This document shows, piece after piece, positions 1-46,394 of a stretch of 46,394 nucleotides of DNA. The position numbers were made by a program, and so were the translations under genes. This stretch comes from a virus. Within the stretch, counting starts at the first letter, position 1. The number at the start of each line of letters is the position of its first letter. The notes beneath the pieces are model-generated. The model saw only the letters and a list, made by a program, of their open reading frames with translations. It was not told the DNA's origin and did not search any database. The stretch lies in IMG/VR virus record IMGVR_UViG_3300021959_000081, positions 1-46,394 of that record; one strand, 5' to 3'.

Positions 1-198
1 ATCCAAGCCATTAATGATAGCATCCATGTCGGCGATAAGCCGGTCACGGCGGTACGTGTCATGCATCGCGTCATGTTGCCCATACGTCGCCCATGACACC
101 TCGCGTATGTCCGGTGCAGTGGCTGGCCACGATGCCTTAATGGGGCGCAATGCCGCATTGTTCACCTGTAACGCGGTATGTAATTGCATGATTTTCAT
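1..198 (-). CDS. Hypothetical protein, cut by window edge (66 residues seen)
   Basis: An open leftward frame starts at an ATG at 198 and is still open at base 1, so the C-terminus is missing. An AAGGGA ribosome-binding site lies about 8 bases upstream. The visible part begins MKIMQLHTALQVNNAALRP and has a polar, charged second half. I do not recognise a family. Its GC-rich codons match the next gene (268-867) and not the AT-rich phage genes. The 69-base gap to that gene holds a 14-base motif that recurs at 1061-1074. If the ends of the window are joined, this frame runs without a stop into the gene that starts at 46361. Confidence 0.5.
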   Translation of the reverse strand, partial: MKIMQLHTALQVNNAALRPIKASWPATAPDIREVSWATYGQHDAMHDTYRRDRLIADMDAIINGLD

Positions 199-228
199 GA
201 CGCATCCCTTGAAAGTGTGGGCTGAAAA

Positions 229-242
229 TTCCCCAATGTTGG
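229..242 (-). promoter_or_regulatory. 14-base motif, copy 1 (possible operator)
   Basis: Read on the minus strand this is CCAACATTGGGGAA. It lies in the short gap upstream of the gene that starts at 198. An identical copy is at 1061-1074, upstream of the other leftward gene of this region. Its position before both genes suggests a shared regulator site, but this is inference. Confidence 0.35.
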
Positions 243-267
243 AGAAAATCCAGCCCGATATGTTCAA

Positions 268-867
268 TTACGCAGCCTTTCGCGCCGCTTTTGCCTTCAC
301 GTTCATGGCGATGGCCCGAGCGATCTCCGCTTGTGCTTCCACGGTAAAGTTGCGAGTGATCAAGGCGACCACTTCATGTGGTGCGAGATCGGCGAAGTTT
401 TCGCCTTTGCCTTCGCTTGCACCTTCGCCTTCGCTTGCACCTTCGCCTTCGCTTGCACCTTCGCTTGCATCCTTGGCATCCTTTTCCGCCTTCTTCGCGG
501 CTTTATCACAAGCTTGCTTGAGAGCGGTTAGCGACGTGAAACCACGCTTGGAAGCTTGCAGAACACCTTGGACAAGATCACTCTCACCTTCTCGGGCAAA
601 CCACAGCGCATCGCTGCGACGCTGGCCGGGTATCACGTCAAGCTTGTGTGCCTTCACAACCGCCTTGTCCAGATACGTACCAGGATTTTCAGAATAAAGC
701 TGCACAAGTAGTTTGCCGAGGCGATTGTCGAAACCGCCATCGGCGATGTCGCGTTTGAACACACGCCGATCAGCAGCCTCACGCTTGAGCCACAACGTGG
801 CGAGTTCATGCCCTTCGGTCTCGGTGGCGGTGTTGGTGGCGGTGGTGGTGTTGGTGTTGGTGGTCAT
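268..867 (-). CDS. Hypothetical protein with Thr/Asn-rich head and EGEGAS repeats
   Basis: I chose the ATG at 867 (199 aa) because it follows an AGGGG motif and a consensus promoter. The frame is open 104 codons further upstream, but that part covers the promoter and palindromes. Residues 1-17 are almost all Thr, Asn and Ala. Residues about 20-115 look globular and helical (MTTNTN... to ...ALKQACDKAA). A Lys-rich segment leads into tandem EGEGAS repeats at about 130-155, and a helical tail ends in KAKAARKAA. No catalytic motif or known domain is visible. The layout of two ordered parts joined by an acidic repeat linker, and the palindrome over its promoter, would fit a self-regulated DNA- or protein-binding factor, but this is inference. 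Codons are GC-rich compared with the phage genes to the right. Confidence 0.65.
   Translation of the reverse strand: MTTNTNTTTATNTATETEGHELATLWLKREAADRRVFKRDIADGGFDNRLGKLLVQLYSENPGTYLDKAVVKAHKLDVIPGQRRSDALWFAREGESDLVQGVLQASKRGFTSLTALKQACDKAAKKAEKDAKDASEGASEGEGASEGEGASEGKGENFADLAPHEVVALITRNFTVEAQAEIARAIAMNVKAKAARKAA
411..470 (-). repeat. 18-bp tandem repeat inside the 268-867 gene
   Basis: Three copies of an 18-bp unit (411-428, 429-446, 447-464) are followed by part of a fourth. Read leftward they code for repeated EGEGAS. Copies are identical, so length may vary between related genomes through slippage while keeping the frame. Confidence 0.8.
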
Positions 868-872
868 TTCCA

Positions 873-930
873 GTACCCCTAAGGTTGATAACACTTTCAC
901 TAGTTCAAGTGTTATCAACCTAAGGGGTAC
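873..930. promoter_or_regulatory. 58-bp inverted repeat over promoter and leader (operator candidate)
   Basis: The arms 873-896 and 907-930 are 24 bases each and complementary except at one position, with a 10-base centre. The outer part of each arm contains GTACCCC and the inner part GGTTGATAACACTT. The element lies just upstream of the ATG at 867, covers the predicted -10 region of the leftward promoter, and includes the AGGGG ribosome-binding site. No T-run follows, so a terminator is unlikely. The best reading is an operator for self-repression or an RNA hairpin that hides the ribosome site. Confidence 0.65.
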
Positions 931-945
931 TAAGGGGGTTGTCAA
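917..945 (-). promoter_or_regulatory. Leftward sigma70-like promoter
   Basis: On the minus strand a perfect TTGACA (945-940) is followed by a 17-base spacer and TAGGTT (922-917). The promoter would drive the gene starting at 867 and, by read-through, the one at 198. The -10 lies inside the large inverted repeat, so a protein bound there would block it. Confidence 0.5.
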
Positions 946-1006
946 GCGGGTTTTTTGGCAAAAATTGCGTTTTGGCGACAAAAACCATGCCAGACTTTCC
1001 CGCGCG

Positions 1007-1025
1007 AAAAGTGTGTAACACTTTT
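1007..1025. promoter_or_regulatory. Small palindrome with 8-bp arms
   Basis: AAAAGTGT, three bases, then ACACTTTT. It lies upstream of the leftward promoter. The arms share the AGTGT/ACACTT element with the inner arms of the 58-bp inverted repeat, so both may be read by the same protein. This is inference. Confidence 0.4.
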
Positions 1026-1060
1026 TCTTGCGTGAAGTCGCGCACGTATACGAGGCATTT

Positions 1061-1076
1061 TTCCCCAATGTTGGGG
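1061..1076. promoter_or_regulatory. 14-base motif, copy 2, inside a palindrome
   Basis: The motif of 229-242 recurs here exactly, at 1061-1074. In this copy it sits in the palindrome CCCCAA-TG-TTGGGG (1063-1076). It is upstream of the leftward gene of 268-867. Confidence 0.4.
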
Positions 1077-1242
1077 GATTTATGGCAGTGACCATTGGCG
1101 GTGTGGGGTGGTGTGTTTTTAAGCGGCATTTCAAAGCAGGGATATGTCGACGGTCATCGCAGATTTCACACCCTTCCACAACTCAAGCTGGCATCGCCAC
1201 GCTGCACTCGCCGTGATTTACAATCACTTCTCACGCATATGT

Positions 1243-1316
1243 CACATTATGTGGGTCATTGCGTGTGAGGCACATTATGTGGGGCGAAACGCGCCCCCTC
1301 GCGGGCACATAACGTG
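1243..1316. repeat. Three copies of an 11-bp palindrome CACATTATGTG
   Basis: Copies are at 1243-1253 and 1271-1281 (identical), with a variant CACATAACGTG at 1306-1316. Start-to-start spacings are 28 and 35 bp. They lie between the leftward gene block and the rightward promoters. Such spaced palindromes commonly act as binding sites for a dimeric regulator or replication initiator, but no function is shown here. Confidence 0.5.
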
Positions 1317-1568
1317 GCGCGGCGCGCGGGTGATGCGGGGGCGGGCATGGGCCACCGGGGGGTCTAGCGTTAGTATATACATAGAAACACACAGATTTGA
1401 AAATATCGTTGTTAACCACACAAAGAAGTGACAACATACTAAACACAAGCATATGCACACACGTAAATATTTGTGATATAAATGCAACACTGCACGTATA
1501 AAGTTATAACACATGTTCTGCATTGTGAAAAAACTTATACTTTTTATGCCCGCAGCTATATATTTCTG

Positions 1569-1597
1569 TTGACAATCGGCTGCGAATATGGTATAAC
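1569..1597 (+). promoter_or_regulatory. Late-unit promoter P1
   Basis: TTGACA (1569-1574), a 17-base spacer ending TATGG, then TATAAC (1592-1597). The TGG before the -10 gives an extended -10. The 16-base core ATGGTATAACTATATA (1588-1603) is shared exactly with P2 and P3. P1 would start transcription of the rightward unit through host sigma70. Confidence 0.75.
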
Positions 1598-1645
1598 TAT
1601 ATACATATTAAACTATAGCACTTAGATATACACTTACACCTATCT

Positions 1646-1663
1646 GTATTATAACTATAATAC
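1646..1663. promoter_or_regulatory. Palindrome between P1 and P2
   Basis: GTATTATA-AC-TATAATAC is a perfect palindrome with 8-bp arms and a 2-bp centre. It resembles the promoter core (TATAAC) and lies midway between the two tandem promoters. It may be an operator or simply AT-rich promoter-like DNA. Confidence 0.35.
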
Positions 1664-1686
1664 ATATAACTTATATATTATAGCTA

Positions 1687-1715
1687 TTGACTTACGTATC
1701 TGTTTATGGTATAAC
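1687..1715 (+). promoter_or_regulatory. Late-unit promoter P2
   Basis: TTGACT (1687-1692), a 17-base spacer ending TATGG, then TATAAC (1710-1715). The core at 1706-1722 matches P1 over 17 bases. It lies 118 bp downstream of P1 and about 60 bp before the first likely start codon. Confidence 0.75.
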
Positions 1716-1773
1716 TATATACAGTATGCTATTAATTTATAAACAACCTCTGCACATCCGTATATACTACTAT

Positions 1774-1917
1774 ATGCCTGACTATACTTCCCTGTTACAA
1801 GAGTTTAATTGGGTAACAGAAGACGTAGTTCCAGAATATCCCCGTATTAAAAAGTTTTTGACCTATTGGAAGAATAACATTGAAGCTGTAATTCACACTA
1901 TAGAGATTAATAAATAA
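1774..1917 (+). CDS. Hypothetical small protein (47 aa)
   Basis: First gene after P2. I chose the ATG at 1774 (MPDYTSLLQEFNWVTEDV) because the upstream part of the open frame overlaps the promoter; an ATG at 1726, a few bases after the expected transcription start, is the alternative. No good ribosome-binding site is visible. The protein is short, mixed in charge and of no family I know. It ends one base before the next gene, which supports it as the first member of the unit. Confidence 0.45.
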   Translation: MPDYTSLLQEFNWVTEDVVPEYPRIKKFLTYWKNNIEAVIHTIEINK

Positions 1918-1918
1918 G

Positions 1919-2134
1919 ATGAACAACGAAAATATCTTAAAACAATTTTATAAAACTTTAAACAAAGTTAATAACGTCCGTAATTCTAAAAATATCTTTA
2001 ACGATCTTTATCTACCACACAGCGATGTTTACTATGTCCAAAAAGCTATTGAACAACGCTCTAAGATTTCTATACCTCTACACGAAATAGAAACTCGTAT
2101 GCGCCAGCTAGGCTGGTTACCAAAGGAAATTTAA
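1919..2134 (+). CDS. Hypothetical protein (71 aa)
   Basis: A small polar protein that begins MNNENILKQFYKTLNKV and ends in EIETRMRQLGWLPKEI, a helical segment that looks like a short DNA- or protein-binding helix. I do not recognise a named family. It is packed between neighbours with a 1-base gap on each side, so it is translated as part of the same message. No clear ribosome-binding site is visible, which suggests coupling to the gene before it. Confidence 0.6.
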   Translation: MNNENILKQFYKTLNKVNNVRNSKNIFNDLYLPHSDVYYVQKAIEQRSKISIPLHEIETRMRQLGWLPKEI

Positions 2135-2135
2135 A

Positions 2136-3029
2136 ATGGGATTTGTATCGAGTGTAGTTAAAGCTGCTAAAGCTGCTGCTAAAACTGCTGGTAAAACTGC
2201 TGACCTAGCAGTTCAAGATAGACTATCCCGCATGTTAAAACGTACACTGGATGATGGTAAGAAATTAACGGCTGCTCAAAAAGATTTTTTATCTAGTCTA
2301 AACCCTAGTGATACTAAATCTAAACTAATGATTACTCAAATTAAACAAGCAGACAAAAAAATTACTAAAGAATTAACTACAGGTCGTGAGAGTAAACGTG
2401 CTCCTTCAGTTAGTAACAAAAGAGCAGGAAGTCGGACTTCAGAAGCATTTCCACTTGAAGATAGTGCAGTAAATGCTAGTGACCGTACTGGAGCAGCAAA
2501 AGTTCTCGCTAATAAAGATTTTGCTGATAGCACAGTTTTAGAAGCGGGGCAGAACCAACGCTCCAGAGATAGAGCAAAAGAATTTGTTCGTATCGAACGA
2601 ATCCCTAAAAATGAAAGAACTGATAAAGAACAAACTTTTTATTTAAACTATGAGAAAAAAGAAGGGCGAGATAAAGTTCGAGCACAGCAAGCTGCTCGGC
2701 AAACATCTAAAGAAAATCGTAAAAGAAACGCAAAAGAGTTGCCAACAGAAATTGAGAAGATTGTTGATTTAAAAACTGGCGAGATTAAAAATGAAGCAGC
2801 TTATAACAACTTAACTGCTAGTCAAAAAGAATTGGTTGAAGAACAATCACGTGTTCCACTAAACCTACGAGATGAACCTAGCGGTACTAAGTTACAAAAA
2901 AATAGAAGAAAACAAATTCGTAAAGAACTAGGCAGTAAACCTAAAATGATGGGTGGTGGTATGGTTGGTAAAAAAGCCCACATGTACGCTGCTGGTGGTT
3001 CTGTTACTGACAACAGAAAGAAAAAGTAA
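2136..3029 (+). CDS. Lys-rich basic protein with C-terminal GG/KKK tag (297 aa)
   Basis: A highly charged, Lys/Arg-rich, mostly disordered-looking protein. Residues 1-25 are an Ala/Lys helix (FVSSVVKAAKAAAKTAGK), and the middle (about 100-235) is rich in EK/RK stretches. The C-terminus carries GGGMVGKKAHMY, then AAGGSV, then a final RKKK. The next gene ends in a clearly similar tag. Phages of this type often place such basic GG-motif proteins near late genes; function is unknown. Binding to DNA, or being carried in the particle, is possible from the charge alone. Its stop overlaps the next ATG by one base. Confidence 0.7.
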   Translation: MGFVSSVVKAAKAAAKTAGKTADLAVQDRLSRMLKRTLDDGKKLTAAQKDFLSSLNPSDTKSKLMITQIKQADKKITKELTTGRESKRAPSVSNKRAGSRTSEAFPLEDSAVNASDRTGAAKVLANKDFADSTVLEAGQNQRSRDRAKEFVRIERIPKNERTDKEQTFYLNYEKKEGRDKVRAQQAARQTSKENRKRNAKELPTEIEKIVDLKTGEIKNEAAYNNLTASQKELVEEQSRVPLNLRDEPSGTKLQKNRRKQIRKELGSKPKMMGGGMVGKKAHMYAAGGSVTDNRKKK

Positions 3030-3418
3030 TGGATGACAAAAAATACCCAGCGTGGGAAAAACTATCCCAAACGGAACGTGAACAGTTAAAAGATTTAGAT
3101 ATTACTAACAAAAAAGATTATAATGTATTTTTACGTACTCTTGGTACTATGAATACGGAAGATCAGGAAAATAAAAGTATGGGTGTAGTACCTAAACCTA
3201 AACCAAAACTTCCAAGCATTAAATCTCCTCCTAAAGAAGTTAGTGCCAGTAAAGGCAAGGCAATTACTAAAAAGAAAAAAGCTAAACCTAATGCTGTTGC
3301 TGTAACATTAGTTATCCCTACCGGTAAAGCTAAGATGGCGCAGGGTGGCATGGCTAACAATAAGTCCCATATGTACTCCTGTGGTGGTATGGTTCATGAC
3401 AAAAGAAAAAAGAAGTAG
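3029..3418 (+). CDS. Lys-rich basic protein sharing the C-terminal tag (129 aa)
   Basis: The N-terminal third is acidic and helical (YPAWEKLSQTEREQLKDLD) and may fold; the middle is a Pro/Lys-rich linker. The C-terminus holds GGMANNKSHMY, then SCGGMV and a final RKKK, which aligns with the end of the previous protein (GG-M-x3-K-x-HMY-x2-GG-x-V-x-D-x-RKKK). Function unknown. The start ATG overlaps the stop of the upstream gene, and the following gene starts directly at its stop with GTG, so the block is translationally coupled. Confidence 0.7.
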   Translation: MDDKKYPAWEKLSQTEREQLKDLDITNKKDYNVFLRTLGTMNTEDQENKSMGVVPKPKPKLPSIKSPPKEVSASKGKAITKKKKAKPNAVAVTLVIPTGKAKMAQGGMANNKSHMYSCGGMVHDKRKKK

Positions 3419-3781
3419 GTGCCTTTAACAACTAAAGGTGCTAAAGTAAAAGCTGCCATGCAAAAACAATACGGCAAGAAAAGAGGTAAAGATGTCTTCT
3501 ATGCTTCAGCCAACAAAGGAACAATTAAAAACGTGGCGAAAGGCAAAAAGCTTGCGACGGGCGGGGCAGTTGGAAAAAATAGCAAATCGGCGAGCAGTAA
3601 AACGAAGAGCAAAAGTAGAGTTAATGAAGCTGGCAACTATACTAAGCCGGGACTCAGAGAACGACTATTTAAAAAATTAAAAGAAAGTAGTAAAGGGGGA
3701 AACCCCGGACAGTGGTCAGCACGTAAAGCGCAACTACTGGCATCTGAATACAAAAAAGCAGGTGGAGGATACAAGTCGTGA
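3419..3781 (+). CDS. Small basic phage protein, DUF5872-like C-terminus (120 aa)
   Basis: Starts with GTG directly after the previous stop. Residues 1-45 (GAKVKAAMQKQYGKKRGKDVFYASANKGTI) follow a pattern common in small basic phage proteins. After a Ser/Lys linker, residues about 70-120 contain YTKPGLRERLFKKLK and GNPGQWSARKAQLLASEYKK, which I recognise from memory as the DUF5872 type; this was not checked against a database. A short ATGGxV motif lies between the parts, recalling the GG motif of the two genes upstream. Two domains that also occur singly may be fused here. The role is unknown. The last four bases overlap the next start (GTGA). Confidence 0.75.
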   Translation: MPLTTKGAKVKAAMQKQYGKKRGKDVFYASANKGTIKNVAKGKKLATGGAVGKNSKSASSKTKSKSRVNEAGNYTKPGLRERLFKKLKESSKGGNPGQWSARKAQLLASEYKKAGGGYKS

Positions 3782-3867
3782 GCCAATGTGAAGATTGCAA
3801 ATGTGAAAATTGCGAATGCGTAGAATGTGAATGTGAGTGTCATAATGAAAAAACCGACGAAGACTAA
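3778..3867 (+). CDS. Cys-rich microprotein (29 aa), metallothionein-like pattern
   Basis: A GTG start overlaps the previous stop by 4 bases (GTGA). The product has eight Cys and one His within residues 4-22, in the order C4, C7, C9, C12, C14, C17, C19, C21, H22, separated by mostly Glu. The regular C-x2-C-x-C spacing resembles small metal-binding peptides, so zinc or another soft metal is a reasonable guess. A low-complexity chance frame is the main alternative, because the DNA is made of TGTGAA/TGCGAA-like repeats. The tight coupling to the upstream gene favours translation. Confidence 0.45.
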   Translation: MSQCEDCKCENCECVECECECHNEKTDED

Positions 3868-3967
3868 GAATACTTTTAAGCCGTGTGCAGGGTGTAAGAC
3901 ACCTACTGCGTGTCGTAAAGCTAATGCTTGTTTGTTAGGTAAAAAAGGTATTAAACATAAACATTAA
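3845..3967 (+). CDS. Small Cys-containing basic protein (40 aa)
   Basis: ATG at 3845, overlapping the previous microgene in another frame by 23 bases. The sequence MKKPTKTKNTFKPCAGCK is followed by a CxxC...C...C layout (C14, C17, C23, C29) and a Lys/His tail ending KHKH. Short phage proteins with this KPCxGC...C...C layout are common, probably zinc-binding; no function is established. It is followed after two bases by the next gene. Confidence 0.6.
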   Translation: MKKPTKTKNTFKPCAGCKTPTACRKANACLLGKKGIKHKH

Positions 3968-3969
3968 TC

Positions 3970-4209
3970 ATGGCGTTAAAAAAACCACAGCAAAGTTTAA
4001 AGGCATGGACTAAACAGAAGTGGCAAACTTCAGGTGGTCCTGATGTACCCTCTAAAGGTAAGAAAAGATACTTACCCGCTGCCGCATGGAAAGCACTTAG
4101 CCCTGCCGAACGTGCAGCTACTAATAAAGCTAAAGCACAGGGTAAAGGACAGTTTGTAGCTCAACCTAAAAAAGTAGCAGCCAAGACAGCCCGATATAGA
4201 AAAGTATAA
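3970..4209 (+). CDS. Conserved small basic phage protein (79 aa)
   Basis: Very basic, with the motifs SLKAWTKQKWQTSGG, GKKRYLPAAAWKALSP and FVAQPKKVAAKTARYR. I recognise this arrangement from many phages, where it is annotated only as a domain of unknown function. The aromatic/Lys N-terminus and the central KALSPAERAAT helix suggest a compact nucleic-acid-binding fold, but this is inference. It ends on the base where the holin candidate begins. Confidence 0.75.
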   Translation: MALKKPQQSLKAWTKQKWQTSGGPDVPSKGKKRYLPAAAWKALSPAERAATNKAKAQGKGQFVAQPKKVAAKTARYRKV

Positions 4210-4589
4210 TGATAAACACTTTATTTGGCCCTATAGTATCTCTAGCAGGTACTTTTTTAGAAGGCTATGTAGAAAAAAGTAAAGCTAAAGTAGAAGCTGA
4301 AGTAGCTCAGAAAAAAGCTGAAGCTATTGTATACGAAAAGAAAGCTACAGGTGAAATAGCCTGGGACTTAGAAATGGCTAAGGCTTCAGGTGATAGCTGG
4401 AAAGACGAATGGCTTACCATTTTGTTTAGTATTCCCCTTATACTTGCTTTTGTTCCTGGCTGTGAAGAAGTTGTATCAAGTGGTTTTCAACAATTGGAAA
4501 TGATGCCAGAATGGTATAGATATAGCTTAGGCGTAATTGTAGCAGCCTCGTTTGGTGTACGTGGTGCACAAAAGTTTTTTAAGAAATAA
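4209..4589 (+). CDS. Holin candidate (126 aa)
   Basis: The N-terminal 19 residues are hydrophobic, followed by a long charged helix (about 22-65) rich in Lys and Glu. Two likely membrane segments follow, at about 68-83 (WLTILFSIPLILAFVPG) and 103-119 (WYRYSLGVIVAASFGV). The motif SWKDEW before the first and PEWYRY before the second are typical of a holin-like family seen next to phage lysozymes. It would form the membrane lesion through which the lysozyme at 4995-5477 reaches the cell wall. That role is inferred from topology and the adjacent lysozyme. Confidence 0.7.
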   Translation: MINTLFGPIVSLAGTFLEGYVEKSKAKVEAEVAQKKAEAIVYEKKATGEIAWDLEMAKASGDSWKDEWLTILFSIPLILAFVPGCEEVVSSGFQQLEMMPEWYRYSLGVIVAASFGVRGAQKFFKK

Positions 4590-4600
4590 AGGAGTATCCT

Positions 4601-4726
4601 GTGTTGCAAGATATTAAAGATGCATGGAAAGAATACACAAATAAAGGAAAAGTATTTAAATACGGTACAGCAGGTTTAGCTGTTTTTATTACGCTTTCGT
4701 TTATTATTTGTGTGGCAACTAAGTAG
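4601..4726 (+). CDS. Single-pass membrane microprotein in lysis cassette (41 aa)
   Basis: A GTG start at 4601 follows a strong AAGGAG ribosome site. The N-terminal half is charged (LQDIKDAWKEYTNKGKVFKY); the C-terminal half is one hydrophobic helix (AGLAVFITLSFIICVA) that ends in TK. Its place between holin candidate and lysozyme suggests a second holin, an antiholin or a spanin part. No lipobox is visible. The next gene starts on the last base of its stop. Confidence 0.6.
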   Translation: MLQDIKDAWKEYTNKGKVFKYGTAGLAVFITLSFIICVATK

Positions 4727-5001
4727 TGGCTATTACCTATAGAGGTGAATCTTTTGCGGGTTATAACAAACCTAAACGTACTCCTGGTCACAAAACTAAA
4801 AGCCATGCTGTACTAGCTAAAGATGGAGACGCTATTAAATTAGTACGATTTGGTCAGCAAGGCGTACAAGGTGCGGGAAAAAACCCGACATCAGCTAAAG
4901 ATAAAGCTCGTAAGCGTAGTTACTATGCACGGCATGACGCACAGGATTCTAATCCTGATAAACTATCGGCACGTTATTGGTCACATAAAGTAAAGTGGTA
5001 A
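4726..5001 (+). CDS. Conserved phage protein of unknown function (91 aa)
   Basis: Starts with GTG overlapping the previous stop by one base. It contains YRGESFAGYNKPKRTPGHKTKSH and GDAIKLVRFGQQGVQGAG, then a Lys/Arg/Ser region and a WSHKVKW end. This is a widely found phage protein, recognised by pattern, with no agreed function. It is basic and probably a small beta-rich fold. It lies inside the lysis cassette but shows no membrane segment or hydrolase motif. Confidence 0.7.
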   Translation: MAITYRGESFAGYNKPKRTPGHKTKSHAVLAKDGDAIKLVRFGQQGVQGAGKNPTSAKDKARKRSYYARHDAQDSNPDKLSARYWSHKVKW

Positions 5002-5477
5002 AAGATATGCGCGATAAATTAATAGAGTTACTAACAAAACATGAGGGATGTATTCTCCATGTATACAAAGATAGTTTAGGTATTGATACTATTGGAGTTG
5101 GCAGGAACATAAAAGATCGTGGGATATCTATTGACGAACTTCAATTTTTAGGTTATAATTATCTTTCCCAAGTCTACGAAGAAGGAATTTCTGAGAGTGG
5201 AGCTAGATATTTATTGGGGAACGATATCGATATTATTGAAAGAGAATTATATTCTGCTCATTCTTGTGTTTCCGATTTAAGTGAAACACGGCAAATTGTT
5301 TTATTAAATATGGCATTTAATTTAGGCGTCCCTAGATTGTGTAAATTTTATCGTATGTGGGCAGAAATTCACGAAAAAGATTTTGATGCTGCCGCAGATG
5401 AAATGTTAAATAGTGTGTGGGCATCGCAAGTTAAAAGTAGAGCGTATGAACTCGCAAACATGATGAGAGAAGGATAA
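4995..5477 (+). CDS. Endolysin, GH24 lysozyme (T4-type)
   Basis: Cleaves peptidoglycan between N-acetylmuramic acid and N-acetylglucosamine. The T4 lysozyme catalytic triad is present with correct spacing: E17, eight residues, D26, five residues, T32 (LLTKHEGC ... VYKDSLGIDTIGVGRN). The length (160 aa) is normal for the family. The C-terminal half has the expected LLNMAFNLG helix and the WAS-QVKSRAYE end. There is no signal peptide, so it depends on a holin, in line with the candidate at 4209. GTG at 4995 overlaps the previous gene; an ATG at 5007 is the alternative start. Confidence 0.9.
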   Translation: MVKDMRDKLIELLTKHEGCILHVYKDSLGIDTIGVGRNIKDRGISIDELQFLGYNYLSQVYEEGISESGARYLLGNDIDIIERELYSAHSCVSDLSETRQIVLLNMAFNLGVPRLCKFYRMWAEIHEKDFDAAADEMLNSVWASQVKSRAYELANMMREG

Positions 5478-5854
5478 TGGCAAGAGTACTAACCGAAAAC
5501 CAAGAAAAATTTTTAAGTGTTCTTTTTGAAGAGGCAAACGGAGATCCTTTTGTCGCTAAAAAACTGGCGGGTTATTCGGATACTACATCTACTTCCGTTA
5601 TCACTAATGCTTTAAAAGAAGAAATTTTAGAAGCAACGCATAAGTATATGGCACGGCTTGCCCCTAAAGCAGCAGTTGCATTTGGTTCTGCCCTTGTTGA
5701 TCCGACTGAACTAGGAATTCGTGATAAATTATCTGCTGCTCGTGAGGTACTAGATCGTATTGGTATTGTTAAAACTGAAAAAATGCAAGTACAAGCATCC
5801 GGGGGTGTTATTTTACTGCCTCCTAAAGACCCTGTTGTAGAAGATGACGACTAA
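5477..5854 (+). CDS. terS: Terminase small subunit
   Basis: Recognises phage DNA and guides the large subunit during packaging. The protein is 125 aa with an N-terminal helix-turn-helix-like part (QEKFLSVLFEEANGDPFVAKKLAGYS), a central helical oligomerisation part, and a C-terminal section with DKLSAAREVLDRIGIVKTEK and GGVILLPPKD. I recognise this pattern from marine podovirus small terminases. It sits directly before a putative DNA-binding protein and the large terminase. The start ATG overlaps the lysozyme stop by one base. Confidence 0.8.
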   Translation: MARVLTENQEKFLSVLFEEANGDPFVAKKLAGYSDTTSTSVITNALKEEILEATHKYMARLAPKAAVAFGSALVDPTELGIRDKLSAAREVLDRIGIVKTEKMQVQASGGVILLPPKDPVVEDDD

Positions 5855-6266
5855 TAAAAGTTTAGGTAAATGGAAATTACCACAACCAACTGATGTGAAA
5901 GAAGAAGATGAGTGGGTTCCTGTACCACGTATTGCTAGAACAATTCCATTTGGGTATACCATTGAAGAAAATGAACCAGACATTTTACTACCGGTTAAAA
6001 TTGAGTTGGATCTGCTTGAAAAAGCTAAAGTCTATCTTAAACAGTACTCGCTCCGAGAAGTTGCCGCATGGCTTTCCAAAAATTCGGGGCGTTACATATC
6101 ACATTTAGGACTACAAAAACGCATTAAGCATGAAAAACAACGTAAAAACACAGCTAGAAGCCTTCGCAAGTGGGCAACTTATGCCGAAACGGCGCTCGCC
6201 ACGGCGGAAAAGCTTGAAACCCAAAGGGTCGGAGCCAAACAAACAAGTACAAACACAGAAGTATGA
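5844..6266 (+). CDS. Terminase-associated HTH protein (140 aa)
   Basis: The middle (about 53-95) contains LLEKAKVYLKQYSLREVAAWLSK and LGLQKRIKHE, a helix-turn-helix pattern like a recombinase or sigma-type DNA reader. The N-terminus is acidic and proline-rich, the C-terminus basic. It overlaps terS by 11 bases and terL by 137 bases in another frame, so the three are made together. It probably helps bind DNA during packaging; this is inferred from the fold pattern and place. Confidence 0.65.
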   Translation: MTTNKSLGKWKLPQPTDVKEEDEWVPVPRIARTIPFGYTIEENEPDILLPVKIELDLLEKAKVYLKQYSLREVAAWLSKNSGRYISHLGLQKRIKHEKQRKNTARSLRKWATYAETALATAEKLETQRVGAKQTSTNTEV

Positions 6267-7692
6267 AGCAACTGTAGAAGAATTAAAGCATCAACACAAT
6301 GTAATTTTTTCACCCAATCCTGGACCCCAAGAACAATTTCTTGCTGCGTCTGAACGCGAAGTTTTATATGGCGGAAGTGCTGGTGGTGGTAAAAGTTATG
6401 CGATGCTAGCTGATCCATTAAACTTTATGCAGCATCCTTCCTTTAGTGGTTTGTTGTTGCGACATACAACTGAAGAACTTAGAGAGTTAATTTTTAAATC
6501 TCAAGAGCTGTACCCAAAAGTAATACCGGGTATTAAGTGGTCTGAAAGAAAAATGCAGTGGACCGCTCCTTCTGGCGCAAGACTATGGATGTCTTATTTG
6601 GATAGAGACGAAGATGTCTTGCGTTATCAGGGTCTAGCGTTTAGCTGGATAGGTTTTGATGAACTTACGCAGTGGGCGACTCCATACGCCTGGAATTACA
6701 TGCGAAGTCGTCTTCGATCCACTGCCCTTGATTTGCCTGTGTACATGCGGGCAACAACTAACCCCGGTGGCCCCGGCCATTCTTGGGTTAAAAAAATGTT
6801 TATCGATCCTTCTCCTTATAATATTGCATTTAAAGCAACAGATATTGAAACGGGAGAGGTACTTAAATATCCGGCTGGACACGCTAAAGAAGGAAAAGCA
6901 CTATTTAAACGACGGTTTATACCCGCTAGATTAAAAGATAATCCTTATCTATCTGAAACCGGTGACTACGAAGCGATGCTTCTGTCTTTGCCGGAACAGC
7001 AAAGAAAACAGCTATTAGATGGCGATTGGGATATTAAAGAAGGCGCGGCTTTTACAGAGTTTAATAGATTTATACATGTAATTGAGCCCTTTACTATTCC
7101 AAATAACTGGGTTAAATTTAGAGCTTGCGACTACGGGTACGGATCATATAGTGGTGTTTTATGGTTTGCTGTAAGTCCAGATGAACAATTAATTGTTTAC
7201 CGCGAACTTTATGTTTCTAAAGTATTAGCTACCGATCTAGCAGATAAAATTTTAGACTTAGAGAAGGACGATGGAAACATTAAGTACGGGGTACTAGACA
7301 GTTCTCTGTGGCATAAACGTGGTGATACAGGCCCGTCGCTTGCAGAACAAATGATATCACGCGGATGTCGTTGGCGTCAGTCTGATAGGAGTAAAGGAAG
7401 TCGTGTTGCCGGTAAAAACGAGATTCATCGTCGTTTACAAGTAGATGAATTTACGGAGCAGCCTCGACTTGTATTTTTTAATACTTGTTTAGATTTAATA
7501 TCGCAGTTACCTGCATTACCACTAGACAAAAAGAATCCAGAAGACATTAATACTAAATCAGAAGATCACTTGTATGATGCTTTAAGATATGGTATAATGT
7601 CAAGACCACGCTTTAGTATTTTTGATTATGATCCTAACGCTCACAGGCACACACGTGGGATTGCTATTGCTGATAAAGTTTTTGGTTACTAA
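6130..7692 (+). CDS. terL: Terminase large subunit
   Basis: ATP-driven DNA packaging motor with nuclease. Walker A is GGSAGGGKS (81-89), Walker B is FSWIGFDE (171-178), and the coupling motif ATTNPGG is at 208-214. Acidic residues fitting the RNase H-like nuclease are D334 (RACDYG), D390 (GVLDSS) and D483 (DHLYDALRYG). Length (520 aa) is normal. The first ~50 residues are basic and overlap the upstream gene; a second Met at residue 18 (6181) is an alternative start. No clear ribosome site precedes either. Confidence 0.92.
   Translation: MKNNVKTQLEAFASGQLMPKRRSPRRKSLKPKGSEPNKQVQTQKYEATVEELKHQHNVIFSPNPGPQEQFLAASEREVLYGGSAGGGKSYAMLADPLNFMQHPSFSGLLLRHTTEELRELIFKSQELYPKVIPGIKWSERKMQWTAPSGARLWMSYLDRDEDVLRYQGLAFSWIGFDELTQWATPYAWNYMRSRLRSTALDLPVYMRATTNPGGPGHSWVKKMFIDPSPYNIAFKATDIETGEVLKYPAGHAKEGKALFKRRFIPARLKDNPYLSETGDYEAMLLSLPEQQRKQLLDGDWDIKEGAAFTEFNRFIHVIEPFTIPNNWVKFRACDYGYGSYSGVLWFAVSPDEQLIVYRELYVSKVLATDLADKILDLEKDDGNIKYGVLDSSLWHKRGDTGPSLAEQMISRGCRWRQSDRSKGSRVAGKNEIHRRLQVDEFTEQPRLVFFNTCLDLISQLPALPLDKKNPEDINTKSEDHLYDALRYGIMSRPRFSIFDYDPNAHRHTRGIAIADKVFGY
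7570..7598 (+). promoter_or_regulatory. Possible internal promoter at end of terL
   Basis: TTGTAT, a 17-base spacer ending TATGG, then a perfect TATAAT. The spacing and the TATGG before the -10 match P1-P3. It lies about 100 bp before the portal gene. It overlaps codons for the conserved DALRYGIM end of the terminase, so the match may be partly forced by the protein. Confidence 0.3.
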
Positions 7693-7702
7693 GGAATAAT
7701 AA

Positions 7703-9841
7703 ATGGCTAATGATACAGATCTTGATCCAGATTCAATTTATCTAGACGACGAAAAAGAAATTGTAAACGAAGATTATTCGTCAAGACAAATTATTGCGTT
7801 TGTTAACGATAAATTTACTAAATCAGAAGATTACAGATACAATGATGAACAAAGATGGCTTCAGGCGTACAGAAACTACAGGGGTATCTATGGACCTGAA
7901 GTGCAGTTTACTGAGGCAGAAAAATCACGCGTATTTATTAAAGTAACTAAAACAAAAACATTAGCTGCTTATGGTCAGGTTGTTGAAGTTTTGTTGGCTG
8001 CTAACCGCTTTCCTATTAGTATTGATCCGACCGAATTACCCGACGGTGTGGTAGCTGATGCTCATGTTGATTTTGCAGAAACCGATCAGTTACGGCAAGT
8101 TAAAGAAGTAAGTCCCTATGGATATCCGGGAGATGGCAATGACCTACCCCCGGGTGCTACCCAAGAATCTTTAATTGAAAAGTTAGGTGCTGCCGCTAAA
8201 AAATTTGCTGGTTTAGAAAATGTTAAAGAGGGACCAGGAACTTCTCCAACAGCTATTACTATTAGTCCTGCTATGCTTGCAGCAAAGAAAATGGAAAAGT
8301 TAATCCATGACCAGTTAGAAGAGTCCGGCGCTACTAAACACTTACGTAACACGGCTTTTGAAATGGCTTTATTTGGTACTGGCATTATGAAAGGCCCTTT
8401 TGCTGTTGATAAAGAATATCCTAACTGGGATGATGATGGTACGTATTCTCCTGTATTTAAAGTTGTTCCTCAAGTAAATCACGTGTCAGTGTGGAATTTT
8501 TATCCCGATCCTGACGCTAATAGTATGGATGAAGCTCGTTATACTATAGAGCGGCATAAAATGTCAAGGACGCAATTACGTCAGTTAAAAAAACGTCCAT
8601 TCTTTAGAGAACAAGTTATTGAATCCGTAATTACTTTAGGCGAAAGTTACACCAAAAAATACTGGGAGTATGATTTAGAAGATTACGCACATGAACAAAA
8701 TGTGGAACGCTTTGAAGTACTAGAGTATTGGGGAATCGTTGATCGAGAATTACTAGAAGATTTTGGGCTAGACTTACCTGTCTCGTATGCAGACACAGAC
8801 GAAATTAACGCAAACATTTGGGTTTGTAATGATAACTTAATTAGAGTAGTTTTAAATCCTTTTAAGCCACAGCGCATTCCTTATGTAGCAGCGCCGTATG
8901 AATTAAATCCATATAGCTTCTTTGGCATTGGTATTGCTGAAAATATGGACGATACACAAACTCTTATGAATGGTTTCATGCGTATGGCTGTTGATAATGC
9001 TGTATTGTCAGGTAACTTACTTATTGAAGTTGATGAAACTAATCTGGTGCCGGGACAGGATCTTAGTGTGTATCCTGGTAAAATTTTTAGACGGCAAGGA
9101 GGTGCTCCAGGTCAGGCTATCTTTGGGACTAAGTATCCAAACGTAGCGAATGAAAACATGCAGATGTTTGATAAAGCTCGACAACTTGCTGACGAAAGCA
9201 CAGGACTACCTTCATTTGCATACGGTCAAACAGGTATTACGGGTGTAGGTAGAACAGCGTCTGGTATTTCTATGTTAATGGGTGCTGCGGCTGGTGGTGT
9301 TAAGACTGTTATTAAAAATGTAGACGATTATTTGTTACGCCCATTAGGCGAAGGTTTATTTCAATTTAACATGCAGTTTAATTTTGATCCTGAAGTTAAA
9401 GGGGATTTAGAAGTTAAAGCACGTGGTACTGAAAGTCTTATGGCTAATGAAGTACGTAGTCAAAGATTAATGCAATTTCTTGGTGTTGCTAGCAATCCAG
9501 CACTTGCACCTTTTGCAAAGTTCCAGTATATTATTAGAGAAATTGCTAGAAGTCTAGATCTTGATCCTGATAAAGTTACTAATAATATGGATGAGGCAGC
9601 TATACAGGCAGAACTTTTAAAAGGCTTCCAGCAACCGCAACAACAACAACAACAGGCTCCTGGACAAAACGTACCTCCAGGACTTGATCCCATGGATACT
9701 GCTGGAACAGGAGGAGGAACAATTGGAACAGGACAAGCACCAACACCGGGGGAGCAAGGGTTTACTGGAACACCAGGGGGTACTCCTCCTCAAGCTGAAG
9801 ACACTGGTCAACAACAACCGCCAATGGCAACACTTCAGTAA
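7703..9841 (+). CDS. Portal protein (712 aa)
   Basis: Forms the ring at the head vertex through which DNA enters and leaves. It follows terL directly with an AAGGAA ribosome site, the usual place for a portal. Size and features fit podovirus portals: an N-terminal helical region (SSRQIIAFVNDKFTKSEDYRYNDEQRWLQAY), a central VWNFYPDPDANSMDEARY segment, and the PYELNPYSFFGIGIAENMDDTQTLMNGFMRMA stretch typical of the family. The last ~80 residues are low-complexity Gln, Pro and Gly, probably a flexible tail. Confidence 0.88.
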   Translation: MANDTDLDPDSIYLDDEKEIVNEDYSSRQIIAFVNDKFTKSEDYRYNDEQRWLQAYRNYRGIYGPEVQFTEAEKSRVFIKVTKTKTLAAYGQVVEVLLAANRFPISIDPTELPDGVVADAHVDFAETDQLRQVKEVSPYGYPGDGNDLPPGATQESLIEKLGAAAKKFAGLENVKEGPGTSPTAITISPAMLAAKKMEKLIHDQLEESGATKHLRNTAFEMALFGTGIMKGPFAVDKEYPNWDDDGTYSPVFKVVPQVNHVSVWNFYPDPDANSMDEARYTIERHKMSRTQLRQLKKRPFFREQVIESVITLGESYTKKYWEYDLEDYAHEQNVERFEVLEYWGIVDRELLEDFGLDLPVSYADTDEINANIWVCNDNLIRVVLNPFKPQRIPYVAAPYELNPYSFFGIGIAENMDDTQTLMNGFMRMAVDNAVLSGNLLIEVDETNLVPGQDLSVYPGKIFRRQGGAPGQAIFGTKYPNVANENMQMFDKARQLADESTGLPSFAYGQTGITGVGRTASGISMLMGAAAGGVKTVIKNVDDYLLRPLGEGLFQFNMQFNFDPEVKGDLEVKARGTESLMANEVRSQRLMQFLGVASNPALAPFAKFQYIIREIARSLDLDPDKVTNNMDEAAIQAELLKGFQQPQQQQQQAPGQNVPPGLDPMDTAGTGGGTIGTGQAPTPGEQGFTGTPGGTPPQAEDTGQQQPPMATLQ

Positions 9842-9863
9842 TTACTTATGTTTAGAAATAGAA

Positions 9864-9983
9864 ATGCAAAGACGTACATTAGAACAAGCAACTGATCTAG
9901 CTACAATGCATAAAGCACAAGGTTCTATTCAAGCGTATCAAAAATTAATGGGTTTAAGGGAATACGTAAATGGCGATAAGTAA
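9864..9983 (+). CDS. Small helical protein after portal (39 aa)
   Basis: An ATG at 9864 gives MQRRTLEQATDLATMHKAQ and one long amphipathic helix up to LREYVNGDK. Small coiled-coil proteins of this kind often follow the portal gene in marine podoviruses. It overlaps the next gene by 14 bases. The frame is open upstream but that part overlaps the portal gene. Confidence 0.5.
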   Translation: MQRRTLEQATDLATMHKAQGSIQAYQKLMGLREYVNGDK

Positions 9984-12708
9984 AAGCAAGGGAATTGATC
10001 CTATTACGGAACACCATTACGAAAATTTAAAATTTGGTAAAAATAAGGGTAACAAAACTGTATATACTTTGCAAGTGGAGCATCCTAAATTAAACAAAGG
10101 AAAACCTACTTTAATTCCTAGTATATGGGACGGAAAAGAATTGTCAGAAGATGCTGCTATTAAAAAAGCAATTGGCAGTAAAATTAAATGGACATCAGCA
10201 GATGACCATGAAGAGTTAAGGAAATACGATATGTTGTTACATAACCCTAAGAAAATGAATATGGATCTTGACAACACAGGTGATCAAAAAAGTTTTGCTG
10301 AAGGTGGATACAACTTTAATACAGGTGGGACTACTATGCAAAATCAAATGTCTATGTTTGAAGATGGTGGAATGATGGATCAAGGTGGAACACAAGATCC
10401 TGTATCAGGTAATGCTGTTCCAGTTGGATCATTGCAAGAAGAGGTAAGAGATGACGTAGATGCAAAATTAAGTCCTGGTGAATACGTAGTTCCCGCTGAT
10501 GTGGTGCGGTATTTTGGTTTAGATTTTTTTATGCAACTAAGAGATAAAGCTAAAACAGGTTTAGCTCGAATGGAAAATATCGGGCAAATGGGCAATAGTG
10601 AGTCCACTACAAATCCTACAGATACATTGTTTAGTCAGAACGAAGACACGGATGTACCTTTTTCAAAAGATGATTTAGAAATTTATAAAGAAGATAATGA
10701 TGAAGATGAAAAACTTTCTGCACAAGTAGGTGCGTATGTTCCTACCAAACAGGCACCACAAACAAATACATTAGATAGCTATCTTGCACGTGTTGGAGAT
10801 AAACCTGCTATGTACGACGGCGGGTTAGTAGACACATCGCTAAAAAATAGAGGAATATCATTTCCAACAGGTAGCGTAAAAAGGTTTGTTGATACAACGG
10901 ATGCTAAAAGATCTGACCTTTTTATAACTGTAGATGACAACAATAATCCTACTACTCCGATTCCTTCTGGATATGCACCAGCAGATTCTTCTCCTTCTTC
11001 TTCTTCTGCCGATCCTTTTAAAGGAGACATAAGTACTTTAGGTGCAACAGAATTAGATCGTCCTAGTGGGCCAGACGATAACAAAATTGAAGCTTTTAAT
11101 TACGCACCGCCAAGTGAAGGTGGCGATTTAACACAAGAACAATGGGACGAACATTTTGCTGGTAAATCTGCTGGAGAACGAGCTAAAACTGCTTTTAATA
11201 TGATGGTAAAGGGAATACCAGGACAAGGAGGTGGTTTTAGCCAATTAGCAGATGCGTTTGGGCCTGTTATACCTCCTATGTCTATTGCTGGAGCTGTAAT
11301 TCAAGGAATTAGCGAGCAAGGTATAGTAGGAAGACTCGTAAAAGCACTTAGGGGTATAGACGATCCACTACAAAAAGAGGTTTTTCGTATAGATCCAGAA
11401 ACGGGAAAAGAATATGCTAACGTTCAGATAGAATCATCTGAGTACAGTAAAGAAATACCTACCTATGCCCCAGACATTCCTTCTCCCAAAGAGCAAAGGG
11501 GAGTTATTTCTAATGATGATACCATCATCTCTAGCGATACGACGGATAATATTGCTGACATTCCTACTATGGATTTCGACTTCGAAGATTTCGACTTCCC
11601 AGATTATACGAGTGATGCAGTAGGTTTTGATTATGGAACTAACTACGATGATCAGGGAAGTGACTACGGTAATCAGGATTATAAAACAGGAGGTTTTATT
11701 AAAAGAAAATATGCACCCGGTGGTCTAGTTGATAGATCCCTTGCTAGTAGACGCACTTCTCTTATTGATAAATCTCTTTCAGAAAAAGGTATTAATACCG
11801 CCAGTAATCCAAAAGATACGTCTGTAGAATCTGAACCACCAGCAGAACAAAGTCTTCTAGATCCAAGTACAACACCATATAAAAATACAGGTATCACTTA
11901 TTCACAAAAATATTCACCTAAATTAACCTCAAGAAGTAGCCAAACAAATTCGCTAATGGATCCGTCTCTTGTATACATTTTACGTAAATATGTAGATGGT
12001 GAAGATTTTGACCGCACTTTAGATGACTATAGTATGCGCTCTCGTGTTACGCCGGGAACTGTTCCTTTGTTGCCTGATGATTTAACTAAAGAATTAGACG
12101 ATTTGTTTGGCCAAAGATTATCAATAATTAAACCTATTAATCTTAAAACAAATCCTGAATATTTCGGTACACAAGGCCGTCCCTTACCGGGCTTTACAGC
12201 AGAAGAATTTAAACAAAAGTACGGTCCTGATATTACTATTGGTGATGCGTATAAAAAAATGTTAGCCAAAGAGTATAATGTTCTTGACGATATGCAAACC
12301 GGCGGCGGAGAGTTACCTAATCAATTTGCATCTTTAGCACCTTTTCTAAATCTCGTAATGAGAAAAGGTGAAGAAAGCGATAACTACATAAAAAATCGAT
12401 CACAAAAATATATAAATCGCACAATTGATCCTAACAAAAAAATTGAAACTGCTCAAGACGCTACCGATGTTACAAAATTAGTTTACTGGATTAGCTCAGG
12501 TGGAAACGCTTTTCCTGCTCCGGGTGAAGGCGAACCTTTTTCTGTTTGGTCTAAAATGCCAAGATGGAATCATGTGTTAACGACTTATAAAAATGCAAAT
12601 AGAATACCGCAATCAGTATTAAAAACAGCAAACGTAGGTGCTTTTGTTACTAAGCCAAGTAAGAAAAAAACCTCCGTAAAGAAGCGTGGTTTAGCTTCTA
12701 AAAAATAA
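9970..12708 (+). CDS. Large structural protein between portal and scaffold (912 aa)
   Basis: I recognise the segment DAKLSPGEYVVPADVVRYFG ... FFMQLRDKAKTGLARMENIGQMGN (about 165-210) from marine podoviruses, where this gene lies between portal and scaffold and is listed as a structural protein. The N-terminus (about 1-90) has a compact domain with TLQVEHPKLNKGKPTLIPSI. Long acidic, Ser/Asp-rich regions look disordered. GG-type motifs occur (AEGGY, GGLVDTSL, GGLVDRSL), the last two being an internal repeat. Function is unknown; it may be a protein packaged in the head or neck. Confidence 0.65.
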   Translation: MAISKSKGIDPITEHHYENLKFGKNKGNKTVYTLQVEHPKLNKGKPTLIPSIWDGKELSEDAAIKKAIGSKIKWTSADDHEELRKYDMLLHNPKKMNMDLDNTGDQKSFAEGGYNFNTGGTTMQNQMSMFEDGGMMDQGGTQDPVSGNAVPVGSLQEEVRDDVDAKLSPGEYVVPADVVRYFGLDFFMQLRDKAKTGLARMENIGQMGNSESTTNPTDTLFSQNEDTDVPFSKDDLEIYKEDNDEDEKLSAQVGAYVPTKQAPQTNTLDSYLARVGDKPAMYDGGLVDTSLKNRGISFPTGSVKRFVDTTDAKRSDLFITVDDNNNPTTPIPSGYAPADSSPSSSSADPFKGDISTLGATELDRPSGPDDNKIEAFNYAPPSEGGDLTQEQWDEHFAGKSAGERAKTAFNMMVKGIPGQGGGFSQLADAFGPVIPPMSIAGAVIQGISEQGIVGRLVKALRGIDDPLQKEVFRIDPETGKEYANVQIESSEYSKEIPTYAPDIPSPKEQRGVISNDDTIISSDTTDNIADIPTMDFDFEDFDFPDYTSDAVGFDYGTNYDDQGSDYGNQDYKTGGFIKRKYAPGGLVDRSLASRRTSLIDKSLSEKGINTASNPKDTSVESEPPAEQSLLDPSTTPYKNTGITYSQKYSPKLTSRSSQTNSLMDPSLVYILRKYVDGEDFDRTLDDYSMRSRVTPGTVPLLPDDLTKELDDLFGQRLSIIKPINLKTNPEYFGTQGRPLPGFTAEEFKQKYGPDITIGDAYKKMLAKEYNVLDDMQTGGGELPNQFASLAPFLNLVMRKGEESDNYIKNRSQKYINRTIDPNKKIETAQDATDVTKLVYWISSGGNAFPAPGEGEPFSVWSKMPRWNHVLTTYKNANRIPQSVLKTANVGAFVTKPSKKKTSVKKRGLASKK

Positions 12709-12717
12709 ACCATGTGA

Positions 12718-12757
12718 GTTGGCTACCCGTGCCCCGTAAGGCTACCGTGGCCCCAAC
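12718..12757 (+). ncRNA. Structured leader candidate before scaffold gene
   Basis: The outer ends GTTGG (12718-12722) and CCAAC (12753-12757) are complementary. Between them are two imperfect copies of GGCTACC(C)GTG-CCCC, the second as GGCTACCGTGGCCCC, separated by CGTAA. This GC-rich block stands out in AT-rich DNA and lies 16 bases before the scaffold start. It may fold as a closing stem with inner hairpins and act in translation or mRNA stability. No T-run follows, so it is not a plain terminator. Confidence 0.45.
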
Positions 12758-12773
12758 AAAGGACTATTAAAAT

Positions 12774-13649
12774 ATGTCAAATGTTACAGAAGATACAATT
12801 ACGCCCGTTAAAAAAGTTGCGTTTATGGCTCGCCCATATGAAAGTCAAGACAGAATTAAAAAAGAAGAAGACGAGATAGAAAAACTATTAGAAGAACAAC
12901 AAAGCAAAAATAATGAGCAAACAGAAACGCAACAGGATGATGACGCAGAGCTAAATGCAGAAGAAAAAACATTTAAACAAAGGTATTCAGATTTACGTAG
13001 GCACCAACAAAAACAAACAGATGAATACAAAAATGAAATCCTTAAATTAAAAGAACAACTTTCTTTAGCTACTAAAAAAGAATTTAAACTTCCTAAAACA
13101 GATATTGAAATTGAGCAGTGGGCTAAACAATATCCAGATGTTGCGGCAATCGTAGAAACTATTGCTGTGCAAAAAGCAACAGAGCAAACTACTGATATAG
13201 AAAATAAGTTGCGTAGTTTAGATGAAGAAAGATTACAGATAGCTAAAGAGAAAGCCGAAACAGAACTGTATCGATTACATCCTGATTTTGATAGTATTAG
13301 AAATAGTGACGAATTTCACAGTTGGGCAGAAGAACAGCCTAAATGGATTCAACAAGCTTTATATGAAAATGATACCGACGCACAGGCTGCTGCTCGTGCT
13401 ATTGATTTATATAAAGCAGATACGCAAAAAAATAATAATAAGTTATCTAAAGATAGCAAAGATGCAGCTAAATCTGTTAGGACACGAGGTGAAAGAAGTC
13501 GTCCTACAGAAGTAGATACGTCAGGGACTTTTAAAGAATCTGATGTAGAAAGAATGTCAACTCAAGAATACGAACGTAATTCAGAAGCTATTATGGACGC
13601 TATTCGTACTGGTAAATTTATTTACGATTTATCTGGTTCTGCTAGATAA
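12774..13649 (+). CDS. Scaffolding protein (291 aa)
   Basis: Guides assembly of capsid subunits and is expected to leave before DNA fills the head. It lies just before the major capsid gene. The sequence is strongly charged, rich in Glu, Lys and Gln, with long coiled-coil stretches (about 20-75 and 85-170) and few hydrophobic cores; the C-terminus is basic and contains SRPTEVDTSGTFKESDVERM. These traits are normal for podovirus scaffolds, although sequence is poorly conserved. Confidence 0.75.
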   Translation: MSNVTEDTITPVKKVAFMARPYESQDRIKKEEDEIEKLLEEQQSKNNEQTETQQDDDAELNAEEKTFKQRYSDLRRHQQKQTDEYKNEILKLKEQLSLATKKEFKLPKTDIEIEQWAKQYPDVAAIVETIAVQKATEQTTDIENKLRSLDEERLQIAKEKAETELYRLHPDFDSIRNSDEFHSWAEEQPKWIQQALYENDTDAQAAARAIDLYKADTQKNNNKLSKDSKDAAKSVRTRGERSRPTEVDTSGTFKESDVERMSTQEYERNSEAIMDAIRTGKFIYDLSGSAR

Positions 13650-13655
13650 AAGTAG

Positions 13656-13684
13656 TTGACATATATACTAGAATATGGTATAAC
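13656..13684 (+). promoter_or_regulatory. Capsid promoter P3
   Basis: TTGACA (13656-13661), a 17-base spacer ending TATGG, then TATAAC (13679-13684). The 16-base core at 13675-13690 is identical to P1 and P2. It lies a few bases after the scaffold stop and about 210 bp before the capsid start, so it should give extra transcription of the most abundant virion protein. Confidence 0.8.
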
Positions 13685-13690
13685 TATATA

Positions 13691-13897
13691 TACAATAACA
13701 TTTATATAGCCCTATTTAATATGTAGCTACCTATATAAATGTTGTATTAGTATTTCAGAGCTACCCATTAAAGTAAGCCTACTATAACTAGGCCAGTTAA
13801 TAGTACTACCTTATAGATAATGGTCCTTATGAAATAGGTAACAATAGCGTTATTTCGATAACGCATAGGTATGTCGTAAAATGCAAGGAGAAAACAA
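13691..13897 (+). promoter_or_regulatory. Long capsid mRNA leader with UUCG hairpin
   Basis: About 200 non-coding bases separate P3 from the capsid ATG. A perfect hairpin GCGTTAT-TTCG-ATAACGC (13847-13864) has a very stable UUCG loop and is not followed by a T-run. Upstream, CCTATTT (13712-13718) can pair with AAATAGG (13832-13838), and GCTACC occurs twice. A strong AAGGAG site (13883-13888) precedes the ATG. The leader probably stabilises or paces capsid mRNA. Confidence 0.5.
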
Positions 13898-14980
13898 ATG
13901 GCATTTTCAACTGCTCCCGGCTACGGCAACCTGCCTAATGGTAATTTTTCACCAGTTATCTATTCAAAGCAGGTTCAAGTGGCCTTTCGTAAGGCTTCTA
14001 TTGTAGAAGCTATTACTAATTCAGACTACTTTGGCGAAATCGCCAACATGGGCGATACTGTCCGTGTAATTAAAGAGCCAGAAATTACTGTCAAAACATA
14101 CTCCCGTGGTACTACAATTACTCCACAGGATATTGATGACGAAGATTTCTCGCTTACTGTCGACAAAGCAAACTATTTTGCTTTTAAAGTTGACGATATT
14201 GAAGAGGCTCACAGTCATGTGAACTTCCAGCAGCTAGCTAGTGATCGTGCAGCATATCGTCTTGCTGATCAGTTTGACCAAGACGTTCTTGGCTATCTTG
14301 CTGGATTTAAACAGTCTGCTCTTCATGATAATGCTGATACTGTTAATACTACTGTTAACGGTTCGGTAGCTGTAGCTACTGCTGGCACTGATGAACTTCT
14401 TTCCAGCATGAAACTAGATGCAAGTGACTTTACTAATACTAGCGGCACTGCTGGTAGCGCCAATAGTTCAATTGGTCTTGAGCCACGTGCTCCTGGTGCT
14501 ACTGCTACTAAGTCAGCTACTGCTGGTAACGCATTTCCTCTTCAGGTAGTTGCGCGTATGTCACGCCTACTTGACCAGCAGAATGTTGACACAGCAAATC
14601 GCTGGCTAGTTGTTGATCCAGTATTCCTTGAAATCCTAAAAGATGAAGACTCTCGTCTCTTCAATTACGATGGTGGTCCTGCCGCAGAACTCCGCAACGG
14701 CCTAGTCGTGAATAATCTTCATAACTTTAAGGTTTACGTTTCAAATAACCTACCTTCAGTTGGTACTGGTCCTTCTACTACAGGCGGTACCAATGCTAGC
14801 AACTACGGTCTTATTGTTGCCGGACATATGTCTTCAGTAGCAACTGCCGAGCAAATTAATAAGACTGAAACTTATCGCGACCCTGACAGCTTTGCTGACA
14901 TTGTGCGGGGTATGCATCTGTATGGCCGCAAGATTCTTCGTCCAGAAGGTCTTGTTAACGCCCGTTATAACCTAGTCTAA
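13898..14980 (+). CDS. Major capsid protein (360 aa)
   Basis: Main shell protein. It follows the scaffold gene, has its own promoter and strong ribosome site, and shows codon use of a highly expressed gene. The N-terminal part (SPVIYSKQVQVAFRKASIVEAITNSDYFGEIANMGDTVRV) and the PQDIDDEDFSLTVDKANYFAFKVDDIEEAHS segment are typical of marine phage capsids. The centre (about 145-205) is a Ser/Thr/Gly-rich loop region. The end (GRKILRPEGLVNARY) is a common capsid C-terminus. A structural class beyond the general HK97-like expectation cannot be stated. Confidence 0.87.
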   Translation: MAFSTAPGYGNLPNGNFSPVIYSKQVQVAFRKASIVEAITNSDYFGEIANMGDTVRVIKEPEITVKTYSRGTTITPQDIDDEDFSLTVDKANYFAFKVDDIEEAHSHVNFQQLASDRAAYRLADQFDQDVLGYLAGFKQSALHDNADTVNTTVNGSVAVATAGTDELLSSMKLDASDFTNTSGTAGSANSSIGLEPRAPGATATKSATAGNAFPLQVVARMSRLLDQQNVDTANRWLVVDPVFLEILKDEDSRLFNYDGGPAAELRNGLVVNNLHNFKVYVSNNLPSVGTGPSTTGGTNASNYGLIVAGHMSSVATAEQINKTETYRDPDSFADIVRGMHLYGRKILRPEGLVNARYNLV

Positions 14981-14992
14981 GGAGGCTGAACT

Positions 14993-15487
14993 ATGGCTAC
15001 TGTTACTACCCTAGCTTCGTCCGCCCGTAACCCAGGTGCGCGCGGACGTAGCCCATACTATGTTCAGAATGAAATTGATTTTGCAGCCGCTGTTACCGCT
15101 AAAGGTACCGCTCTTGCTTCTTCCGATATCATTCAGGCAATTACTGTTCCAGCCAATACTATGATTATGGCCGCAGGTTTTGAAGTTACTGCTGTTCATG
15201 CAGGTACTTCAACAGACTGTGCTCTTGATCTTGGTGTTACTGGCGGTGACGTAGACGCATTTGTTGATGGCTTTGACTTTGACGCTGCGTCTGCTGGCGA
15301 CTATGCTACACCTGTTTCTCCAGGTGCCGCCATTGTTGCTGGTACTGCTGACACGCTAGATGTTTTAATTGCCGCACAGACAGGCACAACTACAGCGGGT
15401 AAAATCCGTGTGTTTGCTTGGCTATCAAATGTTGACGACATTGGTTCTCTTAGTGCCGATGAAGTTGATCGCGATACGCTTGCATAA
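14993..15487 (+). CDS. Capsid-associated structural protein (164 aa)
   Basis: A strong AAGGAGG site precedes the ATG, and the gene follows the capsid gene by 12 bases. The protein is Ala/Thr/Asp-rich and probably all-beta, with alternating hydrophobic strands (IIQAITVPANTMIMAAGFEV; GKIRVFAWLSNVDD). Its place and abundance signals suggest a capsid decoration or head fibre protein. No specific family is recognised. Confidence 0.6.
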   Translation: MATVTTLASSARNPGARGRSPYYVQNEIDFAAAVTAKGTALASSDIIQAITVPANTMIMAAGFEVTAVHAGTSTDCALDLGVTGGDVDAFVDGFDFDAASAGDYATPVSPGAAIVAGTADTLDVLIAAQTGTTTAGKIRVFAWLSNVDDIGSLSADEVDRDTLA

Positions 15488-15496
15488 CTATGTATT

Positions 15497-15522
15497 GGGG
15501 TGGGGTTTAATTGCCCCACTCC
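15497..15522 (+). terminator. GC-rich stem-loop after capsid genes
   Basis: GGGGTGGGG (15497-15505) pairs with CCCCACTCC (15514-15522) through nine pairs, one of them G-U, with an 8-base loop. The T-rich part directly after is weak (TTTACTACTG), but nine Ts follow at 15538-15546 just before the next ATG. It probably acts as a partial terminator or mRNA stabiliser that lowers expression after the capsid genes. Confidence 0.55.
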
Positions 15523-15546
15523 TTTACTACTGTGGAATTTTTTTTT

Positions 15547-16263
15547 ATGGCAACTACATTTTTAACTTTAGTAAATGAAACGCTTCGTCGTTTAAACGAA
15601 GTTGAAATTGCAGCAGTAGATTTTTCTGCTGCTATTGGCTTTAGAGCACAAGTTAAGGATGCTGTAAATTCTGCCTTACACGAAATTTCACAACGGGAAT
15701 ACTTTTTTCCTTTTAATCATACTACCGGTTCTTTAACATTAGTGTCTGGAACTAAAACGTATAGTTTAGCTGCTGATGTTAAGATTGTTGATTGGAATAC
15801 TTTTAGAATTAACTATGATGCTGGTTTAAGTTTCGACGCTAAAAAACTAATGCAGATAAATTACAATACATATTTAACTAGATATTTTGAAAGAGATAGC
15901 ACGGCAACCAGTAGCGACTATGCAGCGCCACTTTACGTTTATAGAACTCCTGATAATTTAGCAGGATTTACGCCAGTACCTAACGGTGCGTATTCTGTTT
16001 CTTACGATTACTATGCATACAATACTGATCTTGCTGCAAGTACAGATACAATGACAGTCCCTGACGCATTTAAACATGTGGTTATTGATGGCGCAGTGTA
16101 CCATGCATATATGTTTCGAGATAATTCACAGCAAGCCGCTCTTGCAAAACAAAAATTTGATTTTGGTGTAGACCACATGCGATCTATTTTAATTAATCGT
16201 TATACGGAAGTTAGAGATACGCGAGTTGGACGTTTGCTTAATACACCTCCGGGTAATATTTAA
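15547..16263 (+). CDS. Tail tubular protein A-like adaptor (238 aa)
   Basis: Connects portal to tail hub in short-tailed phages. The N-terminal LTLVNETLRRLNEVEI and VKDAVNSALHEISQREYFFPF are typical of the gp11-like adaptor family, followed by a beta-rich middle and a helical C-terminus (HVVIDGAVYHAYMFRDNSQQAALAKQKFDFGV). I used the ATG at 15547; the frame is open 12 codons upstream but that part falls in the stem-loop. A run of nine Ts lies right before the start. Confidence 0.75.
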   Translation: MATTFLTLVNETLRRLNEVEIAAVDFSAAIGFRAQVKDAVNSALHEISQREYFFPFNHTTGSLTLVSGTKTYSLAADVKIVDWNTFRINYDAGLSFDAKKLMQINYNTYLTRYFERDSTATSSDYAAPLYVYRTPDNLAGFTPVPNGAYSVSYDYYAYNTDLAASTDTMTVPDAFKHVVIDGAVYHAYMFRDNSQQAALAKQKFDFGVDHMRSILINRYTEVRDTRVGRLLNTPPGNI

Positions 16264-18374
16264 TGGCAGACGGTTACAGAGATTCTACCTTTTTATCAAG
16301 AGGTGGGTTATTTACAAACGAAGATGCATTATTTTTAGCAAACCAAAATCCTGGTGCAGCTACTAGACTACTTAACTTTGAAGTATCGCAATTTGGTGGG
16401 TATCGTCGCATTAATGGTTACGAATATTACGATGCAACGTATCCAACTGTTCCTGGTTTAGGTAAGGTTTTAGGTGTCTGGATTCATGATGACACTGTAT
16501 ATGCTGCCAGACGTAACAGCGGGGACGCTACCGGAAGTTTAGGAACTAATCCATTTTCAGTAACAGAAGACAGTCCAACGGTTACTGTAACGCACACATC
16601 ACACGGTTTAAGTGTTGGTGCATTTGTTACGTTTTCTAACGCAAGTGTTTTTGCTGGCATTAATGTAAACAATGAATATGTAGTAGCTAGTGTAGTTAAT
16701 GCAAATACATATACTTTTACCCACACAGCAAACGCAGACTCTACTACTTCCGGCGGTGGCGCTTCTGTATCTTACTCTTACAGCTATTACTATTCAGTTT
16801 ATAAATTTACTGCTGGAGTAGGTTGGGGGAGTGATATTACACCTGGTACTCGCTCTGCAATTGGTATTAATAAACTTCGCACTACAGAACATAGTTTTAC
16901 AGGTTCAGAAGTTCATATTGTTACAGATGGTGTGAATCGTCCCTTTCGACATGGCGGATCTACATATATCGAAATATATGATCGACAAGGGACGGCAGAT
17001 ACTGATACAGAAGATCAACTGTCAAATATTTTTGATACTAATAATGGCGATGCTACAGTAAATGTTACTCATGTGGGTCACGGTCTTGCCGTAGGTGACA
17101 CTGTACGATTTAGTAACATCGATGTAAATTTAGGAGATGAAGACGCCAATAATAAAGACTACACTGTTACCGTAATCGTGGATGACGATAACTACGAGTT
17201 TGAATTAAGTTCTGCATCTACCCAACCAACTCAAAACAATGTCGGCGGTACAGCTATTAATTTCTTTTATACATTTTCAAGTTTAAAAGACTTAGTAGGA
17301 GCTAAATATAATACAGACTTTAGAAACCACATATTTTTTGCTGGGATGTCTGATAATCCAAACTTTTTAGTTTTTAGTTCTCCAAATACAGATTTAAATT
17401 ATCAACCAGCAACTGGCGCTGGTGTTATTAACGTAGGTTTTACAATTACAGGAATTAAAAAATTCAGAGACAATTTATATGTTTTTGGATCTGATAGAAT
17501 TAAACGACTTGTTGGTAATAACTCTTCTGATTTTATTTTACAAGAAGTAACTAATAACATCGGTTGTATCGCTCCTGATAGTATTATAGAAATCGGTGGT
17601 GATATTTTATTCTTGGCGTCTGATGGTATCAGACCTATTCAGGGTACAGCGCGTATCGGTGATATTGAATTAGAGACTGTATCAAAACCGATTCAACAAT
17701 TACTTAGAACATTAACAACTACTAATGATCTAGATAGTATGTGTTCGGTTGTTGTCCGTAATAAAACGCAATTTAGATATTTTTTCCCAGTAACAGCTAC
17801 CACAAATAGTGAAGGTTTAATTGGTGGATTAAGATTCTCTGGGCAAAGGTCGTGGGAGTTTGGGCAGCTTTTAGGTATTCAGGCTTCTGTTGCTGCTAGT
17901 GGGCTTATTAATAATATTGAAGTTGTTGTACACGGAGATTTATCAGGTAACATTTTTAAACAAGAATCCGGTAATACTTTTAATGGCAGTGAAGTTATTG
18001 CTCTATATGCAACTCCATTTATATACTTTGAAAGTACGGAAAGAAGAAAAACATTTCACCACTTATCTATATTTACTAGGCCAGAAGGACAGTCAACAAT
18101 TAATTTAGGTATTGCTTTTGATTGGGATAATCCAAATATTCCTGTTCCAACAACGTATCCGTTGGAAACAGCAGATGCTGTGTTAAGGTATACAACAACT
18201 GAAGGCACATATGATTCTTCATTTACTTTTGGCGGTTCATCTAGCCCAATATTAGAAACAAATTTACAAGGATCGGGAAGAGCTATCTCACTTATTATCA
18301 CGTCTACGGGGACACAAGCTCCTTATAGTATCAGTGGATACTCTATAACTTATCAAGAAAATGGATATCGATAA
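16263..18374 (+). CDS. Tail tubular protein B-like hub/nozzle with two inserted domains (703 aa)
   Basis: Forms the tail nozzle in short-tailed phages. The N-terminus (LSRGGLFTNEDALFLANQNPG ... NFEVSQFGGYRRINGYE) and the centre (FRDNLYVFGSDRIKRLVG, GCIAPDSIIEIGGDILFLASDGIRPI) show the beta-propeller style repeats of this family. Two similar beta-rich segments interrupt it at about 96-167 and 256-332, each with T-V-x-V-T-H-x2-H-G-L-x-V-G and a closing YTF or YEF strand. They look like duplicated inserted domains exposed on the tail. It starts on the last base of the previous stop. Confidence 0.75.
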   Translation: MADGYRDSTFLSRGGLFTNEDALFLANQNPGAATRLLNFEVSQFGGYRRINGYEYYDATYPTVPGLGKVLGVWIHDDTVYAARRNSGDATGSLGTNPFSVTEDSPTVTVTHTSHGLSVGAFVTFSNASVFAGINVNNEYVVASVVNANTYTFTHTANADSTTSGGGASVSYSYSYYYSVYKFTAGVGWGSDITPGTRSAIGINKLRTTEHSFTGSEVHIVTDGVNRPFRHGGSTYIEIYDRQGTADTDTEDQLSNIFDTNNGDATVNVTHVGHGLAVGDTVRFSNIDVNLGDEDANNKDYTVTVIVDDDNYEFELSSASTQPTQNNVGGTAINFFYTFSSLKDLVGAKYNTDFRNHIFFAGMSDNPNFLVFSSPNTDLNYQPATGAGVINVGFTITGIKKFRDNLYVFGSDRIKRLVGNNSSDFILQEVTNNIGCIAPDSIIEIGGDILFLASDGIRPIQGTARIGDIELETVSKPIQQLLRTLTTTNDLDSMCSVVVRNKTQFRYFFPVTATTNSEGLIGGLRFSGQRSWEFGQLLGIQASVAASGLINNIEVVVHGDLSGNIFKQESGNTFNGSEVIALYATPFIYFESTERRKTFHHLSIFTRPEGQSTINLGIAFDWDNPNIPVPTTYPLETADAVLRYTTTEGTYDSSFTFGGSSSPILETNLQGSGRAISLIITSTGTQAPYSISGYSITYQENGYR

Positions 18375-20848
18375 TGGCAGGATACACTAGACAGTCTTCA
18401 GCTTCTATTCTAAGTGGCGAAATTGTTTCTGCTTCGCCTATTAACGCAGAGTACAACCAAATTGAATCCGCTTTTAATGCAAGCACAGGACATAAACACG
18501 ACGGCACTACGGCAGAAGGTCCACCCATTGATCGTATCGCAGACGCAGATCAAAACAATAAAGTATTAATTGATACTTCTAATAACCATATTGAATTTTA
18601 TGTTGATACCGGCGCGTCAACTGAACAAGTTCGTATCCAAGATGGTGCTATTGTTCCTGTTACAGACAATGATATTGATCTTGGTACAAGTTCTCTAGAA
18701 TTTAAGGATCTGTACATTGGCGGCACTGCTAATATTGATACACTAGATACCTCTTTTATTGTTGTCGATGCAGGTACTGCTGGCGCTCCTTCAATTACAA
18801 CAACCGGTGATACAGACAACGGTTTGTTCTTTAACGCTGCAAACCAGATGTCTTATACTTCTGGTGGTACAGCGCAAGTAACTTTTAAAGACGGTTCCGT
18901 TGTCCCTGTAACTGATGATGATATTGACTTAGGTGCATCAGGAGCAGAGTTTAAAGATCTGTATATCGACGGCACTGCTAACATTGACAGTTTAGTTGCG
19001 GATACTGCTGATATTAACGGTGGAACTATTGATGCTACCGTTATCGGTGGTACAACTGCTGCTGCTGGTACCTTTACAAATATGTCGGCAACGGGAACCT
19101 CCACAATCGTTGCCGGTACTATAAATAATACAGTAATCGGTGGTACAACTGCTGCTGCTGGTACTTTTACTACGGTTAACGCTACCACCGTAACCGGTAC
19201 AACAGTTACTGACGGAACTGCTAGTTTTTCATCGGGTGCTTTAACCGGCGCAACAACTGGATCATTTAGCAGCAACGTAACTGTTGGAGGAAATTTAACT
19301 GTTAATGGCACCACCACAACAGTTAATAGCACAACCGTAACTGTCGATGATCCTATCTTTACTGTAGGCGGTGACACTCCTCCTGGTGCAGACGATAATA
19401 AAGATCGAGGAATTGAATTTAGGTGGCATAACGGTTCTGCTGCTAAAACAGGTTTCTTTGGTTTTGATGACTCAACCGGATACTTTACTTTTATTCCTGA
19501 CGGTACTAATACTAGTGAGGTATACTCAGGAACACCCGGAACTTTAGAAGCTGGTGGTGTTCGTTTAAGCGGTACAACCCAGACTGTTGCTTATGTTCCT
19601 TCAAGTGTGTCGATTACCGGTGGAAGCATCACTGGTATTACAGATTTAGCTGTAGCTGACGGTGGTACTGGAGCTTCAACTGCTTCTGATGCTCGTACTA
19701 ATTTAGGTGTAGCTATTGGTTCTGACGTTCAGGCGTATGATGCTGGACTATTATCTATCGCGGGTTTAACTACCGCTGCTAACAAAATGATCTATACTAC
19801 TGCATCAGACACATACGCAGTAACAGATCTTACATCAGCCGGTCGTGCTTTGATTGACGACGCAGATGCTTCAGCCCAACGTACTACTCTTGGTTTAGGT
19901 ACAATTGCAACCCAAGATGCAAATAATGTTAATATTACCGGAGGTACTATTACCGGTATCACAAGTTTTGCGTTAGGTAGTTCAGTTAAGTTTGAACTTG
20001 ATACAACAACGACTGATGCAGATCCGGGTTCTGGTAAGTTCCGTTTTAATAATACCAACCAGAATACTGCAACTGAACTATACATTGATGATCTTGATGA
20101 TGCAGGAACCAATATTGAAACTTGGATTCAAGGGTTTAGCCTTAGCACATCCGTGGCTACTAAAGGTTTGTTGTATATTCGTGAAGAACAGGTTCCCAAT
20201 AACTTCTTAGCATTTAAGGTAACAGCAGTTAGTAATGAAACCGGTTACACAAAACTAACAGTTTCTAATGTAGCTTCTAGTGCTACGAGTCCGTTTGCAA
20301 ATACCGATAAACTTTTGGTAGCTTATAGTTTAACTGGTGATAAAGGTGATGCAGGAGATATTACAGGTCCGGTAAGTAGCACCGATAATGCTATCGCTCG
20401 ATGGGACGGTACTTCGGGTAACTTAATTCAGGATTCCTCTGTACTTATTGCAGACGACGGTACTCTCTCCGCGACGCAATCGGTCGACTCCGGTGTCACG
20501 TTCCTTACGCAAACCAACAATGGCACCGCTAGTGGCTCAGGACTAAAAATTACAGCACAGAGCGGGGCATACGTTGGAAAATTCGATATCGCTGCTGCGG
20601 GAGCACTTGCACAGATTGGATCAGAAACCAATCATCCGTTAACCATTCTAACAAATAACACAGAACGTATGCGTATCGACAGCAGCGGAAATGTCGGCAT
20701 CGGACGCACCCCAACAACCAACAAATTAGAAGTAGCTGGCACGATTGAATCAACTTCAGGCGGGTTTAAGTTCCCGGATGCTACCACACAAACTAGCGCA
20801 GGAGTTTCTACAGGTAAGGTTATCGCAATGGCGATTGTTTTTGGTTAA
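18374..20848 (+). CDS. Tail fibre protein (824 aa)
   Basis: Probably trimeric fibre for host contact. The start (GYTRQSSASILSGEIVSASPINAEYNQIESAFNASTGHKHDG) is the usual N-terminal attachment domain in marine phages. Repeated units follow: VPVTDxDIDLGxSxxEFKDLYIxGTANID twice, then IGGTTAAAGTFT twice and many Thr/Gly beta repeats. A DGTSGNLIQDSSVLI segment and a NVGIGRTPTTNKLEVAGTI segment near the end are common in fibre shafts. It ends in KVIAMAIVFG without an intramolecular chaperone motif that I can see. Confidence 0.82.
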   Translation: MAGYTRQSSASILSGEIVSASPINAEYNQIESAFNASTGHKHDGTTAEGPPIDRIADADQNNKVLIDTSNNHIEFYVDTGASTEQVRIQDGAIVPVTDNDIDLGTSSLEFKDLYIGGTANIDTLDTSFIVVDAGTAGAPSITTTGDTDNGLFFNAANQMSYTSGGTAQVTFKDGSVVPVTDDDIDLGASGAEFKDLYIDGTANIDSLVADTADINGGTIDATVIGGTTAAAGTFTNMSATGTSTIVAGTINNTVIGGTTAAAGTFTTVNATTVTGTTVTDGTASFSSGALTGATTGSFSSNVTVGGNLTVNGTTTTVNSTTVTVDDPIFTVGGDTPPGADDNKDRGIEFRWHNGSAAKTGFFGFDDSTGYFTFIPDGTNTSEVYSGTPGTLEAGGVRLSGTTQTVAYVPSSVSITGGSITGITDLAVADGGTGASTASDARTNLGVAIGSDVQAYDAGLLSIAGLTTAANKMIYTTASDTYAVTDLTSAGRALIDDADASAQRTTLGLGTIATQDANNVNITGGTITGITSFALGSSVKFELDTTTTDADPGSGKFRFNNTNQNTATELYIDDLDDAGTNIETWIQGFSLSTSVATKGLLYIREEQVPNNFLAFKVTAVSNETGYTKLTVSNVASSATSPFANTDKLLVAYSLTGDKGDAGDITGPVSSTDNAIARWDGTSGNLIQDSSVLIADDGTLSATQSVDSGVTFLTQTNNGTASGSGLKITAQSGAYVGKFDIAAAGALAQIGSETNHPLTILTNNTERMRIDSSGNVGIGRTPTTNKLEVAGTIESTSGGFKFPDATTQTSAGVSTGKVIAMAIVFG
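19043..19162 (+). repeat. Direct repeat of 28 bp in tail fibre gene
   Basis: Identical 28-base copies lie at 19043-19070 and 19135-19162, starting ATCGGTGGTACAACTGC. They code for IGGTTAAAGT in both places. Recombination between them would remove 92 bp and shift the frame, so they are likely repeats of the fibre shaft kept by selection. Confidence 0.7.
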
Positions 20849-20873
20849 GAGAAAAATAAAAGGATAATAACTT

Positions 20874-21227
20874 ATGGCAAATCCAAATATTGTCAACGTG
20901 GCTACGATTAACGGCAACACCGCCGTTCAAGCTGTTGGTACTAGCCCTACCGCTATTGTTACAAATTCGGCGGCTTCAGGAAAAGTGTACAAAGTAAATC
21001 TTCTTATCGTAAGCAATATTGATGGAACAAATAACGCGGAAGTTACCGTAGATTTATTTAGGTCAAGTACAGCATATCATATTGCAAAGACGATTATAGT
21101 ACCGGCAGATTCTAGCCTAGACGTATTAAGTAAACCTCTATATCTACTTGAAGATGATCAACTCCGATTGACTGCTAATTTAACAGGTGATTTAGAGGCA
21201 GTGTGTAGCTTTGAAGAGATTAGCTAA
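20874..21227 (+). CDS. Small structural protein after tail fibre (117 aa)
   Basis: An AAGGATAA site precedes the ATG. The sequence is beta-rich (IVNVATINGNTAVQAVGTSPTAIVTN; VYKVNLLIVSNIDGTNNAEVTVDLF; LEDDQLRLTANLTGDLEAVCSFEEIS), as in small jelly-roll-like phage proteins that often follow fibre genes. It may be a fibre tip or head/neck decoration. No named family is certain. The next gene starts on the last base of the stop. Confidence 0.6.
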   Translation: MANPNIVNVATINGNTAVQAVGTSPTAIVTNSAASGKVYKVNLLIVSNIDGTNNAEVTVDLFRSSTAYHIAKTIIVPADSSLDVLSKPLYLLEDDQLRLTANLTGDLEAVCSFEEIS

Positions 21228-22141
21228 TGTCTAGCAACGGAGGCATCATCGGTCCTATAAACACCCCCACAACATCAGTTGCTTCCGGCATCTGGTCGTT
21301 AGCCGAAGTGCAAGAGGCAGAAGGCAACGGTATATGGCCTTTAATGTCATATGATATTGAATATCTAGTTGTAGGCGGTGCTGGCGGTGGCGGCGGTGGG
21401 TATGGCGGTGCTGGCGGCGGTTCCGGTGGGCTCGTCACGTCAACAGGGTCTTACGCTCCTGGAAGCAGTCTTACTATCACTGTAGGAGGAGGTGGTTCTG
21501 GCGGTGGGACAACCTCCCAAGGGAGCGACGGCACAGGGTCCGTTTTTGATGCTATATCCCGAAACGGTGGCGGGGGTGGCGGCGCATTTCAGACCGTAGG
21601 GAACTCCGTGACCTTGGCAAGCGGTGGCGGCGGCGGAGCCAATAATGGTGGCGGCTCTCGATCTGGCGGGACGGGAACGTATGCTGGTGGCGCTGGAGCA
21701 AACAACACCTCGACCTATTTCGGGGGTGGTGGCGGCGGCGGCTCTAGTGCTAACGGCGCTAATGCTGGCGGGAACGGCATCGGCGGGGCTGGGGGCGCAG
21801 GCACCGCGTCTTCCATAAAGGGATCTGCCAACAATTACGCTGGTGGCGGCGGCGGTGGTGCATCTCACGCGGCTGGCGCGGGTCAAGCTGGCGGTGGTAA
21901 TGGCGGTGTTGGCTCCGGCGCTGGCGCGGCGGCAACAGCCAACACCGGATCAGGCGGTGGCGGCGGCGGCGGAAACTGGTCAGCACAGCTAGGAGCAGGT
22001 GGCAACGGAGGGTCGGGGGTCGTAATTTTACGGATGCTCACCGCTGTCTACAGCGGCACGACGACCGGAAGCCCGACTGTCACAACGGACGGCTCATATA
22101 CCGTGCTGCAATATAATTCGTCTGGGAGCTATACTGCATGA
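21227..22141 (+). CDS. Gly-rich tail adhesin, putative receptor-binding protein (304 aa)
   Basis: After a ~45-residue N-terminal part the protein is dominated by Gly runs (GGGGGG, GGAGG) separated by short polar loops, then a C-terminal beta part (GSGVVILRMLTAVYSG ... GSYTVLQYNSSGSYTA). Such Gly-rich proteins form packed polyglycine II helices in phage tail adhesins and contact the receptor by loops. Its place after the fibre genes supports this. Its DNA is much richer in GC than the neighbours, partly from Gly codons, and part of the following gene shares this, so recent transfer is likely. Confidence 0.7.
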   Translation: MSSNGGIIGPINTPTTSVASGIWSLAEVQEAEGNGIWPLMSYDIEYLVVGGAGGGGGGYGGAGGGSGGLVTSTGSYAPGSSLTITVGGGGSGGGTTSQGSDGTGSVFDAISRNGGGGGGAFQTVGNSVTLASGGGGGANNGGGSRSGGTGTYAGGAGANNTSTYFGGGGGGGSSANGANAGGNGIGGAGGAGTASSIKGSANNYAGGGGGGASHAAGAGQAGGGNGGVGSGAGAAATANTGSGGGGGGGNWSAQLGAGGNGGSGVVILRMLTAVYSGTTTGSPTVTTDGSYTVLQYNSSGSYTA

Positions 22142-22491
22142 GCCATTTCGCGAAAATTGAGAACGATGTCGTCACCCAGGTCATCGTCGCCGAACAGGAG
22201 TTCGTGGACGCTCAGCCCGGCGAGTGGGTGCAGACGAGCTATAACACGCGCGGCGGGGTGCATTACGCGCTCAACAGCGACACGCCGGATGGCGGCGTTG
22301 CCCTGCGAAAAAACTACGCGGGAGTTGGCTACGCTTATGATCGCCAAAGAGACGCCTTTATCCCTCCTCAGCCCTTCCCTTCTTGGACTTTAAATGATGA
22401 AACCTGTCTTTGGAATGCTCCCGTTCCATATCCAGAAGACGGAGAAATTTGGTATTGGAATGAAGATCTACAAAATTGGGTAACTCAATAA
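22138..22491 (+). CDS. Tail-associated protein, mosaic in base composition (117 aa)
   Basis: Overlaps the adhesin stop by 4 bases (ATGA). The pattern FAKIENDVVTQVIVAEQEFVD ... NYAGVGYAYDRQRDAFIPPQPFPSWTLNDETCLWNAPVPYPEDG is a common phage tail-region protein, often beside fibres and possibly a fibre-assembly factor. The first ~190 bases are GC-rich like the adhesin, while the rest is AT-rich like the genome. The change near 22330-22380 falls within the conserved part and looks like a recombination point. Confidence 0.7.
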   Translation: MSHFAKIENDVVTQVIVAEQEFVDAQPGEWVQTSYNTRGGVHYALNSDTPDGGVALRKNYAGVGYAYDRQRDAFIPPQPFPSWTLNDETCLWNAPVPYPEDGEIWYWNEDLQNWVTQ

Positions 22492-22501
22492 AAGTCTCAA
22501 C

Positions 22502-23089
22502 ATGGAACTCTTAATCTTACTTTTATCTCTTCCTCTCTGCATTACATGGGCTTATCGTGGGGGAAGTCTCTATAAACAACAACAATGGGGTTGGTTAGGA
22601 AATACTCGTTGGCTTACTTTATTAGCTACACCTCTATTTATTACTGTAACCTATACAGTTTCAATGTCCGAAAGTTTAACCACGGGTAATATTATAGGAT
22701 TATTATTAGGTTTTATTTCATTCTTTGGTGCTCAAGCAGATGGCTGGGGCCGTCAAATGGATCTAGGAAGGGATAGTAAACCCGATAATGAAACAGGATA
22801 TAAACTTAGAGATTTAATCTGGGAAAAGAAATCATCATTTAGTAGAGATCTAGCTGGTCTATATATGAGGTTTGCTCAGTTTTTAATTCCTGCCTTTTGT
22901 TTTGGTTATGTTAATCCTGTATTATCTTTAAGTTGTATTAGTTTATTTTTATTAGCACCTCTATGTTGGGTAATAGAACATAAACTTTACTATAGCAAAA
23001 ATCAAGTGCCTCCATTTCCTTTTGTAGAAATTTTAATTGGGTGTGTCTTATTTGTCACAGTAGCGTTATCTAGTATGTGGGTAGTATAA
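22502..23089 (+). CDS. Multi-pass membrane protein (195 aa)
   Basis: About five hydrophobic segments: residues 1-17, 35-53, 61-79, 125-155 (probably two) and 175-193. Polar loops contain AQADGWGRQMDLGRDSKPDNETGYKLRDLIWEKK, which faces one side of the membrane. I do not recognise the family. It lies between tail genes and a small holin-like protein, so a role in lysis, entry or membrane change is possible but not shown. Confidence 0.65.
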   Translation: MELLILLLSLPLCITWAYRGGSLYKQQQWGWLGNTRWLTLLATPLFITVTYTVSMSESLTTGNIIGLLLGFISFFGAQADGWGRQMDLGRDSKPDNETGYKLRDLIWEKKSSFSRDLAGLYMRFAQFLIPAFCFGYVNPVLSLSCISLFLLAPLCWVIEHKLYYSKNQVPPFPFVEILIGCVLFVTVALSSMWVV

Positions 23090-23090
23090 T

Positions 23091-23327
23091 ATGGAAATCA
23101 CTCCGGTAGTATTTTGGAACGTCCTTTTAACATTAGTTATAGCTCCAGCCTTGTGGGCATTCAGATCCCTTATAGCAGAGCTCAAACGTATCGATATTCT
23201 TTTAGGACGTACACGGGAAGAGTATGCCACGAAGCACGAATTGCGGGATGACATGACGCGTGTAATGGATGCACTACACAGAGTTGAAGATAAATTAGAT
23301 AAAGTACTAAATAAAGGTGTACATTAA
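23091..23327 (+). CDS. Single-pass membrane protein with coiled coil (78 aa)
   Basis: One N-terminal membrane helix (VFWNVLLTLVIAPALWAF) is followed by a charged region and a coiled coil (MTRVMDALHRVEDKLDKVLNK). Small phage proteins with this layout are common in marine podoviruses and are sometimes called holin-like. It starts one base after the previous stop and ends on the start of the next gene. Confidence 0.65.
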   Translation: MEITPVVFWNVLLTLVIAPALWAFRSLIAELKRIDILLGRTREEYATKHELRDDMTRVMDALHRVEDKLDKVLNKGVH

Positions 23328-26300
23328 TGGCTACATTATTTGGAGGATTTAAACCAGAAGGTATGCAAAAGATCGCAACTTCTATGGGTTTTAACGAAGA
23401 TATTAGTAACGAAAAAAATCTAAAATCTTTTAATGATTATTTAATTAATAACCCTAATAAACAAGGTATGATGAACGATTATGTAACCAAAGCTATTTAT
23501 ATGGCTGAAGGAGGCGTAGTAACAGATACGGATTCTTTAGCGACAAAAGGATCTCCGTTTGCCTCTTCAAAAAGAACACTAGACCAACCCTTAACTCCTG
23601 CTGTTCAAGCTGCTCAAGCTGCTCAAACTACTCAAACTACTCAACCTGCTCAAGCTGCTCAAACTACTCAACCTGCTCAACCTTCTGAAGTGTCGTCACT
23701 AACTCCTAATTATGTAGCTCCTGCATCTTCTTCTGTTCCTAGTACATATACCCCTCCCACTCAAGCACCAATACCAAGCACGGGTACTGCTTCTAATGTG
23801 CCGTTAGGTACCCCAGAACAAGGAACACCTACTCTATCCGTACCGTCATCAGTTAATCTTTATACTAAAGACTATGTAGATCCGCTTACCGGAAAAATTA
23901 GATCAGATTTATTGGGTGGTGAATACAATGAATCAAACATTACACCGGAAATTTTACAGCAAAGGTTAGCCGCTAGAAACTTAGGGTATACCGGTGATTT
24001 TGGTGAAGGAGGTTTTGGAGAGTACAGTGGCTCTCTTTATCGTGGACTAACTCCTGATTATTTAACTGAAGATAAAACTACCGTGCGTACCGATTTGCTT
24101 GGGGGACAGTACACTGATCCAGGTACTATTCCTGCTGAAGTGCTAACTGATCGTTTTAAAGCTAGGGCGCTGGGATATACAGGAAGCTTTGGTTCCGGTG
24201 GATACGGCAACTTTCTATTAGAAAAATTTGGACAACCTGGACTTACTGATAGCAGTGGTAACGGGCTTCCAAATAGTGTTTTAACAGGAGATGGCACAGC
24301 TATCGATCCCAGCCTTGTAAATACTGGTAGCTCAGATGCTCAGTCAGTAGAAAGTTTAAGAGCAGATCCTAATCAACTTATTGCTAGATGGAGGCATAGA
24401 CAAGCAGGATTTCCAAATGCGTTTGGGGCAGGTGCTATTGGAGCATACGTAAATAGTCTGTCACAGGATCAACAAAATGAATACTGGAATCGATACAACT
24501 CTGCTAATCCAGGGGGAGCATCTCTTTATCTAAGGGGTGATATTGATACTCTTGTAAATGAAGAATTAAAAAATAACGGTACTCCTGTTCCAGATCTTCA
24601 GCCTAAGTATACTGGGGAAGGTCAACCTGATGTTTATCTGCCCCGAATAGATGAACGGCAATACTCTCAAGAAGAAATTGATTTCGGCAAACCTAAATTG
24701 CACCAACTACTTCGTAGTGCTTTTAACTACACAGGAGGATTTGGTCAGGGAGAATTTGGTACATTCTTTAATGAGTATGTAAAACAAAACCCAGGCGCAC
24801 AGGCTACACTAGATACCTTAGTAAATAACTTTGAAAGTGGTAACTACAGTAAACAAAGTGTTGCTCAAGAAAGCGGCATTGAAGGTATAGCAGAACAACG
24901 CTTGTTAACCCCCAGTTTACCGCCAGGAACAGCAACTCAAACTGCTACTATTCCTTTATCTCAAGATCAATTTATTTCTCCTTTAACTGGTCAGGTATCA
25001 GAAGATAGAACGGCTGCTGCTACTACTGCTGCTTTGGCTACCGCTACTGAGCTTCCAAGTACTTCTGCCTCTGTTGCACAAACAACTACTGCTGCTAGTA
25101 ATGTTACTCAAGCTGTTGATCAGATGCAAGCACAACAAATGTCTGTATCACCTCAGTCCCTTGTTGCGGCACAAGAATTAAATCAAAGTAAAGTCGGAGA
25201 ACTTCAAGCCGAACAAGGACAGGGTATTTTGATGGATAGCCCTGTGCAACGTAGTCTTCAAGATGGCGAACTTATTACCGGTAGTGCTGACGCGGCGACG
25301 GCTGCTGCTTTTACGGAGCAAGTGCAAGCAGCTACAGCTTCTCCTTCTGAAAAGGCTACTGTACAGGGACAACTAGAGGAGCTAACAGCAGGATTTAACG
25401 CTGCTAACCCACCTTCATGGGCCGCAGGAGCTATCCGTGCTGCTCAAAGTGTTATGGCACAGAGAGGCTTAGGTGCTTCCTCTATGGCTGGACAAGCTAT
25501 TGTTCAGGCTGCGCTAGAAGCAGCACTTCCTGTCGCACAAGCTGACGCTTCTATCTTCGCTCAATTTGAGGCACAAAATTTATCTAACAGACAAGCTCGT
25601 GCTATGTTAGCTGCCCAACAAAGAGCAACTTTTATTGGGCAAGAATTTGATCAGGCATTTCAAACTCGTGTACAAAATGCTGCTAAGATTTCTGACGTTG
25701 CTAATTTAAACTTTTCCGCAGAGCAACAAGTGCAGTTAGAAAATAGTCGAATTGCTAATACAATTAACTTGCAGAGTCTTACAAATAGACAGGCTATTGT
25801 GTTAGCAGAAGCTGCTTCTCTGGCACAGTTGGAGAGTCAAAGTCTTTCTAATCGCCAACAGGCGGCTGTTCAAAGTGCACAAGCATTTTTGCAAGCGGAT
25901 TTAACTAACGTCAGTAATGCACAGGCTACTGAATTATTTAAAACACAGCAAATTGTAGCATCATTGTTTTCCGATCAGGCTGCTCTTAACACAGCAGCGC
26001 AGTTTAACGCTACAACTGAAAATCAGGTAACACAATTTTACGATAGTTTATCTCAGCAGGTTCGCCAGTTTAACGCAACACAAGCTAATGCAATCAATCA
26101 GTTTAACACGGGAGAAGCAAATACTGTTTCTCGATTTAACGAAGAACTAGCTAACCAACGTGATCAGTTTAACGCTACCAACAGACTCGCAATTGATCAA
26201 GCCAATGCCGTGTGGCGTAGAAGTGTTGCTACTGCGGATACTGCTGCCGTTAACCGCACTAATGAAATTAATGCTCAAAATTTACTTGGAATTTCAAATG

Positions 26301-26545
26301 ATGCGTACAACGATTTGTGGCAACTTTATGCAGATCAAATTGACTTTGCTAACACAACCGCAGACAATATAGCTGACAGGGCAAATAGACTAGCAATCGC
26401 CCAACTAGAGTCAAATACTAGACTTTCTTTATCTGATGACGCTACGGATTCTAGCAGTTTAGCGGGATACGGAGCACTTCTTGGGACTATTGTTAGTGCT
26501 GGTAAAGATTCTATTATCGGCAGCTTTTTGGGGCTTGGCAAATGA
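23327..26545 (+). CDS. Large internal virion-type protein with four GYTG-FG repeats (1072 aa)
   Basis: Residues about 92-120 are a low-complexity Ala/Gln/Thr stretch. Four copies of a module built around R-x2-A-x2-GYTG-x-FG-x-GGFG-x-Y lie at about 194-233, 256-296, 345-376 (diverged, GFPNAFGAGAIGAY) and 455-483. Residues about 690-1000 are Gln/Asn/Ala-rich helices with repeated QFNAT and LSNRQA units, suggesting a long coiled-coil assembly. The C-terminus is short and hydrophobic. Position and size suit a protein of the internal core that is ejected with DNA. No lytic enzyme motif is seen. Confidence 0.6.
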   Translation: MATLFGGFKPEGMQKIATSMGFNEDISNEKNLKSFNDYLINNPNKQGMMNDYVTKAIYMAEGGVVTDTDSLATKGSPFASSKRTLDQPLTPAVQAAQAAQTTQTTQPAQAAQTTQPAQPSEVSSLTPNYVAPASSSVPSTYTPPTQAPIPSTGTASNVPLGTPEQGTPTLSVPSSVNLYTKDYVDPLTGKIRSDLLGGEYNESNITPEILQQRLAARNLGYTGDFGEGGFGEYSGSLYRGLTPDYLTEDKTTVRTDLLGGQYTDPGTIPAEVLTDRFKARALGYTGSFGSGGYGNFLLEKFGQPGLTDSSGNGLPNSVLTGDGTAIDPSLVNTGSSDAQSVESLRADPNQLIARWRHRQAGFPNAFGAGAIGAYVNSLSQDQQNEYWNRYNSANPGGASLYLRGDIDTLVNEELKNNGTPVPDLQPKYTGEGQPDVYLPRIDERQYSQEEIDFGKPKLHQLLRSAFNYTGGFGQGEFGTFFNEYVKQNPGAQATLDTLVNNFESGNYSKQSVAQESGIEGIAEQRLLTPSLPPGTATQTATIPLSQDQFISPLTGQVSEDRTAAATTAALATATELPSTSASVAQTTTAASNVTQAVDQMQAQQMSVSPQSLVAAQELNQSKVGELQAEQGQGILMDSPVQRSLQDGELITGSADAATAAAFTEQVQAATASPSEKATVQGQLEELTAGFNAANPPSWAAGAIRAAQSVMAQRGLGASSMAGQAIVQAALEAALPVAQADASIFAQFEAQNLSNRQARAMLAAQQRATFIGQEFDQAFQTRVQNAAKISDVANLNFSAEQQVQLENSRIANTINLQSLTNRQAIVLAEAASLAQLESQSLSNRQQAAVQSAQAFLQADLTNVSNAQATELFKTQQIVASLFSDQAALNTAAQFNATTENQVTQFYDSLSQQVRQFNATQANAINQFNTGEANTVSRFNEELANQRDQFNATNRLAIDQANAVWRRSVATADTAAVNRTNEINAQNLLGISNDAYNDLWQLYADQIDFANTTADNIADRANRLAIAQLESNTRLSLSDDATDSSSLAGYGALLGTIVSAGKDSIIGSFLGLGK

Positions 26546-26757
26546 GTGTAATGAAAGATGCAGCGGCAGAAATTTATAAAAAGTTAGATAGAGAACTTTC
26601 TAACCCTAGATCTATGCCCTTACGTTCTATGCAAGACAGTTTGCTTAAACGTAAAAATAAAAATACTAAAGGGGATGAATATTCCCCGATGAACTATGTT
26701 ATTTCCGTAATGAAGGAATTACGTGAGTACAGAGAAAGTTTAAAAAACAATGGTTGA
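26542..26757 (+). CDS. Hypothetical small basic protein (71 aa)
   Basis: Overlaps the previous stop by 4 bases (ATGA). Charged, helical sequence (MKDAAAEIYKKLDREL ... YVISVMKELREYRESLKNN) without known motifs. It lies among internal virion-type genes and overlaps the following start by 8 bases, so coupled translation is likely. It may be a helper or minor virion protein. Confidence 0.6.
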   Translation: MSVMKDAAAEIYKKLDRELSNPRSMPLRSMQDSLLKRKNKNTKGDEYSPMNYVISVMKELREYRESLKNNG

Positions 26758-27295
26758 CAGAGAAAATTTTAATGCCCCTATTCCGGGGCAGAGTTTAACC
26801 TCTAACCTAGAAAATAATGTATGGCAAAGACCTCCACAGTACCCAACGGTAGAGGAAGCCGTTAACTATTATATGCAATTGCTATTAAACGAAGATTATA
26901 CCAGCGATCTTTTAGATGTTATCGAGATGAAAATACCGTTAACTGCTATCGCTAATAGCTTGCAGCTAGGTTCTGTTATGACAGGTAAACATACTGTAGA
27001 TGTTGGACTTCTTTGTCTTCCTGTTATCATTGAGATTTTAATAACAATGGCGGAACTTTCAAACGTAGATTACTTTATTGGAACCGAAGATGAGAAATTT
27101 AAAGTTCAACTGTCTGATGTAAGGAAGGCAAAAATTGCAAGAAAACTAGACATGGACATTAAAGAAGAAATTAAAAATTCATTAAGTTTAGATAGTTCCT
27201 CTGACTTTGTAGAAGAACAAGTAGATGATACAGACCAAGAAGAAATGTCTGCGGATAATACTCTTCCAGGCGGCTTGATGGCTAGGAGAATTTAA
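26750..27295 (+). CDS. Conserved virion-region protein (181 aa)
   Basis: Begins DRENFNAPIPGQSLTSNLENNVWQRPPQYPTVEEAVNYYMQ, a start that I recognise from proteins of marine phages of several types, where the role is unknown. Residues about 70-105 are a mostly hydrophobic helical stretch (GLLCLPVIIEILITMAEL). The C-terminus is acidic and ends LPGGLMARRI. It is in the internal-protein block, so a virion or assembly role is plausible. Confidence 0.6.
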   Translation: MVDRENFNAPIPGQSLTSNLENNVWQRPPQYPTVEEAVNYYMQLLLNEDYTSDLLDVIEMKIPLTAIANSLQLGSVMTGKHTVDVGLLCLPVIIEILITMAELSNVDYFIGTEDEKFKVQLSDVRKAKIARKLDMDIKEEIKNSLSLDSSSDFVEEQVDDTDQEEMSADNTLPGGLMARRI

Positions 27296-28561
27296 ATGGT
27301 ATCTTTTTTTCAAGGGCTAGGAATAGCCGCTGGTTCTTTTTCAGATGTCATTGAAGAAAAACAAAAGCAAAGAGACTTAGCGGCGAGAGAAGAGCGTATC
27401 GCTAAACGTGACCGTGCGTGGCAAGTAGAGGACTTTGAAAAGAAAATCGCACTTGCACAAAAAAAAGAAGAAAGTGAACGCTTAAGGAAAGAAGAAGAAG
27501 CTGAAAGAGCATCCCTAGCTTTTGCGCGTGTAAACGGGATAAATTCTCAAGCATGGAGCACTCTTACTAGAGAGCAGCAGAAGGTATTTATAGATTCAGT
27601 TGACATGTATGACATGTCTGGTTCTCAAGTCTGGGATCTTTCATACAATCAGAACACAGGTACTGTAGCACTTCCACCAATACCTAAAAAACCAGAGGCA
27701 CGGCCTACTGTAAGTGGTCTTCAAGCAGAGAGCTTAGTAAAACTTCAAGATCCAAATGCTTCTGAAGAAGAAATAAAAATGGCACAAGAGATGCTAGACA
27801 AGATTCAAAAACTGAATGCGCGTACAGATAAGACGCTAGGAAAGGAGTCTGTCTCGTATGGTCTAACAGTGTATTCTAAAATGTTTGATCAAGTAAATGC
27901 AAACAAGAAATTTAATATGGCAGCAAATGCAATAATTTATGACGCAGATGCAAGAAGCGTACTAGATGGAGCGACGATAGACGAGCTTTTAAAAGGCGGC
28001 ACTCCTCTTAATACTGATACATATAAGACGATGGCAAAAGTTTTTCCCGTGTTTAGAAATGAAGCTACTGCTTATAGCCGAATGATTCAGCTTTCAAATT
28101 CTGTGGCTAATGAATACGCGGAGGGTACCGATAATAATGAATTTTTTAAAAGAAAAGTTATAGAAAATGAAATGGCAACACGAGAGGCTGTTTCTAATCT
28201 AGTTAATAGCGTTACAGTAACTAATGATTTTATAGCCAAGAAACTAGAAGGGGTATCCGACGGTAATAAAAGTTATCTTGAAGAGCAATTTAATGCTTTA
28301 GCTATTTCAACTTCAAACAGTCTTAAAAATTATCTTTCACAAGTTTATCTAAGTGGAATCTCGACTATAGATAATATCGATATGTACTTGGACGAACAAA
28401 AAACTTATAAAACTTTTTTTGGCGGAAAGGAAGTTAAGTTTAAGGTTAATATGGTTCAGGAAGGTAAAGATATTTTTCCTTCCTATACAGGTACTCAGGG
28501 AAATCTCATAGATCCTAGTAGCCCTCTTGCAAAATATATTTCGGAGGGACCGACCTCGTAA
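27296..28561 (+). CDS. Internal virion-type protein with N-terminal coiled coil (421 aa)
   Basis: Starts FFQGLGIAAGSFSDVIEEKQKQRDLAAREERIAKRD, a hydrophobic patch followed by a long charged coiled coil (about 18-75, many Glu/Lys). The rest is helical with no known motif. In related phages such proteins are found in the ejected core. The stop overlaps the next ATG by one base, which links it to the 1173-aa protein. Confidence 0.55.
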   Translation: MVSFFQGLGIAAGSFSDVIEEKQKQRDLAAREERIAKRDRAWQVEDFEKKIALAQKKEESERLRKEEEAERASLAFARVNGINSQAWSTLTREQQKVFIDSVDMYDMSGSQVWDLSYNQNTGTVALPPIPKKPEARPTVSGLQAESLVKLQDPNASEEEIKMAQEMLDKIQKLNARTDKTLGKESVSYGLTVYSKMFDQVNANKKFNMAANAIIYDADARSVLDGATIDELLKGGTPLNTDTYKTMAKVFPVFRNEATAYSRMIQLSNSVANEYAEGTDNNEFFKRKVIENEMATREAVSNLVNSVTVTNDFIAKKLEGVSDGNKSYLEEQFNALAISTSNSLKNYLSQVYLSGISTIDNIDMYLDEQKTYKTFFGGKEVKFKVNMVQEGKDIFPSYTGTQGNLIDPSSPLAKYISEGPTS

Positions 28562-31500
28562 TGGTTGATATTTCCTCTACCTCACCCGTAGCATCACCTC
28601 GGAATCGTCCCTTTACAATTACAAGGGACCTTAGTTCTACTGCGCCTCCCGTCGAAGGAGAGACTAACGTCAAAGGTACTCCTGAACGTGTTCCTGCGCC
28701 TCCCGTCGAAGGAGAGACTAACGTCAAAGGTACTCCTGAACGTGTTCCTGCGCCTCCCGTCGACGGAACGCCGTGGTGGATGCAGAAGTTTTCGCCTACC
28801 ATTGAAGAAACTCCTGGAGAAAGAGCTGCTCGGCTCGCTGCTCGGCGTGAGGATCGGCTGAACAAAGAAGCAGCCGCCATGAGTAATGTAGCGGATCAGA
28901 TTGGCAAGGGTGAATTAGATTATACAGAGGTTTTGAATAATATCTCTTGGGAGGAAAGTCCTTTTCTTAGAGCCGTATTAGAAGGTGCTGACGCTACTGG
29001 TATGGGACAAGGTGCTACTGAAAATCTTGTACGGCTAGGCGGTTTGATAAAAGAACTTCAAGCGACAACACTTTATGGTGTAGAACGAACAGGACAAAGC
29101 ACTCAAGAAACAATAAATAATGTTAAAGATACTTTAAATAGCTTTATTGGTAATAACCCAAGAGTAGAAAACTTTCTTCCAGATGGTGTTAAGACTTTTC
29201 TGAATACGAAAGATGATCCTGAAACAGCGGGTAAGCAACTAGCTAGAGATGCGTCTGCTTTGTTTGAACTTGTAGACCCTATAGCGGCTGCTTTTCCCCC
29301 GACCGCCGTTGGGTCCGTGGGCAAGGGCGCAGTCAAGAGTCTAGGAAAGGTAGCCGATACTGCTGCTGATACTGCTGCTGGAAGTACAGCACCTCTTACT
29401 CGTGTTAGACAGGCTATAGAAGCACAAAGAGCCGCCGTTGAAAGAGCAGAAGAAGCAGCCAAGGCAATTGCTAGCAACAACCCGAAACTTAAACAACGGG
29501 TGCTGGAAGAAATTGCAGAAATGTCGTCTAGGATAGGTAATAGGGGACAGGTTCCCAGATTAGATCTGGTCACAGGAAGTGAAAAGAAGCCTAGGCTAGA
29601 TCCAAAGGTGCTTAGGGAAGACACAAAAGAACTACTTGAAATAAAAGTAGACACGCCTTTACCTGAAGAAGTAGAAGCTCTGTACAAACCAGAGACGGTA
29701 GACAAACTGGTCGCTGTAGTTTCTGATCTCGAACAGGCTGGCGTAAAAATTATAAACCCAAAGAAGCCTGTTATTGATAGCCTTGGCGATTTATTATTTT
29801 TAGAACCAGATGTTGTTCCACATCGTGCTATTCAAGATGCATTTTCTAAATATCAGTTATCTTGGCAAGACGTTCTTGCTGGTACTATTGCATCAGGATC
29901 TGAAGCGGGTCGTATACTTAATCGTCTTTCTCAACTTCGTAAAGGTACCAGAAGAAGTGTAGCAGTAGAGCCAGATGATCTGGCAGATACAAAGTCTTTT
30001 TTTGGAGCTAACCTACGGCGGCTCGAAAATGTCAGGCGAGGTATTCTTGTGTCTGCTGTAGCTACTGCTTCAAGAAACTTTCAAAGCGGTGTGTACAGGT
30101 TACCAACGGATTCTCTTGCAAATATAATTGACACAGCATTAATTAACTTAAAAACAGATGGTGTTGGTTCCGCCTTTAAAGGGCTGGTTACTCCTGATAC
30201 TTATAAGAAAAATTTTGCTTCCTTTAACTGGGTCTTGAATAATCCTAAAGTTGCTTCAGATTACATTGATTTAATACTAAACAGACCGCAGTTTGCAAAA
30301 GAGTTTAGCCACTTAACAGACAACCTAAATGAAATTAGAAACAATGTTCGTGTAGAACCTACCTCTGCATTAGGCAAGGGCGTAGATAAAGTACTGACTG
30401 AGGCTGAATTATTTGTTGATGCACTCAATATACCTAATAAATTTCAAGAGCAGATTATCCGGCGTGGCTTTACTCTTGCAGAAATGGAAAGATTAGTTAA
30501 AGCAAACTACAAACAGGACTTATTAAAGTTACTAGATGAAGGTAGGTTGTCGGATCTATTGAACAATTCTTCAGACCTAGTGCCAGAAAAGGCCCCTCGT
30601 TTTGAAGAAATTATTTCTGATAGTGTACTTAAAGGTATGCAAGCGTCGTATTCTAGTAGGCCCGAAAACAATGCTCTTGCAACTGCGGCAGATTGGTGGG
30701 CACGGACTGGCGGTACATTGGCATACGAGTTTCCACGGTTCCTTGCTCTAACTGTTGAATTTTTAGCAGAGAATTCCGCAGGTATAGGACTTGTTGCTCG
30801 TAGAAAACTGTTTACACCGGGTGCAAGCATCAAGGATCTTACTGCTCAAGACCGGAGGAACATTAGCCGTAATCTTGTGACGTTGGGTGGCGTTTACGCT
30901 CTGTATAAATACTACGATGAAACAGATTCTGACGTTGATTACACGTCCATTGAGCTACCTGGGTCAGATAAATCGGTTGACATTACTGCTGTTTGGCCGT
31001 TACGGCCACTATCATGGACGGCTAGCGCCATTAAGCATATTAAGAATGATACATATGACACGTGGATAGGCTCTGATCCTGACGAAATTCTTAAAACATT
31101 TGCGCTACCTAGCCTAAGAGCTTCAGGTGGTGGTGAAGTACTCTTTGCACTTAGAGATGCAATTTTTAAAGATAACGACGGCCTAGAAAACTCGAAAGTT
31201 AAGGACGCTGTTAGTAAATTTGCTGCCAGTTATCTTGGTTCTTTTGGTGCGCTATCACGCCAGTCGGAGCAACTGGAACAGCTATTGGGTTATCGTGGTG
31301 ACGAGCAAAGGGACAAATCTTTTCCGCCTGATCCTACTAAAAGTCAGGTGCAAAACGTAAAAGAAAGAACGGCGGCAAGAATATACATGTCACCAGAACA
31401 GGAGGCGAAGTTTCCCCAAAAGGTAAGTCCGTTCTACGGTAACTTAGAAAAGTCACCTGCTGGTTCGAGACTTGTTGGTGTTACTCTAAGGGATAGTAAA

Positions 31501-32082
31501 GAAAAAAATGAAGTAGCAAACTTCTTAACTAAATTTGGCATTTCAGAATATCGAGCAGGTAGCCAAAATAAATACCCAAATTTTCGTATAAAAGAAAATA
31601 CATTCCTTTATAAGGCATACCCGAGCATTGTGTCTTCTCTCAAAAAAGTAGAGGAAGGATTCAGAAAGACATACCCCGATGAAGGGGACTTGCGTCAAGT
31701 TATTGCGCCGATTGTATTCGCAAATGTTAATGTACTTAAAGCGATGGCAGGGGAAGCGGCTATTATTGCAGCAGGAAAAACCGACAAGAATGAATATCAA
31801 AAGCTGCAAGGTAGACTAACTGGAGTTCCAGATAAAGTAGAAACACTGAGTACGCGCGTCACCAATGCCATTGAAGATATTAAAGAAAAAATTAAAAACG
31901 TAGATCCAGAAGGAATGTACCAGATACAACTAGAGTCTTATACAAGACTGCCCCTGGCAGAAAGGCGTCAAGCAAGGGTTGTGTTTAATAACCTTAGAGA
32001 GAAAGAACCCGACCTATCCTCTGCAAAGGATATAACTGCACTAATGGTCATAAACAAAGCAATGAAAAGTTTTGAGCCGTAA
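28561..32082 (+). CDS. Largest internal virion-type protein (1173 aa)
   Basis: Last gene of the rightward unit. It begins with a Ser/Pro-rich part holding two full 18-residue repeats (APPVEGETNVKGTPERVP) at about residues 28-63. Ala-rich helices follow, including TGQSTQETINNVKDTLNSF. A long helical body contains AADWWARTGGTLAYEFPRFLALTVEFLAENSAG at about 705-740, the most hydrophobic part. The C-terminal third is charged. No enzyme motif is evident. Length, order and composition fit the large ejected protein of podoviruses; some family members carry lytic domains but I see none here. Confidence 0.6.
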   Translation: MVDISSTSPVASPRNRPFTITRDLSSTAPPVEGETNVKGTPERVPAPPVEGETNVKGTPERVPAPPVDGTPWWMQKFSPTIEETPGERAARLAARREDRLNKEAAAMSNVADQIGKGELDYTEVLNNISWEESPFLRAVLEGADATGMGQGATENLVRLGGLIKELQATTLYGVERTGQSTQETINNVKDTLNSFIGNNPRVENFLPDGVKTFLNTKDDPETAGKQLARDASALFELVDPIAAAFPPTAVGSVGKGAVKSLGKVADTAADTAAGSTAPLTRVRQAIEAQRAAVERAEEAAKAIASNNPKLKQRVLEEIAEMSSRIGNRGQVPRLDLVTGSEKKPRLDPKVLREDTKELLEIKVDTPLPEEVEALYKPETVDKLVAVVSDLEQAGVKIINPKKPVIDSLGDLLFLEPDVVPHRAIQDAFSKYQLSWQDVLAGTIASGSEAGRILNRLSQLRKGTRRSVAVEPDDLADTKSFFGANLRRLENVRRGILVSAVATASRNFQSGVYRLPTDSLANIIDTALINLKTDGVGSAFKGLVTPDTYKKNFASFNWVLNNPKVASDYIDLILNRPQFAKEFSHLTDNLNEIRNNVRVEPTSALGKGVDKVLTEAELFVDALNIPNKFQEQIIRRGFTLAEMERLVKANYKQDLLKLLDEGRLSDLLNNSSDLVPEKAPRFEEIISDSVLKGMQASYSSRPENNALATAADWWARTGGTLAYEFPRFLALTVEFLAENSAGIGLVARRKLFTPGASIKDLTAQDRRNISRNLVTLGGVYALYKYYDETDSDVDYTSIELPGSDKSVDITAVWPLRPLSWTASAIKHIKNDTYDTWIGSDPDEILKTFALPSLRASGGGEVLFALRDAIFKDNDGLENSKVKDAVSKFAASYLGSFGALSRQSEQLEQLLGYRGDEQRDKSFPPDPTKSQVQNVKERTAARIYMSPEQEAKFPQKVSPFYGNLEKSPAGSRLVGVTLRDSKEKNEVANFLTKFGISEYRAGSQNKYPNFRIKENTFLYKAYPSIVSSLKKVEEGFRKTYPDEGDLRQVIAPIVFANVNVLKAMAGEAAIIAAGKTDKNEYQKLQGRLTGVPDKVETLSTRVTNAIEDIKEKIKNVDPEGMYQIQLESYTRLPLAERRQARVVFNNLREKEPDLSSAKDITALMVINKAMKSFEP
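28642..28767 (+). repeat. 54-bp tandem repeat in the 1173-aa gene
   Basis: Two identical 54-base copies (28642-28695 and 28696-28749) are followed by a partial third copy of about 18 bases with one change. They encode the 18-residue Pro/Glu/Val repeat. Perfect identity implies recent duplication or ongoing slippage. Confidence 0.85.
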
Positions 32083-32094
32083 GAAAGACTAAGA

Positions 32095-32424
32095 CTACCT
32101 CTTATCACCGCTACCATGGATCTTGTTGTTCTGCATCCTCTCTTCTAGTTTAGCCCTGTTCTGCCCCGCTATACGACCTAGAGAAATGTCAAGGTCACTG
32201 GCCAGTGCAGCGCAATACCATAACACGTCTCCAATCTCAGATGCCACTTGATCCTTCCAGTCAGGTGGCATCTTTGTTTCTCCATCTCGAATAATCTTTT
32301 TAATCTTATTAGCTACCTCTCCAGCTTCTCCAACTAGACCTAGTGCTGGATATGTGAGCTTGTAATTTGAGGGGTACACAGCAGTCTTACGTGCTGTTTC
32401 TTGATAGTCGTCAAATGTTAACAT
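32095..32424 (-). CDS. MazG-like nucleotide pyrophosphohydrolase (109 aa)
   Basis: Hydrolyses nucleoside triphosphates or alarmones. The metal-binding motif is present: E33 and E36 (GEAGEVANK), then E63 and D66 (SEIGDVLWY). Start chosen at 32424 because an AAAGGAG site lies just before; the longer frame upstream covers the next gene. Phage MazG is thought to adjust nucleotide pools or ppGpp, which fits neighbours ThyX and RNR. It is the last gene of the leftward unit and ends 12 bp from the end of the late unit, with no clear terminator between. Confidence 0.85.
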   Translation of the reverse strand: MLTFDDYQETARKTAVYPSNYKLTYPALGLVGEAGEVANKIKKIIRDGETKMPPDWKDQVASEIGDVLWYCAALASDLDISLGRIAGQNRAKLEERMQNNKIHGSGDKR

Positions 32425-32467
32425 ACCGTACTTCTCCTTTAACCAAGTGTCTGCCTGTTGTTTAAGC

Positions 32468-32656
32468 TTAATTTTTTGTCTCACTTTGTGGTCCTTCCAG
32501 ATTCTCGAAATACGCTGCGTTGAAGCCACGAAGCCATTCTCTATATTGCATAGAGTTAAGTTTATAGGGAGGATTAATGTTTCCCAGAACAAACGCAGTC
32601 CTGCCCTTTTCATATTGTATCCGTAGTGGTGCATCATTTTTCCCTAACCTTTTCAT
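32468..32656 (-). CDS. Small conserved phage protein, RMF-like pattern (62 aa)
   Basis: Sequence MKRLGKNDAPLRIQYEKGR ... NINPPYKLNSMQYREWLRGFNAAYFENL. The MQYREWLRGFNAAYFENL part resembles the pattern of ribosome modulation factor-type small proteins, but the match is from memory and weak. An AGGGAG site precedes it. It fits well between ThyX and MazG, with 43 bases to MazG. Confidence 0.65.
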   Translation of the reverse strand: MKRLGKNDAPLRIQYEKGRTAFVLGNINPPYKLNSMQYREWLRGFNAAYFENLEGPQSETKN

Positions 32657-32709
32657 TGCTAATAAATCTCCCTTAGCTAAAGCTAATTACCAATAAGAGT
32701 ATTGCCAAA

Positions 32710-33411
32710 CTAACTAATTGAACCGTTAGCATAGCACTCCCCTCCCGTCAATGCAAGCCAGCTTTCAGGGAAGTGCATAACTATAATATTATCCCACATT
32801 GAAGCTAGGTCGCGTATTTCTTTTTGTGCGTGATCGTCTGATCGTAAGTTATACGCCCTGGCCCACGCGTACAGAGATCCGGTTACGTAGTACTCTGTAT
32901 ATGCAGACTGAGGTAATACCATTCTGGCTTGTTCAGGACACACTCCCTTCCTAAGTAGTTGTTGATACGTCCATAAGCATTTGCGGACTGCAATCTCATA
33001 GTCGTCAATAAGTGCTCTCCCGTTCTGTGTTGGCGGGTTGATATCGACTGTCTCTTCTGACGACCCTTGCTTTTTATCCATAGCCCTAGCTCGCCATGTC
33101 TCAGGAAAATAAAATTCTGGGTCATCATCAACGTACCGTCTGCTAACTTCATTATAACTGAATCCGATTTGGTGTTTGAACCTTTGCCTAGCTACAAAGA
33201 TAGGTACCTTCTCTCGCATCGTTATAGTACAGTGCGTGAACGGTGTAAAGTGTTTATTGTCGGCTAGATATTTAATAAGTTTAGCATCTCTATCTTCCAG
33301 ATGCTCGCCCATTTCAGTGTATTTGAAATGAGACTCCTTATTAAAACTAACTCTAGCTGCATTAACCACCGTCAAGTCACTACCCATACAATCTACTAGT
33401 TCAGCTTTCAT
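32710..33411 (-). CDS. thyX: Flavin-dependent thymidylate synthase
   Basis: Converts dUMP to dTMP using FAD and methylene-tetrahydrofolate. The signature RHR-x7-S is present as R75-Q76-R77 ... S85, inside [20 protein letters not shown], with Gln replacing the usual His. Length (233 aa) is normal. With RNR and MazG nearby it supports DNA synthesis during infection. The start overlaps the endonuclease VII gene by 11 bases. Confidence 0.93.
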
Positions 33412-33835
33412 CAGTAATCATCTCCAGCTCTAAATAGTTTATAGCTCTAAGTAATGTGTCTACGTCGTCATTGAAGCCGCCCAAAGCACGATTGCATTTA
33501 TGACATAACCATCCTCTAAATTGTTCTGTTGCATGGTCATGGTCGATAACCCAGCTAGAATTTTTTGTATTACCTAATCCTTTAACTTCTTCCTCATTCT
33601 TATTGCAGATCGGGCATACGTACCCAGATGGGGGTGCGCCGTGTAGCTTTCTAAGACGCTTCCTGACTTTAGCTAACTCCATATTACACGATCTACATTC
33701 CGGTCGCAAGTAGTTACCCCCATTACTTAGTGTGAAACTAGAAAGCGGAAGATATAGGGAACACTTAGAGCAGACCTTTCCTTCTCCTCCACCTAACTCT
33801 CCGTTGTCTTCTTCAAACAGGTTCAGTTGCCACAT
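33401..33835 (-). CDS. Endonuclease VII-like HNH nuclease (144 aa)
   Basis: Resolves branched DNA in the T4 endonuclease VII style. Zinc ligands C74 and C77 pair with C111 and C114, and the catalytic part [21 protein letters not shown] (95-115, D98, H99, H101) followed by LGGFNDD is highly typical. An extra N-terminal Cys cluster (C22, C25, C47, C50) forms a second zinc finger. It may aid debranching before packaging or be a free-standing homing nuclease; being inside an operon with overlaps favours the first. Confidence 0.88.
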
Positions 33836-34037
33836 CTGTACCTCTTTCCTCTACAAGAACTTCACACTTTTTAATATAACCTCTAAGCACATCTAGTGAA
33901 TTGTAGATGTGTCCTTCTGTAGGTTGTCCGATTCTGTTCCAGTGTTTAACTTCCTGTGGCCAGTTGTACTCCACTGTAATTTTAAGAGCCTCGTACTCGT
34001 CCTTTCTCATAGGCATTGGTTTGTATTTAATGGGCAC
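33813..34037 (-). CDS. Hypothetical protein (74 aa)
   Basis: Small acidic/mixed protein with [41 protein letters not shown]. No known family. It overlaps both neighbours (23 bases with endonuclease VII, 11 bases with the next gene), which supports coupled translation in the leftward unit. Confidence 0.6.
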
Positions 34038-34236
34038 TCCAATACTCCTTCACAGAGGCTAGTTCGTAGCTGTGTGCGCCTGGCCAGTTTACTTTAGCTG
34101 CTTCCATAGCATCGTTAATTACTTTGCTAATATCTACTGGAGGTGCTACGTATTCTTCGTAGATAAATTCGAGATCCTCTGTGTATTCTTCTGTCTCGTA
34201 ACCTTGAATGTCAATTGAAACTTCAATTTTAGCCAT
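34027..34236 (-). CDS. Hypothetical acidic protein (69 aa)
   Basis: I chose the ATG at 34236 because an AAGGAG site lies 6 bases before it. The product is acidic (VSIDIQGYETEEYTEDLEFIYEEY) with a second helical half (VINDAMEAAKVNWPG). Unknown function. The very acidic first half could mimic DNA, as some phage inhibitors do, but this is only a possibility. Confidence 0.65.
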   Translation of the reverse strand: MAKIEVSIDIQGYETEEYTEDLEFIYEEYVAPPVDISKVINDAMEAAKVNWPGAHSYELASVKEYWSAH

Positions 34237-34258
34237 GGTTGTTCTCCTTCTTGCAGTG

Positions 34259-35956
34259 TTAAGACCCGCACGTACCGCCGCCACTAATGTCACAAATGTC
34301 ATGTGACGTTACGTGTTCTTCAAACTCTTCACCTAACTTTTCAACCGCTTCTTCGTAAGGTACGACAGTGAGAGGTTGACCTCCTCGTGCTCCATCAGGG
34401 TAACAAGTAAACCCACGTAACCGGTGCGCGTACTTTGCCAGTGTGTTGGCGAAATCTTTTACTGTATCCGGGTTGTTGGTCTTGCTTCCCCACTCTGGAA
34501 GATTAATAGTGCTGCTGATAGACATGTCAACATAATCCTGGACATCAGCTTGAAACTTAATGCGCCTCTCATAGTCCGGTGCTAGATCAAGTGCTGACTC
34601 AATCGACTCCGGTTTTACTCCATACACATCAATCAACTCTTGTGCGGCACTATCAACCACGTATTGGTATTTCCATCTTGTTCCATTCGTTAGGTATCTA
34701 CGCCGATAGGCTACTGCAAACAGTGGTTCAACTCCTGTAGTCGTACCTGCTAGAATTCCAATGCTACCTGTCGGAGCAATTGCCCGTGTCGCTACTGGAC
34801 GCGAAACGGAAAGAGCATCTGCAAAACTTCTAGACGTAGCATCAGAAACTCCCCTGTAAATAGAAAGCCAGCGGTGCAGTTCTGGCGTCACTTCGTACTG
34901 TGATCCACGTTTGATTAACCATTCATGTAAGCCCATTACCCCAAGTCCAAGACGCCTGTTCTTGGCTCGAACACTGTATACCTTTTTGTAAGGTAACTGT
35001 GCTCGAAGTGTTCCACAAATAAGAAACTTTGTTCCCAATTCAACTACATCGGCAAGCTCCCTGACCGATTCAATACGACCCAAATTGATGCTGCCCAGAT
35101 TGCAAACATCGCTGTCGTCAGCAGAAGTAACTTCAGTGCAAGCGTTACGGAGTGTTTCATTTTCATTTTCCATAAAGTTAAAACTAAATCCAGGTTCGGC
35201 GGAACTAAGAGCCTGTTCTACATTCTTTAAGAACACCTCACCCACAGAACCTGTCTTCCAATAATTCAGAAGCCATTCGGTATCATAATTAACACTAATG
35301 TTAGTCATGTCAAGGGGGGCAGCAAAATTAAAGTCCTGCTCCTTTATCTGTTTTACCGTATACCCGGTATCCCCCACAGGAATTTTATCCCAATCCTTAG
35401 CAGCTAAGAAGGTTGGGATATCATTATGCTTCCAGTTTAGTGAGGCGTAGATGGCGCTCCGACGAGAACCTCCCTGCATTACACGACGACCGATCTCATT
35501 GATCATTTGCATCTTAGGGATAGGTCCGCTCGCAACACCACCAGTACCAGTTAAAGTACGGCCAGACTCTCGGTATACGCTGTAGTCTACGCCGATACCA
35601 CCGCCGGTCATAAGACAAGACTCGGTCTTCCAAGACAGGTTAGCCCAGTCCTCCCGTGTATCCTCTTCAGCCTTTAGCAGGAAGCAGTTGTTATAGAATC
35701 GATTCTTACGACCAGCATAGTACAGGTAGCGTCCCCCCGGTACGAACTTTAAATCCTTAATATACTCAGTAAGTTGAAGTTGTTCTGAAACAGACATCAG
35801 GTTCTCTTCATCGTCACGAAGATTGCCACAGACATCCTTGACTAGAACGCTAGCCAATTGCTGCCATGTATCGCAACCGGCATGAGAATATTTTAGATTA
35901 AAAATATCCTCTGAAAATTTACTGCGAAACATGGGGTTTCTATTTGATTTAAACAT
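34259..35956 (-). CDS. Ribonucleotide reductase, class II (B12-dependent) type
   Basis: Makes deoxyribonucleotides from ribonucleotides. Active-site parts are visible: C91 (YNNCFLL), the N271-x-C273-x-E275 triad (NACTEV), and C285 in CNLGSINL, the expected disulfide partner of C91. The motif PTGSIGILAGTTTGVEP is a typical substrate-binding loop. The C-terminus holds the redox pair region CDISGGGTC. Length 565 aa and absence of a small subunit gene nearby point to class II, which needs adenosylcobalamin from the host; this class call rests on context and pattern. Confidence 0.88.
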   Translation of the reverse strand: MFKSNRNPMFRSKFSEDIFNLKYSHAGCDTWQQLASVLVKDVCGNLRDDEENLMSVSEQLQLTEYIKDLKFVPGGRYLYYAGRKNRFYNNCFLLKAEEDTREDWANLSWKTESCLMTGGGIGVDYSVYRESGRTLTGTGGVASGPIPKMQMINEIGRRVMQGGSRRSAIYASLNWKHNDIPTFLAAKDWDKIPVGDTGYTVKQIKEQDFNFAAPLDMTNISVNYDTEWLLNYWKTGSVGEVFLKNVEQALSSAEPGFSFNFMENENETLRNACTEVTSADDSDVCNLGSINLGRIESVRELADVVELGTKFLICGTLRAQLPYKKVYSVRAKNRRLGLGVMGLHEWLIKRGSQYEVTPELHRWLSIYRGVSDATSRSFADALSVSRPVATRAIAPTGSIGILAGTTTGVEPLFAVAYRRRYLTNGTRWKYQYVVDSAAQELIDVYGVKPESIESALDLAPDYERRIKFQADVQDYVDMSISSTINLPEWGSKTNNPDTVKDFANTLAKYAHRLRGFTCYPDGARGGQPLTVVPYEEAVEKLGEEFEEHVTSHDICDISGGGTCGS

Positions 35957-35959
35957 TTA

Positions 35960-36145
35960 TTAATTTCCTTTCCTAACAATACGAATTGTCCGCAGTTCAA
36001 TTCCATCTATTTCATGTAGCATATCTACTAAGATTTCATGTAGATCTTCACGACAATCCCCGTCAACGGGGACGTGAAACACGTCGCGGTCAACTACTGC
36101 CCGTATTACGCAGTGATAACTTTCTAAGTTGTTTTTTCTAGACAT
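35960..36145 (-). CDS. Hypothetical protein (61 aa)
   Basis: Starts MSRKNNLESYHCVIRAVVDRD. Alternating strands and a helix (REDLHEILVDMLHEIDG) suggest a small alpha/beta fold. No known family. It overlaps the DUF3310 gene by 22 bases and ends three bases before the RNR gene, so it belongs to the same message. The upstream ATG at 36169 is less likely, as no ribosome site precedes it. Confidence 0.6.
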   Translation of the reverse strand: MSRKNNLESYHCVIRAVVDRDVFHVPVDGDCREDLHEILVDMLHEIDGIELRTIRIVRKGN

Positions 36146-36348
36146 GTTATTAATTCTTGCAGATACCACTGCGCTTTATGTAGATCTTCTACTCCATTCT
36201 TGTATCGGTAACGCCAAATATATTTAATCACATTACCTTGCAAGTAGAATTGGTAACCCTCATTCGTAGCTGCTGCTATTGCGGCAATGCACTCTATACC
36301 TGCTTGATTGTAGTGAGGTGGACTATTAACCATATCATCTTTTGGCAT
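36124..36348 (-). CDS. DUF3310 (SaV-like) protein (74 aa)
   Basis: The segment VNSPPHYNQAGIECIAAIAA ... YLQGNVIKYIWRYRYKNGVEDLHKAQWYLQEL matches the DUF3310 pattern: an HYN motif, then KYIxRYxxK and DLxKAxWYL. These proteins are frequent in phage replication regions; the role is not known. GGAG precedes the ATG at 36348. It overlaps the previous gene by 14 bases. Confidence 0.85.
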   Translation of the reverse strand: MPKDDMVNSPPHYNQAGIECIAAIAAATNEGYQFYLQGNVIKYIWRYRYKNGVEDLHKAQWYLQELITCLEKTT

Positions 36349-36676
36349 TCTGGCCACTCCCAAAGTTTAACTTAACTACGTTACTTTCTCGCGATACTAC
36401 TTCTAGTTTGTTAGACGTAGGTTCTTCAGCTACGTAGTGAGTCTCTACATAGTCAGCCATCATTTTAGCTAGCGCATCGTCACACTCCATAAGTGGAACG
36501 GACGAGCATACCATCTGTGTAAGATGCATTATCTGGTTGAAGTCGTCGTCATCTAACGGGTTGCTTTCCTTCCACGCAACATCTATAGAAACTGTACCAT
36601 CCCACTGTGATCCCTGTAAACCTGGACGTATTCGTATGGTAAAGTCTTCTGGTCTTGGGGCTAGTCTATCTTCCAT
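36335..36676 (-). CDS. Hypothetical protein (113 aa)
   Basis: Start at 36676 chosen for the AGAGAGG site before it. Sequence MEDRLAPRPEDFTIRIRPGLQGSQWDG ... NPLDDDDFNQIMHLTQMVCSSVPLMECDDALAKMMADYVETHY. Beta-rich first half, helical second half. It overlaps the endonuclease I gene by 11 bases. I know similar unnamed proteins in marine podoviruses only by general look; function unknown. Confidence 0.65.
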   Translation of the reverse strand: MEDRLAPRPEDFTIRIRPGLQGSQWDGTVSIDVAWKESNPLDDDDFNQIMHLTQMVCSSVPLMECDDALAKMMADYVETHYVAEEPTSNKLEVVSRESNVVKLNFGSGQNAKR

Positions 36677-37133
36677 TTCGCCTCTCTTTCTTTTTAGCTT
36701 TGTAAGGAACGAAGGAAGGATACACAACGTGCTTACCCTTGTCTTCATTTAACCACTCATCTGGAACTACTTTATCTGCGTATTTAAATCCGTGTTTGTG
36801 GCACCAGTCTCCATACGTACTCTTAGCACCCTTACGTATCTTCCTGCGACTGTTTTCAAAAACAAATCTTAAATCAATAGCAGGATGTTGGTTCTTAATA
36901 ATAAGATGCTTTCTCCTATCGGCAGTAGTAAAAAGTCCCTTGGTCTCCACTAGTATTCCGTTCTGGAGAATAAAGTCAGGGGTATAGGTACGGTATGCCA
37001 AGTCCTCCCACTCAATTTTTACTGCCTCGTACGTGTAGGGAACTTCTAACTCTGTTAAGTACTGAGAGAGTCTGTGCTCTAGACCGGATCTAAATCCATA
37101 CTTTTTAGCTACTGCCGAAAAGGAGTATCGCAT
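36666..37133 (-). CDS. T7-type endonuclease I (Holliday junction resolvase)
   Basis: Cuts branched DNA during recombination, debranching and host DNA breakdown. Catalytic residues of T7 gp3 are all present: E19 (RSGLEHRL), D53 (TPDFIL), E63 and K65 (VETKG). The flanking pattern TADRRKHLIIKNQHPAIDLRFVFEN and STYGDWCHKHGFKYADK is typical. Length (155 aa) is normal. It starts where the previous gene stops. Together with endonuclease VII the phage has two different junction-cutting enzymes. Confidence 0.92.
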   Translation of the reverse strand: MRYSFSAVAKKYGFRSGLEHRLSQYLTELEVPYTYEAVKIEWEDLAYRTYTPDFILQNGILVETKGLFTTADRRKHLIIKNQHPAIDLRFVFENSRRKIRKGAKSTYGDWCHKHGFKYADKVVPDEWLNEDKGKHVVYPSFVPYKAKKKERRNGR

Positions 37134-37381
37134 TACGCTAGGCTACGCCATAGGAATGTGGAAGGGAAGGTAGGTGTTTGATACGCAGAGTACCCTCCTA
37201 ATCCCATAGCCCGTAGTTCACCTTGTAGAGCTTTTTCAGCTTCTCGTTTAGACTCAAAAGCTACACGCAGACGTGCCGTCTTCAACTCTCGGTACCTATT
37301 TTTAGCTGCACGAAGCTCTCCTTCCATTGCACGGATTGAATTTTGTAATTCTTCCATCTCATTTTGTTCGTCTTCTGTCAT
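37133..37381 (-). CDS. Coiled-coil protein (82 aa)
   Basis: ATG at 37381 with AAAGGAA before it. One long charged coiled coil (EDEQNEMEELQNSIRAMEGELRAAKNRYRELK) makes up most of the protein; the end LGGYSAYQTPTFPSTFLWRSLA is hydrophobic. It is the first gene after an internal leftward promoter (37436-37464). Function unknown. Confidence 0.65.
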   Translation of the reverse strand: MTEDEQNEMEELQNSIRAMEGELRAAKNRYRELKTARLRVAFESKREAEKALQGELRAMGLGGYSAYQTPTFPSTFLWRSLA

Positions 37382-37435
37382 AGGTCTATTCCTTTCTGTT
37401 ACAGAAATGTTGCCGTTAACAGCGGCAAGGTTGTA

Positions 37436-37464
37436 CATATAGTAAATGTACCGTTAAGTGTCAA
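37436..37464 (-). promoter_or_regulatory. Internal leftward promoter
   Basis: On the minus strand TTGACA (37464-37459), a 17-base spacer, then TATATG (37441-37436). It overlaps the end of the exonuclease gene and lies in the only sizeable gap of the central leftward unit (37382-37453). A short hairpin TTGCCG-CTGTTAA-CGGCAA follows in the leader. It would raise expression of endonuclease I, RNR and ThyX separately from polymerase and helicase. Confidence 0.6.
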
Positions 37465-38314
37465 TAGTTTTAACAACTTTAAGGTAATCTACCATCTTGG
37501 GATTTTTAGCCTTAGAGAACACGGACGGTAGTGTAACAAGTGATGGCCAGCAGGACTTCTTAAAAGAACAGAAAGAACAGCTATTGTTTAACACCATATT
37601 ACCCGTGATCTTACCATTGAAGGTTTCAGGCTCAGGCTCATACTCTCGAACCAGTTCGTTGTTGTGTATCTTCTTGGCCGTACTTTTGAGCTTGTGCATA
37701 ACCTCCATAGTGTTAACACCATCCGCAGGAACGTATTTAAATTCCCCAGAGGCTTTACTAACTACCCACCAACCTCCGACATCGTAGCCAGATGCTTCTG
37801 CATAGCCAACTAACTGGCCTACGTAACCGAATGAGTCGCCTTGATTAAGTGTCTCGAACGACTCAAACTTGTTTTTGTAGGACCAGTTAGACGCTGACTT
37901 AATGTCATCAACCTTTCCGTCAATTACGATGTCATAGGTACCAGAGATCTTCGTGTCTCCAAGTTCAAGCTCGACACTGGCGTTGTCTTGATATTCTACA
38001 CCCGCTTCTGTAAGCAGAGCTTTAAACACAGTCTCAACGATGTCCCCTAGTAACATGTTCATAACAAAGTTATACGGAGGCGGAGTAGCTTTATCAGGTG
38101 CATTTTTGTACCACCAAAGTTGACAGGAAGGTCGTCCGATATTTGACATACGTAAACCGAAAGTCTTTCTGTCGGACTTCCCCCCGAACTGGCGTTGTAC
38201 AGCCTCAGACACTTCCTTGGCTATGCGTTCAATTGTAGTGTCAGAGATAGAAGACTTACCAGAGGCAGCATCTTCCATGTACTGCACCAACGCCAGTTCA
38301 ACGGGATGCTTCAT
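37454..38314 (-). CDS. Cas4/RecB-like PD-(D/E)XK exonuclease (286 aa)
   Basis: Likely trims DNA ends during replication or recombination. Nuclease residues: D91/E94 (GDIVETVF), D128 (GTYDIVI), D137-x-K139 (DDIKS), and the RecB-type Q167-x3-Y171 (GQLVGY). Four Cys, C64 and C246, C249, C255 (SCSFCSFKKSC), are arranged as in Cas4 and AddB, which hold a 4Fe-4S cluster. It lies beside the presumed ssDNA-binding protein and the DNA polymerase. No CRISPR array is in the window. Confidence 0.85.
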   Translation of the reverse strand: MKHPVELALVQYMEDAASGKSSISDTTIERIAKEVSEAVQRQFGGKSDRKTFGLRMSNIGRPSCQLWWYKNAPDKATPPPYNFVMNMLLGDIVETVFKALLTEAGVEYQDNASVELELGDTKISGTYDIVIDGKVDDIKSASNWSYKNKFESFETLNQGDSFGYVGQLVGYAEASGYDVGGWWVVSKASGEFKYVPADGVNTMEVMHKLKSTAKKIHNNELVREYEPEPETFNGKITGNMVLNNSCSFCSFKKSCWPSLVTLPSVFSKAKNPKMVDYLKVVKTIDT

Positions 38315-39228
38315 TATACGGGCACCTCCTCTGTGTCTTCAGAAAAGACATTAGAAATCTCACCTGCTAATGCTGTGTCCGCATCATCATAACTATCGTC
38401 CTGAGAATTGTTTTCTGCCCAGGCTTTTAGGATATACCGATTGTACCCGTCAATCCAATCCATGAACATGGAGAAGGTATCTTGATCTTCCTTGGTAATT
38501 GAATGTGACGTGTCCATATCGACTGATGACACGGGTACATAGTAAGAATTACCGTTGGGTAATTGTACATCCGTGGTCGATAGCTCTACACTGTGCTGGA
38601 TAGGCAACCTCTTCTTACGTGAGAAGGAAGAGAATACGTCTCCAATTTCCTTGTACGCTGTGCGGTTCTCAATCTCCCAAATACAGGCTTGATGGTTGAC
38701 GTTATCTACAGGATCTCCCTTCTCATCGAGAACGTCGTTTAATAAGACAGAACCAAACACTACTCGTGTACGCTTGATCTGTCGGATTAGATCCTGTGTG
38801 GAAGCAGGAAGAGCCTTAAAGTCTTTAACCCAACCGCCTGGCTTTCCACAATTGAAACCACCAGCATTGTCCTTTAGATCCTTGTTAAGATTATCCGACA
38901 TCACAGTCTTGACAAACCTGTTGGGGTTGTTGCCGTCGCCCTTGATGAAACGCTTGTACATAAAGCGTTGAGCAAATGGGCGAAGACTAATTGAAGAAGC
39001 GTAGTAGGTTGGTCCTTCTGGTACTTCAAAGCGATACATTCCAGCAGGTACTACTTCCATTCTAACTTTCTTACCCTTTACCTCTGTATCACCCATGATG
39101 CTGGAGTGGGAAATACGTAGACGTGGAAGCGTCTGTGTCTTGTTCGAGGCGTCCTCTACGGACATACCCATAACCTTAGCAAGCGAGTCAAAGTTATTAG
39201 TGTCGAGTACTGCTACTTGATTCGTCAT
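38314..39228 (-). CDS. Probable ssDNA-binding/replication accessory protein (304 aa)
   Basis: Lies between polymerase and exonuclease, overlapping the latter by one base. It has a compact part (about 35-240) with aromatic and basic residues, GGFNCGKPGGWVKDFKALPAST and beta strands, then a helix and a strongly acidic end (DDSYDDADTALAGEISNVFSEDTEEVPV). Acidic C-terminal tails are typical of phage ssDNA-binding proteins that recruit partners. No standard SSB motif is visible, so the call rests on place and tail. Confidence 0.55.
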   Translation of the reverse strand: MTNQVAVLDTNNFDSLAKVMGMSVEDASNKTQTLPRLRISHSSIMGDTEVKGKKVRMEVVPAGMYRFEVPEGPTYYASSISLRPFAQRFMYKRFIKGDGNNPNRFVKTVMSDNLNKDLKDNAGGFNCGKPGGWVKDFKALPASTQDLIRQIKRTRVVFGSVLLNDVLDEKGDPVDNVNHQACIWEIENRTAYKEIGDVFSSFSRKKRLPIQHSVELSTTDVQLPNGNSYYVPVSSVDMDTSHSITKEDQDTFSMFMDWIDGYNRYILKAWAENNSQDDSYDDADTALAGEISNVFSEDTEEVPV

Positions 39229-39247
39229 GTTTTATTTCTCCTTTGAG

Positions 39248-41290
39248 TTAGGCTGCTTCAGAAAGTTCGAGCCAGTTAATACCGATTTTAGGTTCTAGCA
39301 TGAGAGGGACATTGAAGTCAATACCCCATCGCAAATTAATTACATCTGTTAGTGTTTCGTTTACGACGCCTATAATCTTTATGACATTTTCTTCCTCCTG
39401 TGGATGAACATCAACAACGATACTGTCATGTACAGTGTTTACAATGCATGACTTTAGTTTCCCTAGCATAGAGTCTATCTCTAGAAATGCCAAGGGTACA
39501 ATGTCAGCGGTAGCAAAACTTTGTACAGGATAGTTTTTAATCTGAGTAAAGTACGTCACACTACCATTCATTCTCCTTTGTACACCGGGAAAGTAAAACT
39601 GCCTACCAGAAGGTGTAGTAATAACACCCTTATTAAGGGCATCTCGTGCCAGATCCTGATGCCATTTAGAAATGCCCTCGTACTTTTTTGTGAAATGTTT
39701 GTAGTAAGCGGCTTCCGCAGCAGTCCTTCCGTACCCTGTTGCCCCGTACAAAGGGGCGAAGGTGTGAGCTTTGGCTTCCTGGCGTGAGGTAGGCTGACCC
39801 GCTTCCGTTATAACACTTGCTGTGTACGAATGCACGTCAAACCCTTCGCTTACTTCTTTCATAGCTACCTCATCTTGAGAAAGAAACGCGGCGGTACGAA
39901 ACTCTAGTTGAGCAAAGTCAGCTTCGAGTATCTTCCCATCTTCCCATCTAGATACGAAGACTTTCTTAACGGGAAACGTACCGCCGCGCGGCATATTCTG
40001 CATGTTTGGTTCTTTACCACTAAGTCTACCAGTAGATGTCATGTGTTGGTTGAGTCGCACATGCAGAAACCCGTCTCTTTTAACATGTTTGCCTATGCCA
40101 TCCACGAATGAATTGATATAGGTGTCCAAGGCAGACAGTCGCTGCACCTTTCGCAGAAACTCTGCTGCCTCATCTTTTTTATACCTAACTGCCGACCGTT
40201 CTAGAAAAGATAGAGATGTTTTATCAGTTACAAAACCGTGGGATGAGTAGAACTTACTTGTGGGCGGCTTGATCTTCAGCCCAGCAATTGCGTTCCCCTG
40301 TACAACAGTGTAGCCTTTACCTTGGCACTCCGAACAATTGGTTTCTTTCTTAAAAAGTTCTCCGTTCTTTTTAACTTTTCTAATCTTACCCGTGCCAGAG
40401 CACGTAAAACACTTACGTAAATAAGATTTCCACACGGGTTCTGTGTGGTTGGACACCATCTGACTAAAATTTTTCTCCGTAATTTTAGACAGTCCCATCT
40501 CAGCCCAAGCCTTTTTGTCTTTAGGTCTACGGCTATACAGGACAGTAGACAATTGCTCAGGGCTAGCTAGATTAATTGGAACATCTCCCATTAGCTCTTT
40601 AATTTTAGTGTCTAAGTACTCCGTAATTTCCTGACGTTCGCGTACAAACTGCTCACGCACATCGTAAAGTGCGCCTTGATCTACGCGAAAGCCTCTCCGG
40701 TACATACTGGTAAGAGCCTTTGCCATCTCGTTTGAGAGCACAAGTGTGTTTTCAAGTGAGGGTAATTCGTCTGTGTAGAGAAGCTCGCGCTGCACTTCTT
40801 CTAGCTGACAGGTTGCACGTAGGTCAGCAATTAAATACTCACGCAATTCTTCACCCGGAATATCCCGAACAGACACACCCTGTTTTAGATAGTTCTTTAG
40901 CGTGTCATCCTTCTTTGTTTCTAGATCGTATCGGTCAGCGCATACACCTAGCGATAGTCCAGCCTTCTGTCCCCGTAAAAAAATGTACTCTGCAATCATA
41001 GTATCGTAGACACTACCTTCGTAGATAAACCCTGTTTCCCACAGCCAGATGAGATCGTGTGAGATGTTATGGCCAATAAGAAGCGTTGTCTTATCCAGGT
41101 ATCTTTGAAGTTTCTCACGCCCGTTTTCTGTTGGTGGTAGATCGGAATGGTCAAACACGAACACCTGCTGGTCTTCGTTCTCAGGAAGAATACCCACCAT
41201 AACTAAAGAATTTTCTTCCTCGAAAGGATCAAGATACAAGGTACCGTTCCGAGTTACTGTCGTGTTCTCAACGTCGAGTACCATCCTCAT
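39248..41290 (-). CDS. Family A DNA polymerase with DnaJ-type zinc finger insert (680 aa)
   Basis: Replicative polymerase with proofreading. Exonuclease: D6/E8 (VLDVENT), N75/D79 (GHNISHD), Y152/D156 (YLIAD). Polymerase motif A has D458 (EADFAQLEFR), motif B R503, K507, F511, Y515, G516, and motif C H621-D622-S623 (VHDS, Ser instead of the common Glu). Between the domains, C294-x2-C297-x-G-x-G and C319-x2-C322-x-G-x-G match DnaJ zinc-finger repeats, two of the usual four. This insert defines the HMO-2011 group. The residue equal to E. coli F762 is F511. Confidence 0.93.
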   Translation of the reverse strand: MRMVLDVENTTVTRNGTLYLDPFEEENSLVMVGILPENEDQQVFVFDHSDLPPTENGREKLQRYLDKTTLLIGHNISHDLIWLWETGFIYEGSVYDTMIAEYIFLRGQKAGLSLGVCADRYDLETKKDDTLKNYLKQGVSVRDIPGEELREYLIADLRATCQLEEVQRELLYTDELPSLENTLVLSNEMAKALTSMYRRGFRVDQGALYDVREQFVRERQEITEYLDTKIKELMGDVPINLASPEQLSTVLYSRRPKDKKAWAEMGLSKITEKNFSQMVSNHTEPVWKSYLRKCFTCSGTGKIRKVKKNGELFKKETNCSECQGKGYTVVQGNAIAGLKIKPPTSKFYSSHGFVTDKTSLSFLERSAVRYKKDEAAEFLRKVQRLSALDTYINSFVDGIGKHVKRDGFLHVRLNQHMTSTGRLSGKEPNMQNMPRGGTFPVKKVFVSRWEDGKILEADFAQLEFRTAAFLSQDEVAMKEVSEGFDVHSYTASVITEAGQPTSRQEAKAHTFAPLYGATGYGRTAAEAAYYKHFTKKYEGISKWHQDLARDALNKGVITTPSGRQFYFPGVQRRMNGSVTYFTQIKNYPVQSFATADIVPLAFLEIDSMLGKLKSCIVNTVHDSIVVDVHPQEEENVIKIIGVVNETLTDVINLRWGIDFNVPLMLEPKIGINWLELSEAA

Positions 41291-41291
41291 G

Positions 41292-41981
41292 TTACGTGTC
41301 CTTTCCAGTTTCTACAAAGTTTAAGTTAGCACTAAAGCTCCTACGTTCACCTACTGTGCTAAAGGGATAGACACAGTGAAAAAGATCTGCTGGGAACAAA
41401 TAGAAGTCTCCTACCTGCGGCTTAACCATAAAGTTGGTCATTGACCAGTGGCTAGGTGTGCCGTGTGCAAATTGAATATGCCCATTACTTGGGTGATGGT
41501 CAGTGTAGTCTTCCTCCCATTCTTTGTCAATACCCTCTGGTAATTTTAGATAACCGACACAAGATAGTCGGCAGTGTGTATGAATGTGTAACGGGTTATA
41601 CTCGTTTTCAAATTGCCGGACAACCCAAGCCGACACCAATTCAATACCGTAATTAAATTTTTCTGTGTTTAATGTTCTCAGCCCTAGAGAATTTCTAACT
41701 TCACTGAACGCTACATATTCTGCAATAAATTGTTTTGTCTCCTCAAGAAACTTCTCCTTCATATCTTCGTTGAAAGTAAGTTCCTCTTTAACTTTTCCAA
41801 CCAAACTGTGTGAATAGTCTTCCATTCCTACCGTTTGAGTAGTTCCTATTGCTTGATCTAGGTTATCTACCTGACGATTCAAAAGGTTAATCAACTCATC
41901 CGATAGTTTAAGGTACCCGATAGCCGGTCCAAACGGAGCAAATATATGTTTGTCTTTGGTAGGTGTGTAGAAAGTTGCCAT
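41292..41981 (-). CDS. 2OG-Fe(II) oxygenase, TIGR02466-like (229 aa)
   Basis: Non-haem iron oxygenase using 2-oxoglutarate. Likely ligands: H134 or H136 in NPLHIHTHCRLSCVGYLKLP, and H202 in FPADLFHCVYPF; R213/R214 in ERRSFSANLNF would bind 2-oxoglutarate. The order is as in the phage TIGR02466-type family, although the usual HxD acid is not obvious. Start at 41981 follows AAGGAG. It lies between helicase and polymerase, so a modified nucleotide or protein in replication is a possible target; the substrate is unknown. Confidence 0.75.
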   Translation of the reverse strand: MATFYTPTKDKHIFAPFGPAIGYLKLSDELINLLNRQVDNLDQAIGTTQTVGMEDYSHSLVGKVKEELTFNEDMKEKFLEETKQFIAEYVAFSEVRNSLGLRTLNTEKFNYGIELVSAWVVRQFENEYNPLHIHTHCRLSCVGYLKLPEGIDKEWEEDYTDHHPSNGHIQFAHGTPSHWSMTNFMVKPQVGDFYLFPADLFHCVYPFSTVGERRSFSANLNFVETGKDT

Positions 41982-41991
41982 TGTTATCTCC

Positions 41992-43221
41992 TTACGCTGT
42001 ATACAAGGCTTTCGTGTGATCGAATTCACAAGTTACCATGCCGTGCCAGCCATTTAATTTGTTCTTAACGACGTTCACGTATCTGTAGTTATCTTGTTCT
42101 TCCTGTCCGGTTATAACAGGATTTCGCGCAAGTAACAACATTAAATCTGCTTCTGCTGCCTTACCTGTCTTTGATCCTTCCATCATTGACTGGTCTAACT
42201 GTACTCTTCCCTCCGCTTCAGCGGATAGTTGAGACATATAAAAGATACAGCAGTTGTACTTCTTTGCAATCTGCCGTGCGTATACGACATTTCGTTTTAA
42301 GATTTCATCAATACGCATCGTGGATGTGGTGTAGTCTGCAAACTTATCTCCCATGTCAAGCACGACTACATCAGGTTTATGGTACTTACACACCGACTCT
42401 ACCCAAGCCATGTTGTAGTCAGAAGCATTCTTAACTTTCAACCAGGGCATACGCCTAGTACGCCAGTGTTCAAAATACTTTTCTTTGTTTTTCAGAATGT
42501 CCTTACTGCTCGCGTCAGACGATGCATTTAGATAGCGCACGATAACTCTATCGTAATCTTCTTCGTTCAAAAGTACTACACAGTTAGCACCCTGTTCAAT
42601 GAAACCGTTCTTACCAGCCAAGAGACTAGCGTGAAAAGATGTCTTACCTGTGTTTGGACGGGCACCAACTTCTATTAGTTGCCCGCCGTTCACTCCTTCA
42701 ATCTTCTGCGCCAACGAGCTTAGGTTAATTCGCCACCTGTACTTGTTCTCTTCTGCTTCAAGTAGCCTTTCAAAGGAAATGTCCTCCCAAGCAACAGACA
42801 CACGTGGGACAAAGTTATCGTCGTACCTATCAACTAAATCACGCAAAGGTTGTAGGCTTGTGACAGATCCGTTGACACATTCAAAACCTAAGTTAGCTAT
42901 CTCTTCACCAATAGCTTGTTGGAAAAGTTTAGATAGTACGGATTCAGCAATGTCCCTTCCCATAGGGAGTTCGTCGTTTAGTTTAGAAAAGATAACGCGA
43001 TACTTATCTTTATTGGCAGTTGTCATGGTTGGATTTTCTGCCATGAACACTGCTTCAATTTCGTTAGGAGAAAAGTCCCTGTCGAATTGTGACATAGCCT
43101 TGTCTAAAGTGTGCTTAATCTTCTGTATGTCTTTCGAGAAGAGCTTGTCAGGGCACCTATCTCCGCTGTGGTTTTCGTAGAAGTTTTTGTTCATCAGGCT
43201 ACGTAGTAGTGACAGTTCCAT
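41992..43221 (-). CDS. DnaB-like replicative helicase (409 aa)
   Basis: Unwinds DNA at the fork. Walker A is GARPNTGKTS (186-195), the arginine-rich part and E220/E221 of the LLNEEDYDR strand follow, and Walker B is VVVLDMGDK (285-293). LYFMSQLS-like YMSQLSAEAEGR and the final NVVKNKLNGWHGM agree with the RecA-type DnaB core. The N-terminal ~150 residues are helical. Primase is a separate gene directly upstream, unlike the fused T7 gp4. The genes meet at a shared base. Confidence 0.88.
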   Translation of the reverse strand: MELSLLRSLMNKNFYENHSGDRCPDKLFSKDIQKIKHTLDKAMSQFDRDFSPNEIEAVFMAENPTMTTANKDKYRVIFSKLNDELPMGRDIAESVLSKLFQQAIGEEIANLGFECVNGSVTSLQPLRDLVDRYDDNFVPRVSVAWEDISFERLLEAEENKYRWRINLSSLAQKIEGVNGGQLIEVGARPNTGKTSFHASLLAGKNGFIEQGANCVVLLNEEDYDRVIVRYLNASSDASSKDILKNKEKYFEHWRTRRMPWLKVKNASDYNMAWVESVCKYHKPDVVVLDMGDKFADYTTSTMRIDEILKRNVVYARQIAKKYNCCIFYMSQLSAEAEGRVQLDQSMMEGSKTGKAAEADLMLLLARNPVITGQEEQDNYRYVNVVKNKLNGWHGMVTCEFDHTKALYTA

Positions 43222-43973
43222 TACATGTTCTCCAAAGCAGCTACATCATCAGAATTTCGGTACTTGAGGTCGTCGTTTAAGTTTAATACTTTAACGGTGT
43301 TCACGTACAACCGCAAGTCTTTTGCTATAGAAAGTGACTTGGTCATGGCGTCAGGATCAAGAGCTATAATTACCGTGTCGTATTGAGATAGGTACTTCAT
43401 ATGATCATTTGATAATGATGTACCCATTAAAGATACACCTACCCTCTCCTGTGTCCCTACTACAACAGCACTAACACAATCTTCCACAACCACAGCAACA
43501 CTACCACCGCCGTGAACAAACGGCAAGGGTGACTTACCATACCGTTTCCACTTTGGCACACGGTTACCTATTGATCTACCGGTGGCGTCAACTATTTGGC
43601 CCCCGTGTTTAATAGGGAACACTACCCTATGTTCTAGAATATCGTAGCGGAAAAGCGATTTGTGCTGCTCTATGCCCCAACCTGTCAGCCATGTGGTTGC
43701 CTTGGCTGATCTATCTACAGATACGAAATGGTCAGGTAAAATAAAAGTACTGGTGGTAACGGACTTCCTGAGCAACCTGTTTCGTATATCATCAACAGAC
43801 AGATTTACTTTCGTTGTCCCTCTACTATTACACCTAGCTTTGTAGCAGTTCCAAACAACAAACCCGTCTAGGTTAGACACGGATAGCGTTTTGTATCCTC
43901 CACACATAGGGCAATTATCCCTGATCGACATACCCAGCGAGAGGTCTAGTGTGTCTATGTAACTCCGCATCAT
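43221..43973 (-). CDS. DNA primase with zinc-binding and Toprim domains (250 aa)
   Basis: Makes RNA primers. Zinc ligands C21, C24, C43 and C48 (NCPMCGGYKTLSV ... NCYKARC) form the template-reading zinc part. Toprim residues E164 (VVVEDCVSAV) and D206/D208 (IALDPDA) bind metal. The protein stops shortly after Toprim, so it lacks a helicase, which is supplied by the next gene. It is short for a primase but complete in motifs. Confidence 0.87.
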   Translation of the reverse strand: MMRSYIDTLDLSLGMSIRDNCPMCGGYKTLSVSNLDGFVVWNCYKARCNSRGTTKVNLSVDDIRNRLLRKSVTTSTFILPDHFVSVDRSAKATTWLTGWGIEQHKSLFRYDILEHRVVFPIKHGGQIVDATGRSIGNRVPKWKRYGKSPLPFVHGGGSVAVVVEDCVSAVVVGTQERVGVSLMGTSLSNDHMKYLSQYDTVIIALDPDAMTKSLSIAKDLRLYVNTVKVLNLNDDLKYRNSDDVAALENM

Positions 43974-44227
43974 GTGTCGTTACGAACAGTAAAGGTATCG
44001 AAACGACCGCTCGACTTCTCCTTGTTCCTTTTCCAGAATGACATCATGTCACCCACTATCTCGTTCCACTTAGGATATTTAACCTTGTACTTAGTACGGA
44101 TGCCAGACGGTTCTTCACACTCAAGATATACCCATTTTCTACCGTAGGCAACACCTAGCTTTCGCCATCCGCTGCCGATTCTGGGAAACTCATCCTGCAA
44201 GTAAAGCCAGTGATCTTCTTTCTTCAT
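43970..44227 (-). CDS. Hypothetical protein (85 aa)
   Basis: Basic, aromatic protein: DHWLYLQDEFPRIGSGWRKLGVAYGRKWVYLECEEP, then a Lys-rich second half with WNEIVGDMMSFWKRN. No known family. It overlaps integrase and primase by 4 bases on each side (ATGA type), so it is translated with them. Confidence 0.65.
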   Translation of the reverse strand: MKKEDHWLYLQDEFPRIGSGWRKLGVAYGRKWVYLECEEPSGIRTKYKVKYPKWNEIVGDMMSFWKRNKEKSSGRFDTFTVRNDT

Positions 44228-45090
44228 TGCTCGTTACCTTTCCTAGCAGTGAGTGCATGTAACGCACTGTTGTACGTATTTTTCATATACGGAACCAGGG
44301 ATTGAGGGCTACTGTGTCCAGTCACCGCCATAATTTGGGGCAATGCAACACCTGCTTCAACCATTTCTGTTGTAGCTGTTCTACGTAGATCCGACATACG
44401 AAGATGTGATGGTATCCCTGCTTCTTTCAACACCCTTCTTCCCAATGTGGAAAGATACTTCATGGTATACGGTTGATATACCCCCTGTGTTGGCTGTGTG
44501 TGTGGAACTACCCACTTTTGAAATCCAAACTCTTCTTTTTGTTGCGTAAGCATCGCAATAAGATCGTCAGAGATTGGCAGGTGAACGGAAACTCCCCTCT
44601 TAGATTGTTCTATATCAACTCTTTTATCCTCTAAGTTTAGGGAGTCCCACGTTAACGTCCGCATGTCTCCTAGTCTTTGACCCCACTCGTATGCCATTTG
44701 AATGATGAGTCCGAGATTACGGAATTCAAACTTACTATAGCAGTACTCAAGAAATTGAGCCACTTGTTCTCTGGTCCACATAGTCTTTCTCGGCTTTGTG
44801 GCCACACGTTTTACATGTGAAAACGGGTTGCTTCTCTCCACCATTTCCATAGACTCTGCGTAGTTCCACGCTCTAACGGATGCAGTCAGAACATGGTTAG
44901 CTAAGTGCGTACCACGAACCAACCAGTTTTCGTAAGCCTGTTTTGCATGAAAGTTTCGTAACTCATTTAGTGGTATCTCTCCCAAGTCTTCTAGCATAAC
45001 AGACAAGAACCTTCTATAATCGTGCTGCGTCCCTTCTTTTGTCCTAAAAAATTCAGGAGATTTCAAAAATCTATCTACCACATCATGCAT
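44224..45090 (-). CDS. Tyrosine recombinase (integrase) with altered box II (288 aa)
   Basis: Site-specific recombinase. R139 (GQRLGDMRTLTWD), K164 (EQSKRG), R236 (SDLRRTATTEM), H259 (VTGHSSPQ) and the nucleophile Y268 (VPYMK) are present. The residue three before R236, His in most members (HxxR), is S233. An N-terminal SAM-like core-binding domain lies at about 1-95. I chose the ATG at 45090, which overlaps the upstream stop by 8 bases; an in-frame ATG at 45138 would add 16 residues. No repressor or clear attachment site is in view, so lysogeny is uncertain. Confidence 0.87.
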   Translation of the reverse strand: MHDVVDRFLKSPEFFRTKEGTQHDYRRFLSVMLEDLGEIPLNELRNFHAKQAYENWLVRGTHLANHVLTASVRAWNYAESMEMVERSNPFSHVKRVATKPRKTMWTREQVAQFLEYCYSKFEFRNLGLIIQMAYEWGQRLGDMRTLTWDSLNLEDKRVDIEQSKRGVSVHLPISDDLIAMLTQQKEEFGFQKWVVPHTQPTQGVYQPYTMKYLSTLGRRVLKEAGIPSHLRMSDLRRTATTEMVEAGVALPQIMAVTGHSSPQSLVPYMKNTYNSALHALTARKGNEQ

Positions 45091-45268
45091 TGTTTTCTTT
45101 TTTCGGCCCACGGAATGTATCCTTTTTACTTGTTGCATCCAGTTTATAAAGTGCTCTTGTAATTAAGTCTACATCTTTTCTAACCGCATTAGTTACTGCG
45201 GCGCTGGTGTTTCTACGTTCACCTTTAGAAACGTAGTGCTTTCCAGAAGATTTTTTTCCTTTAGCCAT
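45083..45268 (-). CDS. Small basic phage protein (61 aa)
   Basis: MAKGKKSSGKHYVSKGERRNTSAAVTNAVRKD, strongly basic first half, mixed second half with LDATSKKDTFRGPKK. The pattern of GKxYxSKGERRN is common in small early proteins of marine phages; no function is known. Overlaps the integrase start and the next gene by 8 bases each. Confidence 0.65.
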   Translation of the reverse strand: MAKGKKSSGKHYVSKGERRNTSAAVTNAVRKDVDLITRALYKLDATSKKDTFRGPKKENNA

Positions 45269-45461
45269 CTACTTTCCAGTCCTCCATTATATAATCGTAC
45301 AGAGTGTTCTGTTCATCTTCGAAGATCTCGTAAATGATAATGCGATCTCCCGGTTTGCCGATCTTCCTGGCGCTTGTCTTACAAGATATCAACGTGTTAA
45401 AGGGGTAGTTATTAACGCCCCCAGTTGGTCGAGAGATTATCAGTTTGTAGTATCTATGCAT
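45261..45461 (-). CDS. Hypothetical protein (66 aa)
   Basis: ATG at 45461 chosen because it overlaps the previous stop by 8 bases, as other pairs in this region do. Starts MHRYYKLIISRPTGGVNNYP and contains RKIGKPGDRIIIYEIFEDE, beta-rich with an acidic end. No known family. The longer open frame upstream overlaps the neighbouring gene and is unlikely. Confidence 0.55.
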   Translation of the reverse strand: MHRYYKLIISRPTGGVNNYPFNTLISCKTSARKIGKPGDRIIIYEIFEDEQNTLYDYIMEDWKVDG

Positions 45462-45651
45462 CAGGTAACGTATCTTCTTCGTGTTTGCCGTGCATGTACG
45501 AAGATGTGACTGCTTGCTCCGCAGGTAGGTCAAGAGAAGCTGCGTGAGCACGAAGCTTTTCTACAACCGCCATAAAAGCGGGGGCTTCAGATCCCTTCAG
45601 ATCTACTCTTGATAGAAATTCTAGAATGTGTTTGATTGTATTGACGTCCAT
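45454..45651 (-). CDS. Small conserved marine-phage protein (65 aa)
   Basis: An AAGGAG site lies just before the ATG. The sequence MDVNTIKHILEFLSRVDLKGSEAPAF is a pattern I recognise from small early proteins of marine podoviruses, without known function. Helical throughout, acidic C-terminus (GKHEEDTLPDA). Confidence 0.7.
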   Translation of the reverse strand: MDVNTIKHILEFLSRVDLKGSEAPAFMAVVEKLRAHAASLDLPAEQAVTSSYMHGKHEEDTLPDA

Positions 45652-45662
45652 TTTTTATCTCC

Positions 45663-45891
45663 TTAATAATCTTCGTCAGCACCCCATAAACCAAAGTCAC
45701 GTCTCTGTGCTTTGTCTAGGGCTTCTTCAAGCTCGCTTTCTGAGCTTCAGGTATAGATGGAATGATAAACTTCTACTCCTTCAGAAAGATCATTGGCACG
45801 GTCAGCATAAATAATTCTTGTCCGGTACCATGATCGGCATTGTAATCCGACATATGCCAGAAGGCGTTGGGGGTAACTCACGTACAGTCAC
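45663..45891 (-). pseudogene. Small early gene broken by frameshifts
   Basis: A GTG at 45891 overlaps the stop of the upstream gene (GTGA) and opens a frame MTVRELPPTPSGICRITM that stops at TGA after 29 residues. Another frame then reads IIYADRANDLSEGVEVYHS up to a TGA. A third frame gives PEAQKASL, and the second frame resumes with EEALDKAQRRDFGLWG to a TAA at 45663-45665. Together these look like one ~75-residue protein cut by at least two single-base indels. It may be a decayed gene or a stretch of sequence errors; the large genes elsewhere are intact. Confidence 0.6.
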
Positions 45892-46127
45892 CAGCCAGGA
45901 GCAGAGTAGTCTCTATCCTTTTTATAAGATGCAAAACCATCTAGTCCGTATGCTGGGCAAACCAAAATCTTCTCAGGCAAACCCATGCTATCCTTCTCAC
46001 CTGCTTCACCACAGATAAAAAAGTGACCAGACTTTTCAGACATTGCATGTTTGAACATAGTCTCGTACTTCTCAACCTTCTTCCGAAGAAGTAAAACTTC
46101 TTCATAGTAATCTATCATATCAGACAT
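45888..46127 (-). CDS. Small early protein with coiled coil (79 aa)
   Basis: N-terminal coiled coil (MIDYYEEVLLLRKKVEKYETMFKHAM), then a part with FFICGEAGEKDSMGLPEKILVCPAYGLDGFASY, which has two separated Cys. Possible small zinc or redox protein but only two Cys are present. No family known. It begins directly after the stop of the next upstream gene and overlaps the broken gene by 4 bases. Confidence 0.65.
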   Translation of the reverse strand: MSDMIDYYEEVLLLRKKVEKYETMFKHAMSEKSGHFFICGEAGEKDSMGLPEKILVCPAYGLDGFASYKKDRDYSAPGW

Positions 46128-46361
46128 TTATTCAATCTCCTCGATATCAGCAACTTCAACCTCAACCATTTCACCATTGCGAACAACGTAGTGTTTAACT
46201 TTATTCGCCGCACATCTGATATAAGCACGACCACCATCAATCATATTACCGTTCTCAAACCGTTTATAATCATGACGATGGGCACTGTACTGTAGATCAC
46301 CAGTATCATCTTCAACAAGCCCAAACTCTACAGATTCAATTCGATCGGCATTGGTAATCAT
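46128..46361 (-). CDS. Small early protein (77 aa)
   Basis: First visible gene of the leftward unit. Sequence MITNADRIESVEFGLVEDDTGDLQYSAHRHDYKRF ... DGGRAYIRCAANKVKHYVVRNGEMVEVEVADIEEIE. Beta-rich, acidic; the pattern of FGxVEDxTG, HRHD and DGGxxYIRC is found in early proteins of podoviruses, function unknown. No ribosome site precedes the ATG, and the frame stays open for the 11 codons to the window end, so the true start may lie outside or across the join to position 1. Confidence 0.7.
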   Translation of the reverse strand: MITNADRIESVEFGLVEDDTGDLQYSAHRHDYKRFENGNMIDGGRAYIRCAANKVKHYVVRNGEMVEVEVADIEEIE

Positions 46362-46394
46362 AATTTGTGGCTTTTGTGTTACTCGTGTATCAAC

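Follow-up and report, generated by a model that had tools for sequence, protein, structure and literature searches.

A conserved palindrome of HMO-2011-type phages that wraps the first early promoter and its leader

In the stretch of viral DNA analysed here (the window, 46,394 bp), a 60-bp palindrome is wrapped around the promoter of the first early gene and the leader behind it. Very probably (about 0.9), it belongs to a structure-forming palindrome that HMO-2011-type phages carry in several copies. Judged by its counterparts in related phages, it is a real and widely conserved control element at the promoter and start of that gene.

The phage and its early region

The record is a virus contig whose terminase shares 79-81% identity with the terminases of CRP-1, a Roseobacter phage, and HMO-2011, a Puniceispirillum phage. 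The family A DNA polymerase that it encodes has a DnaJ central domain, an arrangement published for HMO-2011 and the CRP phages (PMC6918029). By sequence, the window is an HMO-2011-type marine phage, and phages of this type have been described as a dominant, widely distributed group in the ocean (PMC9038755). The early operon begins with a gene for a 199-aa protein, and the corresponding first genes in relatives are CRP-345 gp01, CRP-1 gp01 and HMO-2011 gp74. Non-coding DNA, ~0.8 kb or longer, separates the early operon from a divergent late operon, a layout common to the relatives. The GC-rich left end (1-1370, 53% GC) was considered as chimeric or host DNA, an option that was rejected since its layout and elements match those of CRP-1, CRP-345 and HMO-2011. 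The lytic/lysogenic switch that the earlier note on this DNA had put forward would be hypothetical here: the phage encodes an integrase, and a relative, CRP-3, lysogenises (PMC6918029), but CRP-3, like CRP-2, carries neither the palindrome nor a homologue of the 199-aa gene.

Other features of the window were also recorded. Two direct-repeat promoter-like stretches, TTGACA/TTGACT-N17-TATAACTATATACA, face the late operon at 1561-1605 and 1679-1723 (+). The intergenic region of the relatives (window ~1340-1430) contains a highly conserved block, GTGGTTAACA..TTTTCCTGATCTGTGTA..TATA..ATATAC..CCCCC, which is possibly an origin, or a promoter with a C-rich stretch, and parts of which are found too in CRP-2, CRP-9 and CRP-207. 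A GC-rich segment (56%, in a genome of ~40% GC) at 21227-22141 carries a 304-aa gene that matches phrog_2295, of unknown function.

Geometry of the palindrome and its embedded promoter

The features at the start of the early operon are the following.

872..931, strand not assigned: palindrome, an inverted repeat able to form a hairpin, at the early promoter and its leader (sequence; conserved counterparts)
907..931, minus strand: left (5′) arm, holding the -10 element and the predicted start (sequence)
897..906, minus strand: loop, GAACTAGTGA (sequence)
872..896, minus strand: right (3′) arm, holding the Shine-Dalgarno (SD) sequence (sequence)
940..945, minus strand: -35 element TTGACA of the early promoter (sequence; place relative to the palindrome conserved)
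917..922, minus strand: -10 element TAGGTT, after a 17-bp spacer, within the left arm (prediction)
876..880, minus strand: SD sequence AGGGG of the 199-aa gene, within the right arm (sequence)
268..867, minus strand: first early gene (199 aa), of an all-alpha protein family, a candidate dyad-binding regulator (ORF start at 867)

On the gene-sense (-) strand, the palindrome reads AGTACCCCTtAGGTTGATAACACTT-GAACTAGTGA-AAGTGTTATCAACCTtAGGGGTACT, i.e., 25-nt arms that pair as 9 bp, one T.T mismatch and 15 bp around a 10-nt loop. The window contains no second inverted repeat of equal strength, and none of 10 Markov shuffles of the window produced a comparable one. An earlier note on this DNA had described a 58-bp inverted repeat with 24-base arms and a single mismatch, which is correct to within 1-2 bases; the span given there, 873-945, takes in the -35 element, while the repeat proper is 872-931. 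The loop pattern, (C)TTGAAC.TAGTGAAAG, is common to HMO-2011, L026 and L092, and it recurs as CTTGATACTTTAGTGAAAG in internal early palindromes. No intrinsic terminator was called at the palindrome, where there is no T run and the sequence past the arms is SD-like, and a tRNA-related site was rejected, as there is no tRNA within the window. An Rfam covariance-model search of the region gave no match above the gathering score, and the sub-threshold matches were to microRNAs and similar families.

The order on the gene-sense (-) strand is TTGACA-ACCCCCTTAGTACCCCT-TAGGTT-GATAACACTTGAACTAGTGAAAGTGTTATCAACCTTAGGGGTACTGGAA-ATG. The predicted +1 (~910, minus strand) is located within the left arm, and only the -35 element falls outside it. 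The sequence of both arms thus bears out the earlier statement that the palindrome overlies the -10 element of a TTGACA promoter and the ribosome site of the 199-aa gene. Among the non-redundant upstream regions of relatives bearing a TTGAC-like hexamer, 21 of 32 have the arrangement TTGACA-N17-TA, and 17 was the commonest of all spacings tried (nominal P 3e-11, for relatives that are not independent). This peak of TA at 17 nt past the hexamer therefore places the -10 element of the relatives in the left arm or its bulge. Based on a by-eye reading of the upstream regions, about half of the relatives have a degenerate -35 element (TGGACA, TCGGCA or TCTCCA) in an unchanged position. With few exceptions, the relatives have their SD sequence at the 3′ foot of the hairpin.

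Conservation and covariation in the relatives

Homologues of the 199-aa gene were gathered from viral contigs, and their upstream regions were compared. Of the 87 distinct upstream regions, 77 were classed as bearing a hairpin, and in most of these it comprises 23-47 bp in three stacked helices and ends a few nucleotides short of the start codon. The gene is present and the hairpin absent in L046, L090, L052/L054 and L112. The covariation test covered 35 of the 77 hairpin-bearing regions. Both-side changes were observed at 29 of 38 pairs, with 191 cells being double changes, a level reached by none of 500 shuffles; the covariation score was 0.358, compared with 0.085-0.113 after sliding the partner by 1-3 columns. 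The arm sequence varies freely among the relatives with pairing retained, while the proteins are conserved, and bulges are conserved in the hairpins, as is an asymmetric motif at the apex, TAGTGA[A/G]AG. In L043, L047, L072 and L133, an extra small ORF lies between the hairpin and the homologue, and the hairpin directly precedes that first ORF. The conservation upstream of homologues that the earlier note had proposed to look for was thus found. Different long leader hairpins, with an inner CTAACATARGCCAACYTATG stem common to both, precede the unrelated first early genes of CRP-9 and CRP-207.

The element is not confined to the first early gene. Its core, CACTTGATACTTTAGTGAAAGTG, with variable paired arms, recurs in early intercistronic gaps ~0.8-2.5 kb downstream of that gene. 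Counting only clear early-region hairpin matches, internal palindromes were identified in many relatives (L091, L131, L142, L032 and others; CRP-345, 799-881; HMO-2011, 1186-1258), and TTGAC lies upstream of 13 of the 78 distinct internal palindromes.

A second hairpin lies farther upstream in the window.

1007..1025, minus strand: hairpin AAAAGTGTTACACACTTTT, counterpart of the conserved B6 hairpin element (comparison with relatives)

This palindrome had been described as carrying half-sites related to those of the promoter palindrome. It does exist, but a functional kinship between the two finds no backing in the relatives, where the B6 position holds a separate hairpin and its arms do not change along with those of the promoter palindrome; therefore, the shared AAGTGTTA is probably without function. 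A conserved motif of ~85 nt, GAGTTTnGCnCACGAACTTC[hairpin]TGCAGTCA..GAAACGgCA.G.GCAGAGGATC, is located upstream of the palindrome in L154, L045 and others (window ~990-1060, the B6 counterpart). The hairpin inside this motif changes in sequence and keeps its pairing, and no Rfam family matched the motif.

Possible modes of action of the palindrome

Among the modes of action considered, the likeliest is a leader hairpin whose formation depends on the transcription start site, as in gene e of phage T4. RNA from the embedded promoter would start inside or past the left arm, which would make the full hairpin impossible, and the ribosome site, within or next to the right arm, would stay open. A putative RNA read in from upstream would have both arms and could form a 25-45-bp hairpin, which would mask or abut the ribosome site, so that the long RNA would be poorly expressed, and which would be a substrate for RNase III. 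We infer the start site, the folding of the RNA in the cell and the effect on translation or decay from the observed arrangement. This model is consistent with the -10/+1 in the left arm, the SD sequence at the 3′ foot, the covariation and the hairpin staying before whichever ORF comes first. For the window, the SD sequence has a predicted accessibility of 0.01 in the complete leader, compared with 0.34 in RNA from +1; the corresponding means of the 38 relatives with a promoter call are 0.49 and 0.72. Strong masking is predicted in only about a dozen of the 77 relatives, the window included, with a mean accessibility of 0.43. Also against the model are the scarcity of wobble pairs on the sense strand, although an RNA hairpin would tolerate them, and the internal copies, which lie tens of nucleotides upstream of an SD sequence and seldom have TTGAC nearby. 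Because strong masking is confined to some classes and the internal copies do not adjoin the SD sequence, we hold the model only tentatively.

The wobble-pair signature of a sense RNA was sought in the arms of the relatives and was not found. In structure-matched relatives, 93 double Watson-Crick changes were counted, while G.T arose in 2 cases, A.C in 3 and other mismatches in 16; A-T/T-A swaps were the commonest double change. On the sense strand, 1 of 1001 interior pairs is a wobble pair, compared with 28 of 1182 for the antisense strand, an antisense G.U excess that, in the early-leader palindromes, rests on about ten independent cases. This scarcity weighs against a sense RNA hairpin because single-step evolution should leave more wobbles, and it would be explained by folding of both DNA strands or by template-switch repair of the arms. 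Template switching is known to yield compensatory multi-base changes (PMC8794818).

The lack of wobble pairs is best explained by a reading at the DNA level, according to which a cruciform formed under negative supercoiling, or a dimeric regulator bound over the whole arms, would remove the -10 element, and the early promoter would be shut off after the linear genome that enters the cell has circularised and become supercoiled. The near-pure Watson-Crick pairing fits folding on both strands, since a G.T pair on one strand is A.C on the other, and the arms, free in sequence and AT-rich in most relatives, enclose the -10/+1. However, a cruciform would have no need of the conserved bulges and the asymmetric apical motif, arms of 25-45 bp far exceed the usual protein operators, and many internal copies have no recognisable promoter; this reading is possible but doubtful. 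Those internal copies are best explained by a leader hairpin of the RNase III or 5′-stabilising type, in which the whole palindrome would be transcribed from a farther-upstream promoter and the early mRNA would be cut or protected, as in T7. The hairpin length, the location ahead of the first early gene and between genes of the early operon, and the unrelated leader hairpins of CRP-9 and CRP-207 agree with this. It is nevertheless an unlikely explanation of the palindrome, since the TTGACA-N17-TA arrangement puts the -10 element in the left arm, so that at least those transcripts would lack the full hairpin, and sense wobble pairs are, again, nearly absent.

An autoregulatory operator of the 199-aa protein, as the earlier note had suggested, would account for the large palindrome being seen only in phages of the group that have the gene, CRP-2 and CRP-3 having neither, although this co-occurrence is partly built into a gene-based search. 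The arms vary freely while the proteins are conserved, the palindrome is separable from the gene and has internal copies, and a different site, a 14-bp dyad, tracks the protein, all of which makes this explanation quite improbable. Finally, the palindrome could be mostly a mutational product with little function, its arms being kept identical by template switching during replication. The preponderance of double Watson-Crick changes over single changes to G.T or A.C in matched pairs fits this, and such homogenisation of arms is known (PMC8794818). Nevertheless, the position at the promoter and start codon is fixed in ~70 distinct sequences, the bulges and the apical motif are conserved, and the hairpin is retained despite ORF insertions; we regard a mostly mutational origin as highly improbable.

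The 199-aa protein and the 14-bp dyad

The 199-aa protein is related to CRP-345 gp01 and CRP-1 gp01, and weakly to HMO-2011 gp74 (20% identity). It is predicted to be all-alpha with a basic N-terminal domain (pI 8.7; AlphaFold model pLDDT 82). Foldseek and VIA-align gave no useful fold match for the model, which is not proof of a new fold; the single near-significant Foldseek match was S4S2E1 (205 aa), which, judged by its length, is probably HMO-2011 gp74. No convincing match was found in Pfam or PHROGs, and no relative in a bacterial genome collection, in a search sensitive to close relatives only.

A symmetric 14-bp dyad, GTCCRAnnTYGGAC, is repeated across the early regions, and its form in the window is CCCCAAnnTTGGGG.

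1063..1076, minus strand: dyad CCCCAACATTGGGG (B5), a variant of GTCCRAnnTYGGAC (sequence)
231..244, minus strand: second dyad, CTCCAACATTGGGG, just upstream of the SD sequence (210-205) and ATG (198) of the second early gene (sequence)

The records of 14 relatives, CRP-1 and CRP-345 included, contain 4-7 dyads each, nearly all in the early region, and a reversed control pattern had no match in the same 14 records. Neither the dyad nor a homologue of the 199-aa protein was found in CRP-2, CRP-3, CRP-9 or CRP-207. HMO-2011 contains five copies of GTCCGN4CGGAC (61, 1262, 1927, 53879 and 54808), four of them directly before an early SD sequence and ATG. Among the downstream copies in the relatives, 112 of 158 are located just before an SD sequence and start codon, compared with 25% at random places. 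Most homologues also have one dyad inside the gene, where it encodes a conserved linker, SNVG or SDVG. In the window, 12-nt tandem repeats at 402-470 encode an acidic SEGEGA linker of the 199-aa protein at the place where relatives have the dyad-bearing SNVG stretch. The dyad variant is repeated unchanged within one phage, as observed in the window, L045, L022, L026 and HMO-2011.

Across 68 aligned proteins, 65 have K or R at residue 81; the protein of the window has G there and that of L040 has S. The CCCC form of the dyad is found at only two loci, the window and L040, which have the only two proteins without K or R at this residue. L039, the sister of L040, has K and the GTCC dyad; therefore, the pairing of residue 81 with CCCC probably arose twice. 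Based on this correlation, which rests on two events, the 199-aa protein probably recognises the 14-bp dyad rather than the palindrome. The role of regulator that the earlier note had assigned to the protein is thus plausible by way of the dyad, whose variant goes with residue 81; action through the palindrome, whose arms vary freely, is not supported.

It is conceivable, though we would not press it, that these elements make up an undescribed kind of early-gene control, in which a new all-alpha DNA-binding family would read 14-bp dyads placed before many early genes, and palindromic early promoters, with arms kept perfectly paired on both strands, would act by folding and not as sequence-specific operators. 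A limited search of the open-access literature found no description of gene control in HMO-2011-type phages, the palindrome and the dyad included. The cultured phages CRP-1, CRP-345 and HMO-2011 offer a defined cis element together with a candidate regulator and the site it may recognise, and early transcription and possible immunity of the group are therefore directly testable. Additionally, strong covariation with almost no wobble intermediates offers a useful natural case for the maintenance of hairpins by template switching.

Comparison with known systems

In phage T4, the ribosome sites of genes e, soc, 49 and I-TevI are masked in a helix, and the late promoters of gene e are located in the 5′ strand of the hairpin; the ribosome site of gene e is masked in long RNAs and not in RNAs started within the hairpin (PMC3014915). 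The predicted -10/+1 of the window likewise falls within the 5′ strand of the hairpin, with the ribosome site inside the right arm or next to it, and in both cases related phages carry similar leaders. In contrast to the late promoter of T4 gene e, the promoter of the window is early and sigma70-like and serves the first early gene. The arms in the window group are also longer and nearly wobble-free, masking is not universal among them, and the start is predicted from sequence.

The RNase III processing sites of T7 early mRNAs are long hairpins that precede the first early gene and occupy gaps between early genes. The window group has long hairpins in the same two settings, a fit by geometry alone, and differs in its strictly paired arms, conserved loop and embedded promoter. 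The put RNAs of HK022 are reported to be structured elements, too, that open long early operons, but they must be transcribed whole (PMC9378689), whereas the window element has no Rfam match.

The stoperators of cluster A mycobacteriophages are reported to be asymmetric sites (PMC9283540, PMC6550527), at which the bound phage repressor stops transcription, whereas the dyad of the window group is symmetric; the 199-aa candidate is all-alpha with no recognised DNA-binding fold, and repression and immunity are only hypothetical here. The resemblance is in the short sites dispersed over the genome (PMC9283540, PMC6550527), to which correspond multiple early-region dyads often beside gene starts, and in a candidate phage regulator that matches its 14-bp dyads.
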